In this document: positions 1 to 40,062 of the stretch, piece after piece
Numbering within the stretch: the first letter of the stretch is position 1
Layout of the letters: each line of letters starts with the position of its first letter
DNA from: a virus
Reading direction: 5' to 3' (one strand)
Length of the DNA: 40,062 nucleotides
Virus record (IMG/VR): IMGVR_UViG_3300036832_000868
Location: 1-40,062 of that record
The notes under the pieces: generated by a model
Told to the model about the DNA's origin: nothing
Databases searched by the model: none
What the model saw: only the letters and a program-made list of their open reading frames with translations
Program-made: the position numbers and the translations under genes

Positions 1-866
1 TAGACGCCCGCGACCCGGGCCATGCCCGCCCCGGCGCCGTCGCAGCAATCGGCGGCGGTCGTGCCGTCGTTCCAGCAGTACTCGGTGACGACGCAGAAGC
101 CCGACGCGCCAGCTCCGCCAGCGAACGAGCCAAGCGAGGCTGGCCCTTGATTGATGACAGCGCCCGAACCGCCTGCGCCGGTGCCGCCCCATCCAGCTTG
201 GCCTGCATGGCCCGCGCCGCTAGGAAGCTCCACCGCGCCTGAGTTGCCGCCGTAAATCCAGCCGCCAAGCGCCGACGTAGCGGTGAACCAAGAGCCGCTG
301 GCGAGGTCTTGGAACATGCCGGCGAAACCGCACGATCCGGGGAAGGCGACATCGCCGGTCCCCGGCAGCGCCAGATTGCCGCCGCCGCCCGCGCCCGTGC
401 TCGCGTCGCAGTTGCCGCCGCCCGCGCCGCCGTTGGCGACGCACAAGGCCCCGAAGGTCGTCATCCCTCCCGGCATTCCGACGCCGTTGGCGACGCCAAG
501 GCCGCCCGCGCCAATCGTCACCACCACCCCGCCCGCGACTTGCGCCGCTTGCAGGGTGACGCGGGAATAGCCGCCCGAACCGCCGCCGCCGCCGCACAGC
601 ACATAGTTCAGCACGTTCTGCGGATTGGCGACGCCGCCGCCTGCGCCGCCCGCCCCGATGCACTCAACAATGCACGAGATGAGGCCGGGAGACGGCATGT
701 AGGGGCCGCTCGCGCTAAAGGTCTGCGTCAGCACGCGGATGCCGGTGGCGGGCGCGTTGGTCCAGTTGCAGCCGTTCCACGTCCAGTTCCGCCACGTCTG
801 GCCGGGGACCGGGTTCTGCGGGAAGGGCGGATTGTTCGGGGCGAAGGAGGTCTGTGGGGCGTTCAT
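1..866 (-). CDS. Glycine-rich tail fibre/adhesin, truncated by the window edge
   Basis: An open frame of at least 288 codons starts at the ATG at 866-864 and runs off the left edge. The start overlaps the preceding stop as ATGA. The N-terminus (MNAPQTSFAPNNPPFPQNPV, then a Trp/Asn-rich stretch with NWTWNGCNW) is followed by about 200 residues dominated by Gly and Ala, with many GAGG and GGGG runs and several Cys (for example DCCDGAGAG). Gly-rich domains of this kind form tips of phage tail fibres that bind the host surface. It follows the S74-chaperone fibre and a 71-codon ORF. The last two bases at the edge read TA, so the gene may stop exactly at the border or continue with Tyr. The adhesin role is inferred from composition and position. 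Confidence 0.75.
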   Translation of the reverse strand, partial: MNAPQTSFAPNNPPFPQNPVPGQTWRNWTWNGCNWTNAPATGIRVLTQTFSASGPYMPSPGLISCIVECIGAGGAGGGVANPQNVLNYVLCGGGGGSGGYSRVTLQAAQVAGGVVVTIGAGGLGVANGVGMPGGMTTFGALCVANGGAGGGNCDASTGAGGGGNLALPGTGDVAFPGSCGFAGMFQDLASGSWFTATSALGGWIYGGNSGAVELPSGAGHAGQAGWGGTGAGGSGAVINQGPASLGSFAGGAGASGFCVVTEYCWNDGTTAADCCDGAGAGMARVAGV

Positions 867-1078
867 GGAATGATCCTCGCTAGTGACCGCTTGAGCGGGC
901 TTTCCGGCAGCGCGGCGATCAGGATGGGAAGCTCGTCAGGCTCGACCAAGGCGATGCGCTCGTCGCCGACGCCGATCCCGAAACATTTGTCACCGAGCCG
1001 TTCGGGGACGCCCATCTCAATGAAGAACGGGTCGCCGCTGACCGCAAGCTGGCGCAGTTGGTCGAGGTCGCCTGTCAT
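863..1078 (-). CDS. Small protein between two tail-fibre genes
   Basis: A 71-codon ORF starting MTGDLDQLRQLAVSGDPFFI. Its start overlaps the fibre stop (ATGA, 1078-1075) and its stop overlaps the next fibre start (ATGA, 866-863), so all three are probably translated in a coupled series. I do not recognise a family. The sequence is acidic and soluble, with no membrane segment or signal peptide. Placed between two fibres, it could be a fibre-assembly factor or a small tail component; this is inferred from context only. Confidence 0.65.
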   Translation of the reverse strand: MTGDLDQLRQLAVSGDPFFIEMGVPERLGDKCFGIGVGDERIALVEPDELPILIAALPESPLKRSLARIIP

Positions 1079-3546
1079 GCCGCCGCCTCCATCGCGGTGA
1101 GCCGCGCGTCGAGTTCTTTCACCGCGTTGGTCAAGGCCGCGATCAGCGGCATGAGGGCGACGCCGAGCATCCCTGAAGGGTTTTCGATCACGGCGTCAGG
1201 CAAAACGGGTTGCACCTCTTGGGCGACGAAGCCGAGTTCTTCGCTGTCAGGCCCGGTCCAGCCGGGATGTTCCGGCGGCGGGTCCGGGTGAACGCGGTGA
1301 TATGTCACAGGATTAAGTTGACGCACGACGGCCATCCCTTCGGTCGCCACTTTGATGTCGCGCTTGCCGCGTGCGTCCGAGGCTTGCTGGTACGCGCCGG
1401 CGATGTAGAGGTTGCCAACGCCGTCCAAGCTCATGTTGGTCGAGCCAGCCCAAGTTTGCCAGAACCGCGCTCCGGACGAGGCTTGGAAGTACTTCCACCA
1501 ATTGTTGGTGACGGTCGTGCTCCCGGCGCTTTCGTTGACGTAGCGACCGGCGCTGTTGGAGAAAGTCGCGGAGCCGAAGCCGTTGCCGATGAGCGACAAT
1601 ATGGAAGTCGCAGAGGCGGTGGCGCTGCCGACGAACAGGTTAGTGGTCGCAGTGCCGGTCAGCGACATCTGCCCAACGATGCTGGCGACGGCTCCGGCAG
1701 CCCCGGAAACCGCGCTGAACCACGAATGGCCGCCTGCGCTCATGGTGTAGACGCCGCCCGCGCCCGCCATCGCATATCGCCAATTCGTGCCGTCGTAGTA
1801 AAGATTAGCGGCCACGCCCCCCGCAAGGTTGGGGTTGATGACGGCGAGCCAACCGGACAAGATCAACGAGCCTACCGCCGCATTGGCCGGGAGCGTCGTC
1901 CCGACGCCGAGCGAGCCGGTCAGCGATCCGCCCGTGAGCGGCAGATAGTTGGCGAGGGCCGACGCGAGCGCGTAGGGGCCGCCCGCGTTGTTCACGTCCG
2001 CCGAGGTGAGCGTGATCGCGCCCGAGCGGCCGTTGAACGAGGTGACGCCGCCTGCGGCGGCGAGCGCCGCCAGCACAAAGGCGGTGGTGGCGATCTGCGT
2101 CGAGTTGGTCCCCGGAACCGCAGTCGGGGCAGTCGGCTGGCCGGTGAGCGCTGGCGACGGATTGACGAGCGCGCCCGCCGCGCTCACGTCGTTGGCGGTC
2201 AGTGTGATCGCGCCAGTCCTGCCGTTGAAGCTCGTCACTGCGCCAGCCTGCACGGCGGCTTCGACAAAGGCGGTGGTGGCAATCTGTTGGGTTGACGTTG
2301 CGGTCGGCGCGGTCGGGGCGGTCGGAACGCCGGTGAAGGCCGGTCCCGCCAACAGCGCCCCGCCCGCGGCGGACAAATCCGCGCTCGTCAGGATCACTGC
2401 GCCAGCCCGCCCGTTGAAGGTCATCACCCCGGTCTGAGCGCCGCCAAGCTCGTTGATGACCCATGCGGTGGTGGCGATGGCGTTGCTGTTGTCGTTCGCC
2501 GTAACTGTCGGGGCCTGCGGCGTGCCGGTGAACACGGGACTATTGAGCAGGGCCCCGCCCGCGTTGGTCACGTCGGCGGTCTCAAGATCGACAATGCCGG
2601 TGCGCCCGTTGAACGAGGCGACGCCAGCGGTCGCAGCGGAGACGGCGTTCATGACGAAGGCGGTGGTGGCGAGCTGCGCCGTGCTTGAGCCGGGCGGCGC
2701 CGTCGGGGCGGATGGATAGCCGCCGAAGTTCGGCGAGACGATGGGCGCGTAAGAGGCGGCGACCGAATTGAGCAACCCGACGCCAGCGGTGGAAACGAAT
2801 GCGGTTGTCGCTATCGATTGCGAGTTGTCGGTCGGAAGCACGGTCGGCGCGGTCGGCGTGCCGATGAAGGCGGGGCTCATGAGCGGCGCGAGGCCGGTCA
2901 GGTCCAAGTCCGCCGCCGTCAACACGACCTCGCCGCTCATGCCGTTAATCGAGGTGACGAGCGGATAGGTGCGCAAGAAATTGTCGAGATAGAGCACCGT
3001 GTTGCGCTGAACGAAGGCGGTGGTCGCCAGCCGGTTCGAGTTCGAGCACTCGCCCGGCGTGTCGGCGGTCGGGCAACCGATGAAGTGCGGCGACCACAAC
3101 GGCGCGCCGCCTGCGTTGATGATGTCGCCGATCCACAAGCCGACTGCGCCGACGCGGCCGTTGAAGCTCCACACCGTGGCGCTGCGGAGGGCCGCCAGGC
3201 CACAGTCAACGTAATCCTGCGTCGCCGCCATCCGCCCGTTGATCTCGATCACGTCGGCTGACACGGCGCCGATGTTCGCCATCGGCGTCGAAAGCAGGGT
3301 GGCGTTGCATTGGCCGATGTTGGCGATGCGGGTGTTGATCCCCGCCGCCGCGATGACCCCGCCCACGTCCATGTTGTAGTCGCCGCTCTCCAAGGCGGTC
3401 GAAACCAATTCAGCGGCGGAAAGCGCGTAGTACGGCCCGCCGAGGCCGCCGCGCTGGATGAGGACGGCGTCGGTGGGCTGCGCGACGCCGCCGTCGGGGT
3501 AGCCTACGATCTGGCGGACGTTGAGAACGAGGTCGTTGGCGGGCAT
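1075..3546 (-). CDS. Tail fibre with C-terminal S74 intramolecular chaperone
   Basis: An 823-aa fibre. The N-terminus (MPANDLVLNVRQIVGYPDGG) probably joins the tail. The middle holds about six degenerate repeats of roughly 60-70 residues, each with an FNGR-type strand, a [S/G]PAFTGTPTAPT-like strand and a block ending IATTAFV; such repeats build trimeric beta-helical shafts. From about residue 723 the sequence SDARGKRDI, then LNPVTY and ELGFVAQEVQ, matches the peptidase S74 intramolecular chaperone, where the Ser of the SD motif performs self-cleavage after trimer folding (family knowledge). A short helical tail ends the protein. It follows the 3550-3867 gene and is coupled to the small ORF downstream. 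Confident fibre call; the receptor is unknown. Confidence 0.93.
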   Translation of the reverse strand: MPANDLVLNVRQIVGYPDGGVAQPTDAVLIQRGGLGGPYYALSAAELVSTALESGDYNMDVGGVIAAAGINTRIANIGQCNATLLSTPMANIGAVSADVIEINGRMAATQDYVDCGLAALRSATVWSFNGRVGAVGLWIGDIINAGGAPLWSPHFIGCPTADTPGECSNSNRLATTAFVQRNTVLYLDNFLRTYPLVTSINGMSGEVVLTAADLDLTGLAPLMSPAFIGTPTAPTVLPTDNSQSIATTAFVSTAGVGLLNSVAASYAPIVSPNFGGYPSAPTAPPGSSTAQLATTAFVMNAVSAATAGVASFNGRTGIVDLETADVTNAGGALLNSPVFTGTPQAPTVTANDNSNAIATTAWVINELGGAQTGVMTFNGRAGAVILTSADLSAAGGALLAGPAFTGVPTAPTAPTATSTQQIATTAFVEAAVQAGAVTSFNGRTGAITLTANDVSAAGALVNPSPALTGQPTAPTAVPGTNSTQIATTAFVLAALAAAGGVTSFNGRSGAITLTSADVNNAGGPYALASALANYLPLTGGSLTGSLGVGTTLPANAAVGSLILSGWLAVINPNLAGGVAANLYYDGTNWRYAMAGAGGVYTMSAGGHSWFSAVSGAAGAVASIVGQMSLTGTATTNLFVGSATASATSILSLIGNGFGSATFSNSAGRYVNESAGSTTVTNNWWKYFQASSGARFWQTWAGSTNMSLDGVGNLYIAGAYQQASDARGKRDIKVATEGMAVVRQLNPVTYHRVHPDPPPEHPGWTGPDSEELGFVAQEVQPVLPDAVIENPSGMLGVALMPLIAALTNAVKELDARLTAMEAAA

Positions 3547-3549
3547 GGG

Positions 3550-3867
3550 TCAGCTCGTCGGCGCACACAGAACGAGCGTCGTTCGCGGCCAGACATTGCC
3601 CGACGTGTCGACTGCGGTCCAAACGAGCTGATAGTCCGTCCCGGCGACGCCGCCTGACAGAATTGCATAAATCGCCCGCCCGCGCACTTCGACCGCGCCG
3701 ATTGTCCAATCGCCAGAAGCGTCTACCGGGGCCGCGGTGTTGGTCCGGATGGCGATCGCGCCCGAGGCGATGCCGACGCCGACGGGGATGATGAACGAAT
3801 AATCCAACCCGAAAGAACAACTCTCGCCGGGCGCATGTTCGGGCGTGTAGCGACGGCTAAGGGGCAT
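3550..3867 (-). CDS. Tail-region beta-sandwich-like protein
   Basis: I use the ATG at 3867 (MPLSRRYTPEHAPGESCSFG, 105 aa). A TTG six codons upstream would also be open but has no better ribosome site. The sequence alternates short hydrophobic strands (FIIPVGVGIA, WTIGAVEVRGRAIYAIL) and ends in a TDYQLVWTAVDTSGNVWPRT stretch like an Ig-like or fibre-attachment domain. Proteins of this look often sit beside fibres in alphaproteobacterial podoviruses, but I cannot name a family. It overlaps the DUF3309 gene by 11 bp and ends 3 bp before the fibre start, which suggests a tail or fibre-accessory role. Confidence 0.75.
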   Translation of the reverse strand: MPLSRRYTPEHAPGESCSFGLDYSFIIPVGVGIASGAIAIRTNTAAPVDASGDWTIGAVEVRGRAIYAILSGGVAGTDYQLVWTAVDTSGNVWPRTTLVLCAPTS

Positions 3868-4039
3868 AGAGCCGTCCGTGGTCAAACAACAGAAACAAAA
3901 TCAGGATTAGCAGAATTAGGCCAATCAAACCCGACGGATAATAGCCCCAACTCGCACCGCTCGCGCCATACCACGGCCCGCGCGGGAACGCGCCGATCAG
4001 CAGCAGGATCAAGGTCACGATCAGGATGGTGGTCAGCAT
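3857..4039 (-). CDS. DUF3309-like small membrane protein
   Basis: 60 aa. A hydrophobic helix at residues 1-17 (MLTTILIVTLILLLIGAFP) is followed by a Gly/Trp/Tyr/Ser-rich loop and a second hydrophobic helix at about 38-53 (GLIGLILLILILFLLF). This two-helix layout and the opening motif resemble DUF3309, tiny membrane proteins common in alphaproteobacterial genomes. The start lies just after the upstream stop (TGA, one base, ATG) and the end overlaps the next gene by 11 bp. Function is unknown. In a phage it could be a holin-like or inner-membrane factor, or a captured host gene. Confidence 0.75.
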   Translation of the reverse strand: MLTTILIVTLILLLIGAFPRGPWYGASGASWGYYPSGLIGLILLILILFLLFDHGRLYAP

Positions 4040-4040
4040 C

Positions 4041-4346
4041 TCACCCTCCCAGGCGGCGCGTATCCTCCGTCCAGCGGGCGGTCAACATCCGCGCCACCCA
4101 CACCGGCGCTTCGCCGATCAGCGCGCCCGACGGGTCGGCGAGCTGCGCGGGGCCGGGATCACGCACGATAGTTGATGCCGATAGGAGGGCGGGGCCAGGG
4201 TTGAGCGGCAACGCAAACAGACACCGCTCACGCCCCAAAGGTGCGGGACGTCCAACTTTCGTTGCGGTTGCGGGGTCGACAAGCGCGAAGGCGGCTTGGT
4301 CGACGACGACGCTAGGTCTGGCGCTTGGGTGACGAAGGTTCTCCAC
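4041..4346 (-). CDS. Hypothetical protein heading the left minus-strand operon
   Basis: 101 codons from a GTG at 4346. The product has Pro/Ala/Arg-rich stretches (TATKVGRPAPLGRERCLFAL) and ends LTARWTEDTRRLGG. It ends 1 base before the DUF3309 start, which supports real coupling. No domain recognised and no membrane segment. The reverse frame over this region also has open ORFs, so the assignment rests on orientation and spacing. Confidence 0.55.
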   Translation of the reverse strand: MENLRHPSARPSVVVDQAAFALVDPATATKVGRPAPLGRERCLFALPLNPGPALLSASTIVRDPGPAQLADPSGALIGEAPVWVARMLTARWTEDTRRLGG

Positions 4347-4386
4347 AGATGGCGCCTCGATCAGTCGCGCCGGGCAGTATAACGTT

Positions 4387-4412
4387 GGGCGCCGTGCGTG
4401 AACACGGCGCCC
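4387..4412. promoter_or_regulatory. Perfect 10-bp stem hairpin between divergent modules
   Basis: GGGCGCCGTG (4387-4396), a 6-base loop, then CACGGCGCCC (4403-4412). It lies between the minus-strand tail-fibre operon (start 4346) and the plus-strand replication operon (start 4467). It has no U tract on either side, so it is more likely an operator or mRNA leader structure than an intrinsic terminator. A possible minus-strand -10 (TATACT) lies just to its left at about 4378-4383, without a clear -35. Confidence 0.5.
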
Positions 4413-4466
4413 TTGAAACCCTGTCTCGATGAACCGGGAGTGCCGAACGCGTGGAGGCGTTCAACG

Positions 4467-4865
4467 ATGCCAAGCATAGGCGACAAATCCTTTCCCGACA
4501 ACCGATTTGAACAATGGGGCGCGTCGTTGGACGCGCTCTGCGTAGCGACGCCCGCGCTCCCCTCCAAGCCGCCTTACGTCCGCTTCGATCATCCGTGCGC
4601 GACATGCGGCGAGGATTACGCCCCGTTCGGCGTCGGCTTCCCCAAACACACCCAATGGTTCTGCCGTAAACATTTGGAGGAATACACGTGCCTGCCGTTA
4701 GAGACGCCCTCGACAACAACCGGCTCAACGAAATCCGATCCCGCGCCATCCTTGGGGTTAACCTTTGGCTCTCGCTCAACTTCGCTGCCGACCGCGCTGA
4801 CAAAGCGGCTCTCCGCACTCTATGGGGACAAATCCGAACCCTCTCAGTTGACACTTCCGATCTGA
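4467..4865 (+). CDS. Small zinc-ribbon-like protein, first gene of the replication module
   Basis: I chose ATG 4467 (MPSIGDKSFPDNRFEQWG) because GGAGG lies about 9 bases upstream. The longer frame to 4398 begins inside the hairpin loop. The 132-aa product has C44-x2-C47 and C66-x2-H69, consistent with one zinc site (CATCG, then WFCRKH). The last 59 codons overlap the next ORF by 178 bp and are Thr/Ser/Pro-rich, unlike the first half, so the functional part is probably the N-terminal 75 residues. Likely a small DNA- or protein-binding factor of the replication operon; function not identified. Confidence 0.65.
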   Translation: MPSIGDKSFPDNRFEQWGASLDALCVATPALPSKPPYVRFDHPCATCGEDYAPFGVGFPKHTQWFCRKHLEEYTCLPLETPSTTTGSTKSDPAPSLGLTFGSRSTSLPTALTKRLSALYGDKSEPSQLTLPI

Positions 4866-4900
4866 TTAAGGCGCTCGAAACGGAGCGCACCGATGCCTGA
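4688..4900 (+). CDS. Small helical protein of the replication module
   Basis: 70 codons from GTG 4688, with GGAGG 7-8 bases upstream. The predicted product (starts MPAVRDALDNNRLNEIRSRA) is helical with regular Leu/Ile spacing and no domain I recognise. Its stop overlaps the next start (ATGCCTGA, 4893-4900). The good ribosome site and coupling to the next gene support it, even though its first 178 bp lie within the preceding frame. Confidence 0.7.
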   Translation: MPAVRDALDNNRLNEIRSRAILGVNLWLSLNFAADRADKAALRTLWGQIRTLSVDTSDLIKALETERTDA

Positions 4901-5279
4901 CCCGTTCGGCAAAGACGCCAAAGCGTGGCGCGACGAGCGCGACAAATCCGATCCGATCGACTGGACCAAGGAGCCTCAACCCAACAACGACCGCACGGCG
5001 GGCGGCGAGCTGCCCGAACGATGGTGGGCGATGAACGAGGCGCAGATCGGCGCGTGGCTCGAAGAAAAATACGCCGCCATCGTCGCCGCCACGACCTTTT
5101 GGGCGATCCACTACGACCTCATCCATGACGGCCTCGCCGCCCTGGTGCGCCGCCAAAACGACATCGCGCGAATGTCCGATCATCAAATCAGGGAGATGAT
5201 AGCCGCGCTCGAAAAAGCCCGCGCCTCGAAGGCCGTGATCGACGCCTTTCGGGAGCTGACCGATGTCCGACGACACTGA
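4893..5279 (+). CDS. Hypothetical protein upstream of VapE helicase
   Basis: 128 aa, charged and helical, starting MPDPFGKDAKAWRDERDK. The N-terminal third is hydrophilic. Residues 50-128 form likely helices (WAIHYDLIHDGLAALVRRQN; IREMIAALEKARASKAVID). It overlaps its upstream neighbour by 8 bp and the VapE gene by 17 bp. No family recognised. The operon position suggests a replication accessory protein. Confidence 0.75.
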   Translation: MPDPFGKDAKAWRDERDKSDPIDWTKEPQPNNDRTAGGELPERWWAMNEAQIGAWLEEKYAAIVAATTFWAIHYDLIHDGLAALVRRQNDIARMSDHQIREMIAALEKARASKAVIDAFRELTDVRRH

Positions 5280-6585
5280 CAACGACGAAGTTCGCGCCGC
5301 AATCGAGCGGATCAAGCAGCAACGGGAACAAGCCAAGGTCGTTCCGTTCGACCAGAAGAAACGCAAGAAACGCGAGGCGCCCCCCGGAGGCTGGCCCGCT
5401 TGGCACGCGAAATTGCGCAGCGACAACGGGCGGATCATCCCCGACTTGGCGAATGTCCTTGTCGTCCTGCGCAACGAGCCGCAGCTCGCCTTCGCCGTCG
5501 CCTTCCACGAAATGCGCGGCCGCGCGCTCGTCACCGCGGTGTGGCCGCAGGCCCCCGGCGCCGAACCCGGAGCTCGAACGCCGCACGAACTGACGGAGGA
5601 CGACGCCTCGCGGCTGCAAGAGTGGTTGCAGCACATGGCGATGCCGAAGATCGGGCGCGAAACCGTGACCCAGGCGATCGAAGTGTTCGCCCGCGAGCGC
5701 CCGGTCCACCCGTTGCGCGACTGGCTCGCCAATTCCGAATGGGACGGAACGCCGCGCGTCGGCACATGGCTCAACGTCACCTTAGGCTGTCCGGACGACG
5801 ACTATCACGCGCAAATCGGCGCGATGGCGCTGATCGCCATGGTCGCAAGGGTGTTCGAGCCGGGCTGCAAGAGCGACTACATGCTCGTCCTCGAAGGGCC
5901 GCAAGGCGAGGAAAAGAGTAAATTTTGCAAGGCTTTGGCTGGCGAAGGGGACTATTTCTCCGACCATCTGCCGCGCATCGACGCCGACGAAATCCGCGTC
6001 TCCATGCACCTCGCCGGGAAATGGATCATTGAAGTCGCCGAACTGTCGGCGATCCTCAAGGCCGAACCGGAGACCGCCAAGCATTTCTTCTCGAGAACCC
6101 ACGAACGCTATACGCCCAAATTTGGCCGCGCCGAGGTCGTGGAGGCCCGCCAGTGCTTCTTCATCGGCACAACCAACGACAACGAATACATCCGGGACGC
6201 AACCGGAGGTCGCCGCTTCTGGCCGGTCAAAGTCGGCAATATCAACATCCAGGCGCTGGTTGAAATGCGCGAACAACTGTTCGCCGAGGCCGTCGCCCTC
6301 TACCGCGACAAGGTCCCCTGGTGGCCGGAACGCGAGTTTGAAAAACGCGTCATCGCGCCAATCCAAGACGAACGGCAGTGGGAAGACGCCTGGACCGAAC
6401 GCGTGCGTCAACACATTGAAAACAAATGGACAATCAGCATCGCCGAACTCGCTGGCCTGATGGGGATCGAAACCGCGCGGCTCGATCGCCAAGCACAATT
6501 GCGTCTTGCCTCAATTCTAAAAAACGCCGGATGGGTCAAAGGCTTCGAACACGGAAAACGGAAAGTCTGGCGAAACCCAGAATAA
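5263..6585 (+). CDS. VapE-type phage replication helicase/primase-associated ATPase
   Basis: 440 aa. From about residue 145 the protein matches the virulence-associated E (VapE/VirE) family: VHPLRDWLANSEWDGTPR, then a P-loop at 211-219 (EGPQGEEKS), a Walker B-like KWIIEVAEL at about 253-261, FFIGTTND and a DATGGRRFWPV sensor region. In phages these P-loop ATPases act as replicative helicases, often with a primase. The P-loop reads GPQGEEKS where the standard has Gly before Lys; Lys218 and Ser219 are kept. The first 140 residues contain a basic KKRKKRE patch and no primase motif that I can identify. It is the last gene of the left plus-strand operon, with a repeat-rich gene-free region directly downstream. 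Confidence 0.88.
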   Translation: MSDDTDNDEVRAAIERIKQQREQAKVVPFDQKKRKKREAPPGGWPAWHAKLRSDNGRIIPDLANVLVVLRNEPQLAFAVAFHEMRGRALVTAVWPQAPGAEPGARTPHELTEDDASRLQEWLQHMAMPKIGRETVTQAIEVFARERPVHPLRDWLANSEWDGTPRVGTWLNVTLGCPDDDYHAQIGAMALIAMVARVFEPGCKSDYMLVLEGPQGEEKSKFCKALAGEGDYFSDHLPRIDADEIRVSMHLAGKWIIEVAELSAILKAEPETAKHFFSRTHERYTPKFGRAEVVEARQCFFIGTTNDNEYIRDATGGRRFWPVKVGNINIQALVEMREQLFAEAVALYRDKVPWWPEREFEKRVIAPIQDERQWEDAWTERVRQHIENKWTISIAELAGLMGIETARLDRQAQLRLASILKNAGWVKGFEHGKRKVWRNPE

Positions 6586-6587
6586 AC

Positions 6588-6700
6588 GGAGACCTTGGGA
6601 GACCTTGGGAGACCTACCTTGCCTATAGAGGTGACATTCCTGCGCGCCTACGCGCGTATACGGTCTATAGGGCGGAAGGGTCTCCATAGGTCTCCATGGG
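6588..6700. repeat. Phased GGAGACC / GGTCTCC iterons in inverted arrangement
   Basis: GGAGACC occurs at 6588, 6598 and 6608, exactly 10 bp apart. Its reverse complement GGTCTCC occurs at 6679 and 6689, also 10 bp apart, with a shortened GGTC at 6699. Two CTATAG palindromes and a CGCGCctaCGCGCG element lie between the clusters. One-helical-turn spacing and mirror orientation suggest binding of a multimeric protein, such as an initiator or regulator. The array begins right after the VapE stop codon. Confidence 0.7.
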
Positions 6701-7036
6701 TCACAGGGTCGATTATCGGTGAGGAACCCGGTCGCCAAAAGCGCGAAAATTTCCCCAAAAAAATACGGCCAAGCGGGAGCCAATTTCCCAGAAAAGTGGT
6801 GGGGTTGTGCGAATTTTTCCTGGGAAACTTTGCAACCTGCTCCGCAGCTCGCTCGCTCGGCGGACCCGGAGACGTTCTGGGGCCTCCGACCATCGACCGT
6901 CGGAAATTCCGAAGCCTTGGCCGCGCCTCCTGTCCACCGCAAGGCGCAAGCTTAGATTGCATTCGAGAAAGTAAGGCGAAAGTACTGGTTGCATTCAATA
7001 CTTCGCCTTTACTTCGCGTTACCTTGGCGATACTAC

Positions 7037-7091
7037 TCCTTTACTTGAGGCCGCTCGAGACCTAACGACACGGGCGACGGGTGAAAAACGG
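7037..7091 (+). repeat. 55-bp repeat, inverted copy at the window's right end
   Basis: These 55 bases are the exact reverse complement of 40008-40062, the last 55 bases of the window. The match stops at 7092 by mismatch (G against A) and is cut at the other side by the end of the sequence. A match of exactly 55 that coincides with a contig end is typical of a k=55 assembly-graph node; a real inverted duplication is the alternative. Confidence 0.9.
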
Positions 7092-7102
7092 GAGTGCGAG
7101 TG

Positions 7103-7131
7103 TTGACAGTAAACACGTAGAGGATTACCAT
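7103..7131 (+). promoter_or_regulatory. Promoter-like copy A of a dispersed 26-bp motif
   Basis: TTGACA (7103-7108), 17 bases, TACCAT (7126-7131). Positions 7103-7128 match 27276-27301 at 23 of 26 bases, and related copies occur at 18488-18513 and 38779-38804 in the opposite orientation. The preceding GAGTG is also shared with the promoter at 36255. Read as a promoter it faces into the 3' end of the minus-strand endolysin, so an antisense transcript or a binding site for a regulator is possible. Confidence 0.45.
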
Positions 7132-7155
7132 CACATTTTTCTGCAACAATCGCAG

Positions 7156-7905
7156 CTAGATAGTGTCGAGCAACACTGTCCAAGTGCGCGGACCTATGAT
7201 CCCGTCGACGACGAGCGGCGGGTTCACTGCTTGGAACTCGCGCGCCCTCATGTCGGTCAGCGGGCCGAAAATGCCGTCGGTGGCAAGGTCTTGGAGCAAC
7301 TGTTGGGCGAGCCGCACGTCGTCGCCTCTGTCGCCCTGGCGGATGGTCGACGGGATCTTGCTGGTGATCGGCGGGATGGTGGCGGCGTCGATCAGCGTCG
7401 CGGCGAGGGCGGCGCAGATGGCGTCGAAGGCGTTGCCGTAGAGGGTCGTGTCGACGGTGCTGTCGACGAAGCAAATTTCGGTAAGGATGGCGGGCTTTTG
7501 GGTTTGGTTGAGGAAACCCAAATCGGTTCGCTGTTTCGGTCCCCGGTCAATGAAACCGCCTGCCGCGGCGACGCCTGCCGAGATGCGGGCGGCCAGCGCG
7601 CGGTTGCCTGCTGCGCGGTAGAGCATTTCCGTTCCGCGCGGGCCGGGCGTCGGGGCGAAGGCGTTGAAGTGGATTTGGCAATCACGATCTCGTGATTGGC
7701 GATTATGCCAAGCCGCCGTCTCATTGACGTTCTGCCGCGAGCTGGTCGACGTCTCGTCGTGATAGACGACGGCGCTCGAGCCGGGCGTGGCGTTGAGGAT
7801 GTGGCCGAGGCGATCGGCGACGCGGACGTTTTCGCGCCGCTCGTTGAGAATGCCGACGGCGCCGGGGTCGCGATGGGAATGACCGGATGAAATTGCGATG
7901 CGCAT
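7156..7905 (-). CDS. Endolysin: N-acetylmuramoyl-L-alanine amidase with peptidoglycan-binding domain
   Basis: 249 aa. Residues 1-170 form an Amidase_3-type zinc amidase: H9 in ISSGHS, E22, H79 in IHFNAF and the catalytic E143 in ILTEICF. Residues about 185-249 are a PG_binding_1-like helical domain (STIRQGDRGDDVRLAQQLL, TDGIFGPLT, VVDGIIGPRTW). It cleaves the bond between N-acetylmuramic acid and L-Ala in peptidoglycan to lyse the cell. No signal peptide is seen, so it would need a holin. GGAGG precedes the ATG at 7905. It is separate from the structural block and downstream of the HTH regulator. Confidence 0.93.
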   Translation of the reverse strand: MRIAISSGHSHRDPGAVGILNERRENVRVADRLGHILNATPGSSAVVYHDETSTSSRQNVNETAAWHNRQSRDRDCQIHFNAFAPTPGPRGTEMLYRAAGNRALAARISAGVAAAGGFIDRGPKQRTDLGFLNQTQKPAILTEICFVDSTVDTTLYGNAFDAICAALAATLIDAATIPPITSKIPSTIRQGDRGDDVRLAQQLLQDLATDGIFGPLTDMRAREFQAVNPPLVVDGIIGPRTWTVLLDTI

Positions 7906-7938
7906 GACAGGGCCTCCGTTTGGTTAGGCCCTGACAGA

Positions 7939-8151
7939 TTACCTCGTCTTGCGTTTTGGCGGATCGTTGCGCTTGGACAGGTCAGCCACGAGTTCGCTTA
8001 TGCACCGTTCGAACACTTCGGCTTCGTTTTTGTGGAGCGTCCACTCGTCCGCGTCCACTTCCTCGTCCAGTTCGTCCATCGCTTCCCGATGTTGTTTTGC
8101 CGCCGCTCGCCAATTTTGCAGCCGCTTTGACAGCCGTTCCTCCAACGTCAT
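7939..8151 (-). CDS. Small charged helical protein
   Basis: 70 aa, MTLEERLSKRLQNWRAAAKQ, strongly helical and charged with a basic tail (RNDPPKRKTR). GGGAGGG lies 3-9 bases before the ATG at 8151. It overlaps the preceding HTH frame by 170 bp. It lies between regulator and endolysin and may be an Rz-like, accessory or regulatory peptide, but it has no signal sequence. Function unknown. Confidence 0.65.
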   Translation of the reverse strand: MTLEERLSKRLQNWRAAAKQHREAMDELDEEVDADEWTLHKNEAEVFERCISELVADLSKRNDPPKRKTR

Positions 8152-8458
8152 TCTTGCCCTCCCGATAACCGTCGGCGCGAATGTGCGCTTCCGGCACGCC
8201 TGTTAACTTCGAGATGAGCGCCGCTTGTTCGGCGCTCGGTCTGAATTTCTCTTGCCCCCACACGTACATCGTCTGTCGCGATACGCCGACGGCTTCGGCG
8301 CGCTCCCGCAAGCTGTCGCCGGGGATTTTCTCAAGGATGTCAAACAGCGGGTAGCGCAACTTGTGCGCGATCGCCGCGAGTTCGCGTTTGAGATACCGGA
8401 ACGGGATTGCGTTCGACGCTTGTTTCAGAAGCTCCAAAGCCTGTTGATATTCGCTCAC
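7982..8458 (-). CDS. Helix-turn-helix transcriptional regulator
   Basis: I start at GTG 8458 (SEYQQALELLKQASNAIPFR), with GGAGG 8 bases upstream; the frame is open further to 8488. An HTH covers about residues 47-85 (DSLRERAEAVGVSRQTMYVW, then PSAEQAALISKLTGVPEAHI), like Cro/CI or XRE-type regulators. The last 57 residues are a low-complexity Gly/Ser/Arg tail lying over the next gene in another frame, so the functional protein may be about 100 aa. It is divergent from the recombination operon, with small palindromes between them, and is the natural candidate for the early/late or lysogeny switch. Confidence 0.75.
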   Translation of the reverse strand: MSEYQQALELLKQASNAIPFRYLKRELAAIAHKLRYPLFDILEKIPGDSLRERAEAVGVSRQTMYVWGQEKFRPSAEQAALISKLTGVPEAHIRADGYREGKNDVGGTAVKAAAKLASGGKTTSGSDGRTGRGSGRGRVDAPQKRSRSVRTVHKRTRG

Positions 8459-8532
8459 GAGGTAAACCTCCCCACATTGACAAGTCAACTAGCACTATGC
8501 CACGTTGTGGACAACTTTAGGAGGGTGACGGG
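8459..8532. promoter_or_regulatory. Divergent control region with two short palindromes
   Basis: Between the HTH gene (minus) and the recombination operon (plus) lie TTGACaaGTCAA (8476-8487) and GTTGTGGACAAC (about 8505-8516), each an inverted repeat of 4-5 bp arms. GGAGG for the minus gene and TAGGAGGG for the plus gene flank them. The dyads are likely operators of the HTH protein. No consensus promoter is clear on the plus strand. Confidence 0.5.
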
Positions 8533-8754
8533 ATGCGGGCTGCAATCATCATCGCGGCGCTTGCCGCAGCTCAACCGGCAGAAGCTTGTCATCGCTACAG
8601 CCGCTGGCTCTACCCCTATGCGCAGCGGTGCGGCGTTCGGACGGCGCTGATCGTCGATCGCAGTTGGTACGTCGAGGTTGTCTTGCCTGACGAGCGCGCA
8701 GCCGCGATCGAGGTTTTGAAGAAAGAGCTGGCGATAAGGGCGCTGACGCAATGA
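8533..8754 (+). CDS. Small secreted protein
   Basis: 73 aa. A hydrophobic, Ala-rich N-terminus (MRAAIIIAALAAAQPAEACH) looks like a signal peptide with cleavage near AEA-C. The mature part contains HRYSRWLYPYAQRCG, giving two Cys that could pair in the periplasm, then a charged helix. AGGAGGG precedes the ATG. Its stop overlaps the next ATG. It heads the recombination operon. It could be a lipoprotein or an envelope-acting early protein; I know no function. Confidence 0.75.
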   Translation: MRAAIIIAALAAAQPAEACHRYSRWLYPYAQRCGVRTALIVDRSWYVEVVLPDERAAAIEVLKKELAIRALTQ

Positions 8755-8954
8755 TGCTTGGCCGCAGACTGACGGACGAAGAATTTGAGCGAGTGATGAC
8801 GGAGGCTCGCGCCTCGCTCGGCGACGAGATGGTTGACCGCGTGCTGGCGAGCGCCAACCGGCTGTTCTGTTATCCCGAGGATGAAATTCGCGCGTCGATC
8901 ATGGTGGCGGTGTCGCTGTTGATGACGCGCGGGCAACCCAGGACAATCCAATGA
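8751..8954 (+). CDS. Hypothetical small protein
   Basis: 67 aa starting MMLGRRLTDEEFERVMTEAR; either of two adjacent ATGs could start it. Acidic helical N-terminal half, then a hydrophobic helix (IRASIMVAVSLLM). It overlaps the preceding stop (ATGATG) and the following start (ATGA at 8951). Not recognised. Confidence 0.7.
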   Translation: MMLGRRLTDEEFERVMTEARASLGDEMVDRVLASANRLFCYPEDEIRASIMVAVSLLMTRGQPRTIQ

Positions 8955-9166
8955 AAGACCGCGACGAACATCTCGCACAGTGCAAGGAAACGGCGCTCGC
9001 ATATTGGCGCGAGGGCGATCTAATGAACGCCGTCACGTCGATGGGCAGCGATCTCGACAAGCATCCTGACTTGGGCTGCAACGCCTTCCTTTTGTTGGCT
9101 GGCGTGAAGTCGGCCCAAGACGGGGACGACGCGGGCGTGAAGCGCTGGATCGAGGGCTTTCGATGA
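8951..9166 (+). CDS. Hypothetical small protein upstream of ERF
   Basis: 71 aa, MKDRDEHLAQCKETALAYWR, soluble and mostly helical. Coupled at both ends by ATGA overlaps. The phrase CKETALAYWREGDLMNAVTS resembles short helical-repeat segments, but no family assignment is made. Its position in a recombination operon is the only functional clue. Confidence 0.72.
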   Translation: MKDRDEHLAQCKETALAYWREGDLMNAVTSMGSDLDKHPDLGCNAFLLLAGVKSAQDGDDAGVKRWIEGFR

Positions 9167-9927
9167 GCGATGAGAAAACCGAGGGCGGCCCGGTCGTTGA
9201 GCGGATCGAGCGCCCTGCGCCAGCAGAGCAATTCGGCGCGTTTCTGATGGAAGCGATGAATAACCCGGCAATTCCTGCCGACAAGTTGTTGGCGCTCGGT
9301 CAATTGCGCCGGGAGGTTCTAGCCGATCAGGCGCGCGAGACGTTCCAAGAGCACTTTGCAAAATTCTCAGCAGAGCTGCCGCAAGTCGAACGCGACGGCA
9401 CGGTTGAGCTGGTCAAGGACGGGGTGAACAAGGGGCGCTATCCGTTCACCACCATCGAGGCGATGGATAAAATTTTGCGACCACGGTTAGCGGAGCACGG
9501 GTTCTCGATCAGCTTCAGTTCACGCGACGATAAGGACACGGTGACGATCACGGGAACGTTGGCGGGTTGGGGCTGGAAGGAAACGTCAACCTACACTCTG
9601 CCGCCCGATGTGGGGCCGGGCAGGAACGCCATTCAGGCGCGCGGTTCGTCGCGGCGCTACGCCAAGCGTTACATCATCGACGATCTTTGCAACGTTGTAA
9701 GGAAGGGCAAGGATGACGACGGGCGCGGCGCGATGGAGGCGTTGATCGACGCGACGCAAATTGCGGCACTGACAAAGCTGATTAAGGAAACGAAGACCGA
9801 CGAGGCGTCGTTCCTCAAGATGCTAGTCACAGGCGTCGACGCGTTGGGCGACATTCGCCAGCGCGACTATCCGCGGCTGTTGCTGGCGTTGCGCGACAAG
9901 AAAGCCAAACAGGCGGTGCGCAAATGA
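9163..9927 (+). CDS. erf: ERF-family single-strand annealing protein
   Basis: 254 aa. Residues about 30-190 carry ERF-superfamily features: a helical QETFQEHFAKFSAELPQVER-like segment, then GRYPFTTIEAMDKILRPRLA, GFSISFSS, a beta stretch VTITGTLAGWGWKETSTYTL and the closing GSSRRYAKRYIIDDLCNVV. ERF proteins coat single-stranded DNA and anneal complementary strands in phage recombination, typically with an exonuclease. One is encoded two genes downstream (10186-10905). The start ATG overlaps the preceding stop (ATGA). Confidence 0.88.
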   Translation: MSDEKTEGGPVVERIERPAPAEQFGAFLMEAMNNPAIPADKLLALGQLRREVLADQARETFQEHFAKFSAELPQVERDGTVELVKDGVNKGRYPFTTIEAMDKILRPRLAEHGFSISFSSRDDKDTVTITGTLAGWGWKETSTYTLPPDVGPGRNAIQARGSSRRYAKRYIIDDLCNVVRKGKDDDGRGAMEALIDATQIAALTKLIKETKTDEASFLKMLVTGVDALGDIRQRDYPRLLLALRDKKAKQAVRK

Positions 9928-10361
9928 CGACGCGGCACAAGCCTTCCGCCTGTCTCGCCTGCGGCGAGGTGCTGGACAGTTCGTCGCGCGTTGAGAATGA
10001 CGACGCCAAGCCGGGGCCGGGCGATGTGTCGATTTGCCTTTATTGTCATCATGTGATGGTTTACGCCGACGAAGCGTTGACGCTGCGCAATCCAACCGAC
10101 GAAGAAATCATCGACATGGCGGGCGATCCGTCGCTGTTGCTCTGCATGCGGGCGTTAGGGGCGTTCAAGCAATGGGAGGCCACACGTGCGGCTGCATCGC
10201 GTCGAGCAGGGCAGCGCGGAATGGTACGCGCTGCGGATCGGGCGCCCGACGAGCTCAAACTTCCACAAGATCGTGACGCCGAAGGGCGAGCCGTCGAAAC
10301 AGGCGGTGAAGTATCTCTACCGGCTGATCGCAGAAAGACTTCTCTACGAAACGATGGATGA
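9924..10361 (+). CDS. Zinc-ribbon protein between ERF and exonuclease
   Basis: The frame is open for 145 codons. Residues 1-90 look protein-like: C10-x2-C13 and C38-x2-C41 form a zinc ribbon (CLACGEV, ICLYCHH), followed by TLRNPTDEEIIDMAGDPSLL. From about residue 88 the frame overlaps the exonuclease gene by 176 bp and becomes Arg/Ala-rich. It is coupled to ERF by ATGA. Likely a recombination accessory factor; the long overlapping tail may be dispensable. Confidence 0.7.
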   Translation: MTTRHKPSACLACGEVLDSSSRVENDDAKPGPGDVSICLYCHHVMVYADEALTLRNPTDEEIIDMAGDPSLLLCMRALGAFKQWEATRAAASRRAGQRGMVRAADRAPDELKLPQDRDAEGRAVETGGEVSLPADRRKTSLRNDG

Positions 10362-10905
10362 CGAAATCGGTTACGTGAAGTGGGTCGCGCTAGGCAAAGA
10401 GCGGGAGCCGCAAGCCGTCGCCGCGTTTCAGTTCGCCAACGACGTGATGTTGGAGCCGGGCGGCTTCTTGACGACGGACGATGGGCGGCTTGGGGCGTCG
10501 CCGGATCGGCTGTTCAAGGGTCATCGCGAGAGCATCGAAATCAAATGCCCCGCCGCGTGGACGCAGATCGGTTATCTGTTGGACGGTCCCGGCGATGATT
10601 ACCGTCCCCAGGTCATGGGTCATCTTCTTGTCGGCGAGGGGCAACTCGACTCGGTTCATTTCTATTCGTGGCACCCGCAGACGCCGCCCGTTCACACGTG
10701 TTTCCTGCCGGATCGAGCCTATCTCGGCGTGCTGCGCAGCGCGCTATCGTCGTTTTGTGACGCGCTAGATGTGATGACAGAGCGAGCGCGTTCACTCGGC
10801 GCATATGCGGTTGTGCGGCGCGTCGAGACGCCTGCCGAGGTCGCCTATCAGCGTGACGAGGATATGCAGCTCAAGATCGTCAACCCGGAGGCGCCCGATG
10901 AGTGA
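10186..10905 (+). CDS. YqaJ-like (lambda exonuclease family) recombinase
   Basis: 239 aa starting at GTG 10186 (MRLHRVEQGSAEWYALRIGR), with GGGAGG 7 bases upstream inside the previous frame. The YqaJ/RecB-type PD-(D/E)XK nuclease core is visible: GSAEWYALR, PTSSNF, E75 in GKEREPQA, D107 in LGASPDRLF, and E118-x-K120 in SIEIKCP. Such 5'-3' exonucleases resect ends to give the tails used by the ERF annealing protein nearby, forming a two-component recombination system. Confident family call. Confidence 0.9.
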   Translation: MRLHRVEQGSAEWYALRIGRPTSSNFHKIVTPKGEPSKQAVKYLYRLIAERLLYETMDDEIGYVKWVALGKEREPQAVAAFQFANDVMLEPGGFLTTDDGRLGASPDRLFKGHRESIEIKCPAAWTQIGYLLDGPGDDYRPQVMGHLLVGEGQLDSVHFYSWHPQTPPVHTCFLPDRAYLGVLRSALSSFCDALDVMTERARSLGAYAVVRRVETPAEVAYQRDEDMQLKIVNPEAPDE

Positions 10906-11017
10906 TTGGTTGGGGATCGCGTGCGGCGTGATCGCGCTTGTCTGCCTGTGCCTGCCTCCCCGGTACGATCCGGCGATCAGGCTCAAGCAGTGGATGGAGG
11001 GGATGGATGTCAAATAG
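10898..11017 (+). CDS. 39-aa single-pass membrane peptide
   Basis: MSDWLGIACGVIALVCLCLP starts at ATG 10898, overlapping the exonuclease stop. One hydrophobic helix (residues 4-20) is followed by a basic/acidic tail (PPRYDPAIRLKQWMEGMDVK). It overlaps the next gene by 11 bp. Too small for family assignment; coupling at both ends supports expression. Confidence 0.65.
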   Translation: MSDWLGIACGVIALVCLCLPPRYDPAIRLKQWMEGMDVK

Positions 11018-11213
11018 CCGTGAATTTGTTTGCGACGATTGCAAGACGAACGTGTTCGAGTTCGGCGACGGGCGCGACGTGACGCTGTGTCACGGCTGCG
11101 AGACGATCCGCGAGATGAAGGCGAAGGGCCTCACGCCCAAACAGGAGGCGGACCTCCGCGAAATTCTGCACTGTCAATTGCCGAGTGGTGACGATGCGGG
11201 AGTGACGAAATGA
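11007..11213 (+). CDS. Small zinc-ribbon protein
   Basis: 68 aa from ATG 11007, with a GGAGG-like site in front. C9-x2-C12 (CDDC) and C28-x2-C31 (CHGC) define a zinc ribbon, followed by a helix (ETIREMKAKGLTPKQEADLR). Coupled to both neighbours by short overlaps. Probably DNA- or protein-binding; function unknown. Confidence 0.75.
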   Translation: MSNSREFVCDDCKTNVFEFGDGRDVTLCHGCETIREMKAKGLTPKQEADLREILHCQLPSGDDAGVTK

Positions 11214-11488
11214 CGGACGCGTTTCAAGACTTGAAGGGGATCATCCGCAAGTCGGGCATGACGCCCGAACAGATCGCGGTGTTGTCGCGCGGCGGGGTGT
11301 CAGGCCAGACGATCCGCAATTGGCTGTCGGGCCGGGTGCGGGAGGCGCGCGCCGATAGCATGGTCGTGGTCGCGGAAATCTTCGACATGACGCTTGAGCT
11401 GCGCCTCGTTAACGCTCGCCCGATCATTGCGGCGCCGTCGCACGCTCGCCGCCCGGTTCCTCGCATGTCGGTGTGGATGCGATCGTGA
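11210..11488 (+). CDS. HTH DNA-binding protein
   Basis: 92 aa. Residues about 15-60 form an XRE-like HTH (GMTPEQIAVLSRGGVSGQTI, then RNWLSGRV), with the two-helix turn at SRGGVSGQTIRNWL. It continues into a short helix and a basic tail. It follows recombination genes and may regulate this plus-strand operon. The start overlaps the preceding stop (ATGA). Confidence 0.75.
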   Translation: MTDAFQDLKGIIRKSGMTPEQIAVLSRGGVSGQTIRNWLSGRVREARADSMVVVAEIFDMTLELRLVNARPIIAAPSHARRPVPRMSVWMRS

Positions 11489-11703
11489 ACGAGGCGGTTG
11501 GGCCGACCGGCAGGTTCCCCAAGGGCAAGCTCAACCCGACGGATGAGGGCGAACTGGCCTTCACCGTCAAGAAGGAGAAGGGTCAGGTGCGGGTCGATTT
11601 TGGCTCGCCGGTGGCATGGTTCGCCATGTCCCCGGACCTTGCGCTGCAAGTCGCGGCGAGCCTCGTCAAGCATGCGACGGCGCTCAAGAGGTCCTCGTCA
11701 TGA
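11473..11703 (+). CDS. Hypothetical small protein
   Basis: 76 codons from GTG 11473, or 72 from the in-frame GTG at 11485 (MNEAVGPTGRFPKGKLNPTD). Beta-rich core (ELAFTVKKEKGQVRVDFGSP) and a C-terminal helix (DLALQVAASLVKHATAL). It resembles short phage proteins of unknown role. It overlaps the next start (ATGA at 11700). Confidence 0.7.
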   Translation: MDAIVNEAVGPTGRFPKGKLNPTDEGELAFTVKKEKGQVRVDFGSPVAWFAMSPDLALQVAASLVKHATALKRSSS

Positions 11704-12059
11704 CGATATGGGTTTACTCGATATCGCCGATCGACTGGTGGCATGGCTGGCACAAGCCGAATGATTTTTTCGGTGTTTACAGCGACGAAATGGAGGCGAT
11801 CGACGGCCCGCCAGACGCACGAGAGTTTTACGCGATTTGGGACCGCGCACGGGAGCTGGCGAAGAAACTCCATTGGGAGGGCGACATTCGACCGGGCGGC
11901 AACGGTCCTTTCGTGATCCCTATTCCGACGGACGAGCCGGGCGTGCCCGCGTTCGCGATTGCCTGGAAGCAGGACAACAACGGATCGACGTTCGTCGCCT
12001 CGACCGTTGCGTTGCCGCATTTGGTGGACGAGGGCGGCGAGAATTGGATGAAGGGATGA
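11700..12059 (+). CDS. Hypothetical 119-aa protein
   Basis: Starts at ATG 11700, coupled to the previous stop. The sequence is Trp-rich (MTIWVYSISPIDWWHGWHKP) with an AREFYAIWDRARELAKKLHW helix and a beta C-terminal half (FVIPIPTDEPGVPAFAIAWK). Globular, no membrane segment, no family recognised. It ends 4 bases into the next gene (ATGA). Confidence 0.75.
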   Translation: MTIWVYSISPIDWWHGWHKPNDFFGVYSDEMEAIDGPPDAREFYAIWDRARELAKKLHWEGDIRPGGNGPFVIPIPTDEPGVPAFAIAWKQDNNGSTFVASTVALPHLVDEGGENWMKG

Positions 12060-12391
12060 AAAACAATCCGTATCTGGAAACCAAGACCGCGCTGACGCCT
12101 GCCGAGAAGCTAAAGGTCGCCTACGCCGTGTTGATTAACGGGTGGGATCAACACGAAGTTGCAGCCCTCATGGGCGTCAACCCAGGGAGGGTAAACGAGG
12201 CGGTTATGGCGGTCCGCAAGGCGATTGACCCCGAAGGGACGAAGGCCGAGGCCGCCGCCAAGGCCGAAACGGCCAAGAAACCGTCGCGCAGGGTGTTGGG
12301 GCGTGGATTAGACCGGGCGCCCGTTCCCGAAACGACGATCCCCGGTATCCTACACGGCGATGACGCCGAGGCCAGCCAGCGGCCTTCCTAG
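12056..12391 (+). CDS. HTH-containing protein, last gene of recombination operon
   Basis: 111 aa from ATG 12056. LTPAEKLKVAYAVLINGWDQ, then HEVAALMGVNPGRVNEAVMA (residues about 14-53) is a helix-turn-helix of the type found in sigma-like or small phage regulators. The C-terminal half is Ala/Lys/Glu-rich and probably disordered. It is the end of the plus-strand operon and converges on the minus-strand late block, 47 bp away. Confidence 0.72.
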   Translation: MKNNPYLETKTALTPAEKLKVAYAVLINGWDQHEVAALMGVNPGRVNEAVMAVRKAIDPEGTKAEAAAKAETAKKPSRRVLGRGLDRAPVPETTIPGILHGDDAEASQRPS

Positions 12392-12438
12392 AGGCTTGGA
12401 GAGCCAACATGCGGCGGAAGTGGATTAACCTGCGGGAT

Positions 12439-12876
12439 TTATCGGCGGCTGGAGAGCCAGACGAGCGGGATGACTACCAAAAATCCGTAGACAACAAGCA
12501 TAATAAGGGCAGGCCACGCGATCGGATCGGTCGCTTTAATGAGCGCGGGGACGACCGCCCAGGCCAGCGTGATCGCGCCGATGACCGCGATGAGCAGGAT
12601 GAGGCGGACGGCGACGAGCGCAACGAGGACGTTGACCGCGCCTAGGACGCCAGCCTTCCAGGCTGCCCGGTGGATGTATTCGCCTTCCCGCGTCGGGAGC
12701 GACGCGGCGATTGACGCCATCGTCTTAGGCGGCGCTGTCGTCGTCGCCGTCGCCCCGGCGATCAAAGCGGATAGGGGTTGGGGCGGATCGGGGACGGTTC
12801 GCTCGCCCACCAACTGCATCGGCGCTCGCGAAGGCCGAGGCGTACTCTCGGATTTTGCTCCCTGCTGATCCGTCAT
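12439..12876 (-). CDS. Two-TM membrane protein, holin candidate
   Basis: 145 aa. The N-terminal 60 residues are hydrophilic and Pro/Ser/Thr-rich. Residues about 75-100 (VLGAVNVLVALVAVRLILLI and following) and 118-140 (WPALIMLVVYGFLVVIPLVW) are long hydrophobic segments, so two or three TM helices are likely. It is the last gene of the late operon and the only clear small multi-pass protein in the window, which makes it the best holin candidate, although the endolysin is 4.5 kb away. A GGAAGGG-like site precedes the ATG. It overlaps the upstream gene by 152 bp. Confidence 0.65.
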   Translation of the reverse strand: MTDQQGAKSESTPRPSRAPMQLVGERTVPDPPQPLSALIAGATATTTAPPKTMASIAASLPTREGEYIHRAAWKAGVLGAVNVLVALVAVRLILLIAVIGAITLAWAVVPALIKATDPIAWPALIMLVVYGFLVVIPLVWLSSRR

Positions 12877-13069
12877 AATCGCCCTTCCGCAAATCGACGA
12901 AGATTTTCTGGATGCGTCCGATCGCTATAAGCGCACTGATGCGCTGCGGAAAGGTCATCCTGTCATCCATGTCGGCGGCTTCCATCTCGTCGAGCAGCCG
13001 CGCGATCTGGCGATAGAGCCGGGCGTTCACGTCCAGCGGGTCAGCGGCTTTGGCCGGTCCCTTGGTCAT
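12725..13069 (-). CDS. Hypothetical late protein
   Basis: 114 codons from ATG 13069 (MTKGPAKAADPLDVNARLYR). Residues 1-65 are helical (QIARLLDEMEAADMDDRMTF, then PQRISALIAIGRIQKIFVDL). The last 50 codons lie over the next gene in another frame and are Arg/Ser/Asp-rich. It overlaps the upstream gene by 29 bp. Similar small helical proteins occur near terminases or at the end of phage late operons, but I cannot identify it. Confidence 0.65.
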   Translation of the reverse strand: MTKGPAKAADPLDVNARLYRQIARLLDEMEAADMDDRMTFPQRISALIAIGRIQKIFVDLRKGDYDGSAGSKIREYASAFASADAVGGRANRPRSAPTPIRFDRRGDGDDDSAA

Positions 13070-13781
13070 TCGCAATCTTCCCTGCGAGGTTTGCGCCGCC
13101 AATTCCCATCTCGGCGGCGGCGCCTGGATATTGCGTTGCGAACCATTGTGCGAGACGGCCAAGCGGGACGTAGCCGCCCAGGCGTTCGCCGATCCCGGTC
13201 CCGAAAAGCATCTCCATTGGACCGTGACCGTATCCTAACGCCGCGCCGCCCGCAGCGCCGAGAAGGTGGCTGAGTTGGCTTGGCGACATGGAGCGCGCCA
13301 ATGCGCCAAGGCCGGATGCGCTTCCCGCGCCGATCGCTGCGTTCTTGGCTCGATCCGTCCAATTGTCTGCCGGTTGCAGCGCGCCTGTGACGCCGCCGCC
13401 GACGGCTTGCGCGATCGGCCCGCCCGGCAACGGCACGCCAGCTCTGCCGATGCCGCGTCCCAACTTCTCGACGGGACTGACGTTGGGCGTGTTCTCCTGA
13501 ATTTGATAGGCGGCCCCAGGCTTGACGCCAACCATGTTGAGGGCGCTCGCGCCAAGCTCCTTCTCGCCTTGGGCGAAGCCGGTCAGTCCGCGCGCCACCA
13601 TGCCTTTGATCCCCGGCTGGCTGCGATCGCGATCGACGGCGGCGGCCTGCCCGATTGGATTGTCTTGTGATCCGCGAAGCTGTTGATCCAGCTCTTGCTC
13701 GGCTTGCTCTTGCGTCGAACCTTCGGGGCCGTCGATTGTGTACGACTGCCCCCAAGGTTTTTTGATCGTGAAGGTCGGCAT
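13041..13781 (-). CDS. Probable internal virion/ejection protein
   Basis: 246 aa from ATG 13781 (MPTFTIKKPWGQSYTIDGPE); the ATG shares its A with the preceding TAA. The N-terminal 40 residues resemble the short module (a beta hairpin then GPEGSTQEQAEQELDQQL) found at the start of many podoviral internal or ejected proteins. The remainder is Gly/Ala-rich with amphipathic stretches (LSHLLGAAGGAALGYGHGPM). Position after two large virion proteins supports an ejection-protein role by inference. Confidence 0.7.
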   Translation of the reverse strand: MPTFTIKKPWGQSYTIDGPEGSTQEQAEQELDQQLRGSQDNPIGQAAAVDRDRSQPGIKGMVARGLTGFAQGEKELGASALNMVGVKPGAAYQIQENTPNVSPVEKLGRGIGRAGVPLPGGPIAQAVGGGVTGALQPADNWTDRAKNAAIGAGSASGLGALARSMSPSQLSHLLGAAGGAALGYGHGPMEMLFGTGIGERLGGYVPLGRLAQWFATQYPGAAAEMGIGGANLAGKIANDQGTGQSR

Positions 13782-15868
13782 TACTGCACCTTGTAGCCGC
13801 CCCAACCGGGTGTTGGGCCGGTCGGCGCAGCGGGGGCTGCGCGACTGGCTGCGGGATCGGATTGCCCCATGCCTAGCCCTTGCAAGTCGGGCGGCAAGTC
13901 GGACCGATCGCCAAACCCCTTGTCGGGGTCGATGGTCGCGAGCGCCTTGAGAATTTCGGTGGCCTTCGGATTGTAGTGCGGCGGGAACGGTTTATGCACC
14001 GTATTCTGGTAATCGTCGGTGAGCGTTCCAATGCGCCGTGTCGCTGCATCCGCGTCAGCGCCGATGATCGAGCGCATAGCTCTTGGCCCTTGAGCGATGT
14101 CGAACTCGTGCATCATCCGGTTCACGTCGCCCTCGAAATAGCGTCCGGTCGGCGACGCCAAGCTTTGGCTTTCCTGCACGTATTGCTGCAATGTGTTGAA
14201 CAGCGTCACCCAACGCGGATCGCCGGTGAACCTCTTAGCGGCGATTTGCTCGATCCAATTTTCTGGCGGACTGGTGCCTTCGGGGATGTTTTTTAAAGCC
14301 TTTAGCAGCGGGACGGCGGCGTCGGCCATGTTGTTGGCGGCCTGCATTCGGCGACTTGACGTGCCGGTCGTGTAGTCGCGCTGCATTTCGCCGACGACCG
14401 CGTAATCGTTGGCGCGCCATCCTGGCACGCTCGCGGAGGCAAGGCTGGCGATGTCGCGCCAGAACGGGTGCGCGTTGATCGCCGACATGCCGCCTGGAAG
14501 CGGAGCGTCAAGGTCGCGTATCCCGGCGAACTCGCCCGCGATCGCCGGATTGATCTTGCGCAGTTCTTGCTCGATCTGATCCTTGGTCATCTTGCCGCCT
14601 TGAGCCTTGGCGACGAGCGCGTCCATCTTGCCCAAGGTGTCGTCGGCGAATTGTTTGACGTGCGGCTGCACGGCTTTGGGAACGCCGCTGAGATTGCCGC
14701 CGCGCAGCAATTCGATCCCTTCTTGCTGGTAGCGGGGAAGGGCGTCGACGCGATCGGTTTGGGTCTCGGGCTGCGACGCGACGGGCTGCGCCTGCGGCGA
14801 CGGAGCGTTGGGATCGGGTGGCGGCGACGGCATACCGGGCGCTCGCGCGGCGGTGCTTGCAAGCGAGGGCGGGGTTGTCGACGCGCCGGGCGCGCCTTGG
14901 GCGTCGGTGGCGGACGCGCCTGGAACATCCCAATCGGACAGGTCTTTGGCGTCCTGCGCGTCTTTGTTCGCCACCTTGTTGGAGGCTTGAACGTCCTGCC
15001 ACTTGGCGTCGCGGTTTTGCAGGAGCTTGTACGCGCCGCCCGGCCCCGACGTGGCGAGCGTGTTAATCATGTTCGTGTCGTTATACCGCTGCGCGACTTG
15101 CTCCATCGCTTGCTGGTACGAGACGCCGCCAACATCCTTGTAGTCGTTCGCGGCATAGGTGTTGACGACTTCGGCGTAGGCGTCGGTTTCCTCTTTCTGC
15201 TGGATCGCCAGCGCCTCCATGTGCTGCTGCATTTGCTCGCGCTGGAAGTTTGACTTCCACGTCATGCCCTGCATGTAGCTTTTGGCGAAGGCGTTGGCGA
15301 AATTCGCGCCGCCGAGGCCCAAGAGCGCCGTGATCCCCGAACCGTTTTGACCAAACCAACTGCCGACGCCCTGATTGATCGACGGGACTTCAAAGCTCCT
15401 TGGCTCGGGCGCGAAGGGCGATGTCGTTCCCCAGGCGTCATGCGATCGGGTCGGCATGGCCGGGAGGTACGGGCTGAACTGCCGAACGGGCGGCGGGAGG
15501 CCGGTCGGCGATAAGAGCGGCGTATCGGGTCGTTGAGGTTGCGGCGCCGCGCGTGGCTGTGTCCACGGCTGCGGCTGCGGCTTGACGGTCGGGGTTTGCG
15601 GTTGCGGCGGTCGCGTTTGCGGGCCGAGGTTGGCGACGGTGGTCGGCTGGTCGGCTCGCCCGCCGCCGCGCTGCCAAATGTCGGGCTGCGATTTGGCGAG
15701 TTGGTTGAGCGGCGATGGAGCTCCGGGCGGCGGCGTCCATGTGCCGCTGTCGGGCAATCCAGGCGGCGGCTTGTCGGGCACCCAATGCGGCGAGTGGACC
15801 TCGTCGGGCAGTTCTTCGAAATGGCCGTCGTTAAAGTCGGGGTCGGGGGCTCTCCACGTATCGCTCAT
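13781..15868 (-). CDS. Large internal virion protein
   Basis: 695 aa. Residues 1-150 are very rich in Pro, Gln and Thr (PPPGLPDSGTWTPPPGAPSP type) and probably disordered. A Gly/Asn-rich hydrophobic patch follows (GSGITALLGLGGANFANAFA), then long Gln-rich helices from about 205 (NFQREQMQQHMEALAIQQKE). The middle is again Pro/Ala-rich, and the C-terminal third is helical and globular. Size, disorder and location beside the lysozyme-bearing protein fit a podoviral core or ejection protein. No enzymatic motif seen. Confidence 0.7.
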   Translation of the reverse strand: MSDTWRAPDPDFNDGHFEELPDEVHSPHWVPDKPPPGLPDSGTWTPPPGAPSPLNQLAKSQPDIWQRGGGRADQPTTVANLGPQTRPPQPQTPTVKPQPQPWTQPRAAPQPQRPDTPLLSPTGLPPPVRQFSPYLPAMPTRSHDAWGTTSPFAPEPRSFEVPSINQGVGSWFGQNGSGITALLGLGGANFANAFAKSYMQGMTWKSNFQREQMQQHMEALAIQQKEETDAYAEVVNTYAANDYKDVGGVSYQQAMEQVAQRYNDTNMINTLATSGPGGAYKLLQNRDAKWQDVQASNKVANKDAQDAKDLSDWDVPGASATDAQGAPGASTTPPSLASTAARAPGMPSPPPDPNAPSPQAQPVASQPETQTDRVDALPRYQQEGIELLRGGNLSGVPKAVQPHVKQFADDTLGKMDALVAKAQGGKMTKDQIEQELRKINPAIAGEFAGIRDLDAPLPGGMSAINAHPFWRDIASLASASVPGWRANDYAVVGEMQRDYTTGTSSRRMQAANNMADAAVPLLKALKNIPEGTSPPENWIEQIAAKRFTGDPRWVTLFNTLQQYVQESQSLASPTGRYFEGDVNRMMHEFDIAQGPRAMRSIIGADADAATRRIGTLTDDYQNTVHKPFPPHYNPKATEILKALATIDPDKGFGDRSDLPPDLQGLGMGQSDPAASRAAPAAPTGPTPGWGGYKVQ

Positions 15869-18090
15869 TGTGCGCTCGCTACGGCGTCGCCTCCAAGATC
15901 GTTGAAGACGCCTGAGAGGTTGTCGATGTTGGAGGCGATTGCATCGCCGCCGCTGGCGTCGCCGCCGCCATCGGTCCCGCCGCCCTGGCCCAAGCTGGCG
16001 AAAACTGGATTGAGGTATTGCGAGCGTTGACGATACGCGGCTTCCGGATCTTTGGGCCGCTCATATTGCGTAATCCAAGCCCACAGAGCTTCCTGCGGGT
16101 TGCGCGCGTTTTGCAACGATTGCCGCAGGCCCGCGAACTGTGGCGCTTGCAGCTCGCTCATGAGATAGCCGATTTGAATGTTGCGCGGCACCTTCAGCGC
16201 ATCGCGCGGGTTCATCGGATCGACGTCGACGCCGTGGTTTTGGGCATAGGCGAGCATCCCGCTTGGACCAATTAACCGCCCCCGGTTCCACTGGCCTATG
16301 CCGCCTGATCCGCCTCCGGGATCGCGCGCGTTGAATGACGTTGGGTCAAGGCCCATGCCGCTTTCGCCCATGAGGCCAGCGATGACGCCAGCCTGCGCGC
16401 CGCGCCCGATGCCGAGGTTCGTGAGCTGGCCGCCAATCGGATTGATCGCCGTCGGGTCTATTCGACCACGCCCGCCAAGCGCGTTCGCGCCGGGGACGCT
16501 GCCGCCCGGACCGCCGCGTCCGCCGACGCGCTGGCCCTGCCGGTTGAATTGGCCGCCCGACGTCGGGTTGCCTTGCTGATCGAAGCCGCCCTGGTCGCCG
16601 CCGTAGGCGAGGGCTTGCGCGAACGGATTGACGCCGCCGCCCCCGCCGCCCCCGCGCCTGCCCCAATCGTGGTGCGCGTCCCATCCCTCATGGTAGCCGC
16701 CTGGATGCCAGTGGAAGCCGCCTTGCCGGTTCGGATAGTAGCCCGGTCCAAGGTGGCCGCCTGCGAAGCCGGGCATTCGGCCGAAGCCGCGCCCGCCGCC
16801 GAAGCCGGGAGCGCCGCCGCGCCGCATCATCCGGCCGAAGCCGGGCGGCGCACGGCCAAAGCCGCCGTGTCGGCCGCCGCCGCCGCCGAACATTCCGCCC
16901 ATCCCCATCGCCAGCAAGGGAAGCATCATCCCAAGTCCGCCCATGCCGCCGCCCTGGCCGCCCATTGCGCCTGCGAGGTCGGAAAGCGCCGTCGGCGAGC
17001 CGGTGGCGAGGCCGATGATGTCGCGAAACAGTCTGCCGGGATCCATGTTCGACGGCCCAGGCACGCCCCCGCCTTGCGGGCCACCGCCTTGCCGTCCGCC
17101 GCCTTCGGCTGACGCTGGCGTTGCGTCTTTGCTCGGCTTGTCGGCGTCCGTCGCGCCGCTGTCGTCAAACGTGGTGTCGGGAAGATTGCTGAACACGCCC
17201 GACACGTCGCCAACGTCACTTTGAGGCGTTCCGCTAGGCGCTTCTTCCTCGTTGCCCGGCCCGCCGCCTAGCGCTGGCGCCGCCTCCCCCGCCGCTGGCG
17301 CAGGAGTTGCCGCCGCAGGAGCCGCCGCCGCTGGCGTTGGCGTCACAGGACGCGCTGGTTGGTTTCCCGTCGGCGTCACCTGTCCGCCCGGCCCGCCGAT
17401 CGGCGTTCCTGTCGTCGGGTCAATCAACTGTCCGGTGTTCGGATCAGCGTAAGGAGCGCCGCCAAGCGCGGGAGTTGCCGCTGGCGCAGGAGCAGACAAG
17501 TCAGGGTGCAGGCTTGGGTTGTCTAGGTTGGGATGCAGAATTGACGCTTGCGCCGAACTGATCGGATTGAGCGCGTCCAGCCACGAACCGCCGCCGCCGC
17601 CGCTTGGCGAAGCGCCTGACGTGTCGATTTGCCCTGCCGCCTGGAGCGGCGCGCCAGCTCCCGCGCCCGGCTGGTAGGGGTTTTGTCCCTGTCGGAGCTT
17701 CGCCACGTTGTCTTGGAGCTGCTTGCGCAGCTTGGCGAGCGCGTCTGATCGCGCCTGATCGTCGCTCGTCTGGCCTTGTGGCGTCGATCCGGTCTGCGCG
17801 TTCGATTGCGTGCCGCCTGTCGTGCCGGTCGGGTCTTGGTTCGCCTGATTGGTCGGCGGCTGCATCGACAAGGCTTGCGTCGTGTTCGGGTCGGAAACCG
17901 GCGCGGGCGAGCTGACGGCGGGCGCCGCGGCGCTGCCGCCCTGGCCGCCGCCGAACATGGACGACATGGCGTTGCCGACGCCGCCCAGGCCGCCGCCGCC
18001 AAACGCGCTTGAGAGGCCGCTCATGGCGTCGCCAAAGCCGCTCGAAAGGTCGCCAAAGCCGCTCGAAACCGCGCTGCCGATGTCGCCCAT
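15865..18090 (-). CDS. Virion-associated lysozyme with long Gly-rich linker
   Basis: 741 aa. Residues 560-700 resemble the phage tail lysozyme family (Phage_lysozyme2): GAQAGVIAGLMGESG with candidate catalytic Glu at about 576, then GGSGGIGQWNRGR, and a helical region to YLNPVFASL. Before it lies a long low-complexity region: Gly/Ser-rich, then Ala/Pro-rich, then a Met/Gly stretch (LGMMLPLLAMGMGGMFGGGG) and a Gly/His/Phe/Arg-rich part. The enzyme would locally digest peptidoglycan during DNA ejection. It overlaps the next gene as ATGA. Confidence 0.8.
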   Translation of the reverse strand: MGDIGSAVSSGFGDLSSGFGDAMSGLSSAFGGGGLGGVGNAMSSMFGGGQGGSAAAPAVSSPAPVSDPNTTQALSMQPPTNQANQDPTGTTGGTQSNAQTGSTPQGQTSDDQARSDALAKLRKQLQDNVAKLRQGQNPYQPGAGAGAPLQAAGQIDTSGASPSGGGGGSWLDALNPISSAQASILHPNLDNPSLHPDLSAPAPAATPALGGAPYADPNTGQLIDPTTGTPIGGPGGQVTPTGNQPARPVTPTPAAAAPAAATPAPAAGEAAPALGGGPGNEEEAPSGTPQSDVGDVSGVFSNLPDTTFDDSGATDADKPSKDATPASAEGGGRQGGGPQGGGVPGPSNMDPGRLFRDIIGLATGSPTALSDLAGAMGGQGGGMGGLGMMLPLLAMGMGGMFGGGGGRHGGFGRAPPGFGRMMRRGGAPGFGGGRGFGRMPGFAGGHLGPGYYPNRQGGFHWHPGGYHEGWDAHHDWGRRGGGGGGGVNPFAQALAYGGDQGGFDQQGNPTSGGQFNRQGQRVGGRGGPGGSVPGANALGGRGRIDPTAINPIGGQLTNLGIGRGAQAGVIAGLMGESGMGLDPTSFNARDPGGGSGGIGQWNRGRLIGPSGMLAYAQNHGVDVDPMNPRDALKVPRNIQIGYLMSELQAPQFAGLRQSLQNARNPQEALWAWITQYERPKDPEAAYRQRSQYLNPVFASLGQGGGTDGGGDASGGDAIASNIDNLSGVFNDLGGDAVASAQ

Positions 18091-18485
18091 TAGAGGATGC
18101 CTCCGAGACTGAGGGCGGTCCCGGCGAGGCTGCCGAGGCTTGTCCCGCTTTGCTGGTTGGCGCCCAGGACCGCCGACGACGGCAGATTGGTTTCCGCCTT
18201 TTGCAGCGCGGGGTTGAGCGCCGGGTCTTTGACTTCCTGCGTTTGCTCCTGGCCCTGGACCGCCTGTCCAAGCAATTGCTGGTTGGTGTCGTCCTGCTGC
18301 TGCATGGTGGAGCCGCCCAGGCCGAGTTGCTGATAGCGGGCGTCGGTCGCTTGGGTGTTTTGGCCGATCACGCTGGCGAGGGTCGAGAGGTCGAACGGCG
18401 TCGGCCCGAACTCGAACTGCCCCTGTTGCAGATTGGTGTCGAGGCCCGATCCGCCGCCCTTGCTGCTGCCGCCACCTATGCTCAC
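18090..18485 (-). CDS. Small virion protein with GGGSSK N-terminus (copy 2)
   Basis: 131 codons from GTG 18485 (MSIGGGSSKGGGSG). AGAGG lies about 10 bases upstream. The product is Gln/Gly/Thr-rich with long polar helices and ends in a hydrophobic GTSLGSLAGTALSLGGIL. It resembles the following gene in start, composition and tail, suggesting duplication. Small proteins with an N-terminal GGGSSK are common in podoviral internal virion clusters (recollection). Confidence 0.72.
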   Translation of the reverse strand: MSIGGGSSKGGGSGLDTNLQQGQFEFGPTPFDLSTLASVIGQNTQATDARYQQLGLGGSTMQQQDDTNQQLLGQAVQGQEQTQEVKDPALNPALQKAETNLPSSAVLGANQQSGTSLGSLAGTALSLGGIL

Positions 18486-18487
18486 TG

Positions 18488-18513
18488 GTAAACCTCTAGG
18501 TGTTTACAGTTTA
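18488..18513 (-). promoter_or_regulatory. Copy B of the dispersed 26-bp motif, covering a ribosome site
   Basis: On the minus strand this reads TAAACTGTAAACACC then TAGAGGTTTAC, about 21 of 26 matches to copy A. AGAGG here serves as the ribosome-binding site for the GTG at 18485. The only intergenic gap (31 bp) in this part of the late operon holds this motif. Confidence 0.5.
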
Positions 18514-18516
18514 CAC

Positions 18517-18942
18517 TCAGGCCGTCGCCGGGGTCGCGCCCGCGCCGCCCTTGACCAATGACGCCAAGCTGCCAAGCGACGAGCCAAGCGCCGTACCTTG
18601 CGACTGTTGCTCGGCGAGCGCGTTGCCCTGGTTCTGCTGGTCGATGTTGATGGCGTTCTGGTAGGCGCTGTACTCGGCGTCGGCGTTGGTGTTCGACATG
18701 GAGCTGAGATTGAGCGCCTTGCCGACGTTCGCCCCGCCTGCGGTCTGCGTCGCCATTGTGCTGTCGATCGGGCCGCCGCCCTGGCCGCCGCCCTCGAACT
18801 CGCCCTGGCCGGTCAGCAATTGCTGGCCGTAATCGTAGTCGGCGAGCGACTGTTGCTGCGGGGTGACGCCGCCGCTGGTCGAGAAATAGGGATATTGCTC
18901 CTGTTGAGCGCCGCCCGCCTTCGAACTGCCGCCGCCAATCAT
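18517..18942 (-). CDS. Small virion protein with GGGSSK N-terminus (copy 1)
   Basis: 141 aa starting MIGGGSSKAGGAQQEQYPYF. Gln/Asn/Gly-rich, with SLADYDYGQQLLTGQGEFEG and a C-terminal GSSLGSLASLVKGGAG segment like the end of the neighbouring 131-aa protein. It overlaps the GNAT-like gene by 4 bp. Presumed minor virion or internal protein; not an enzyme. Confidence 0.72.
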   Translation of the reverse strand: MIGGGSSKAGGAQQEQYPYFSTSGGVTPQQQSLADYDYGQQLLTGQGEFEGGGQGGGPIDSTMATQTAGGANVGKALNLSSMSNTNADAEYSAYQNAINIDQQNQGNALAEQQSQGTALGSSLGSLASLVKGGAGATPATA

Positions 18943-19340
18943 TCGAGCTTCACCACATAGCGGTATGGTTCTTTTTCCGCGCCGAGTTTATGCGCAATCG
19001 GGCCTAAGTCGAAATCCGTCTCGGAAGTTACCCGCCATTTGATGCACTTACGCTGTCTCGCCCAGGCGAGAGTGACGCGCATGAGGGTGACGGCTTGCCA
19101 CAAGGCCCCGAAGTCGGCGCACACCATCGCGACGTTGCACTCGACTTCCTGCGGTCGCCACGGCACGGTTGACAGCATTCCGATGGCGAAGGCGTCTTGA
19201 GAGCGGATCGGCAGAAACACCATCGGTTGTTTTAAAACGATGTTCCTAAACCACATTTCCGCGCCGATGAAATCGTAGCGCGGGTCGTAGCGCCGACGCG
19301 CGACTTCGAGCATCCACGGCACGTCGTTTTCGACAATCAG
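18939..19340 (-). CDS. GNAT-like acetyltransferase-fold protein
   Basis: About 133 aa. RLIVENDVPWMLEVARRRYD, GAEMWFRNIVL, AFAIGMLSTVPW, ECNVAMVCADFGALWQAVTL and the closing KLGAEKEPYRYVVKLE follow the strand-helix order of a GNAT fold. Such proteins occur among podoviral structural genes. The start is unclear. The frame stays open to an ATG at 19406, but the conserved part begins near 19340, where the upstream stop TGA (19339-19337) adjoins CTG/ATT codons; no ATG or GTG occurs in frame before 19322. A rare start codon or a start at 19406 with a 69-bp overlap are both possible. Substrate unknown. Confidence 0.7.
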   Translation of the reverse strand: MIVENDVPWMLEVARRRYDPRYDFIGAEMWFRNIVLKQPMVFLPIRSQDAFAIGMLSTVPWRPQEVECNVAMVCADFGALWQAVTLMRVTLAWARQRKCIKWRVTSETDFDLGPIAHKLGAEKEPYRYVVKLE

Positions 19341-19678
19341 GCGAGGCTCGCGGCCAAGATCGCGCCGTTCAACGCGCTGTGTTCCGTGGAGTTGATGAAC
19401 AGCCATTGCGGGGTTTTCGGCCCTTCGCCGATCATCGGCAAGCTTGGGACGCCGAAATAGGCGCCGGCGTCGTCATGCGCCTGTTGGTGCTGCATCTGCC
19501 AATTGCCGTTGGCTATGTCCTGGCCTAGCGCCGGATTGAGCAGATAGTTTTGCAGGTTGAACAGGCTTGGGTTGCCGATCGCGGTGGTGATCGAGCGATG
19601 CTCGATGGCGTGGTCAAACTCGAACGCTGCTTGGCCCCGTTCATTATCGGGGTAGGTCATCAAGCTTACGATCGACAT
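19337..19678 (-). CDS. Hypothetical virion-module protein
   Basis: 113 aa, MSIVSLMTYPDNERGQAAFE. Soluble, with Asn/Gln-rich central part (NLQNYLLNPALGQDIANGNW) and the phrase TPQWLFINSTEHSALNGAIL. It overlaps the preceding zinc-ribbon gene by 35 bp. Proteins of similar phrasing sit beside GNAT-like genes in related phages (recollection only); the role is unknown. Confidence 0.72.
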   Translation of the reverse strand: MSIVSLMTYPDNERGQAAFEFDHAIEHRSITTAIGNPSLFNLQNYLLNPALGQDIANGNWQMQHQQAHDDAGAYFGVPSLPMIGEGPKTPQWLFINSTEHSALNGAILAASLA

Positions 19679-19877
19679 GCTCGAAACCCCACCATTTTGC
19701 CATGCAATCGTCGCAGAAGCGCACCGTCCAGCCTTCCGAGTTGGACACGATGAGCGGCACGCTATCCTCGTTCAATGAAGCAGAACAACACGAGCAAAGG
19801 ACCGTCGGCGGGCTGTCGGGCCGCCCCCAGGTCAGCTTCGACCAATCGAAGCCGGGCTTAGGAGCGAGAGCGGCCAC
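19644..19877 (-). CDS. Small zinc-binding protein
   Basis: 77 aa, MAALAPKPGFDWSKLTWGRP. C28 and C31 (VLCSCCS) and C55 and C58 (RFCDDC) form a four-Cys zinc site. The C-terminus is acidic (HVDRKLDDLPR). It overlaps both neighbours (20 and 35 bp). Function unknown; candidate minor virion or regulatory factor. Confidence 0.7.
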   Translation of the reverse strand: MAALAPKPGFDWSKLTWGRPDSPPTVLCSCCSASLNEDSVPLIVSNSEGWTVRFCDDCMAKWWGFEHVDRKLDDLPR

Positions 19878-20184
19878 CGCGCTCCACCCGCGCGATGAGG
19901 TCGGACTTGTAGGGCGGCGGCGGCTGGCTCGTCCCCTTGTTGATGTCGTGTCCTGCGGTCGGGTCGATCCGGTCCATGCCGAAGTCGCTTTCCCAACTCC
20001 GGTCGGCGCGCACCGCTGGCCCCTTCGGGCCGACGTTCGCCGTCGTTCCCATGCGCAGCGGTCCCGCCACGTCGCGATCGGAGCGATGATAGCCGTCGGG
20101 GCCGGTGTAATAGACGGGTCCGGGCGCGTCGCGGTTCAAGACCGGATCGCGGTTGCCGTAGGGCCATGTTCGTCGGTCAGCCAT
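19858..20184 (-). CDS. Hypothetical polar protein
   Basis: 108 aa from ATG 20184 (MADRRTWPYGNRDPVLNRDA), which shares its A with the stop of the Arg-rich ORF before it. Rich in Asp, Arg, Gly and Pro with Tyr pairs (GPVYYTGPDGYHRSDRD) and little predicted secondary structure. It ends GGRSRS. No family recognised. Confidence 0.68.
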   Translation of the reverse strand: MADRRTWPYGNRDPVLNRDAPGPVYYTGPDGYHRSDRDVAGPLRMGTTANVGPKGPAVRADRSWESDFGMDRIDPTAGHDINKGTSQPPPPYKSDLIARVERGGRSRS

Positions 20185-20276
20185 CACTTCCTCGATCGTC
20201 TGCGGCGTGAGCCTCGCGCTCTGCGCAGATTGCGCCGGGCGGCGCGTTTCTGCGCCTTGGTTGCTCGCCTCGCCAT
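20184..20276 (-). CDS. Arg-rich micro-ORF 8 (30 aa)
   Basis: MARRATKAQKRAARRNLRRA is followed by ten further residues ending RRRRSRK; about half of all residues are Arg or Lys. The ATG shares its A with the resolvase stop (TAATG) and the stop overlaps the next start (TGATG), so it is locked into the operon. It resembles the seven Arg-rich ORFs on the other side of the resolvase. Likely nucleic-acid binding (protamine-like), inferred from charge only. Confidence 0.75.
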   Translation of the reverse strand: MARRATKAQKRAARRNLRRARGSRRRRSRK

Positions 20277-20893
20277 TACGCGCGGCCTCGCGCTTGAAGG
20301 TTGGTCAGCGGCACGAGCTCAACCACGTCCATGAAGCGCAGCAAGCCAGCAAGCCCGATCAACGCGGCTTCCGCCCTGCCGTCGTCTTTCTTGAGGGCGA
20401 ACTTGTCGGCATGAGCTGGCCAGCGGGCGATCGCCACGGATCGCGCCATGTCTTTCTGATCCTTGCCGGGTGGGATGTTCGCGACGCGTTTCCACTGCGG
20501 CGGCGAAATCCAAATCGTCGGGATCGCGGCGGCGGCAAGCACGCCACGGATGACGCCCTTGCAATCTCCGAACTGGAAGGCCCCGACGGCGCCCTCTTTC
20601 GGTCGCGGGCCGACGCGCTCAACGAACGCTTTTTGGGCGTGCGATTTGTAGACAAGCTCGGCAAGCAGAGGACCATTGATCGTGCGCCGGTTCTTCGGGC
20701 CATCGCGCAGGCAGGGCATGTCCCACACGTCGAGAAGGGTTCCGCCTTCGCCCAGGAGCGCGATCGCGCCGGTTGCGCCTACGTCAATTCCGAGAACATT
20801 CATTTGCGGCGTTGTCCCCTTTAGAGTGCCGTCCTCGTTCGCCAAGTTGGCGGGATGATCGAACGGGATGAAGGGCGCAAAGGGCGACTTCAT
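20276..20893 (-). CDS. RuvC-like Holliday junction resolvase
   Basis: The RNase H-like core begins MNVLGIDVGATGAIALL at 20803, with the acidic set D7, E62 (AFVERVGPRP) and D140/D141 plus E145 (KKDDGRAEAALIG) counted from that Met, and a QFGDCKGVIRGVL segment. These match RuvC-type junction resolvases; phage versions trim branched DNA before packaging. I extend the start to ATG 20893 (MKSPFAPFIPFDHPANLANE), coupled by ATGA to the preceding ORF, giving 205 aa; a shorter 175-aa form from 20803 is equally possible, with AGGGGA about 11 bases upstream. It lies among Arg-rich micro-ORFs. Confidence 0.82.
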   Translation of the reverse strand: MKSPFAPFIPFDHPANLANEDGTLKGTTPQMNVLGIDVGATGAIALLGEGGTLLDVWDMPCLRDGPKNRRTINGPLLAELVYKSHAQKAFVERVGPRPKEGAVGAFQFGDCKGVIRGVLAAAAIPTIWISPPQWKRVANIPPGKDQKDMARSVAIARWPAHADKFALKKDDGRAEAALIGLAGLLRFMDVVELVPLTNLQARGRA

Positions 20894-21063
20894 CGCCTTC
20901 GCTTGCTCCTGACCGGGCCGGTTCGCGCGCCGGGGCGCGGGGTCCGCCCGGCGCGGCGGCCCCTGCGCTTGCCTCGGCCCCAATCAGAGGGCCAAGCGTC
21001 GTCAGTCCAAGGCATTCGTTTGACCGGCCCTGTCCGGCCTGGAGCCTTAGACCGGCGAGCCAT
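20890..21063 (-). CDS. Arg-rich micro-ORF 7 (57 aa)
   Basis: Starts MARRSKAPGRTGPVKRMPWT and ends GPVRSKRRR, with a short acidic/Trp stretch in the middle (DDAWPSDWGRGKRRGRRAGR). The ATG shares its A with the previous TAA, and the stop overlaps the resolvase start (ATGA). The longest of the series; clearly basic overall. Confidence 0.75.
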   Translation of the reverse strand: MARRSKAPGRTGPVKRMPWTDDAWPSDWGRGKRRGRRAGRTPRPGARTGPVRSKRRR

Positions 21064-21209
21064 TATCGGCGTCTCCGTCTCGGGCGGCCTCGTCCGGTGC
21101 CTTGCCGGTGTCCACGCGCGCGTCGGACGCGGGTGGACGGTCGCCGAGTGGGGAGCTTGCCTGCGGGGTCAACGCGAGAGCGCGGCCCCAAATTGACGCC
21201 GCGAGCCAT
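21063..21209 (-). CDS. Arg-rich micro-ORF 6 (48 aa)
   Basis: Starts MARGVNLGPRSRVDPAGKLP and ends GRGRPRRRRR. CGGAGG at the end of the previous ORF sits about 6 bases before the ATG and is well placed as ribosome site. The TAA shares its A with the next ATG. Confidence 0.75.
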   Translation of the reverse strand: MARGVNLGPRSRVDPAGKLPTRRPSTRVRRARGHRQGTGRGRPRRRRR

Positions 21210-21211
21210 CG

Positions 21212-21289
21212 TTACCTCCGTCGTCCGCGGCGCCGCGCGCGAGCTGCGCGTCGTGAAGCCGGAACCAACACCATGCGTCGTCGAGCCAT
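21212..21289 (-). CDS. Arg-rich micro-ORF 5 (25 aa)
   Basis: Starts MARRRMVLVPASRRAARARR and ends RGRRR; about half the residues are Arg. AGGAGG, encoding Arg-Arg of the previous ORF, lies 5 bases before the ATG. The start overlaps the previous stop (TAATG). Confidence 0.75.
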   Translation of the reverse strand: MARRRMVLVPASRRAARARRRGRRR

Positions 21290-21408
21290 TAAAGCCTCCT
21301 GCCTTTGCGATAGCTGTTGAGCCGTGGGCGCCACGACGGGAGCCGCCAGTTTTTGATTTTCATCTGGCGGGCGAGGTTCGCGGTGGCGCGTGCGCCTGAG
21401 CGCGGCAT
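21289..21408 (-). CDS. Basic micro-ORF 4 (39 aa)
   Basis: Starts MPRSGARATANLARQMKIKN and continues WRLPSWRPRLNSYRKGRRL. The ATG directly follows the previous TAA. An internal Met (codon 16) could be an alternative start. Less Arg-dense than its neighbours and with three Trp or Tyr residues. Confidence 0.7.
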   Translation of the reverse strand: MPRSGARATANLARQMKIKNWRLPSWRPRLNSYRKGRRL

Positions 21409-21471
21409 TTATCTACGGCGGCGGGCGCGGATGCGGCGGGCGCGACGGGTCTGTCTGAGCCGTCTTGCCAT
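21409..21471 (-). CDS. Arg-rich micro-ORF 3 (20 aa)
   Basis: The whole product is MARRLRQTRRARRIRARRRR, with 12 Arg of 20 residues. AGGAGG (again encoding Arg-Arg at the end of the previous ORF) lies 6 bases before the ATG, a strong ribosome site. Among the clearest members of the series. Confidence 0.78.
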   Translation of the reverse strand: MARRLRQTRRARRIRARRRR

Positions 21472-21473
21472 GC

Positions 21474-21548
21474 CTACCTCCTGTAGCGCCTTCGGCCTCG
21501 ACGGCCCCGGCGTTCCTCGGTGAAATCGAGCCAAGTTGAGTTAGGCAT
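21474..21548 (-). CDS. Arg-rich micro-ORF 2 (24 aa)
   Basis: MPNSTWLDFTEERRGRRGRR, ending RYRR. GGAGAG lies about 8 bases before the ATG. An N-terminal neutral/acidic half is joined to an Arg-rich tail. Confidence 0.75.
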   Translation of the reverse strand: MPNSTWLDFTEERRGRRGRRRYRR

Positions 21549-21560
21549 GGGGGTTCTCTC

Positions 21561-21611
21561 CTATCGGTGGGTTCGACGGCCACGGCGCGCGATGCGGATG
21601 ATCGCGGGCAT
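21561..21611 (-). CDS. Arg-rich micro-ORF 1 (16 aa)
   Basis: MPAIIRIARRGRRTHR. First ORF after the stop of the DNA-stabilisation gene (21632). Its ribosome site is weak (AGGTG). It shares the layout and composition of the series but is the least certain member because of its size. Confidence 0.55.
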   Translation of the reverse strand: MPAIIRIARRGRRTHR

Positions 21612-21631
21612 TGGCGGCACCTACGACTTTC

Positions 21632-23266
21632 TCACGCTCCAAACAGCGTGCGTTCTTCGGAGGCTAGGAACAGCCTCTCGATCGTAAAATCCGGCGAAAT
21701 CGAGCGGAGGTCAATAGCCCCCCAAATTCCAGACCCTTCGAGCGGCGAGGGAATGATGTCGTGGACCGCGCCCGCCGTCAGCTCGAAATTGACGGCCTCG
21801 ACGCCGCCCGGCACGCCGCCGCCTCGGCATTCGACTTCGCCGGTGATCGACACGCCGCGCCCGTCGTTGTCTTGCAGCTCGCAAAAGAGCCGCTTCAAGT
21901 TGCGGATGGCGAGCGGGTTGTCTTTCGAGCGGAGCTGCTTGGAGGCGTAGCGTTTGACGAGCGCCGGGTCGGGCTGCGCGAACAGTCGATAGAGGCTCGT
22001 CCCGTCAGTGCCGTAGGGCGTGCAAACGCTGTCTTGCTCGTAGTAGCCGATTTGCGTCAGTTCGAGGCCCTGGCTGGCGACGCTCCAAAATTCGTTGTTC
22101 TTCGTCGGATGCCACATGAGGATGAGCGAGCGCGTGATCCCCCACGGATCGGTGAACCGCCCGTTGAGCAACAGAACGCGGAAGCCGAACATCGTCGCGG
22201 TGGCGAAGGTCGGCAGATAGAGCGACGTGTCGAGCTGGTTCCAAACGCTCGTCACCTTGTCGCCGATCGGCGTCGCCTCGCCGCCTTGCAGGAGGTAAAC
22301 GCCTGCGCCGTTGAACATGGCGAAGTAGCGGCCATGCCGTCCGATCGGGCGCGGGAAGCGTTGCCCGACTTGCGGATCGACATTGAAGTAATTGAAGTCG
22401 GTTGTGACCGGCGATGCAAGCTGCCCGGCCTGCCCGACGAGCGTAACGTTGTTGATGGCGTCAATCGAGCTGTCGCCGAACAGATAGAGGTAGCCGGCGG
22501 AGGCGGCGATATCCATGTACGAGTACACGAGCCGATCGCCGAAATAGCCGAACGATCCGCCGCCGTTGGCGGTCGAAAAGTCAGCGCCGTTCGACGGTGC
22601 GCTGAAACTGACAACATCCTTGCCGACAACCCAAAGCCGCGAGGCGTAAACCTCCATCGCATAGATGCCGGGCAAGCCAGACGGCATGGGCGGGATGGGC
22701 GCGGTCGGGTCTGTCTCAGCGAGATCGGTCAACCAATCAGGCGCGGGGTCGCCGGGCCTTGAGAGCGTGGTTCCGTCCCAGGCGTAGAGGCCAGCAGCCG
22801 AAGGACTTCCAAACAGAACGCCGCCCTGCTGACCAGCCTGCGCGCCGTAGAACTGCGGTCGCCAGACCTTGGCGCTGGCCCAATATTGGGGCGGGTTCTC
22901 GGCGTCCCACATGGGACCGTGCCCGCGTAAGCCGGTCAAAGCCCCGGTGTTAAGGTCCACTTCGTCAATCGTTCCGTCGGACAGGAACATCCAGCCCATC
23001 GCGCCGGGCGGCGGCGCTCCATATTGCGGGGTCTGGTTGCCGTAGAAGCCGAAGAAGATGCGAAGGATTTGCGTGGCTGCGGGCGCGGTGTAGATCGGCG
23101 CGCTCCTGCCCCAACACGAGCGGAGGTTGCCGGGGCCGATGGCGAACAGGTTCTCGTTCCACCATTCTTCTTCGTCGTCGAGGCTACCCCTTTTCGATTG
23201 CTGATTGAGGCCCTTCCACTTTTCCAGCGTCGTTATGTCGGCCTGATTTGCGGATTGCGTTGCCAT
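21632..23266 (-). CDS. P22 gp10-like packaged-DNA stabilisation/tail protein
   Basis: 544 aa, starting MATQSANQADITTLEKWKGL. The sequence is a run of beta strands with repeated aromatic-Gly turns (GVLFGSPSAAGLYAWDG, YASRLWVVGKDVVSFS, GYLYLFGDSSIDA, GRYFAMFNGAGVYLLQGG), like the beta-propeller of packaged-DNA stabilisation (P22 gp10-type) proteins that plug the portal and attach the tail. Order after the adaptor supports the role. The N-terminal 83 bp overlap the preceding small ORF. Family call moderately confident. Confidence 0.72.
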   Translation of the reverse strand: MATQSANQADITTLEKWKGLNQQSKRGSLDDEEEWWNENLFAIGPGNLRSCWGRSAPIYTAPAATQILRIFFGFYGNQTPQYGAPPPGAMGWMFLSDGTIDEVDLNTGALTGLRGHGPMWDAENPPQYWASAKVWRPQFYGAQAGQQGGVLFGSPSAAGLYAWDGTTLSRPGDPAPDWLTDLAETDPTAPIPPMPSGLPGIYAMEVYASRLWVVGKDVVSFSAPSNGADFSTANGGGSFGYFGDRLVYSYMDIAASAGYLYLFGDSSIDAINNVTLVGQAGQLASPVTTDFNYFNVDPQVGQRFPRPIGRHGRYFAMFNGAGVYLLQGGEATPIGDKVTSVWNQLDTSLYLPTFATATMFGFRVLLLNGRFTDPWGITRSLILMWHPTKNNEFWSVASQGLELTQIGYYEQDSVCTPYGTDGTSLYRLFAQPDPALVKRYASKQLRSKDNPLAIRNLKRLFCELQDNDGRGVSITGEVECRGGGVPGGVEAVNFELTAGAVHDIIPSPLEGSGIWGAIDLRSISPDFTIERLFLASEERTLFGA

Positions 23267-23447
23267 TGAGCCACTGACCGAGTTCGAGCGCCGATCGCCA
23301 GATCGGCGGGAGCCACTGCGGTTCGTCGTCGCCGAACCGCCAATCGCGCATGTCTTGGATCGTCCCTAAAAGCTCGATCCTCACGCTGATCGGAGTGTCG
23401 CGCCATAGGCGTTCATAATCAGTTGCGGACAGACCACGCTCGCGCAC
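23184..23447 (-). CDS. Small hypothetical protein bridging adaptor and stabiliser genes
   Basis: 87 codons from GTG 23447 (MRERGLSATDYERLWRDTPI), overlapping the adaptor gene by 67 bp and the stabiliser gene by 83 bp. The middle (ELLGTIQDMRDWRFGDDEPQ, then WLPPIWRSALELGQWLNG) is protein-like and fills the 114-bp gap that is otherwise empty. No better start is visible. Function unknown. Confidence 0.5.
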   Translation of the reverse strand: MRERGLSATDYERLWRDTPISVRIELLGTIQDMRDWRFGDDEPQWLPPIWRSALELGQWLNGNAIRKSGRHNDAGKVEGPQSAIEKG

Positions 23448-24115
23448 ATCGGCAAATCCGTGTTGAAAACTTCCGCCATCGCTTGCGCGTCCTCTTTGCG
23501 CTGCTGCTGAAAGAGCGCGAGGACGGTGGCCCAGTAGCTCACCGCGTCAACCCAAGGGTAAGGGATCGGCTCGATGTCGTCGTCGGTCAGAAGCGGCTTG
23601 GGGATCAAGGTCAAGTCCACTTCCATCGGCGCGGCGATCGACGGGATTGGCGCGAGGTAGAGCGAGCCTAGCGGGCCTTCGCCATATTGGGCGTACCAAC
23701 CCGGCTGGCTGATCGTGCCGAAGAACGTCCCGCCGTAAATGCGAAAGCGCGCCTGGAAGTCGGTCCAGACAAGGCGCTTCCACAGCGGTTTCCACGATCC
23801 TTTCCGCACGGCCCAATCGCCGTCAGCGTCTTGCACCCATCCGCCGCCCAGGCCGACGGCCAGCGAGCGGCAGGCGAGGATGCACTGCGCTTGCGGCACG
23901 ACTTCTTCGACAAGCGACTGCCAGCGGGCGAACGGGTAAACCTCTTTGCCGGGGATGGTCTGCGCGCCGGGCGGGATCATGCGGATGCAACCGGAGACGG
24001 CGGCGATGCGGCGGCGTGAGCGATTGATGAAGCCGGTCAGGCGCGGGATCGTAAAAAACTGCCCCTGACTGTCGTTCAGGTGGCTTTGAACCTCGTCAAT
24101 GTACTGCGCGAGCAT
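23381..24115 (-). CDS. Head-to-tail adaptor
   Basis: 244 aa, MLAQYIDEVQSHLNDSQGQF. The helical N-terminus with ITRFINRSRRRIAAVSG-like phrasing (here LTGFINRSRRRIAAVSG), the central beta region and the C-terminal DAVSYWATVLALFQQQRKED helix fit phage head-tail adaptor proteins of the gp4/gp6-like class that dock under the portal. It sits between capsid and stabilisation genes, where an adaptor is expected. Call by layout and family resemblance. Confidence 0.78.
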   Translation of the reverse strand: MLAQYIDEVQSHLNDSQGQFFTIPRLTGFINRSRRRIAAVSGCIRMIPPGAQTIPGKEVYPFARWQSLVEEVVPQAQCILACRSLAVGLGGGWVQDADGDWAVRKGSWKPLWKRLVWTDFQARFRIYGGTFFGTISQPGWYAQYGEGPLGSLYLAPIPSIAAPMEVDLTLIPKPLLTDDDIEPIPYPWVDAVSYWATVLALFQQQRKEDAQAMAEVFNTDLPMCASVVCPQLIMNAYGATLRSA

Positions 24116-24124
24116 AGAGCCATC

Positions 24125-24724
24125 TTACCGCTTTTTCCTCGCCTTGGGCTTGGCGCGCGGTTTCGGCTTGGGAGCGGTCCTGGCCGCCGTCGCTGGTTCG
24201 GTGTCGTCCGGTGGCGAAGCCGGTGGTTCCTCTGGTTCTTCCGGTTCCTCGGGTTCGGGCGGCCCCGGCGTCACGGCCCCCTCCCACGGAATGACCGGCG
24301 TGGTCGCAGTCGCGGGCGGCGGCACGGCGCCCATGTTGAAGATATTGGCGAACACGATCGGCGGATACGGCGGGTCGGTCAGGGTCCAGCCGGGGAACAT
24401 CGTTGACGGGTCGGCCGCATCGCCGGTTTCAAACTGAGGCTGCGGATAGCCTGGGACGCTTGGCGGGACTGGGGCCGGGCTAATCGCCGGGCCGACGAGC
24501 GGGCCGGTCGGGACGGCGACGGGCGCGGTGTCTGGGGCCTCGGGCGGGAAAGTCGGAACGCCGACGGGATCGCCGATTGTCGGCGGCGGGATGATCGGCG
24601 AGCCGGTGATGTCGATCGGGGTGGCGGGCGAGGTCGCTGATCCTGATCCGAATACGGGCTGTTCGATCCCTTCGATCGACGGCGGAACGGGCGCCGGCTG
24701 AACGGGAGCTGTGCCGTTGCTCAT
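24125..24724 (-). CDS. Pro-rich protein with basic tail
   Basis: 199 aa from ATG 24724 (MSNGTAPVQPAPVPPSIEGI), coupled by ATGA to the previous gene. About a quarter Pro, with repeated PPS and GxP patterns, an acidic PEPEEPEEPEEPPAS stretch near residue 160-175 and a basic end KPKPRAKPKARKKR. Almost certainly disordered. Between capsid and adaptor genes it may be a head decoration or internal protein, or bind DNA through its tail. Confidence 0.7.
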   Translation of the reverse strand: MSNGTAPVQPAPVPPSIEGIEQPVFGSGSATSPATPIDITGSPIIPPPTIGDPVGVPTFPPEAPDTAPVAVPTGPLVGPAISPAPVPPSVPGYPQPQFETGDAADPSTMFPGWTLTDPPYPPIVFANIFNMGAVPPPATATTPVIPWEGAVTPGPPEPEEPEEPEEPPASPPDDTEPATAARTAPKPKPRAKPKARKKR

Positions 24725-25281
24725 ACCGAAAACGCCTGCGTGATGGTCGCGAAACCCCCGCCAGCGATGACGACGTTCTGCCCGTCGGCCAAAACCGTCC
24801 CGCCAGAGCACGGACGGATCAAAACCGTCGCCGGAGCGCTGACAAACCGCCAGCCGAAGAAATTGGGCGGAACGCGCCCCGGAACGGGTCTGATCGGCGG
24901 ATCGGTTCGCCCGGTCTCCCGCTGCCACGCCCGCCACGCCTCGAGGTAGGCGTCGTGGGTCAGAAAACGTTGGCGTTTTGGCGGCGGGCATGGTGGGGGA
25001 GGACATCTAGCCTCAACACGGCTCGCCTCCCCCGCTTTGCCACGAGCGTTCGGCGGAATTGACCCCGGCAATAGTCCGGTTCCTGGCGTGCGGGGCGGGT
25101 TAATGTTCCTGACTTCGGGTCGGAACATGACGACGCGGTTCGAGCTCGTCTGGACCATCCATGCGCCCTTCGGCAACACGAAGCCGTGGACGTGGCGGCT
25201 TACGTTGACCGTGCGCGGCCTGCCGAACGGCGAGAGCGAAGCGCCGGGCGGTCCGGGCGGCCATGCGCTAACCGGCAACAT
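24721..25281 (-). CDS. Hypothetical head-module protein
   Basis: 186 aa from ATG 25281 (MLPVSAWPPGPPGASLSPFG), 14 bp inside the previous gene. The first part has a beta pattern (VHGFVLPKGAWMVQTSSNRV), a Pro/Cys patch follows (RCPPPPCPPPKRQR), then an aromatic helix (YLEAWRAWQRETG) and a beta C-terminus (VVIAGGGFATITQAFSV). No family recognised. Possibly a head or decoration component. Confidence 0.65.
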   Translation of the reverse strand: MLPVSAWPPGPPGASLSPFGRPRTVNVSRHVHGFVLPKGAWMVQTSSNRVVMFRPEVRNINPPRTPGTGLLPGSIPPNARGKAGEASRVEARCPPPPCPPPKRQRFLTHDAYLEAWRAWQRETGRTDPPIRPVPGRVPPNFFGWRFVSAPATVLIRPCSGGTVLADGQNVVIAGGGFATITQAFSV

Positions 25282-25477
25282 TAGCCGCGAACCTCGCAAT
25301 GCGCTGATCGAGGATGTTTTCGTAAAGCCGCATTGCGTCGGCTTGCCTCTTGAGAAGCACCTGATCTTCGTCAGGCAACGTCGCGAACGTGTCACCGATA
25401 ATGAAGGCGTCGAGCCTGTCGAGCCTGTCGCCCAGCTCGCCCCTTTCGAGCAACACCCGTTCTTGGTGCGGAGCCAT
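25268..25477 (-). CDS. Small helical protein, crAss001_48-like
   Basis: 69 aa: MAPHQERVLLERGELGDRLD, then RLDAFIIGDTFATLPDEDQV and LLKRQADAMRLYENILDQRI. This pattern (HQERV at the start; L..FI....F..L...E...L..Q...M..Y..IL..RI) is typical of a widespread small phage family often annotated crAss001_48-related (from memory). The ATG shares its A with the capsid gene stop (TGATG). Function unknown. Confidence 0.78.
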   Translation of the reverse strand: MAPHQERVLLERGELGDRLDRLDAFIIGDTFATLPDEDQVLLKRQADAMRLYENILDQRIARFAANVAG

Positions 25478-26493
25478 CAGAAGTCCGCGCCTCCGGTTAT
25501 CCCTTGGAGCTGGATCCCGGTCGACGGCTTAGAGCAGACCAGATTGAGCGCAGTAAGCGAGAGGCCCACGCTGGCAATCTGCCCTTGCGGGATGGTGGAA
25601 TACCAGCCGGTCCAGGCGAAGTTGGCGTCCTCGTGAATGACTAGCGTGATGTACTTGGAATTGAAGCCGTAGGCGGTTCCTTGGGGGCAGTTGAGGTCGA
25701 AGAATAATGGAGTATCCCCCAACAGAAGCCCGCGAAAACCGCTATTAACAGGATCATCCTTGCCCCATCGAGAAGAAGGATCATTGTTGTACCTCTCCAC
25801 GCTCATGAAGTCGGTCAAGAGGGTCGTCCAGTCCTCGACCGACATGACGACAAAATCGAGCGCCTCGCCGCCTGAGTTCTTCACTGCGGCGAGCATGTTG
25901 GGGATGAACTGCGCCCGCGTCAGGACGCCACCCGCTGCCGGAACGACGAGCGCCTGCCAGTCTGGATAGGTGGAGCGCAGGAGGCCGCCGTAGGTCGGGG
26001 CCGTGGTGGTGTTGCCGTAGGCGTCCTGTAACGAGAACATTTGCAGGACGTTTGTGGTCGGAGGCCCGAACAAAGCGGTCGAGAGGGCTTGGAGCGAGCT
26101 GTTCTTGAGGTCGTTGAGCTTCAACATGAGCCGCGAGGCGACGGCGATCGCGTCTTGCGTCACAAGCTGTTCGAGACCCAAGGAGGAAACTGGGGTCGCC
26201 AAGCAGCACATGTTGAACTCTGCGTTAACGGTCGCGGCCACGTCCTGCGGCAAGTCGAATTGCCCGGCTGGCCCGATCCAGCTCGATTGCACATATTGCC
26301 CGGTCTGGACGGGTTGGGTGTACGGCGACACGCCGCCCGACGCGCGGATGGCGTTGCGCAAGAGCAGGGCGAGCAGCGGGTTTTGCTTGTAGATAAGGAT
26401 GACAACCATTTGGGCGAACACACGCCGCACGGTTGCTTCGAGTTCGAGGCCGATTGGCCCCGAAGGGATGATACCGGCGCCAAGGATCGGCAT
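25477..26493 (-). CDS. Major capsid protein
   Basis: 338 aa, MPILGAGIIPSGPIGLELEA. Mixed alpha/beta sequence with helical N-terminal arm, a WIGPAGQFDLPQDVAATVNA stretch, a central helix (SRLMLKLNDLKNSSLQALST) and the phrase ALDFVVMSVEDWTTLLTDFM plus GLLLGDTPLFFDLNCPQGTA typical of phage coat proteins that look up a local coordinate on the capsid lattice. Position after the probable scaffold and size support the call. Likely HK97-like fold (inference). Confidence 0.82.
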   Translation of the reverse strand: MPILGAGIIPSGPIGLELEATVRRVFAQMVVILIYKQNPLLALLLRNAIRASGGVSPYTQPVQTGQYVQSSWIGPAGQFDLPQDVAATVNAEFNMCCLATPVSSLGLEQLVTQDAIAVASRLMLKLNDLKNSSLQALSTALFGPPTTNVLQMFSLQDAYGNTTTAPTYGGLLRSTYPDWQALVVPAAGGVLTRAQFIPNMLAAVKNSGGEALDFVVMSVEDWTTLLTDFMSVERYNNDPSSRWGKDDPVNSGFRGLLLGDTPLFFDLNCPQGTAYGFNSKYITLVIHEDANFAWTGWYSTIPQGQIASVGLSLTALNLVCSKPSTGIQLQGITGGADF

Positions 26494-27036
26494 TTATCTC
26501 GCTCCGCGCGCACGCTCCTGATCGCGATGGATGGCGCCTAGAATTTCTTTCCGTCCCCACGCTTCCGGGTCTTTCGCAATCTCCGCGAAGTTGTCCGCCT
26601 TCTCAAACCGATAATACTGGCTGTCGAAAGTCGGTTCGCTTGTCTTTGGGTTCTTAGCCGCCCTGTAGCTCGCGGCCACTTCGTGATCGGCCACGGCGTG
26701 TTCTTGCATCCAATTTTCGAGGTCGGATATGCCCTCGTCGGTGAAGCCGTAATCCTTCTTCACCCGATCGCGGCTGGCGTTCCAATCGTCGAGGTCTTTC
26801 TTGCGCCGGGCGTCATCTTCGGCCTTGCGCTTCGCCTCGTCCTCGGCGGCCAGCCGCCTATCGAGTTTGTCCTCAATGTCATAGTCGGGGATTTGCAAGT
26901 TGGGGTACTTGCGTTTGATGAGGCGCTTGGCCTCTTTGTTGAGCTGCGGATCGTTGTAGATGCCCTCAACAAAGTCCGCGGTGACTCGCTTGTTCTGTAA
27001 AAACCCGTATTCCTCGTCGGAGATTGTCTTAGGCAT
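26494..27036 (-). CDS. Probable scaffolding protein
   Basis: 180 aa, highly charged. A coiled-coil stretch runs about 50-95 (DIEDKLDRRLAAEDEAKRKA, EDDARRKKDLDDWNASRDRV), with a further helix to the basic end (HRDQERARGAR). It lies directly before the major capsid gene (stop TAA immediately followed by ATG), the usual place of the scaffold, and has the helical charged composition of that class. No protease motif. Confidence 0.72.
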   Translation of the reverse strand: MPKTISDEEYGFLQNKRVTADFVEGIYNDPQLNKEAKRLIKRKYPNLQIPDYDIEDKLDRRLAAEDEAKRKAEDDARRKKDLDDWNASRDRVKKDYGFTDEGISDLENWMQEHAVADHEVAASYRAAKNPKTSEPTFDSQYYRFEKADNFAEIAKDPEAWGRKEILGAIHRDQERARGAR

Positions 27037-27045
27037 TTAGCGGCC

Positions 27046-27231
27046 CTAGCTGTTGTTCGACTTGCCGACGATGTTCGGCTGCAACGGCACGCCGCCTTCG
27101 GGCTTAGGCACAACCTTGGGGATCGCGCCCCACTCGCTGATTTCCGACTGCGTATCGACTTGCAGGATGGTCCGGGGCGGCGTCTCGGGCGGCGCCGTGA
27201 TCGGCGGATCGTAGCTGCGGTTCTGCGCCAT
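27046..27231 (-). CDS. Short polar protein
   Basis: 61 aa from ATG 27231 (MAQNRSYDPPITAPPETPPR); a second ATG two codons upstream is possible. Pro-rich N-terminus, then ILQVDTQSEISEWGAIPKVV. It ends before the scaffold gene and starts after a 22-bp palindrome. Role unknown. Confidence 0.65.
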   Translation of the reverse strand: MAQNRSYDPPITAPPETPPRTILQVDTQSEISEWGAIPKVVPKPEGGVPLQPNIVGKSNNS

Positions 27232-27251
27232 TGTCATGCTCCCTTGGAAGT

Positions 27252-27304
27252 GAGGGCCGGGCGCCCGGCCCTCTATTGACTGTAAACACTCAGAGGATTA
27301 CGTC
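27252..27304. promoter_or_regulatory. 22-bp perfect palindrome next to copy C of the 26-bp motif
   Basis: Positions 27252-27262 and 27263-27273 are perfect reverse complements (GAGGGCCGGGC, GCCCGGCCCTC). Two bases later TTGACT starts the motif copy at 27276-27301, 23 of 26 identical to copy A at 7103. This is one of the few real intergenic gaps (about 66 bp) in the late operon, between the small His-rich ORF and the short polar protein. It could be a terminator or processing hairpin with a regulated re-start. Confidence 0.6.
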
Positions 27305-27507
27305 TGCCCTCGCGACGAATGTTGCTTGGCGGTGTCGCTCGCCGTGTGCGCTTGGTCGGAGTGCTCGGCTGCGCTCTCGGCGTGCTCCTGGCCCTTTTCG
27401 TGCTGGCCCTGTTCGTGGGCCTGCGCCGCTTGTTGGTGCAGCTTCATCGCGTCCTCGTGCTTTTTCGCAGCGTCGCGGTGCGCGTCGCCTGCCGGATGCT
27501 TAGGCAT
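27298..27507 (-). CDS. Small His/Gln/Ala-rich helical protein
   Basis: 69 aa from ATG 27507 (MPKHPAGDAHRDAAKKHEDA). Strongly biased to Ala, His, Gln, Glu, Lys with a repetitive helical pattern (AAKKHEDAMKLHQQAAQAHE, QGQHEKGQEHAESAAEHS). It overlaps the end of the PEP-CTERM gene by 8 bp. Possibly a coiled coil or a metal-binding helix; no family recognised. Confidence 0.7.
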   Translation of the reverse strand: MPKHPAGDAHRDAAKKHEDAMKLHQQAAQAHEQGQHEKGQEHAESAAEHSDQAHTASDTAKQHSSRGQT

Positions 27508-28162
27508 GGTTCCACTCCCTGTTGCGGCGCGAGGCCGCCCATCCAAGAAACGCAAAGCCGACGATCAACATCGCCCAGGTCGAAGGCTCGGGGACGCTGG
27601 TCGTCAGCTCTACCGATCCGCCGAAGCTCTGATTGGGCGCGGCGAACGCGATCTGATATTCGAGCGCGTCGGCGGTGAACGATCCTGCCGCCGCATCGAG
27701 CTGCGCCGATCCGTTCGTCAAGCCGACGGGGAACGTGTGCGCCGAAAGCAGCGTCCCCAAGCTCGAACTCGAACCACCCTCGAAGGTGCTTTCGGTCGTC
27801 GGGCCGGGTCCGCCGATGAGGCCGTTTACGGTGAAGGTCGATTGCGTCGGACCGCGCCCGCTGACGCCGGTTTGAAAAACCTCGACGGTCAACGTGTGCG
27901 TGCCTGTGAAGCCGGTTGCCGCCGTGGCGTCGAGGCTGGTCGAGGACAGATCGGCGAACGGCAGAACCGGCGAGCCTTCAACGTTCACCTGAATGTCGCT
28001 GAACGCCGCGTCGCTGGCGGTGAGATGCGCCGTCCCGGTCGTTAGCCCCGAAAGGCTGTCAACTAACGTCGAATTGTCGAAGACCTCGATCCCCAAAACG
28101 CCCGCAGCGGCGGGGATCGTGAAGGTTGCCAAAAAAACACTCGATAAAAACAGGTTTTTCAT
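27500..28162 (-). CDS. Secreted PEP-CTERM protein
   Basis: 220 aa with both ends diagnostic. The N-terminus MKNLFLSSVFLATFTIPAAA is a Sec signal peptide. The C-terminus has VPEPSTWAML, a hydrophobic helix (LIVGFAFLGWAA) and basic SRRNRE, the tripartite PEP-CTERM sorting signal recognised by exosortase in Gram-negative hosts. The middle is Ser/Thr/Gly-rich and beta-like. The product should be exported, cleaved after sorting and released or anchored at the host envelope. It sits in the late operon between portal-proximal and scaffold genes and has no obvious virion role; it may be a host-derived gene that modifies the surface. The motif call is strong; the role is inference. Confidence 0.85.
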   Translation of the reverse strand: MKNLFLSSVFLATFTIPAAAGVLGIEVFDNSTLVDSLSGLTTGTAHLTASDAAFSDIQVNVEGSPVLPFADLSSTSLDATAATGFTGTHTLTVEVFQTGVSGRGPTQSTFTVNGLIGGPGPTTESTFEGGSSSSLGTLLSAHTFPVGLTNGSAQLDAAAGSFTADALEYQIAFAAPNQSFGGSVELTTSVPEPSTWAMLIVGFAFLGWAASRRNREWNHA

Positions 28163-28171
28163 GTTGCACTC

Positions 28172-28687
28172 CTATGAGCCGGGTAGAGGGGTCGAAGGCA
28201 TGGGCGGATTGGGGCCTTGTCCCGGTCCCTGTTGTTTCATGCCTAGCACGCGTTGCAACATCATGTTGCGCACCGTGTGTCTGAGCTGGTCGCCTAAGCT
28301 GGTTTTGAGGACGCCGGCGCCGGGCGCCATGCCCGACTGGCCGCCGAGATGGCGCGATAGCTGGCTCGCGGCGCGAAGGGCGTCACGATGCAGCGGTGAG
28401 CCGGGCGGCAAGCCAAGCGCGGCTTGCTGGATGAGCTGGATTGCTTGCTGCAATGTGACCATGCTGTCGGCTTGGTTGCCGGGGCCGGGCGCGCTGATCT
28501 GCGGTCCCATCCTCGAACGCGCGAAGGCGGGGAGGCCGGGACCGGCACCGGGCGCGCCGCCACCGGGAGCGCCCCCCGGCGCGGGAGGTTGACCGCCTGG
28601 GGGCGCACCGGCAGATGGACCGGGCGAGCCGCCGCCGCCTAGGGCCTGCCCAAGTTCGGGATCGTCAGTTACGTCGCCGTTCGCCAT
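28172..28687 (-). CDS. Probable head-module accessory protein
   Basis: 171 aa, MANGDVTDDPELGQALGGGG. The first 60 residues are Gly/Pro/Ala-rich and disordered. Residues about 70-150 are helical with Gln and Leu (SMVTLQQAIQLIQQAALGLP, RAASQLSRHLGGQSGMAP, LRHTVRNMMLQRVLGMKQQG). It follows the portal gene in transcription order. Possibly a small scaffold or portal partner; not assigned. Confidence 0.65.
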   Translation of the reverse strand: MANGDVTDDPELGQALGGGGSPGPSAGAPPGGQPPAPGGAPGGGAPGAGPGLPAFARSRMGPQISAPGPGNQADSMVTLQQAIQLIQQAALGLPPGSPLHRDALRAASQLSRHLGGQSGMAPGAGVLKTSLGDQLRHTVRNMMLQRVLGMKQQGPGQGPNPPMPSTPLPGS

Positions 28688-28818
28688 CTGCTATCACCCA
28701 ACAGGTGGCCGCCCCCGACTAGGGGGTTAGGCCGGGAGCGGCCTTTGTCCCATGCGGCAATGCAAAAGCTGGCCAGCGGGGACGGCCGGTCCAGCTTCGG
28801 GACGGCGGGAAAATAGCA
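28688..28818. other. 131-bp intergenic gap with a G/C hairpin
   Basis: Between the portal stop and the next late gene. A dyad GGCCgCCCCC-gacta-GGGGGttaGGCC lies at 28707-28733, with no U tract in either direction. It may process or attenuate late mRNA. No ORF with a ribosome site is seen. Confidence 0.4.
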
Positions 28819-30564
28819 CTAATGGACCGCCTGTCCACCGCCCTGGCCGCCCGCCTTGCGCCGCGAGCCGCCGCGGCCTTGGCCGCCGATCCCCAAAATC
28901 CCCTTGATGAGTTCTTCCTTCTTCTCGTCCTGCGCGGCTTGCGCCTGCGCCTTCTGCCGCTGTTTCAAGCGCGCCAGCAACAGTTCGGCGCCGGGCGGAT
29001 GGAGCATGTGGATCAAATCCGTTGCATCAATCGCTCCCGCTCGGGCAAGCGCGATTGCAACTTGTCGGTTATCCTCTGCAAAAGCTGGCGATGCTGAGTG
29101 GCTGTCAACCTGTACGTTGTAATTGCCGGGGAGTTGACTGAGTAGGAACTCGGTTCCTTGATCGGTTTTGTAGACGAGCGCGTCCATCGCCTGCATGACG
29201 CGGAGCGCCAGAAACCCGACATCCGCAAGTTGGCGCTCGATACGAGCGGCGCTGTCGATGAGATGAGGGCTTGACGTCCGAACCAAGGTTTGAGCGTGGA
29301 CGCCAGCGCGCACACCCGGCTCTCCCTGTCCTGACATGATCGGTGAGAAACCACTAGCTTCATCGAACAGTTTGAAAATAAACTCAAGTTCTTCCAAGTA
29401 GTTTTCGGGCGGCGGGTCCAGTAGTTTCGACGCTTTCGCATTTGGGTTCGGGTCGTTAAGAAAACCTCCCTCGTTGACAATCTTAAAGTATTGTTCCTCT
29501 GTGATGCTGGTGAAGCCGGAAAAGACTTGAGGGGAGTTGACATTGCGATCCCACATGACTTTGATATCGCGCAGCCGCTTGTTCAACAGGTCTTGCAGCA
29601 TTTGCACGTCGGCGATCATCGAGCGGCCCCAGAAATAGCCGGGCGTCGGCTGGCCCTGGAGTTTGACGAAGGGATGCTTGCCGGGGATGCGCGAGAGATT
29701 GCGCCGCGTGTTTTGGCCTTCGATGATGATCGGGTTGTGCCCGTAAATGGCTTGGATCGTCGTCCAATCGCCAGCTCGATCGCGGTCGCGGATCCACACC
29801 TCGCAGTGCTTGACGGTCGGGGCGAAATGCCGCTGAGGTCGCCACGGGGTCGGAACTGGAAACACGTTGACGATGCCCGCCGCGCTCGACGGGGCGTCGC
29901 CCACGTCTCCCAGGGGTTGCAGACCTCCTACGACCATCTGGTGGAAGTAGGTCGGTTCCTCGTCGGCGCGGTCAGGCCCCGGCTCGTCGCCGACTTCGCG
30001 CATGATTTCCTCGTAGCGCGGATGATCCATGAGCATCGTGCGCAGGCGCGATTTGGTCGGATAGCTGACGTGGCAAAACGCCTCTTGCTCGTCCAGCGCG
30101 AGCGTCGTTTCCGAGAGCACGCCGAAATTCTGCGGGTGAACCTGTCCGGTCTTGAATGTCCCGCTGTCCTCGTCGGGAAGCACCTTCAAGAGCTGTGCGC
30201 CATTGATGAGCGCCCACACCACGGCTTCGGCGAAAATCAAATCGGCGTCGGTCTGGCGGAAGTCTGTTGTCAGTTTTTCGGCGACTAGCTGCGAGCGATC
30301 TAAAACGTCCTCGTCCTCGCCGCTGTCGTAGACGAGCTGGAAACGCACGTCGGTCGGCTGCATGAGGAAACCGGCCAGCTTGTCGATAAACGGCTTGGTT
30401 TTGTTGTAAAGCGCGGCCCTACTATCCATGCTTCCCATGTAGTAATATTGGGCCGCTCGCGTATAGACCATGCCGCGATCGGTCGAGCTGGCCATGCACT
30501 CGTCGATCATCTCCCTGAGCCAGATTTGCAGATCGCCGGGGCGGCTAGGAATTTTTAGGGCCAA
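28819..30564 (-). CDS. Portal protein
   Basis: 581 aa. I use TTG 30564 (MALKIPSRPGDLQIWLREMI) with GGGAG upstream. Features of podoviral portals are present: an N-terminal QYYYMGSMDSRAALYNKTKP segment, the wing region, GYFWGRSMIADVQMLQDLLN and KRLRDIKVMWDRN, and a helical C-terminus rich in Gln/Ala (RLKQRQKAQAQAAQDEKKEE), ending in a Gly/Arg-rich tail. The portal forms the dodecameric DNA channel of the capsid. It follows the terminase by three small genes, the expected order. The start codon is the only uncertainty. Confidence 0.88.
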   Translation of the reverse strand: MALKIPSRPGDLQIWLREMIDECMASSTDRGMVYTRAAQYYYMGSMDSRAALYNKTKPFIDKLAGFLMQPTDVRFQLVYDSGEDEDVLDRSQLVAEKLTTDFRQTDADLIFAEAVVWALINGAQLLKVLPDEDSGTFKTGQVHPQNFGVLSETTLALDEQEAFCHVSYPTKSRLRTMLMDHPRYEEIMREVGDEPGPDRADEEPTYFHQMVVGGLQPLGDVGDAPSSAAGIVNVFPVPTPWRPQRHFAPTVKHCEVWIRDRDRAGDWTTIQAIYGHNPIIIEGQNTRRNLSRIPGKHPFVKLQGQPTPGYFWGRSMIADVQMLQDLLNKRLRDIKVMWDRNVNSPQVFSGFTSITEEQYFKIVNEGGFLNDPNPNAKASKLLDPPPENYLEELEFIFKLFDEASGFSPIMSGQGEPGVRAGVHAQTLVRTSSPHLIDSAARIERQLADVGFLALRVMQAMDALVYKTDQGTEFLLSQLPGNYNVQVDSHSASPAFAEDNRQVAIALARAGAIDATDLIHMLHPPGAELLLARLKQRQKAQAQAAQDEKKEELIKGILGIGGQGRGGSRRKAGGQGGGQAVH

Positions 30565-30760
30565 ACCGCTTCTCCCAGTCCTGGTAGGCTTGTTCCCATT
30601 CCTCCGCTGTTACACCAACCGTCATCTGGCGCATGCTGGTGATTAGGGACGTGAGAGCCTTGACCGCCTCGGGGTCAGTGTTTTGCAAATGCTCCTCGGC
30701 GATTTTTAGCGCGGCTTCCTCCGGGGACATTCGCGCAAGTTTACCAGACTTTGATGGCAC
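30545..30760 (-). CDS. Small helical protein upstream of portal
   Basis: 71 aa, MPSKSGKLARMSPEEAALKI; two short helices around a TVGVTAEEWEQAYQDWEKRF tail. It overlaps the portal start by 20 bp and the zinc-ribbon gene by 20 bp. Unknown. Confidence 0.7.
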   Translation of the reverse strand: MPSKSGKLARMSPEEAALKIAEEHLQNTDPEAVKALTSLITSMRQMTVGVTAEEWEQAYQDWEKRFGPKNS

Positions 30761-31202
30761 GACGTTTGCTCGCTTCGATTAAGTCGGGTTGCACGCCGCT
30801 GGCAAGGTTCGCCCGCAAAATGTCCAGCCCGTCGCGGCCGCGGTTCGCCTTGCCGATGCTGATCGCCGTCTCGAGCACCGCCTTGTGGCTCTCGGCGGCC
30901 TGCCAGCTCGCCGGTAGGACGCTGGCGGTCTGATCCTTGTAGCGAACCTTCGGCGTGCCTCCGAGACGGCGGTCGCTTTGAAAGTTGGCGACTTGGTAAT
31001 CGTTGGCGATGATGTTTTCGGCGATCGCCCTAGCCCTGCCGCCGACGCTTCCCCCGATCGCGGGCGGCTTGAACTCCTGATCCATCTCCCTCCGGTCGCA
31101 CGCTGCGCAGCTCGGCGGCGGCTTGTCCCATTCCTCCGCTGTCAGCGTCACTTCGATCCGGTGATTGCACTCGGGGCAGTGATAGGTCCGCATGATCGCC
31201 AT
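30741..31202 (-). CDS. Zinc-ribbon protein of the packaging module
   Basis: 153 aa, MAIMRTYHCPECNHRIEVTL; a start at the fourth residue is possible. C9-x2-C12 and C32-x2-C35 form an N-terminal zinc ribbon. The rest has basic helices (VGGRARAIAENIIANDYQVA, ASWQAAESHKAVLETAISIG). Between terminase and portal genes; a DNA-packaging or head protein is likely, but not identified. Confidence 0.75.
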   Translation of the reverse strand: MAIMRTYHCPECNHRIEVTLTAEEWDKPPPSCAACDRREMDQEFKPPAIGGSVGGRARAIAENIIANDYQVANFQSDRRLGGTPKVRYKDQTASVLPASWQAAESHKAVLETAISIGKANRGRDGLDILRANLASGVQPDLIEASKRRAIKVW

Positions 31203-31302
31203 CGTCGATCCCCAGGTGTTGCTTGATGCGCGCCACGTCCCTTTCGAGCGCGCTGATCCGGCCCTCGGTTTCCGCGGTGCGCAGCATCATCGGAGCGCGC
31301 AT
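31030..31302 (-). CDS. Small coiled-coil protein
   Basis: 90 codons from ATG 31302. The first 35 residues (MRAPMMLRTAETEGRISALE, then RDVARIKQHLGI) are a coiled coil. The remaining frame overlaps the zinc-ribbon gene by 173 bp and looks non-protein-like (Ser/Asp/Gly/Arg-rich). It lies 2 bp after the stop of the Acb2-like gene. A functional short form is possible, but no earlier stop is present. Confidence 0.5.
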   Translation of the reverse strand: MRAPMMLRTAETEGRISALERDVARIKQHLGIDDGDHADLSLPRVQSPDRSDADSGGMGQAAAELRSVRPEGDGSGVQAARDRGKRRRQG

Positions 31303-31304
31303 TT

Positions 31305-31535
31305 TTACGCCGTCAGACCTTTCACCGCCCACATGACCGCTTCCTCGATCTTCGTTTTAGCGAGCGAAGCCTCGCGGCCTTGTGGTACGGTGGAGTTGAT
31401 GAGGTCGAGGAACGATAGACCGGCGTCTTTGATGCGCACCATCGCTGCCTTTTCGGCGTCGTTCAGCACTCGATATTGATGGCGCACGTCGTTATTGACG
31501 GTGCGCTTGTCGCTCTCGCTGTCAACGTAGCTCAT
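31305..31535 (-). CDS. Acb2/Tad1 hairpin-like protein, candidate anti-CBASS cyclic-nucleotide sponge
   Basis: 76 aa. After a polar N-terminus, VRHQYRVLNDAEKAAMVRIK, then DAGLSFLDLI, and a second helix REASLAKTKIEEAVMWAVKG match my recollection of the Acb2/Tad1 hairpin family (HxYRxL...E...M..IK..G, then A.t.iEeAvMWAvk.it). Y21 and K36 are 15 residues apart, the same spacing as ligand-binding Tyr11 and Lys26 of PaMx33 Acb2 (from memory). Acb2 sequesters cyclic di- and trinucleotides and blocks CBASS; Tad1 counters Thoeris. The ATG follows the terminase stop (TGATG). Homology should be tested; the function is inferred. Confidence 0.65.
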   Translation of the reverse strand: MSYVDSESDKRTVNNDVRHQYRVLNDAEKAAMVRIKDAGLSFLDLINSTVPQGREASLAKTKIEEAVMWAVKGLTA

Positions 31536-33337
31536 CAGAATTTCTCCACTCTCCGGTTCGCTTTTTGGTTGATCCTACGCACATGCTCGGAAAACGCGAA
31601 ACTCAACACCGTCCCCATGTTGGCGGGCGGCCTCTCCCCCTTGACGCTATCCCAGGTGAGGTTGCGAGCGATGAGGCCCGCTCGCCGCCATTCGATCCAC
31701 GTGTGATGTCCCAAAACGGACGCGCTCACGAGGTCATCATTCTCGCCAGTGTCCGGCCCCGCCCCAAGCCAGCCGTCATCCTCGACGATGGATTGCAGCT
31801 CTTGCACAAGCCGGATCGAGCGCAGCTCCACGCGCCGCAGCATAAGGCTGTCGCGGAGGGCGCTGTAGACGTGCTGCTTGTTGTCTTGGTTGGTTTTCCA
31901 GGCGATGACGTTGCCCGCGCCGCCAAGGGTGTCGGCGCGCTTGTAAAGAAACCAGCGCACGGCGCCGATCATGTTCAAGATGCTGTCACTGCCCTGCTCG
32001 GCTTGGAGGATGCCGCGTTCCGCGAGCTGGCGGAGGTTTCGCACTTCGGGGATCACCGCCGCGCCGACGCCTGTTACCTCTACATTCGCCATGTGGTCTT
32101 TATAAGCGCCGCAAAGGTGAGCGAGTACCCAAGCGAACTGGTAGGTGAGCGGCTTGTTCGATTGGAACTCGGCGACTTGTACGAGCCGGTCCGCGTAGCA
32201 ACGGAAAACTTCAATCGCATGGTCGTTAGCGTCCCCCCCGCCGCCCCCCGACGGATCGCCGCCGATGACGTACACGCCATTTGGTTCGGGTGGTTCCCAC
32301 ACGCGAAGCATCACTTCGTCGCGGTTCGTCGTCTGCTCGATCCGTGAGCCAAGAAAGGCGTCCTCGAAGCTGTACTTGTAGCCCTGGTACGGCGGCCCCT
32401 CGGCGAGCTGTTCGTGCAGGTCCAGCGTCCGCCCCGCCGGAAAGAAACTCGATCCCGAAGCGACGAAGCATTCCCGCTCGGTCCAGGGATAGTGCCTGGA
32501 CATGTATTCGTCCTCGCGGAACTCGCTCTCCCGTCTCCACCATGCGACTTGCTCCGGTTTCACCGTCACGCCGTACTGCTGCTTGACCTGCCTCGCGCGC
32601 TTGATTTCGTCCTCGGTCAGCGAGCCGTCCCAATACGTCTTGTAATCCTCGTCACCCTTCGGGATGGCGTAGGTCGGGTTCGCCCAAAAGCCGACGAAGA
32701 TGAACCGCATGTGGCGGTCCTGCTTCGCTTGCTGGCAGTGATTGTAAAACCAGTTGAAGCCGTTCGCGATGCTCTCCCAAATGTAGAGTCGGTTTGGGTT
32801 GACGCGCGCCAGCGAGGCTTTCAGGCTCTCGACGCCCGCGAGCGAGCGCCATTGGCCGCATTCCGTCATGTGGCACATGTTGAGCGCGCGCGACGCGCCC
32901 AGGTCGGGATTGTTCGCCGCCGCCATGAGGTCGATGACGCTGCGATTGGCGAACGCCATGCCGTTGCGGTTGTTGGCGATCAAGCGGCTGTCGCCTGACC
33001 GCCACTCAGGCGGGAGGGTTTCCAGCAACGCCGCGAAGATGCGGCGCAAGCGTTCGAGGTTGTCGGTGCGGTCGGCGATGATCGCGCCCTGCACGCCGGG
33101 ATTGGCGAGCGCCCAAAACAATTCGATCACGCTGCATGTCGTCGTGATCGCCACCTGTCGGCATTTGAGCACGACAAATTCGTGGACGCCCTCGTTCAAG
33201 CCCTTGGCAACGGCGTCGATCACAAGCCGCTGCGACAACCAAGGCTCAACGTGCGTGCGGCCCTGTTCTTTGGTGTCGATTTCTACCGATGACAGAAGCT
33301 CGTAGATGCCCTGCCGGATGCTAGGTCTGGCGGCCAC
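31535..33337 (-). CDS. terL: Terminase large subunit
   Basis: 600 aa. ATPase motifs: KCRQVAITTT at residues 58-67 (Walker A of the K.RQ.G.TT type, here with Ala in place of the usual Gly) and LNMCHMTE at 152-159 (Walker B ending in the acidic E159). The nuclease half contains VIGGDPSGGG and GENDDLVSA, acidic residues expected for the RNase H-like metal site. The enzyme drives DNA into the procapsid and cuts it. No small terminase is recognisable nearby; the 82-aa or 130-aa genes just upstream are candidates. The ATG overlaps the preceding gene. Confidence 0.9.
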   Translation of the reverse strand: MAARPSIRQGIYELLSSVEIDTKEQGRTHVEPWLSQRLVIDAVAKGLNEGVHEFVVLKCRQVAITTTCSVIELFWALANPGVQGAIIADRTDNLERLRRIFAALLETLPPEWRSGDSRLIANNRNGMAFANRSVIDLMAAANNPDLGASRALNMCHMTECGQWRSLAGVESLKASLARVNPNRLYIWESIANGFNWFYNHCQQAKQDRHMRFIFVGFWANPTYAIPKGDEDYKTYWDGSLTEDEIKRARQVKQQYGVTVKPEQVAWWRRESEFREDEYMSRHYPWTERECFVASGSSFFPAGRTLDLHEQLAEGPPYQGYKYSFEDAFLGSRIEQTTNRDEVMLRVWEPPEPNGVYVIGGDPSGGGGGDANDHAIEVFRCYADRLVQVAEFQSNKPLTYQFAWVLAHLCGAYKDHMANVEVTGVGAAVIPEVRNLRQLAERGILQAEQGSDSILNMIGAVRWFLYKRADTLGGAGNVIAWKTNQDNKQHVYSALRDSLMLRRVELRSIRLVQELQSIVEDDGWLGAGPDTGENDDLVSASVLGHHTWIEWRRAGLIARNLTWDSVKGERPPANMGTVLSFAFSEHVRRINQKANRRVEKF

Positions 33338-33569
33338 CTGTCGTCGGTTCCGTTTGTGGTGGTTCGCCTTCGTGCTGTTCGTCGTAAATCAGCTTGAGCG
33401 ACAATTCGAGGATTTGCATCCACAGCTTGCGCCGGTCGGGCGGGAACGGGTCGCCGGGCGCTGGCAAGTGTTCCAAGAGCGCGTCAATCAGCGGATCGAG
33501 CTGCATTTCGTTGTTGCCCTCGCCCGGTTCTTGGCGCTCCGCTTGATACGCTGACTTTTGCTTCGCCAT
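33321..33569 (-). CDS. Small hypothetical protein before terminase
   Basis: 82 aa, MAKQKSAYQAERQEPGEGNN, with a helical centre (RRKLWMQILELSLKLIYDEQ) and Pro/Thr-rich tail. It overlaps the terminase start by 17 bp. Position suggests a packaging role such as a small terminase, but there is no HTH. Confidence 0.65.
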   Translation of the reverse strand: MAKQKSAYQAERQEPGEGNNEMQLDPLIDALLEHLPAPGDPFPPDRRKLWMQILELSLKLIYDEQHEGEPPQTEPTTGGRQT

Positions 33570-33876
33570 CTGGCCCTCCTGCGATTGGTGAATTGGCTCT
33601 CAACGCGTCGCGCGCGACGCCACCATACACGTTCCCGTCCCGCCTATTCCAGCGCCCGGTCAGAAACCCTTGAGTTTGCGTACCGGGCGCCCACGGCCAG
33701 TCTGTCGTTGCGCGCGCTCGCTCGTCGGCAATCCGCGCGAGCTCGTCGGCCCGCATTGCTGCGGCGTCCGCCTCGGCCGCCTGATGCTCGATTAGCCACG
33801 TCACGATCCGATTGAGTGACGCCGAGATGTCCCGCAGCAGGTGTGTTTGATCGTCTAATGGCGTGCCGTTGCTCAT
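33484..33876 (-). CDS. Coiled-coil hypothetical protein
   Basis: 130 codons, MSNGTPLDDQTHLLRDISAS; residues 5-60 form a long charged helix (LNRIVTWLIEHQAAEADAAA). GGGAAG precedes the ATG. The final 28 codons overlap the next gene by 86 bp and are Ser/Gly/Arg-rich. Unknown. Confidence 0.65.
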   Translation of the reverse strand: MSNGTPLDDQTHLLRDISASLNRIVTWLIEHQAAEADAAAMRADELARIADERARATTDWPWAPGTQTQGFLTGRWNRRDGNVYGGVARDALRANSPIAGGPDGEAKVSVSSGAPRTGRGQQRNAARSAD

Positions 33877-33952
33877 TGCACGCTTCCCGTGTTAACTCTT
33901 GAAATTGCTCGCCTTGATCGCAGTAGGGGCGGGCGTCCTAAGTTACCGGGTT

Positions 33953-33990
33953 GCCGTCGGGGTTGGTTGCACTCCCCCGACGGCTTTTTT
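33953..33990 (+). terminator. Rho-independent terminator oriented for plus-strand transcripts
   Basis: GCCGTCGGGG (33953-33962), a 12-base loop, CCCCGACGGC (33975-33984), then six T. The stem and T run fit a strong intrinsic terminator on the plus strand. No plus-strand gene precedes it for over 20 kb; minus-strand genes run through it, with the U tract on the wrong side for them. It may stop antisense transcripts or end a small RNA. Confidence 0.75.
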
Positions 33991-34316
33991 CAATCCATCC
34001 GGCACGCTTCGAAACTACCATCCTTTTGCCAGATAGCGACATAGCTGTAGCGATAAATCATGACCATTTCCTCTCGAAAGGGAATGGCCGCGATCGGGCG
34101 CAAGGTCGTGTCGCCGGGATAGTCCAGGCAAAACCGTTCGTGGGCGCACTCGAAACCGTCCTGCGGGTTCCAGCCGCCGTAGTGGTAACGCTCGTTGAAT
34201 TGCTCCGCGGCTGGACGCGGATCGTCCAAGTCGAGGAACGACGGGATCAAGCCCACAAGGTCAGGCTCGTTCATGACGACGGGATCAATCGCGATGACGA
34301 TTGTTGGCTCGGTCAT
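33990..34316 (-). CDS. Hypothetical 108-aa protein
   Basis: From ATG 34316 (MTEPTIVIAIDPVVMNEPDL), coupled by ATGA to the 58-aa membrane ORF. Beta/alpha mix with aromatic middle (RYHYGGWNPQDGFECAHERF) and the phrase MVMIYRYSYVAIWQKDGSFE. Its stop lies at the terminator T run. Not recognised. Confidence 0.7.
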   Translation of the reverse strand: MTEPTIVIAIDPVVMNEPDLVGLIPSFLDLDDPRPAAEQFNERYHYGGWNPQDGFECAHERFCLDYPGDTTLRPIAAIPFREEMVMIYRYSYVAIWQKDGSFEACRMD

Positions 34317-34489
34317 GGCGCGCGCCCGACACGCTGAAGCATGAAATACATCGCGCCCAACGTGATGACGATGTAAGCCAGTTGCGTTCCGACAAACCAA
34401 CGGATCGACGCCACCTCGCGTTCAAGCATCCATTGCTTCATGTCACGTTCCAGATTTTTCAGGTCGTCCTTAGTTGCCGGATCGCTCAT
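34313..34489 (-). CDS. 58-aa coiled-coil and TM protein
   Basis: MSDPATKDDLKNLERDMKQW, then MLEREVASIR, then a membrane helix (WFVGTQLAYIVITLGAMYFM) and a basic end (LQRVGRAP). The layout of a cytoplasmic coiled coil followed by one TM helix resembles XhlA-like haemolysin/holin-accessory proteins. Start and stop are coupled to both neighbours (ATGA). Confidence 0.75.
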   Translation of the reverse strand: MSDPATKDDLKNLERDMKQWMLEREVASIRWFVGTQLAYIVITLGAMYFMLQRVGRAP

Positions 34490-35025
34490 GGCCGCAGCTC
34501 CACGTTGACGTTGCCCAACGCGTCGACAACTTGCTCGAACGTGTGCGCGTTCTCTTGGTTGAGGTTGCTGTCGTGTTCAAGCCACTGTCCGGTGTCCATC
34601 ATCGCAGGTGGGATCAACGCTAGCGCGCGCTCGTTGTTGAACCGGACAAGCCCAATCACGTTGCGCTTTTCGAGCCAAGCCCGAAGCGCCGGGTCACGGT
34701 GCGCGTCGGGATAGTCGGGATCGATCCAAATTTGCGCAACCTCGCATTTCAGCGGCTTGCCATCATGGTCGAGCGTCACGTAATCGGGCATGACGTCGAT
34801 CACGTAGTGCGACCGATCCGGTCGGCGCAGTTCGCCGGTGTCCTCTGCGACAAGCCAGCGGCATGACCACAAGCGACACTCAGGCGCGACCGCCCACAGC
34901 TTGGCGTAAACCATGCAACCTTTGCCGACGCGCTGATGCTCGCACTTGACGCCCGCTCCCTTGTCGATGGATTTGACGGGGAGCAGCTTGCAACAGAGCT
35001 GGCAATCTCCACACTGCCGGGTCAT
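34486..35025 (-). CDS. Cys-cluster protein, YkgJ-like
   Basis: 179 aa from ATG 35025 (MTRQCGDCQLCCKLLPVKSI). Eight Cys occur in the first 55 residues (C5, C8, C11, C12, C28, C37, C50, C55; CGDCQLCC, VKCEHQRVGKGC, PECRLWSC), like the YkgJ-type zinc or iron chelating cysteine cluster. The rest has a beta/alpha pattern and an acidic end. Metal ligand type is unproven. Coupled to both neighbours. Confidence 0.78.
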   Translation of the reverse strand: MTRQCGDCQLCCKLLPVKSIDKGAGVKCEHQRVGKGCMVYAKLWAVAPECRLWSCRWLVAEDTGELRRPDRSHYVIDVMPDYVTLDHDGKPLKCEVAQIWIDPDYPDAHRDPALRAWLEKRNVIGLVRFNNERALALIPPAMMDTGQWLEHDSNLNQENAHTFEQVVDALGNVNVELRP

Positions 35026-35249
35026 TGGTCGCCCTCCATGATCTTGCGCATGGGCTCGAGCAGTGCGTCGCAAGAGTTCAATCCGTTGTTGAACGTGTCC
35101 AGCACTTGCGCCGCTCTCAGTTTGTGTTCGTCTGGCGTAACGCCGTAGAACCATTCCAATTGCGGAGCTGTCGCTACGAGGATGGCGTGCAAGGCTTTAA
35201 TCGTCCGCCACATGCCGTCTAAGACAACTTGTTCGCGGTCGTCGCTCAT
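35022..35249 (-). CDS. Hypothetical 75-aa protein
   Basis: MSDDREQVVLDGMWRTIKAL, an all-helical small protein ending MRKIMEGDQ. It overlaps both neighbours by 4 bp. Unknown. Confidence 0.7.
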   Translation of the reverse strand: MSDDREQVVLDGMWRTIKALHAILVATAPQLEWFYGVTPDEHKLRAAQVLDTFNNGLNSCDALLEPMRKIMEGDQ

Positions 35250-35422
35250 GACTTGCCGCCGCTCTTTTTGCTGTCGACGAAGATTTGCACGGTCGCGCTG
35301 ATTTCGTCGTAGAGCTCGTCGGCGAACTTGTCGCCCTGGCGCTCGTCGTCGATTTCTATGTGCTTGTCGACAACCTCGCGGGCGAGGTCATGGATCATCT
35401 TGTTCACCGTCACGTCGTTCAT
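35246..35422 (-). CDS. Hypothetical 58-aa protein
   Basis: MNDVTVNKMIHDLAREVVDK, acidic helical protein ending DSKKSGGKS. Start overlaps the MarR gene stop (ATGA), stop overlaps the next start (ATGA). Unknown. Confidence 0.72.
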   Translation of the reverse strand: MNDVTVNKMIHDLAREVVDKHIEIDDERQGDKFADELYDEISATVQIFVDSKKSGGKS

Positions 35423-35775
35423 TGTTGCACTCGCTTGTTGATGGCGGCCAAAAGGGCGCGGCCCTTCGCCGTCAGGTAGTGAAGCCGTTCGCGCCGGTTC
35501 ATTGGATTGATGCGCGACTCGATTAAGCCCGCACCTTCGTCGTGGCGCCGGTCGTATTCGCCCAGGTCTTGCAGATGGCGCGACATGGTGGTTTGCGCGA
35601 CGCCCGCCTGTTTGGCGTAGTCGCCGACGGTCAATCCCTCTTTTTGCGCTACAAGCCAGAACGCTTCGCAGGCGCTCACGGTCATCGTCGGTCGGATGTC
35701 GCGGATCAACGGGATTGCGGTTAGCATCGTGCGGATCAGCGGCCTTTGCGCTTCCATGCGCTCAGTGTTTGTCAT
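35419..35775 (-). CDS. MarR-like winged-helix regulator
   Basis: 118 aa from ATG 35775 (MTNTERMEAQRPLIRTMLTA). The winged helix is visible: EAFWLVAQKEGLTVGDYAKQ, AGVAQTTMSRHLQDLGEYDR, a wing with R/H and Asn-Arg-Arg, and YLTAKGRALLAAINKRV at the end, typical of MarR proteins. It is the first gene of the long late operon, right after the promoter at 35808-35836, and probably autoregulates it through the palindrome there. Confidence 0.82.
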   Translation of the reverse strand: MTNTERMEAQRPLIRTMLTAIPLIRDIRPTMTVSACEAFWLVAQKEGLTVGDYAKQAGVAQTTMSRHLQDLGEYDRRHDEGAGLIESRINPMNRRERLHYLTAKGRALLAAINKRVQQ

Positions 35776-35807
35776 CACATTGCAGTCTCCGGTTCGTTGG
35801 ACTGTAG

Positions 35808-35839
35808 CACATAAGGCGAATGTTCCCTCTTGTCAAGAG
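35808..35839 (-). promoter_or_regulatory. Late-operon promoter with palindromic operator
   Basis: On the minus strand: TTGACA (35836-35831), 17 bases, TATGTG (35813-35808), upstream of the MarR-like gene. The palindrome CTCTTG-A-CAAGAG (35827-35839) covers the -35. Strong sigma70-type layout; the operator is a likely target of the MarR-like protein. Confidence 0.72.
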
Positions 35840-35918
35840 CGAGGTAATCCCCTACATGCTTCCCTATCAGCGCAACTGCATCGCCCTCGCGCGGGGCGTC
35901 ATCGTGAAGGAAAAGACC

Positions 35919-36194
35919 ATGAACTATGTCGGCGAGGTTAGAGAATTAGGGCCGCGACCAAGTACGCGCGAACCGTTGAGCGTCATCGTCCAGGCGCCGC
36001 ACGCCCACGACGCGGCGCAGGAGGTCGCGCGGCTTGTCGCGCGCCAATGGTGGGTCGGTGGCGAGCCAAGCTTTATCGCGCAGCAACCGGGCGCCAACAA
36101 TTTCATCGCAGGCGTCGGCGTTCAGGAATGGTGCGAGAGCGGGATCGTCACGCGCGGCTGCTCGATTGCAATCACCGTCCATCCCCGTAATTAG
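35919..36194 (+). CDS. Hypothetical 91-aa protein
   Basis: From ATG 35919 (MNYVGEVRELGPRPSTREPL), with AAGGA upstream. Beta/alpha composition: LSVIVQAPHAHDAAQEVARL, then VARQWWVGGEPSFIAQQPGA. First plus-strand gene of the right arm, divergent from the late operon. A related-looking TTGTCA-17-TACATG pair (35831-35859) may drive it. Not recognised. Confidence 0.7.
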   Translation: MNYVGEVRELGPRPSTREPLSVIVQAPHAHDAAQEVARLVARQWWVGGEPSFIAQQPGANNFIAGVGVQEWCESGIVTRGCSIAITVHPRN

Positions 36195-36254
36195 GCCATT
36201 TTTGTTCTGTGAAATTTTTGAGAAAATGCTCGCAAAAATGTCATCTTGTGAGTG

Positions 36255-36313
36255 TTGACAGTATGTACTGCATATGGCATAATATGCAGATGGTGGGGCA
36301 TAAGGCCGCCACC
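36255..36313 (+). promoter_or_regulatory. Promoter, operator and leader hairpin of the 36334 operon
   Basis: TTGACA (36255-36260), 17 bases, CATAAT (36278-36283). A perfect palindrome CTGCATAT-ggcata-ATATGCAG (36268-36289) covers the -10. Downstream GGTGG (36292-36296) and CCACC (36309-36313) form a leader hairpin, then GGCAACTTAGGAAAACGAC leads to the ATG at 36334, resembling the leaders of the next operons. Confidence 0.75.
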
Positions 36314-36333
36314 GGCAACTTAGGAAAACGACA

Positions 36334-36993
36334 ATGACAGACGAAACGGAAGAACTTGACGAAGGCCGCGCCAACGCAATCGACGCGGAAGCGGAGGCCG
36401 CAACAGAGCGGATCAAGAAAGGCCAGCATTGGGACGATTGGGTAAAGGTCTCAGTTGGCTTCGGCGAAGGGCGCCGCTACGCGATGCACAAGTCGGGCAT
36501 GAACCGCCCGGTCGGTACCGGCTACAACAAAGCCTTTTCCGGCTGGATGGACGCGCGGCCCTGGACGCGTGAACACGCGCAATCGGTGCGCAATCATTGC
36601 CTTTGGGTTGCCGAGAACCTTCCGGCGTTGCAGGCATTCCGCGAGACGATGGCGAGCAACGTGCGCGAACTCGCCAACCATCCGACAACGATGAAACGCC
36701 GTTGGGACAAGGAACACAAAAAGGAAGGCGAGGGCAAGCCGCGCAAGAACACGACGCAAGAGCTGAACGAAAGCCTAGCCAAGCTGGACGACGAAAACAA
36801 CACGCTCAAAAAGCAGCTCGAAAAGGCGAAGGCCGTCGAGGAAGCGCCGTTCAATCTCAGGACCGATAGCGTCAAAATGATCGTTGACGTGATTGCGTCG
36901 GAGGTAACGCAGCATCGGCTTGCGGAGCTGGCGAAGGCGCTCACTGCGGAAGCTTCGCGCCGCGCCAAGATTAAGAACGGGAGGGCGGCATGA
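36334..36993 (+). CDS. Hypothetical 219-aa coiled-coil protein
   Basis: MTDETEELDEGRANAIDAEA is acidic; then GQHWDDWVKVSVGFGEGRRY, an aromatic middle with FSGWMDARPWTREHAQSVRN, basic KKEGEGKPRKNTTQELNESL, a coiled coil about residues 147-170 and a C-terminal helical region. The order resembles plasmid/phage proteins with DNA-binding and coiled-coil parts, but I cannot assign a family. It ends coupled to the next gene by ATGA. Confidence 0.72.
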   Translation: MTDETEELDEGRANAIDAEAEAATERIKKGQHWDDWVKVSVGFGEGRRYAMHKSGMNRPVGTGYNKAFSGWMDARPWTREHAQSVRNHCLWVAENLPALQAFRETMASNVRELANHPTTMKRRWDKEHKKEGEGKPRKNTTQELNESLAKLDDENNTLKKQLEKAKAVEEAPFNLRTDSVKMIVDVIASEVTQHRLAELAKALTAEASRRAKIKNGRAA

Positions 36994-37301
36994 GCTGGTC
37001 GTTTTGGAAACGCTCTGCGGTCAATGCGTTTACGATTACAGCGGAAGATTGGGCGAGCTACAAAGACACAGCGCGCCAGATCGGCAACGTCACCGGAGGC
37101 TTGTTCTTTCTCCTGATCGTGGTCGCAGTGATCTGCAATGTGATCGATGGACAGCCGAAACGAGACGACCATGAACTCAAGGTCTGTGAAGCGATGGAAG
37201 CAATGGACAGAGCGCACCTAAGCGACGATTGCCGCCGTCTAATGGCGGAGGCCCTTGTTCGCGCAAACGAGGAATACGAAGCGGCGCACAAACGGCCTTG
37301 A
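36990..37301 (+). CDS. Single-TM hypothetical protein
   Basis: 103 aa: MSWSFWKRSAVNAFTITAED, TM segment about 33-51 (GNVTGGLFFLLIVVAVICNV), then a charged helical domain (DDHELKVCEAMEAMDRAHLS). N-in or N-out topology unknown. Its TGA stop overlaps the -35 box of the following promoter. Confidence 0.7.
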   Translation: MSWSFWKRSAVNAFTITAEDWASYKDTARQIGNVTGGLFFLLIVVAVICNVIDGQPKRDDHELKVCEAMEAMDRAHLSDDCRRLMAEALVRANEEYEAAHKRP

Positions 37302-37343
37302 CAAGCGACTGCCCGGTAACTATGTAGACAGTTACCGGGCAGT
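37298..37343 (+). promoter_or_regulatory. Promoter with 14-bp dyad over the -10
   Basis: TTGACA (37298-37303; contains the TGA stop of the preceding gene), 17 bases, TATGTA (37321-37326). ACTGCCCGGTAACT (37308-37321) and AGTTACCGGGCAGT (37330-37343) are perfect inverted arms around an 8-base loop that includes most of the -10. It can act as an operator or, in RNA, as a leader hairpin. The leader AACTAGGGAAAGATGAC follows at 37361-37377. Confidence 0.8.
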
Positions 37344-37379
37344 CCGCCCGGAAACAACCCAACTAGGGAAAGATGACAA

Positions 37380-37880
37380 ATGCAAAAGCCCGAAATTCTC
37401 AGAGGCCACGTCTCGCCGGAGACAGCCTATGTCGTGGATGATTACCCCTACGGCTACAAACTGCGATGCACAATCCGCTATTGGCTCGAACACAAGCCTA
37501 AGCTCGGCTTTCGGCTCATGTCGCAAACGACCGATCCGCGCCACGGCGGACGATGGAACAAGCCAAAGGCCGGAACCTACGCCAAGTTTGGCGCTTGCCT
37601 GTACCTCGCCGACAACGGCCATGTTCGCTGCGCCGCGCTGACCGAATATTGCAACGGCAAGGAAGCTAAGGAATGGTCGGATCGTTGGCGCGACGGCGTT
37701 CCTGCGGTCGGCCTCGAGTTGCTAGATCGATGGGTGGCGGCAAAGGTCGCCTACGATGCAAACCGCAAACAGAGTGATCCTCTGTCTGTCGGATTGCCGC
37801 AAGCGCGCGCTGCGTTCGTGTCGGCAACGCGTGAACTCAGCGAAGGCCGCACGTTCGACGAAAACGATGGGGGCGAATAA
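37380..37880 (+). CDS. Hypothetical 166-aa protein
   Basis: MQKPEILRGHVSPETAYVVD; globular, with WLEHKPKLGFRLMSQTTDPR, KPKAGTYAKFGACLYLADNG and a helical C-terminus. Proteins with this look accompany DUF932 genes on phages and plasmids (recollection). Own promoter and leader. Unknown function. Confidence 0.72.
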   Translation: MQKPEILRGHVSPETAYVVDDYPYGYKLRCTIRYWLEHKPKLGFRLMSQTTDPRHGGRWNKPKAGTYAKFGACLYLADNGHVRCAALTEYCNGKEAKEWSDRWRDGVPAVGLELLDRWVAAKVAYDANRKQSDPLSVGLPQARAAFVSATRELSEGRTFDENDGGE

Positions 37881-38090
37881 ATGCCGCTCCACATGCAAAC
37901 CAATCCAAACGACCGCGTTGCGTGCGAGGATTGCGGCTGGAAAGGAACGGCGCGCGAACTCGGCTCGATTAGCGATTTTGCCGAACGCGTGTTTCCCGGC
38001 GAGATTTGCCCGGCTGGCGAGTGTCCCGATTGCGGCGCCCTTGCGCATCTGGATTTTTCGCCAGCAATAAAAATTGTCGCGGCCTCTTGA
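37881..38090 (+). CDS. Zinc-ribbon protein
   Basis: 69 aa directly after the previous TAA. C15-x2-C18 (CEDCGW) and C43/C48-x2-C51 (CPAGECPDCG) form a zinc ribbon. Own stop TGA lies inside the -35 box of the next promoter. Probably regulatory or DNA-binding. Confidence 0.75.
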   Translation: MPLHMQTNPNDRVACEDCGWKGTARELGSISDFAERVFPGEICPAGECPDCGALAHLDFSPAIKIVAAS

Positions 38091-38200
38091 CTGTCTCGAT
38101 GTAACTCTCTATATGATTACCAATCGGCGGCGCCCTAATCCGCTGACGCTCTTTCGCACGATGGAAACTGCGGGCGAACATGCAATAGGGGCGCCGCCGA
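38087..38200 (+). promoter_or_regulatory. Promoter and long leader hairpin of the 38226 gene
   Basis: TTGACT (38087-38092; overlaps the TGA stop), 17 bases, TATATG (38110-38115). TCGGCGGCGCCC (38124-38135) pairs with GGGCGCCGCCGA (38189-38200), a 12-bp stem enclosing 53 bases. Then GCAACTAGGGAAATATGAC (38212-38230) leads into ATG 38226 or 38232. Confidence 0.8.
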
Positions 38201-38225
38201 CTAAACGCAACGCAACTAGGGAAAT

Positions 38226-38771
38226 ATGACAATGGACGCAATCGTGAAAACCAAAGGACTGGACGCAATCGAACTCGCGGCCTTGCGCAAGGCCGATTGT
38301 GTGTCGTTTCACCACCACAGACTTAAAACTGTCGCTGAGACTGGCGGCGCCGCCTCGTTTATCCGCGCCACCAAAGAATTTCGCCAGTCGAAAAGCAATC
38401 CGTTCGGCAAAACAGAGGCCGCGCTAGAAATCAGCGTCGGCGCGCGTTTGACGGAATACACGCGCGGAGATGACGCAATCCCCTACGAAGCGCGCAACGA
38501 AGCTGGCGACTATGCGGCCTTCGAAATGATCCACGCGGCGCAGTTTGATGATGTATGGAAAAGCATCGTTGCGCTGTTGCGCGTCGGCGATGAATTGACG
38601 CTGCATTGGCGTCGAGGCGCGTTCACAACAGACGCGATGCAAGAGGCGTCGCCAAAATTCTATGGCGACCAACTCTTGTTGCAAGTCGACCGTGGCGACA
38701 AGCGGCTAACGTTCATGGTCGACATGTCTGTGACGGAAAACAACACAGCTCGCATGATCCGGCGAGCCTAA
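38226..38771 (+). CDS. Hypothetical 181-aa protein
   Basis: The leader supports ATG 38226 (MTMDAIVKTKGLDAIELAAL); MDAIVK at 38232 is also possible. Mixed alpha/beta: KADCVSFHHHRLKTVAETGG, EFRQSKSNPFGKTEAALEIS, YAAFEMIHAAQFDDVWKSIV, and a beta C-terminus ending MSVTENNTARMIRRA. Not recognised. Own promoter and leader. Confidence 0.72.
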   Translation: MTMDAIVKTKGLDAIELAALRKADCVSFHHHRLKTVAETGGAASFIRATKEFRQSKSNPFGKTEAALEISVGARLTEYTRGDDAIPYEARNEAGDYAAFEMIHAAQFDDVWKSIVALLRVGDELTLHWRRGAFTTDAMQEASPKFYGDQLLLQVDRGDKRLTFMVDMSVTENNTARMIRRA

Positions 38772-38778
38772 CGAAAAT

Positions 38779-38822
38779 GTAATCCTCTAGGGGTTGACAT
38801 TCCACGGCCCCTAGACTATCTT
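38779..38822 (+). promoter_or_regulatory. Copy D of the 26-bp motif with promoter
   Basis: GTAATCCTCTAGGGG starts the motif (38779-38804). TTGACA (38794-38799), 17 bases, TATCTT (38817-38822) form a strong promoter for the DUF932 gene, the motif overlying its -35 box. A short hairpin ATGGCG-cgt-CGCCAT follows at about 38834-38848, then GCAACTAGGGAAATATGAC before the start. Confidence 0.75.
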
Positions 38823-38867
38823 TCGAATTGTGGATGGCGCGTCGCCATTCACTGCAACTAGGGAAAT

Positions 38868-39926
38868 ATGACGATGGCACACAATCTTGAAATCCGAGAC
38901 GGCAAATATTCCTTCGCGTTCACTGGCGACCGCGATGCAATCTGGCACCGCCTAGGCCAGCAACTTCCCGCCGACGCGTCACGCGCCGAGTGGATCGCGG
39001 CATCTGGCTTTGACTATCACGTGGAAAAGGTCCCGGCGATTGCGTCACTCAATGGCGACGCGTTCAATCATCTGGCGCCGGAAAAGCGCTTCGTTGAAAC
39101 CGACAAGCGCTTTCTCGCGCGCCAGGACAATGGCCACATTCTCGGCATTGCTGGCGAAGGCTACCAGCCTGTCCAGCCGGCCGACATTTGGGCTTGGTTT
39201 GAAAACTACATCACCGTGGATGACCGCTTCCACATAGACGCGGCTGGCGTGCTTTCGTCCGGCGAGCGCCTATGGATGACGGCGCGGTTCAATGGCGACC
39301 AAACGGTGGCTGGCGACCGCCATGTGGCGCGCCTTCTCATGTCGACAAGCTTTGACGCGTCGCAGGCAACGCGCAACGAAGCCACCATGACGCGCGTGGT
39401 CTGTCAAAACACGTTGCGCGCCGCGCATATGAGCGCAAAGGCGCTAATCAAGACGCGCCACAACACGCGCTTTGACGGAAAATCCGTTGCGCGCGAACTG
39501 TCGCAAATTGCATCATCGTTCGCCGAGTTCAAGGCAATGGGTGACGCGATGGCGCAAGTGGAGCTGTCGCGCGTTCAGGTTCAATCGTTCTTCGCCGAAC
39601 TTTTGGACATTCCAGCCGACGCAAAGGCCGCCGACATTTCGACGCGCAAGCGCAACATCGCACAGGAGCTTGTCGGCGCCTACAACGTCACGAAACGCGA
39701 GCGGAACACAGACCGCGATGACGTTTGGAGCGCGTTGCAGGCAGTGACGCGCTACGTCGACCATGATCGCAGCGTGCGCAATGCCGACAACGAAGCTATC
39801 GGCCGGTTCGATAGCGGCACGTTCGGGTCGGGCGACGCGATGAAAGGCAAGGCGCTAAACATGCTTTTGCCGATGGTCGACGCGAGCTTGTTCCGACGCG
39901 ACAAGGTTCTCATTGCTGCGGATTGA
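38868..39926 (+). CDS. DUF932 phage/plasmid-like protein
   Basis: 352 aa; ATG 38868, or 38874 (MAHNLEIRDGKYSFAFTGDR). GDRDAIWHRLGQQLPADASR, then GFDYHVEKVPAIA, HILGIAGEGYQPVQPADIWA and the core VAGDRHVARLLMSTSFDASQ, ATRNEATMTRVVCQNTLRAA match the DUF932 family (phage/plasmid-like protein TIGR03299). Members are widespread on mobile elements; their molecular role is not established. Own promoter and leader, followed by a hairpin. Confidence 0.88.
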   Translation: MTMAHNLEIRDGKYSFAFTGDRDAIWHRLGQQLPADASRAEWIAASGFDYHVEKVPAIASLNGDAFNHLAPEKRFVETDKRFLARQDNGHILGIAGEGYQPVQPADIWAWFENYITVDDRFHIDAAGVLSSGERLWMTARFNGDQTVAGDRHVARLLMSTSFDASQATRNEATMTRVVCQNTLRAAHMSAKALIKTRHNTRFDGKSVARELSQIASSFAEFKAMGDAMAQVELSRVQVQSFFAELLDIPADAKAADISTRKRNIAQELVGAYNVTKRERNTDRDDVWSALQAVTRYVDHDRSVRNADNEAIGRFDSGTFGSGDAMKGKALNMLLPMVDASLFRRDKVLIAAD

Positions 39927-39948
39927 TCCCTAGCAAGTCGCAGCATGG

Positions 39949-39976
39949 CGGCGCCCGTTCTAGCGCACGGGCGCCG
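39949..39976 (+). terminator. Hairpin after DUF932 gene
   Basis: CGGCGCCCGT (39949-39958), 8-base loop, ACGGGCGCCG (39967-39976), then TCTCCCTCCC, a pyrimidine but not pure T tract. Likely transcription end for the right-arm operon. Confidence 0.65.
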
Positions 39977-40007
39977 TCTCCCTCCCTTCGAGAGGCCGAA
40001 GGCCGAT

Positions 40008-40062
40008 CCGTTTTTCACCCGTCGCCCGTGTCGTTAGGTCTCGAGCGGCCTCAAGTAAAGGA
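40008..40062 (-). repeat. 55-bp repeat, inverted copy of 7037-7091, at the end of the window
   Basis: Exact reverse complement of 7037-7091 over 55 bases, ending at the last base of the window. See the partner entry for interpretation. Confidence 0.9.

Follow-up and report, generated by a model that had tools for sequence, protein, structure and literature searches.

RESULTS

A row of tiny genes between a nozzle gene and a resolvase gene

The window, by which we mean the whole 40,062-base virus record analysed here, carries terminase, portal, major head protein and nozzle genes, and is thus assigned to a tailed dsDNA phage. On its minus strand, in the interval between the end of a 544-aa gene (at 21632) and a gene for a RuvC-like resolvase, seven ORFs with ATG starts lie back to back from 21611 down to 20890, and have 16, 24, 20, 39, 25, 48 and 57 codons. 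We name them Z, A, B, C, D, E and F in that order, and use H for a 30-codon ORF located 3′ of the resolvase gene. All eight ORFs of the initial annotation are present on the minus strand at the lengths it gave, and its range of 20184–21611 encloses them; that range also contains the resolvase gene itself (20276–20893), with seven ORFs before it and one after. The size of the row varies by genome, there being about four to nine tiny, overlapping and conserved genes in this group of uncultured soil podophages.

The first ORF, Z (21561–21611; 16 aa, MPAIIRIARRGRRTHR), is the least certain of the eight: it was recognised in five loci, its pN/pS of 0.45 comes from four sequences only, and other loci have a different tiny basic ORF at that place. 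A (21474–21548; 24 aa) consists of a WLDFTE-type head and an Arg tail, and is followed by B (21409–21471; 20 aa, RQTRRARRIRARRRR) and by C (21289–21408; 39 aa), which has a WRLPSWRPRLNSYRKGRRL core. D (21212–21289; 25 aa) is of the type RRMVLVPASRxAARARRR. E (21063–21209; 48 aa) combines a LGPRSRVDPAGK core with an RGHRQGxGRGRR tail, and F (20890–21063; 57 aa) a PWxDDAWPSDW core with a PRPGARTGPVR tail. F overlaps the 205-aa resolvase gene through an ATGA, and H (20184–20276; 30 aa, KAQKRAARRNLRKARRRRRR, net charge +16) is of the type KAQKRAARRNLRRARxxRRRR. The cluster has a conserved partner on its 3′ side, protein I (19858–20187, minus strand; about 109 aa, with a start at 20184 or 20187). 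Protein I has the core GPLRMGT..GP..SDFGMDRI and is present downstream in most relatives; Pfam and NCBIfam gave no match for it.

The peptides are short (16–57 aa), with net charges of +6 to +17 and an Arg content of 23–60%, compared with 2–9% in the long genes of the window. The high Arg content noted initially is therefore borne out, although the lower end of its range (25%) is slightly too high, C having 23% Arg (31% Arg plus Lys). Arg dominates the charge, with an R/K ratio of 2.6–24 depending on the family. The C-terminal residues in the window are Arg or Lys (Leu in C), and in A, C and F the aromatic motifs occur inside the chain or at its N-terminal end. There are also lineage-specific extra peptides of nearly pure Arg, such as MARRRRGGRRRRRGGRRRRR, which is found in two relatives (L024 and L025).

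Neighbouring genes

The upstream gene (21632–23266, minus strand) encodes a 544-aa protein for which Pfam and PHROGs gave no match, and a search of its profile against PDB sequences found nothing. A first AF2 model, built from 14 sequences, was poor, while a model from 72 sequences reached a pLDDT of 89. In the latter model the whole chain is predicted to adopt a nozzle or hub fold, with Z scores of 20–27 to Pa223, P22, T7 and other proteins over 400–460 residues at 8–14% identity; the matches include the Pa223 tail (Z 26.6 over 450 residues) and P22 gp10 (Z 22.6). The label of DNA-stabilisation protein first given to this gene agrees with the predicted P22 gp10-type fold. A 220-aa protein is encoded between the portal and capsid genes (27500–28162, minus strand); it begins with what resembles a signal peptide and ends in a PEPxxWA-CTERM sorting motif (NCBIfam 39.1 bits against a cut-off of 35; Pfam E=3e-7) that occurs at the same place in at least 15 relatives. 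An exosortase-type substrate inside a phage structural operon is odd; the PEPxxWA form may, we presume, hint at an alphaproteobacterial host. Two scans of GTDB genomes for hosts, with the nozzle and capsid profiles, found no relatives. The product of 15865–18090 (minus strand), 741 aa long, ends in a phage tail lysozyme domain (Pfam E=1e-14) and is possibly an ejection or tape-measure-like protein.

The resolvase gene has no Pfam match at E 0.1; however, residues 20–173 of its product match phrog_1770 (E=5e-25), in keeping with the original RuvC-like label. Across 64 genomes the slot after F holds one of three nuclease types in each: VRR-NUC in 32, RuvC-like in 21 and RusA-/Hjc-like in 11. RuvC-like and VRR-NUC genes occur together in none of the 64. 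The RusA-/Hjc-like family comprises small nucleases that match a RusA-like resolvase PHROG and fall just below the Pfam PDDEXK_15 cut-off. With three unrelated nucleases alternating in one slot, a resolvase-type function has thus been retained next to the micro-genes while the enzyme family was exchanged, and this exchange partly accounts for a scan of viral contigs with the resolvase protein that returned no match.

Conservation among relatives

With the nozzle gene as query, 37 and then 80 IMG/VR loci were collected in overlapping sets, giving 79 distinct sequences including the window; the full downstream region is present in 64, again with the window included. Profiles recognised E in 60 of the 64 full loci, B and F in 58 each, C in 51, H in 38, A in 33 and D in 16. 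These counts are lower bounds, because diverged copies of C are missed (as in L077), short forms of F fall under the threshold and cut contigs are excluded. The order of the families is nearly invariant. Among 2.9 million viral contigs, 61 gave an exact match to a degenerate DNA pattern for the core of E, and all of them trace to this cluster: 52 were already in the locus set by name, and the remaining nine all have the cluster.

There is some modularity. D occupies several different slots among the genomes, a chimera in L032 joins an A-type head to a D tail, and some relatives retain the F tail alone. In L019 and L021, D (about 944–1043 past the nozzle stop) shares bases with the gene for the RusA-/Hjc-like nuclease, whose 3′ end it overlaps in a different frame. 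Homing-like HNH endonuclease genes lie among the micro-genes in L037 (between C and E) and L079 (after F). The shifting slot of D and the coming and going of lineage-specific extras are reminiscent of accessory genes, and small basic peptides can be antimicrobial; it could thus be proposed that the peptides are produced late in infection to take over the host or to act as antimicrobials. We regard this as quite improbable: nearly every member of the clade has B, E and F, and has them in fixed order, unlike typical accessory genes, the peptides lack a secretion signal and are placed in a structural operon, and antimicrobial action is without specific support.

Searches of the peptides against Pfam, PHROGs and NCBIfam gave no convincing match. 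A BLAST search with C, E and F joined against 50,697 phage records found nothing, a result weakened by the low-complexity filter. A literature search found no report of such clusters, subscription papers being mostly beyond its reach.

Evidence that the ORFs are coding

Because the genome is GC-rich, the Arg-rich ORFs might be shadows of a true gene located elsewhere or on the opposite strand. There is indeed an Arg-rich shadow ORF of 57 aa in the window, at 21711–21884, and longer plus-strand ORFs overlap the cluster. Several lines of evidence make this explanation extremely improbable. When the sequence was shuffled with dinucleotides preserved, a chain of seven (defined as Arg-rich ORFs joined at −8 to +15 nt) arose in none of 2000 shuffles, the maximum being three with Arg of at least 20% and five without a limit on composition; outside the cluster, no Arg-rich chain in the window is longer than two. 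Pooled pN/pS in frame is 0.36 for A, 0.26 for B, 0.36 for C, 0.19 for D, 0.42 for E, 0.46 for F and 0.45 for H (Nei–Gojobori, trimmed families from 38 of the 79 loci, with silent sites near saturation), whereas the other two sense frames give 1.2–4.7. One antisense frame also falls below 1 (0.34–0.60), as expected where wobble positions coincide, yet it lies above the sense value in each of families A–F and H. Moreover, no antisense frame is open across C to F in 41 of 45 loci. Together with the Shine-Dalgarno (SD) sites and the low-GC sister micro-ORFs described below, which are basic through Lys, these data led us to reject chance or a GC artefact.

The initial annotation had named frame-disrupting changes among close relatives as one of the things that would refute it; the relatives display in-frame purifying selection instead. 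The comparison lends strong support to its claim that these basic micro-genes are real, coupled and distinct: they are conserved in the relatives, coupled and selected at the protein level.

Stop/start coupling and SD sites within Arg codons

As first described, most neighbouring ORFs share bases through TAATG or ATGA joins; the joins in the window are −1, −4 or 0 to +2 nt, with the exception of +12 between the first two ORFs. Across relatives the join is −1 for C–E in 36 of 44 cases and for E–F in 24 of 55, and −4 between F and the nuclease gene in 33 of 47. SD matches of at least five bases precede the start of E in 96% of cases, A in 81% and B in 72%, against 6% at random positions. The figures are weaker for C (21%) and F (38%), which are mostly stop/start coupled.

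The SD-type motifs (AGGAGG or GGAGG) were found within the terminal Arg codons, as had been reported. Of the Arg codons that fall among the last four codons of a gene, 29% are AGG, compared with 7% elsewhere; in C the difference is larger, at 74% of the Arg codons in the last four and 10% before, and its terminal AGG-AGG serves as SD for the gene that follows. Gene ends rich in AGG and encoding Arg-Arg thus double as ribosome-binding sites. The need for SD sites cannot account for the Arg richness, because the remaining 3253 Arg codons are mostly CGN.

Basic micro-ORFs in a freshwater sister clade

There is a freshwater sister clade (for example, MW202753) with a GC content of 43–52%, a capsid protein about 36% identical to that of the window, and related terminase and nozzle proteins. 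Like the window, these phages have conserved SD-led basic micro-ORFs in the head module. Unlike the window, only two were found, of types MYKKMKRGRKTRR and MARKARKGRKSRK, which are shorter (mostly 10–14 residues) and mixed in Lys and Arg; we do not claim homology with the window peptides. In loci L259–L338 they lie 1.35–1.6 kb upstream of the capsid gene, between the portal and capsid genes, and L119 has basic micro-ORFs of the sister type at about 4758–4920. Among 59 sister loci that contain the stretch, the first micro-ORF is present in 41, the second in 46 and both in 35, with pN/pS of 0.16–0.33. In MW202753 they follow the portal gene and are unannotated, opposite-strand CDSs having been called there instead; in the Manatee Spring phages they encode 13 aa, which is below a 15-aa cut-off. 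Because these lower-GC peptides stay basic by means of Lys, it is basicity that is retained, and this basicity is not an artefact of GC content.

DISCUSSION

The function of the micro-genes is addressed here by comparison and composition, and there are multiple possible scenarios. The one that best explains the data, and to which we give roughly an even chance, is that these coupled genes of the late structural operon encode peptides that bind the phage DNA at packaging, in the manner of protein J or of protamines, which compact DNA in sperm. Points that speak for it are the conservation of families and their order, the low in-frame pN/pS, the frequency of SD sites relative to background, the excess of AGG at gene ends, the Arg-dominated charge with extra peptides of nearly pure Arg, the place in the structural operon beside the nozzle gene, the kept resolvase slot, the sister micro-ORFs and the precedent of J/VP8. 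The protamine- or J-like reading already offered by the initial annotation fits the composition, the late-operon location by the nozzle and resolvase genes, and the sister clade; it is from these that we infer DNA binding, presence in the virion and the role of the peptides.

Under this packing scenario, each peptide would consist of a short conserved motif, which may serve for docking, and an Arg-rich part, which would bind phage DNA. The aromatic or acidic cores of A, C and F are possible docking parts. The peptides might coat the genome during packaging, or occupy the space that separates the DNA from the capsid or portal wall, in either case neutralising charge, while the neighbouring resolvase would remove DNA branches ahead of packaging. 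The stop/start overlaps and the SD sites in terminal Arg codons would hold the set co-expressed. By a rough calculation meant solely to gauge plausibility, it would take about 430 copies of the whole set (+98 summed) to neutralise half the charge of a 42 kb genome. That number is near the count of major capsid subunits in a T=7 head, should this phage have one.

The closest parallels come from other kinds of viruses. In J/VP8 of the Microviridae (phiX174, SpV4), genome binding falls to a basic portion of the protein, and docking on the capsid to a short one (PMC11281519). J/VP8 shares with the window peptides a phage origin, very basic character, a length of 20–40 aa, location in a packaging module, and the combination of nucleic-acid-binding and conserved parts (PMC11281519). 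However, it is the product of one gene, next to a jelly-roll capsid gene in ssDNA phages of T=1, whereas the window has several tandem genes among those of a tailed dsDNA phage, and no sequence relation is shown. The capsid-docking end of J/VP8 is C-terminal, with a Phe buried in the capsid; the window peptides are without it and end in Arg or Lys (Leu in C). Protamine-like proteins of eukaryotic dsDNA viruses (baculovirus, adenovirus; PMC3281028) are similar in having Arg runs broken by Gly, Ser or Pro, and condensation has been proposed for them. Their Arg runs and Arg-dominated composition are found in the window peptides as well; they are encoded by one or a few genes, though, and not by a tandem, coupled set with SD sites in Arg codons, and again no sequence relation is shown.

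There are also considerations against the packing scenario. Tailed phages are held to package DNA that is essentially free of protein, its charge being balanced by cations and polyamines; evidence that basic proteins add much to this neutralisation is stated to be lacking, and dense packing to leave little room for them (PMC3281028). Phages that package by motor are set apart from viruses with charged capsid arms (PMC7096446). In addition, charge neutralisation by itself would not call for multiple conserved families that differ from one another and have non-basic cores.

This last feature would suit minor virion proteins of the portal, nozzle or ejection machinery, present in few copies, whose Arg tails would hold the DNA end or a channel lumen and which would be ejected with the DNA, with no bulk condensation. 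The cluster directly follows the nozzle gene, and the sister micro-ORFs directly follow the portal gene. On the other hand, the tiny size of the peptides and the near-pure-Arg members leave no obvious room for a structural role, and we consider this scenario rather unlikely. A similarly low probability is given to RNA-binding or regulatory peptides, which would act through lambda N- or Rev-like motifs on late transcripts or polymerase, or as tiny ribosome-binding proteins. Both B and H have Arg-rich stretches, which we take to resemble arginine-rich RNA-binding motifs and count in favour of that idea, and small basic ribosomal proteins are alike in size and composition. As regards lambda N, however, the stretches in B and H come without a family match; Pfam and NCBIfam yield none to ribosomal or antiterminator families, and the genes are inside a structural operon rather than upstream of regulated targets.

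Finally, we note what these genes could mean for phage biology. They form a conserved class of micro-genes that is absent from family libraries and missed by annotation, in a compact arrangement where the Arg codons that close one gene provide its successor with a ribosome-binding site. Basic DNA-binding peptides of viruses are already known as a kind; that the products of this tandem set act as such is plausible, and unproven. We suggest, tentatively and as something possible rather than probable, that some tailed dsDNA phages have a multi-component, protein-based form of DNA condensation, in which a modular, SD-coupled operon encodes protamine-like peptides that are packaged and that have counterparts in the sister clade. 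If this is true, ‘phage chromatin’ would become open to direct testing through the conserved tiny basic proteins of the late operon.

Follow-up and report, generated by a model that had tools for sequence, protein, structure and literature searches.

Each non-structural gene in the right arm of this soil phage and of its relatives appears to be expressed from a self-contained cassette, which would comprise a promoter of the sigma-70 type (in some cases overlain at the -10 element by an operator-like dyad), a GC-rich stem-loop and a genome-specific ribosome-binding leader. Four such units occupy positions 36255 to 39926 of the window (the whole stretch of DNA analysed, 40,062 nucleotides). The most constant property of the stem is its start at the predicted first transcribed base (+1); neither its sequence nor its spacing from the start codon is held constant, and the combination of free stem sequence and fixed position suggests a structural shield for the front end of the RNA. 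That these are portable expression cassettes, in which a 5'-terminal stem-loop shields the mRNA from 5'-end-dependent decay, is a proposition whose chances we judge to be evenly balanced.

The four TTGAC[A/T]-17-(-10) promoters reported in the initial annotation are all present on the plus strand, as are the hairpins, leaders and genes behind them: TTGACA-17-CATAAT (36255–36283), TTGACA-17-TATGTA (37298–37326), TTGACT-17-TATATG (38087–38115) and TTGACA-17-TATCTT (38794–38822). Only those at 36255 and 38794 pass a strict consensus scan, and the window promoters alone are unremarkable, because the region 35700–40062 as a whole holds 3 promoter-like sites vs 1.6 in shuffles. In all four units, the base of a hairpin stem lies 36–37 nt past the initial T of TTGAC, where +1 is expected. 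Specifically, folds from the predicted +1 give GGTGGGGC-ATAAG-GCCgCCACC in unit 1 (36292–36313, offset 37 from the -35 element), CCGGGC-AGTCC-GCCCGG in unit 2 (37335–37351, offset 37), TCGGCGGCGCCCTA...TAGgGGCGCCGCCGA, a 14-bp stem with one bulge and a long loop, in unit 3 (38124–38200, offset 37) and GTGGATGGCG-CGT-CGCCATTCAC in unit 4 (38830–38852, offset 36). The last is the hairpin noted earlier as an ATGGCG/CGCCAT stem, but it is longer, with 10 bp including one G-U. Two other inverted repeats that had been placed in 5' leaders, one covering the -10 in promoter 1 (36268–36289; CTGCATAT-6-ATATGCAG, with 8-bp arms and a 6-bp spacer) and one with its centre at the -10 in promoter 2 (37307–37344; perfect 14–15-bp arms and an 8-bp spacer), have left arms that fall within the promoter spacer, before the predicted start, and are therefore operator-like DNA dyads, not leader RNA. 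The four promoter-hairpin-leader units are thus real, but two of the inverted repeats first used to describe them cover the promoter. The 5' arm of hairpin 2 is a portion of the right arm of the second dyad, for which the regulator encoded at 35419–35778 on the minus strand is a candidate binding protein.

Gene 1 (36334–36993, 219 aa) has no family above the cut-off and gene 2 (37380–37880, 166 aa) has none; gene 3 (38232–38771) belongs to phrog_27970 and gene 4 (38874–39926) to DUF932/phrog_1221, and family membership assigns no function to any of the four products, so that the early host-takeover role first proposed for them is unsupported. The last two open reading frames do open at 38226 and 38868, the starts annotated initially, but the genes probably start at 38232 and 38874, because relatives conserve the DUF932 start ATGGCACACAA and the upstream ATGs follow AGGG by no more than 4 nt. 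A database scan with the proteins encoded at 36334 and 38226 returned no relatives; tblastn found homologues inside the related contigs, those of gene 1 in 9/9 close relatives. Gene 2 has relatives in other phage contigs. Searches for DNA-level similarity to named phages and for a host by genome scan gave no match; Stx-converting phages were listed as weak terminase matches.

The leader motif AACTAGGGAAANATGAC occurs in 3 copies with 0 mismatches (37361, 38214 and 38856), with no further copy even when up to 3 mismatches are allowed; 100 shuffles of this search gave a mean of 0.09 copies and a largest count of 1. Leader 2 reads AACTAGGGAAAGATGAC (37361–37377), and leaders 3 and 4 both read AACTAGGGAAATATGAC (38214–38230 and 38856–38872) and are indeed alike at 23 of 25 bases around the start. 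The near-identity first claimed for all four leaders holds for units 2–4, where the motif is exact, but leader 1, AACTTAGGAAAACGAC (36317–36332), is a diverged copy. We reject conservation of the leader sequence across relatives, as the motif is missing from L004–L021. These loci keep the DUF932 gene, and absence of the leader from relatives with conserved genes, which the initial annotation had named as counting against its proposal, is literally what was found. The architecture nevertheless survives where the leader sequence does not, because several relatives carry a repeated leader of their own, for example GGAAGGCAAANCC. The modular view, in which a shared leader is joined to variable structured parts, is supported, and more strongly than the window alone could reveal, because relatives repeat the same architecture. 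Locus L054, outside that range, has a stretch similar to AACTAGGGAAANATGAC before its DUF932 start (GCTAGGGAAACACATC).

Across relatives, an automatic scan placed the hairpin start at offset 33–39 in 26/93 promoter-gene units from 58 loci, vs 2.8 in shuffles (maximum 8), and at a hairpin score of at least 18 in 17 units vs 0.3 (maximum 2). Six permuted -35 words gave no peak, with 7/112 units at this offset vs 26/93 for TTGAC; the promoter and gene-start filters behind the latter count were chosen after an unfiltered test of all TTGAC words had shown just a slight excess and been outscored by three permuted words. The unfiltered, permuted-word and 26/93 counts cover loci below L079. After similar units were merged, 17/33 clusters had a +1 hairpin; window pieces L001–L003, re-fetched contigs and the near-identical L013, L014 and L018 were left out of the offset and cluster counts. 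Folds read by eye show a +1 hairpin at 28 of the 31 right-arm promoters of ten related contigs, the promoters without a good stem being L004 5818, L009 7319 and L010 7083. The stem of several relatives begins earlier, at offset 29–33 and hence a few bases ahead of the nominal +1; if that start is correct, part of such a stem would not be transcribed. A small control set of four phages had a +1 hairpin in 0/10 units, and loci with homologues of the gene at 37380, whose leaders mostly lack one, in 1/16. The folded DUF932 leaders of seven named phages gave no clean common pattern: by eye, a hairpin lies just past a -10-like hexamer in DSL-LC04 (L084) and ACP17 (L083), and none does in X1 (L081) and Moby (L082).

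Pairing, rather than sequence, is conserved in these stems. In the orthologous DUF932 stems (n = 6), pairing holds in 98.3% of cells, both sides change in 4/10 pairs, and the covariation score was reached by 0/500 shuffles; the six come from nine leaders, of which L004 and L042 were misaligned and L044, with a loop one base shorter, was left out. Within five genomes, identity is 0.55–0.76 among leaders vs 0.23–0.37 among stem arms, and the stems and loops of the four window units share no sequence. Fold z-scores (mean -2.29, 25/41 below -1.5, one duplicate dropped) include promoter DNA and are not proof of leader structure. No Rfam 15 family reached its gathering score in the window or in six relatives; with the limit relaxed to E 5, the region 35700–40062 yielded only 6C (39912–39982, below the cut-off) and a snoRNA at E 4.2.

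The inverted repeats might instead be binding sites for a dimeric regulator near the start, the RNA hairpin being a by-product. This is likely true of the long perfect dyads whose centre falls on the -10 or upstream of it: they occur in 8/77 units vs 0.62 in shuffles, with related half-sites in L005, L007, L009 and L010. As an account of the cassettes in general we find it very improbable, because a common regulator needs a common site, yet the short-looped +1 stems differ in sequence at every gene of a genome; moreover, at L007 7103 a hairpin exists separately from the dyad. One of the eight dyads (L044, minus strand) resembles a terminator.

The coordinated translational control proposed initially is not supported: the constant feature is the position of the stem relative to the promoter, and the Shine-Dalgarno lies outside the stem in window folds, apart from a weak pairing of no more than 3 bp in leader 2. 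A version in which a phage or host factor binds the hairpin and repeated leader, tuning initiation of the four genes jointly, draws on the extension of the leader repeat past the Shine-Dalgarno core in the window and relatives, as in SAS elements, and on an AAUNWY hexaloop that recurs in some lineages. We regard it as unlikely, given that the window stems and loops have no common sequence, that the stem does not sequester the Shine-Dalgarno and that a binding site has no need of the +1 position. Alternatively, an upstream stem may merely keep the ribosome-binding site from pairing with fused sequence, making expression independent of context; the single-stranded Shine-Dalgarno region in window folds and the changing cargo behind a conserved unit agree with this, but it does not call for a stem start at +1, and we give it little credence.

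Cargo change is seen behind the homologue of the gene at 36334, where the promoter unit keeps its place while the gene behind that promoter differs between relatives. This would also be expected of a PeSL-like cassette spread by gene-shuffling recombination, in which promoter and stem-loop terminate or insulate upstream transcription, and the stems of L006, L007, L009 and L055 (for example, L006 7917 and L055 7143) are followed by a terminator-like 4–5 T. A T-tail follows 0/4 window stems, however, and none of these is among the terminator-like matches of a sequence test; a terminator at +1 would also halt the cassette's own transcript, and recombination needs alike stems, yet the stems are the least similar part. 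We accordingly hold this reading, too, to be improbable.

Under the preferred reading, end protection by the stem, the 5' triphosphate would lie in or beside the helix, which most likely slows the RppH pyrophosphohydrolase, 5' sensing by RNase E and decay by RNase J in the presumed host; short messages would thereby become long-lived irrespective of the gene behind. Stabilization by 5' structure is explained by the requirement of RppH and RNase E for single-stranded 5' ends (PMC3997798, section 6). A broader generalization, which we put forward tentatively and with less confidence, is that in a group of DUF932-carrying tailed phages the 5'-terminal hairpin is a portable 'structural cap' on nearly every accessory or early-arm cassette, letting messages evade host 5'-end decay; the stem would drift freely and, with the transcript beginning inside it, any gene could be plugged in. 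The AAUNWY loop is superfluous for simple end protection and, where it has settled, may serve protein recognition. If true, the signature would be defined by position and independent of sequence (stem base about 36 nt beyond the first T of the -35), accessory and early phage genes could be found by promoter grammar, not protein similarity, and structural protection of phage mRNA 5' ends against RppH, RNase E and RNase J would be directly testable. Constant position, changing stem and changing cargo amount to a natural experiment on the purpose of leader hairpins.

The nearest known kinds are 5'-terminal mRNA stabilizers, PeSL cassettes and the SAS/ESAS elements of mycobacteriophages. In PeSL, the stem-loops are said to be transcription terminators. 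The cassettes described here, like the PeSL of T4-type phages (Arbiol 2010 and Comeau 2014, as cited in PMC4503421), have a sigma-70-like promoter followed by a stem-loop at successive boundaries of small variable genes, tied to gene shuffling; unlike PeSL, the window stems begin at +1, lack a T-tail and have a new sequence in each unit. SAS elements of cluster K mycobacteriophages (PMC3203893, section 15) are 11–19 copies of one 13-bp motif, GGGATAGGAGCCC, lying shortly upstream of start codons in the non-structural genome half only, about half with upstream inverted repeats (ESAS, 17 bp, with arms that share a consensus within a genome). Our units likewise set a repeated Shine-Dalgarno-containing leader before start codons of the non-structural half; the repeat is AACTAGGGAAANATGAC and not the SAS motif, varies between genomes, has only 3–4 copies and is anchored to the promoter, and the stem arms, only 23–37% alike, have no such consensus. 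Stem-loops at the 5' end reportedly stabilize the ompA and papA mRNAs of E. coli, in work by Emory, Bouvet and Belasco (1992) cited in PMC3997798. Here, too, stems of unrelated sequence lie at the very 5' terminus or close to it, as judged from the predicted +1, and would do one job, with the ribosome-binding site free downstream; but ompA and papA are single host genes, whereas the phage stem, fixed to the promoter and with a predicted effect on half-life, is repeated with a new sequence gene after gene along the arm.

The window carries structural genes (terminase, head, tail) on the minus strand of its 40,062 bases; genes for replication, encoding a helicase and an Erf-like annealing protein, are on the plus strand at its left side. 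Adjoining a MarR-like regulator (phrog_9665, 35419-35778, minus strand) are the right-end plus-strand genes at 36334, 36990, 37380, 37881, 38226 and 38868, the last encoding a DUF932 protein (phrog_1221) and the rest encoding proteins without an assigned function. A comparison with 50,697 phage records turned up no similar DNA; relatives are present among IMG/VR contigs, and in all eight tested the terminase is 83-86% identical to that of the window. Downstream of the DUF932 gene, a GC-rich hairpin (39949-39976) underlies a sub-threshold Rfam 6C match (39912-39982; 34.4 bits versus a cut-off of 47), which probably reflects no more than a strong hairpin or terminator.

The initial annotation described four TTGAC[A/T]-17-(-10) promoters in this arm, each followed by an inverted repeat and a near-identical leader. 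These promoters are present at 36255, 37298, 38087 and 38794, and the leader repeat occurs in three exact copies (mean of 0.09 in shuffles). Folding from the predicted +1 yields stems beginning at 36292, 37335, 38124 and 38830, that is, 37, 37, 37 and 36 nt past the first T of the -35 (the third anchored at 38087). The hairpins as first described had to be corrected: two of the inverted repeats originally reported are promoter dyads with the -10 at their centre, of which one is a perfect 15-bp dyad, and their left arms would lie outside the transcript. At promoter 2, one segment belongs both to the dyad, as its right arm, and to the RNA hairpin, as its 5' arm, an overlap repeated at 7103 of the related contig L007. 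On the minus strand at 27231-27273, a perfect palindrome of 11 bp with AAGGGAGCATGACAATGG after it precedes gene 27237 (minus strand); it looks like the leaders of the right arm, although no TTGAC promoter accompanies it.

The 31 right-arm promoters of ten genomes (the window and contigs L004, L005, L006, L007, L009, L010, L042, L044 and L076) were each folded starting 29 nt from the first T of the -35 (offset 29). Judged by reading the folds, 28 have a substantial hairpin beginning near +1, in part of the set a few bases ahead of it; the exceptions are L004 5818, L009 7319 and L010 7083. A +1 hairpin is lacking at the divergent promoter of the window's regulator (35836, minus strand) and at the few promoter-like sites outside the right arm in the stretches scanned. 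Near-identical 12-15-bp +1 hairpins occur at L007 6133, L009 6400 and L076 4633; the products behind them in L007 (77 aa) and L009 (61 aa) yielded no match with one another.

An automatic definition (TTGAC, a -10-like hexamer 16-18 nt on, a start codon that has a Shine-Dalgarno and opens an ORF of 50 codons or more) returned 93 units in 58 loci, 48 with a perfect hairpin of at least 5 pairs. Hairpins start at offset 33-39 in 26 of the 93, versus 2.8 in shuffled leaders (maximum 8, 100 runs), and stronger stems in 19 versus 0.8 and 17 versus 0.3; six permuted -35 words gave no such peak, and after merging of similar units 17 of 33 clusters have the hairpin at offset 33-39. Unfiltered, all 1564 TTGAC words show a slight excess, with three permuted words outscoring TTGAC, as expected if most such words lie outside promoters. 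The pattern typifies the window's phage group (21 of 73 units), compared with none of the small number of 10 control units from lambda, BPP-1, 16-3 and D3; loci with homologues of gene 37380 contribute one of 16, likewise a small number.

DNA operators, a rival account of the paired sequences, do fit the dyads centred at the promoter (8 of 77 units versus 0.62 in shuffles, one of the eight, on the L044 minus strand, being terminator-like instead), which are best read as operators forming a module separate from the +1 hairpins. Perfect dyads with 11-15-bp arms are centred on the -10 at 37307-37344 in the window and at L007 7103, L009 7319, L010 7083 and L005 7116; the four relatives share related half-sites (GCCTGTCATGT, GCCCGTCAACT) and identical spacing, the window having a similar arm (GCCCGGTAACT) and 3 bp more. 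The -10-centred dyad is probably the operator of a co-evolving phage regulator.

Translational control through the common leader, as initially proposed, is another rival. Within each of five genomes, leaders resemble one another (identity 0.55-0.76) and stem arms do not (0.23-0.37). The window leader sequence was not found in L004-L021, a similar stretch being present in L054, and several relatives (L005, L006, L007, L009, L042, L044, L076) have their own repeat, GGAAGGCAAANCC or a near variant, ahead of start codons. What is conserved among relatives is the layout. Across six orthologous DUF932 leaders, pairing is kept in 98.3% of cells, with both-side changes in 4 of 10 pairs and double changes in 8 cells versus 2.3 in shuffles; the covariation score was matched by none of 500 shuffles. 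Homologues of gene 38232 in L042 (50% identity) and L044 (49%) have hairpins unlike the window's, yet also near +1.

Eight of nine relatives (exception, L004) keep a promoter unit at the same position behind the 36334 homologue, while the gene driven by it changes among six compared (166 aa in the window; 70, 72, 138, 78 and 86 aa in L005, L006, L007, L009 and L010), the sole match being a short C-terminal one between L007 and L009. The unit thus acts like a cassette whose cargo can be exchanged, a behaviour that brings in a PeSL-like terminator cassette as a rival; its hairpin would end transcription, and the stems here begin at +1. A hexaloop, AATNWY, absent from the window, recurs on +1 hairpins with differing stems in leaders of L005, L006, L007, L009, L010, L011, L035 and L052; TTGAC lies 31-39 nt upstream of 6 of 11 such hairpins, several of them orthologous leaders, versus 17 of 1648 with other 6-nt loops.

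Stems that keep to +1 but vary freely in sequence point towards a role for the RNA 5' end itself. Insulation of the leader by the stem is a further rival. The best explanation, to which we give an even chance, is that the +1 stem-loop protects the mRNA at its 5' end, which it would keep from the action of RppH and RNase E. Single-stranded 5' ends are substrates of both enzymes, and mRNA stabilisation by 5' structure is known, according to the review PMC3997798.

In the literature searched, we came upon no account of +1 hairpins recurring at phage promoters, a weak negative given that most subscription papers lay outside its coverage. The nearest known kinds are 5'-terminal stabilising stem-loops, the PeSL cassettes of T4-type phages (by way of a paper that cites them) and the SAS/ESAS elements of cluster K mycobacteriophages (PMC3203893, PMC12699233). 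The arrangement of promoter and +1 hairpin is real and conserved, and is a variation on these already known kinds.
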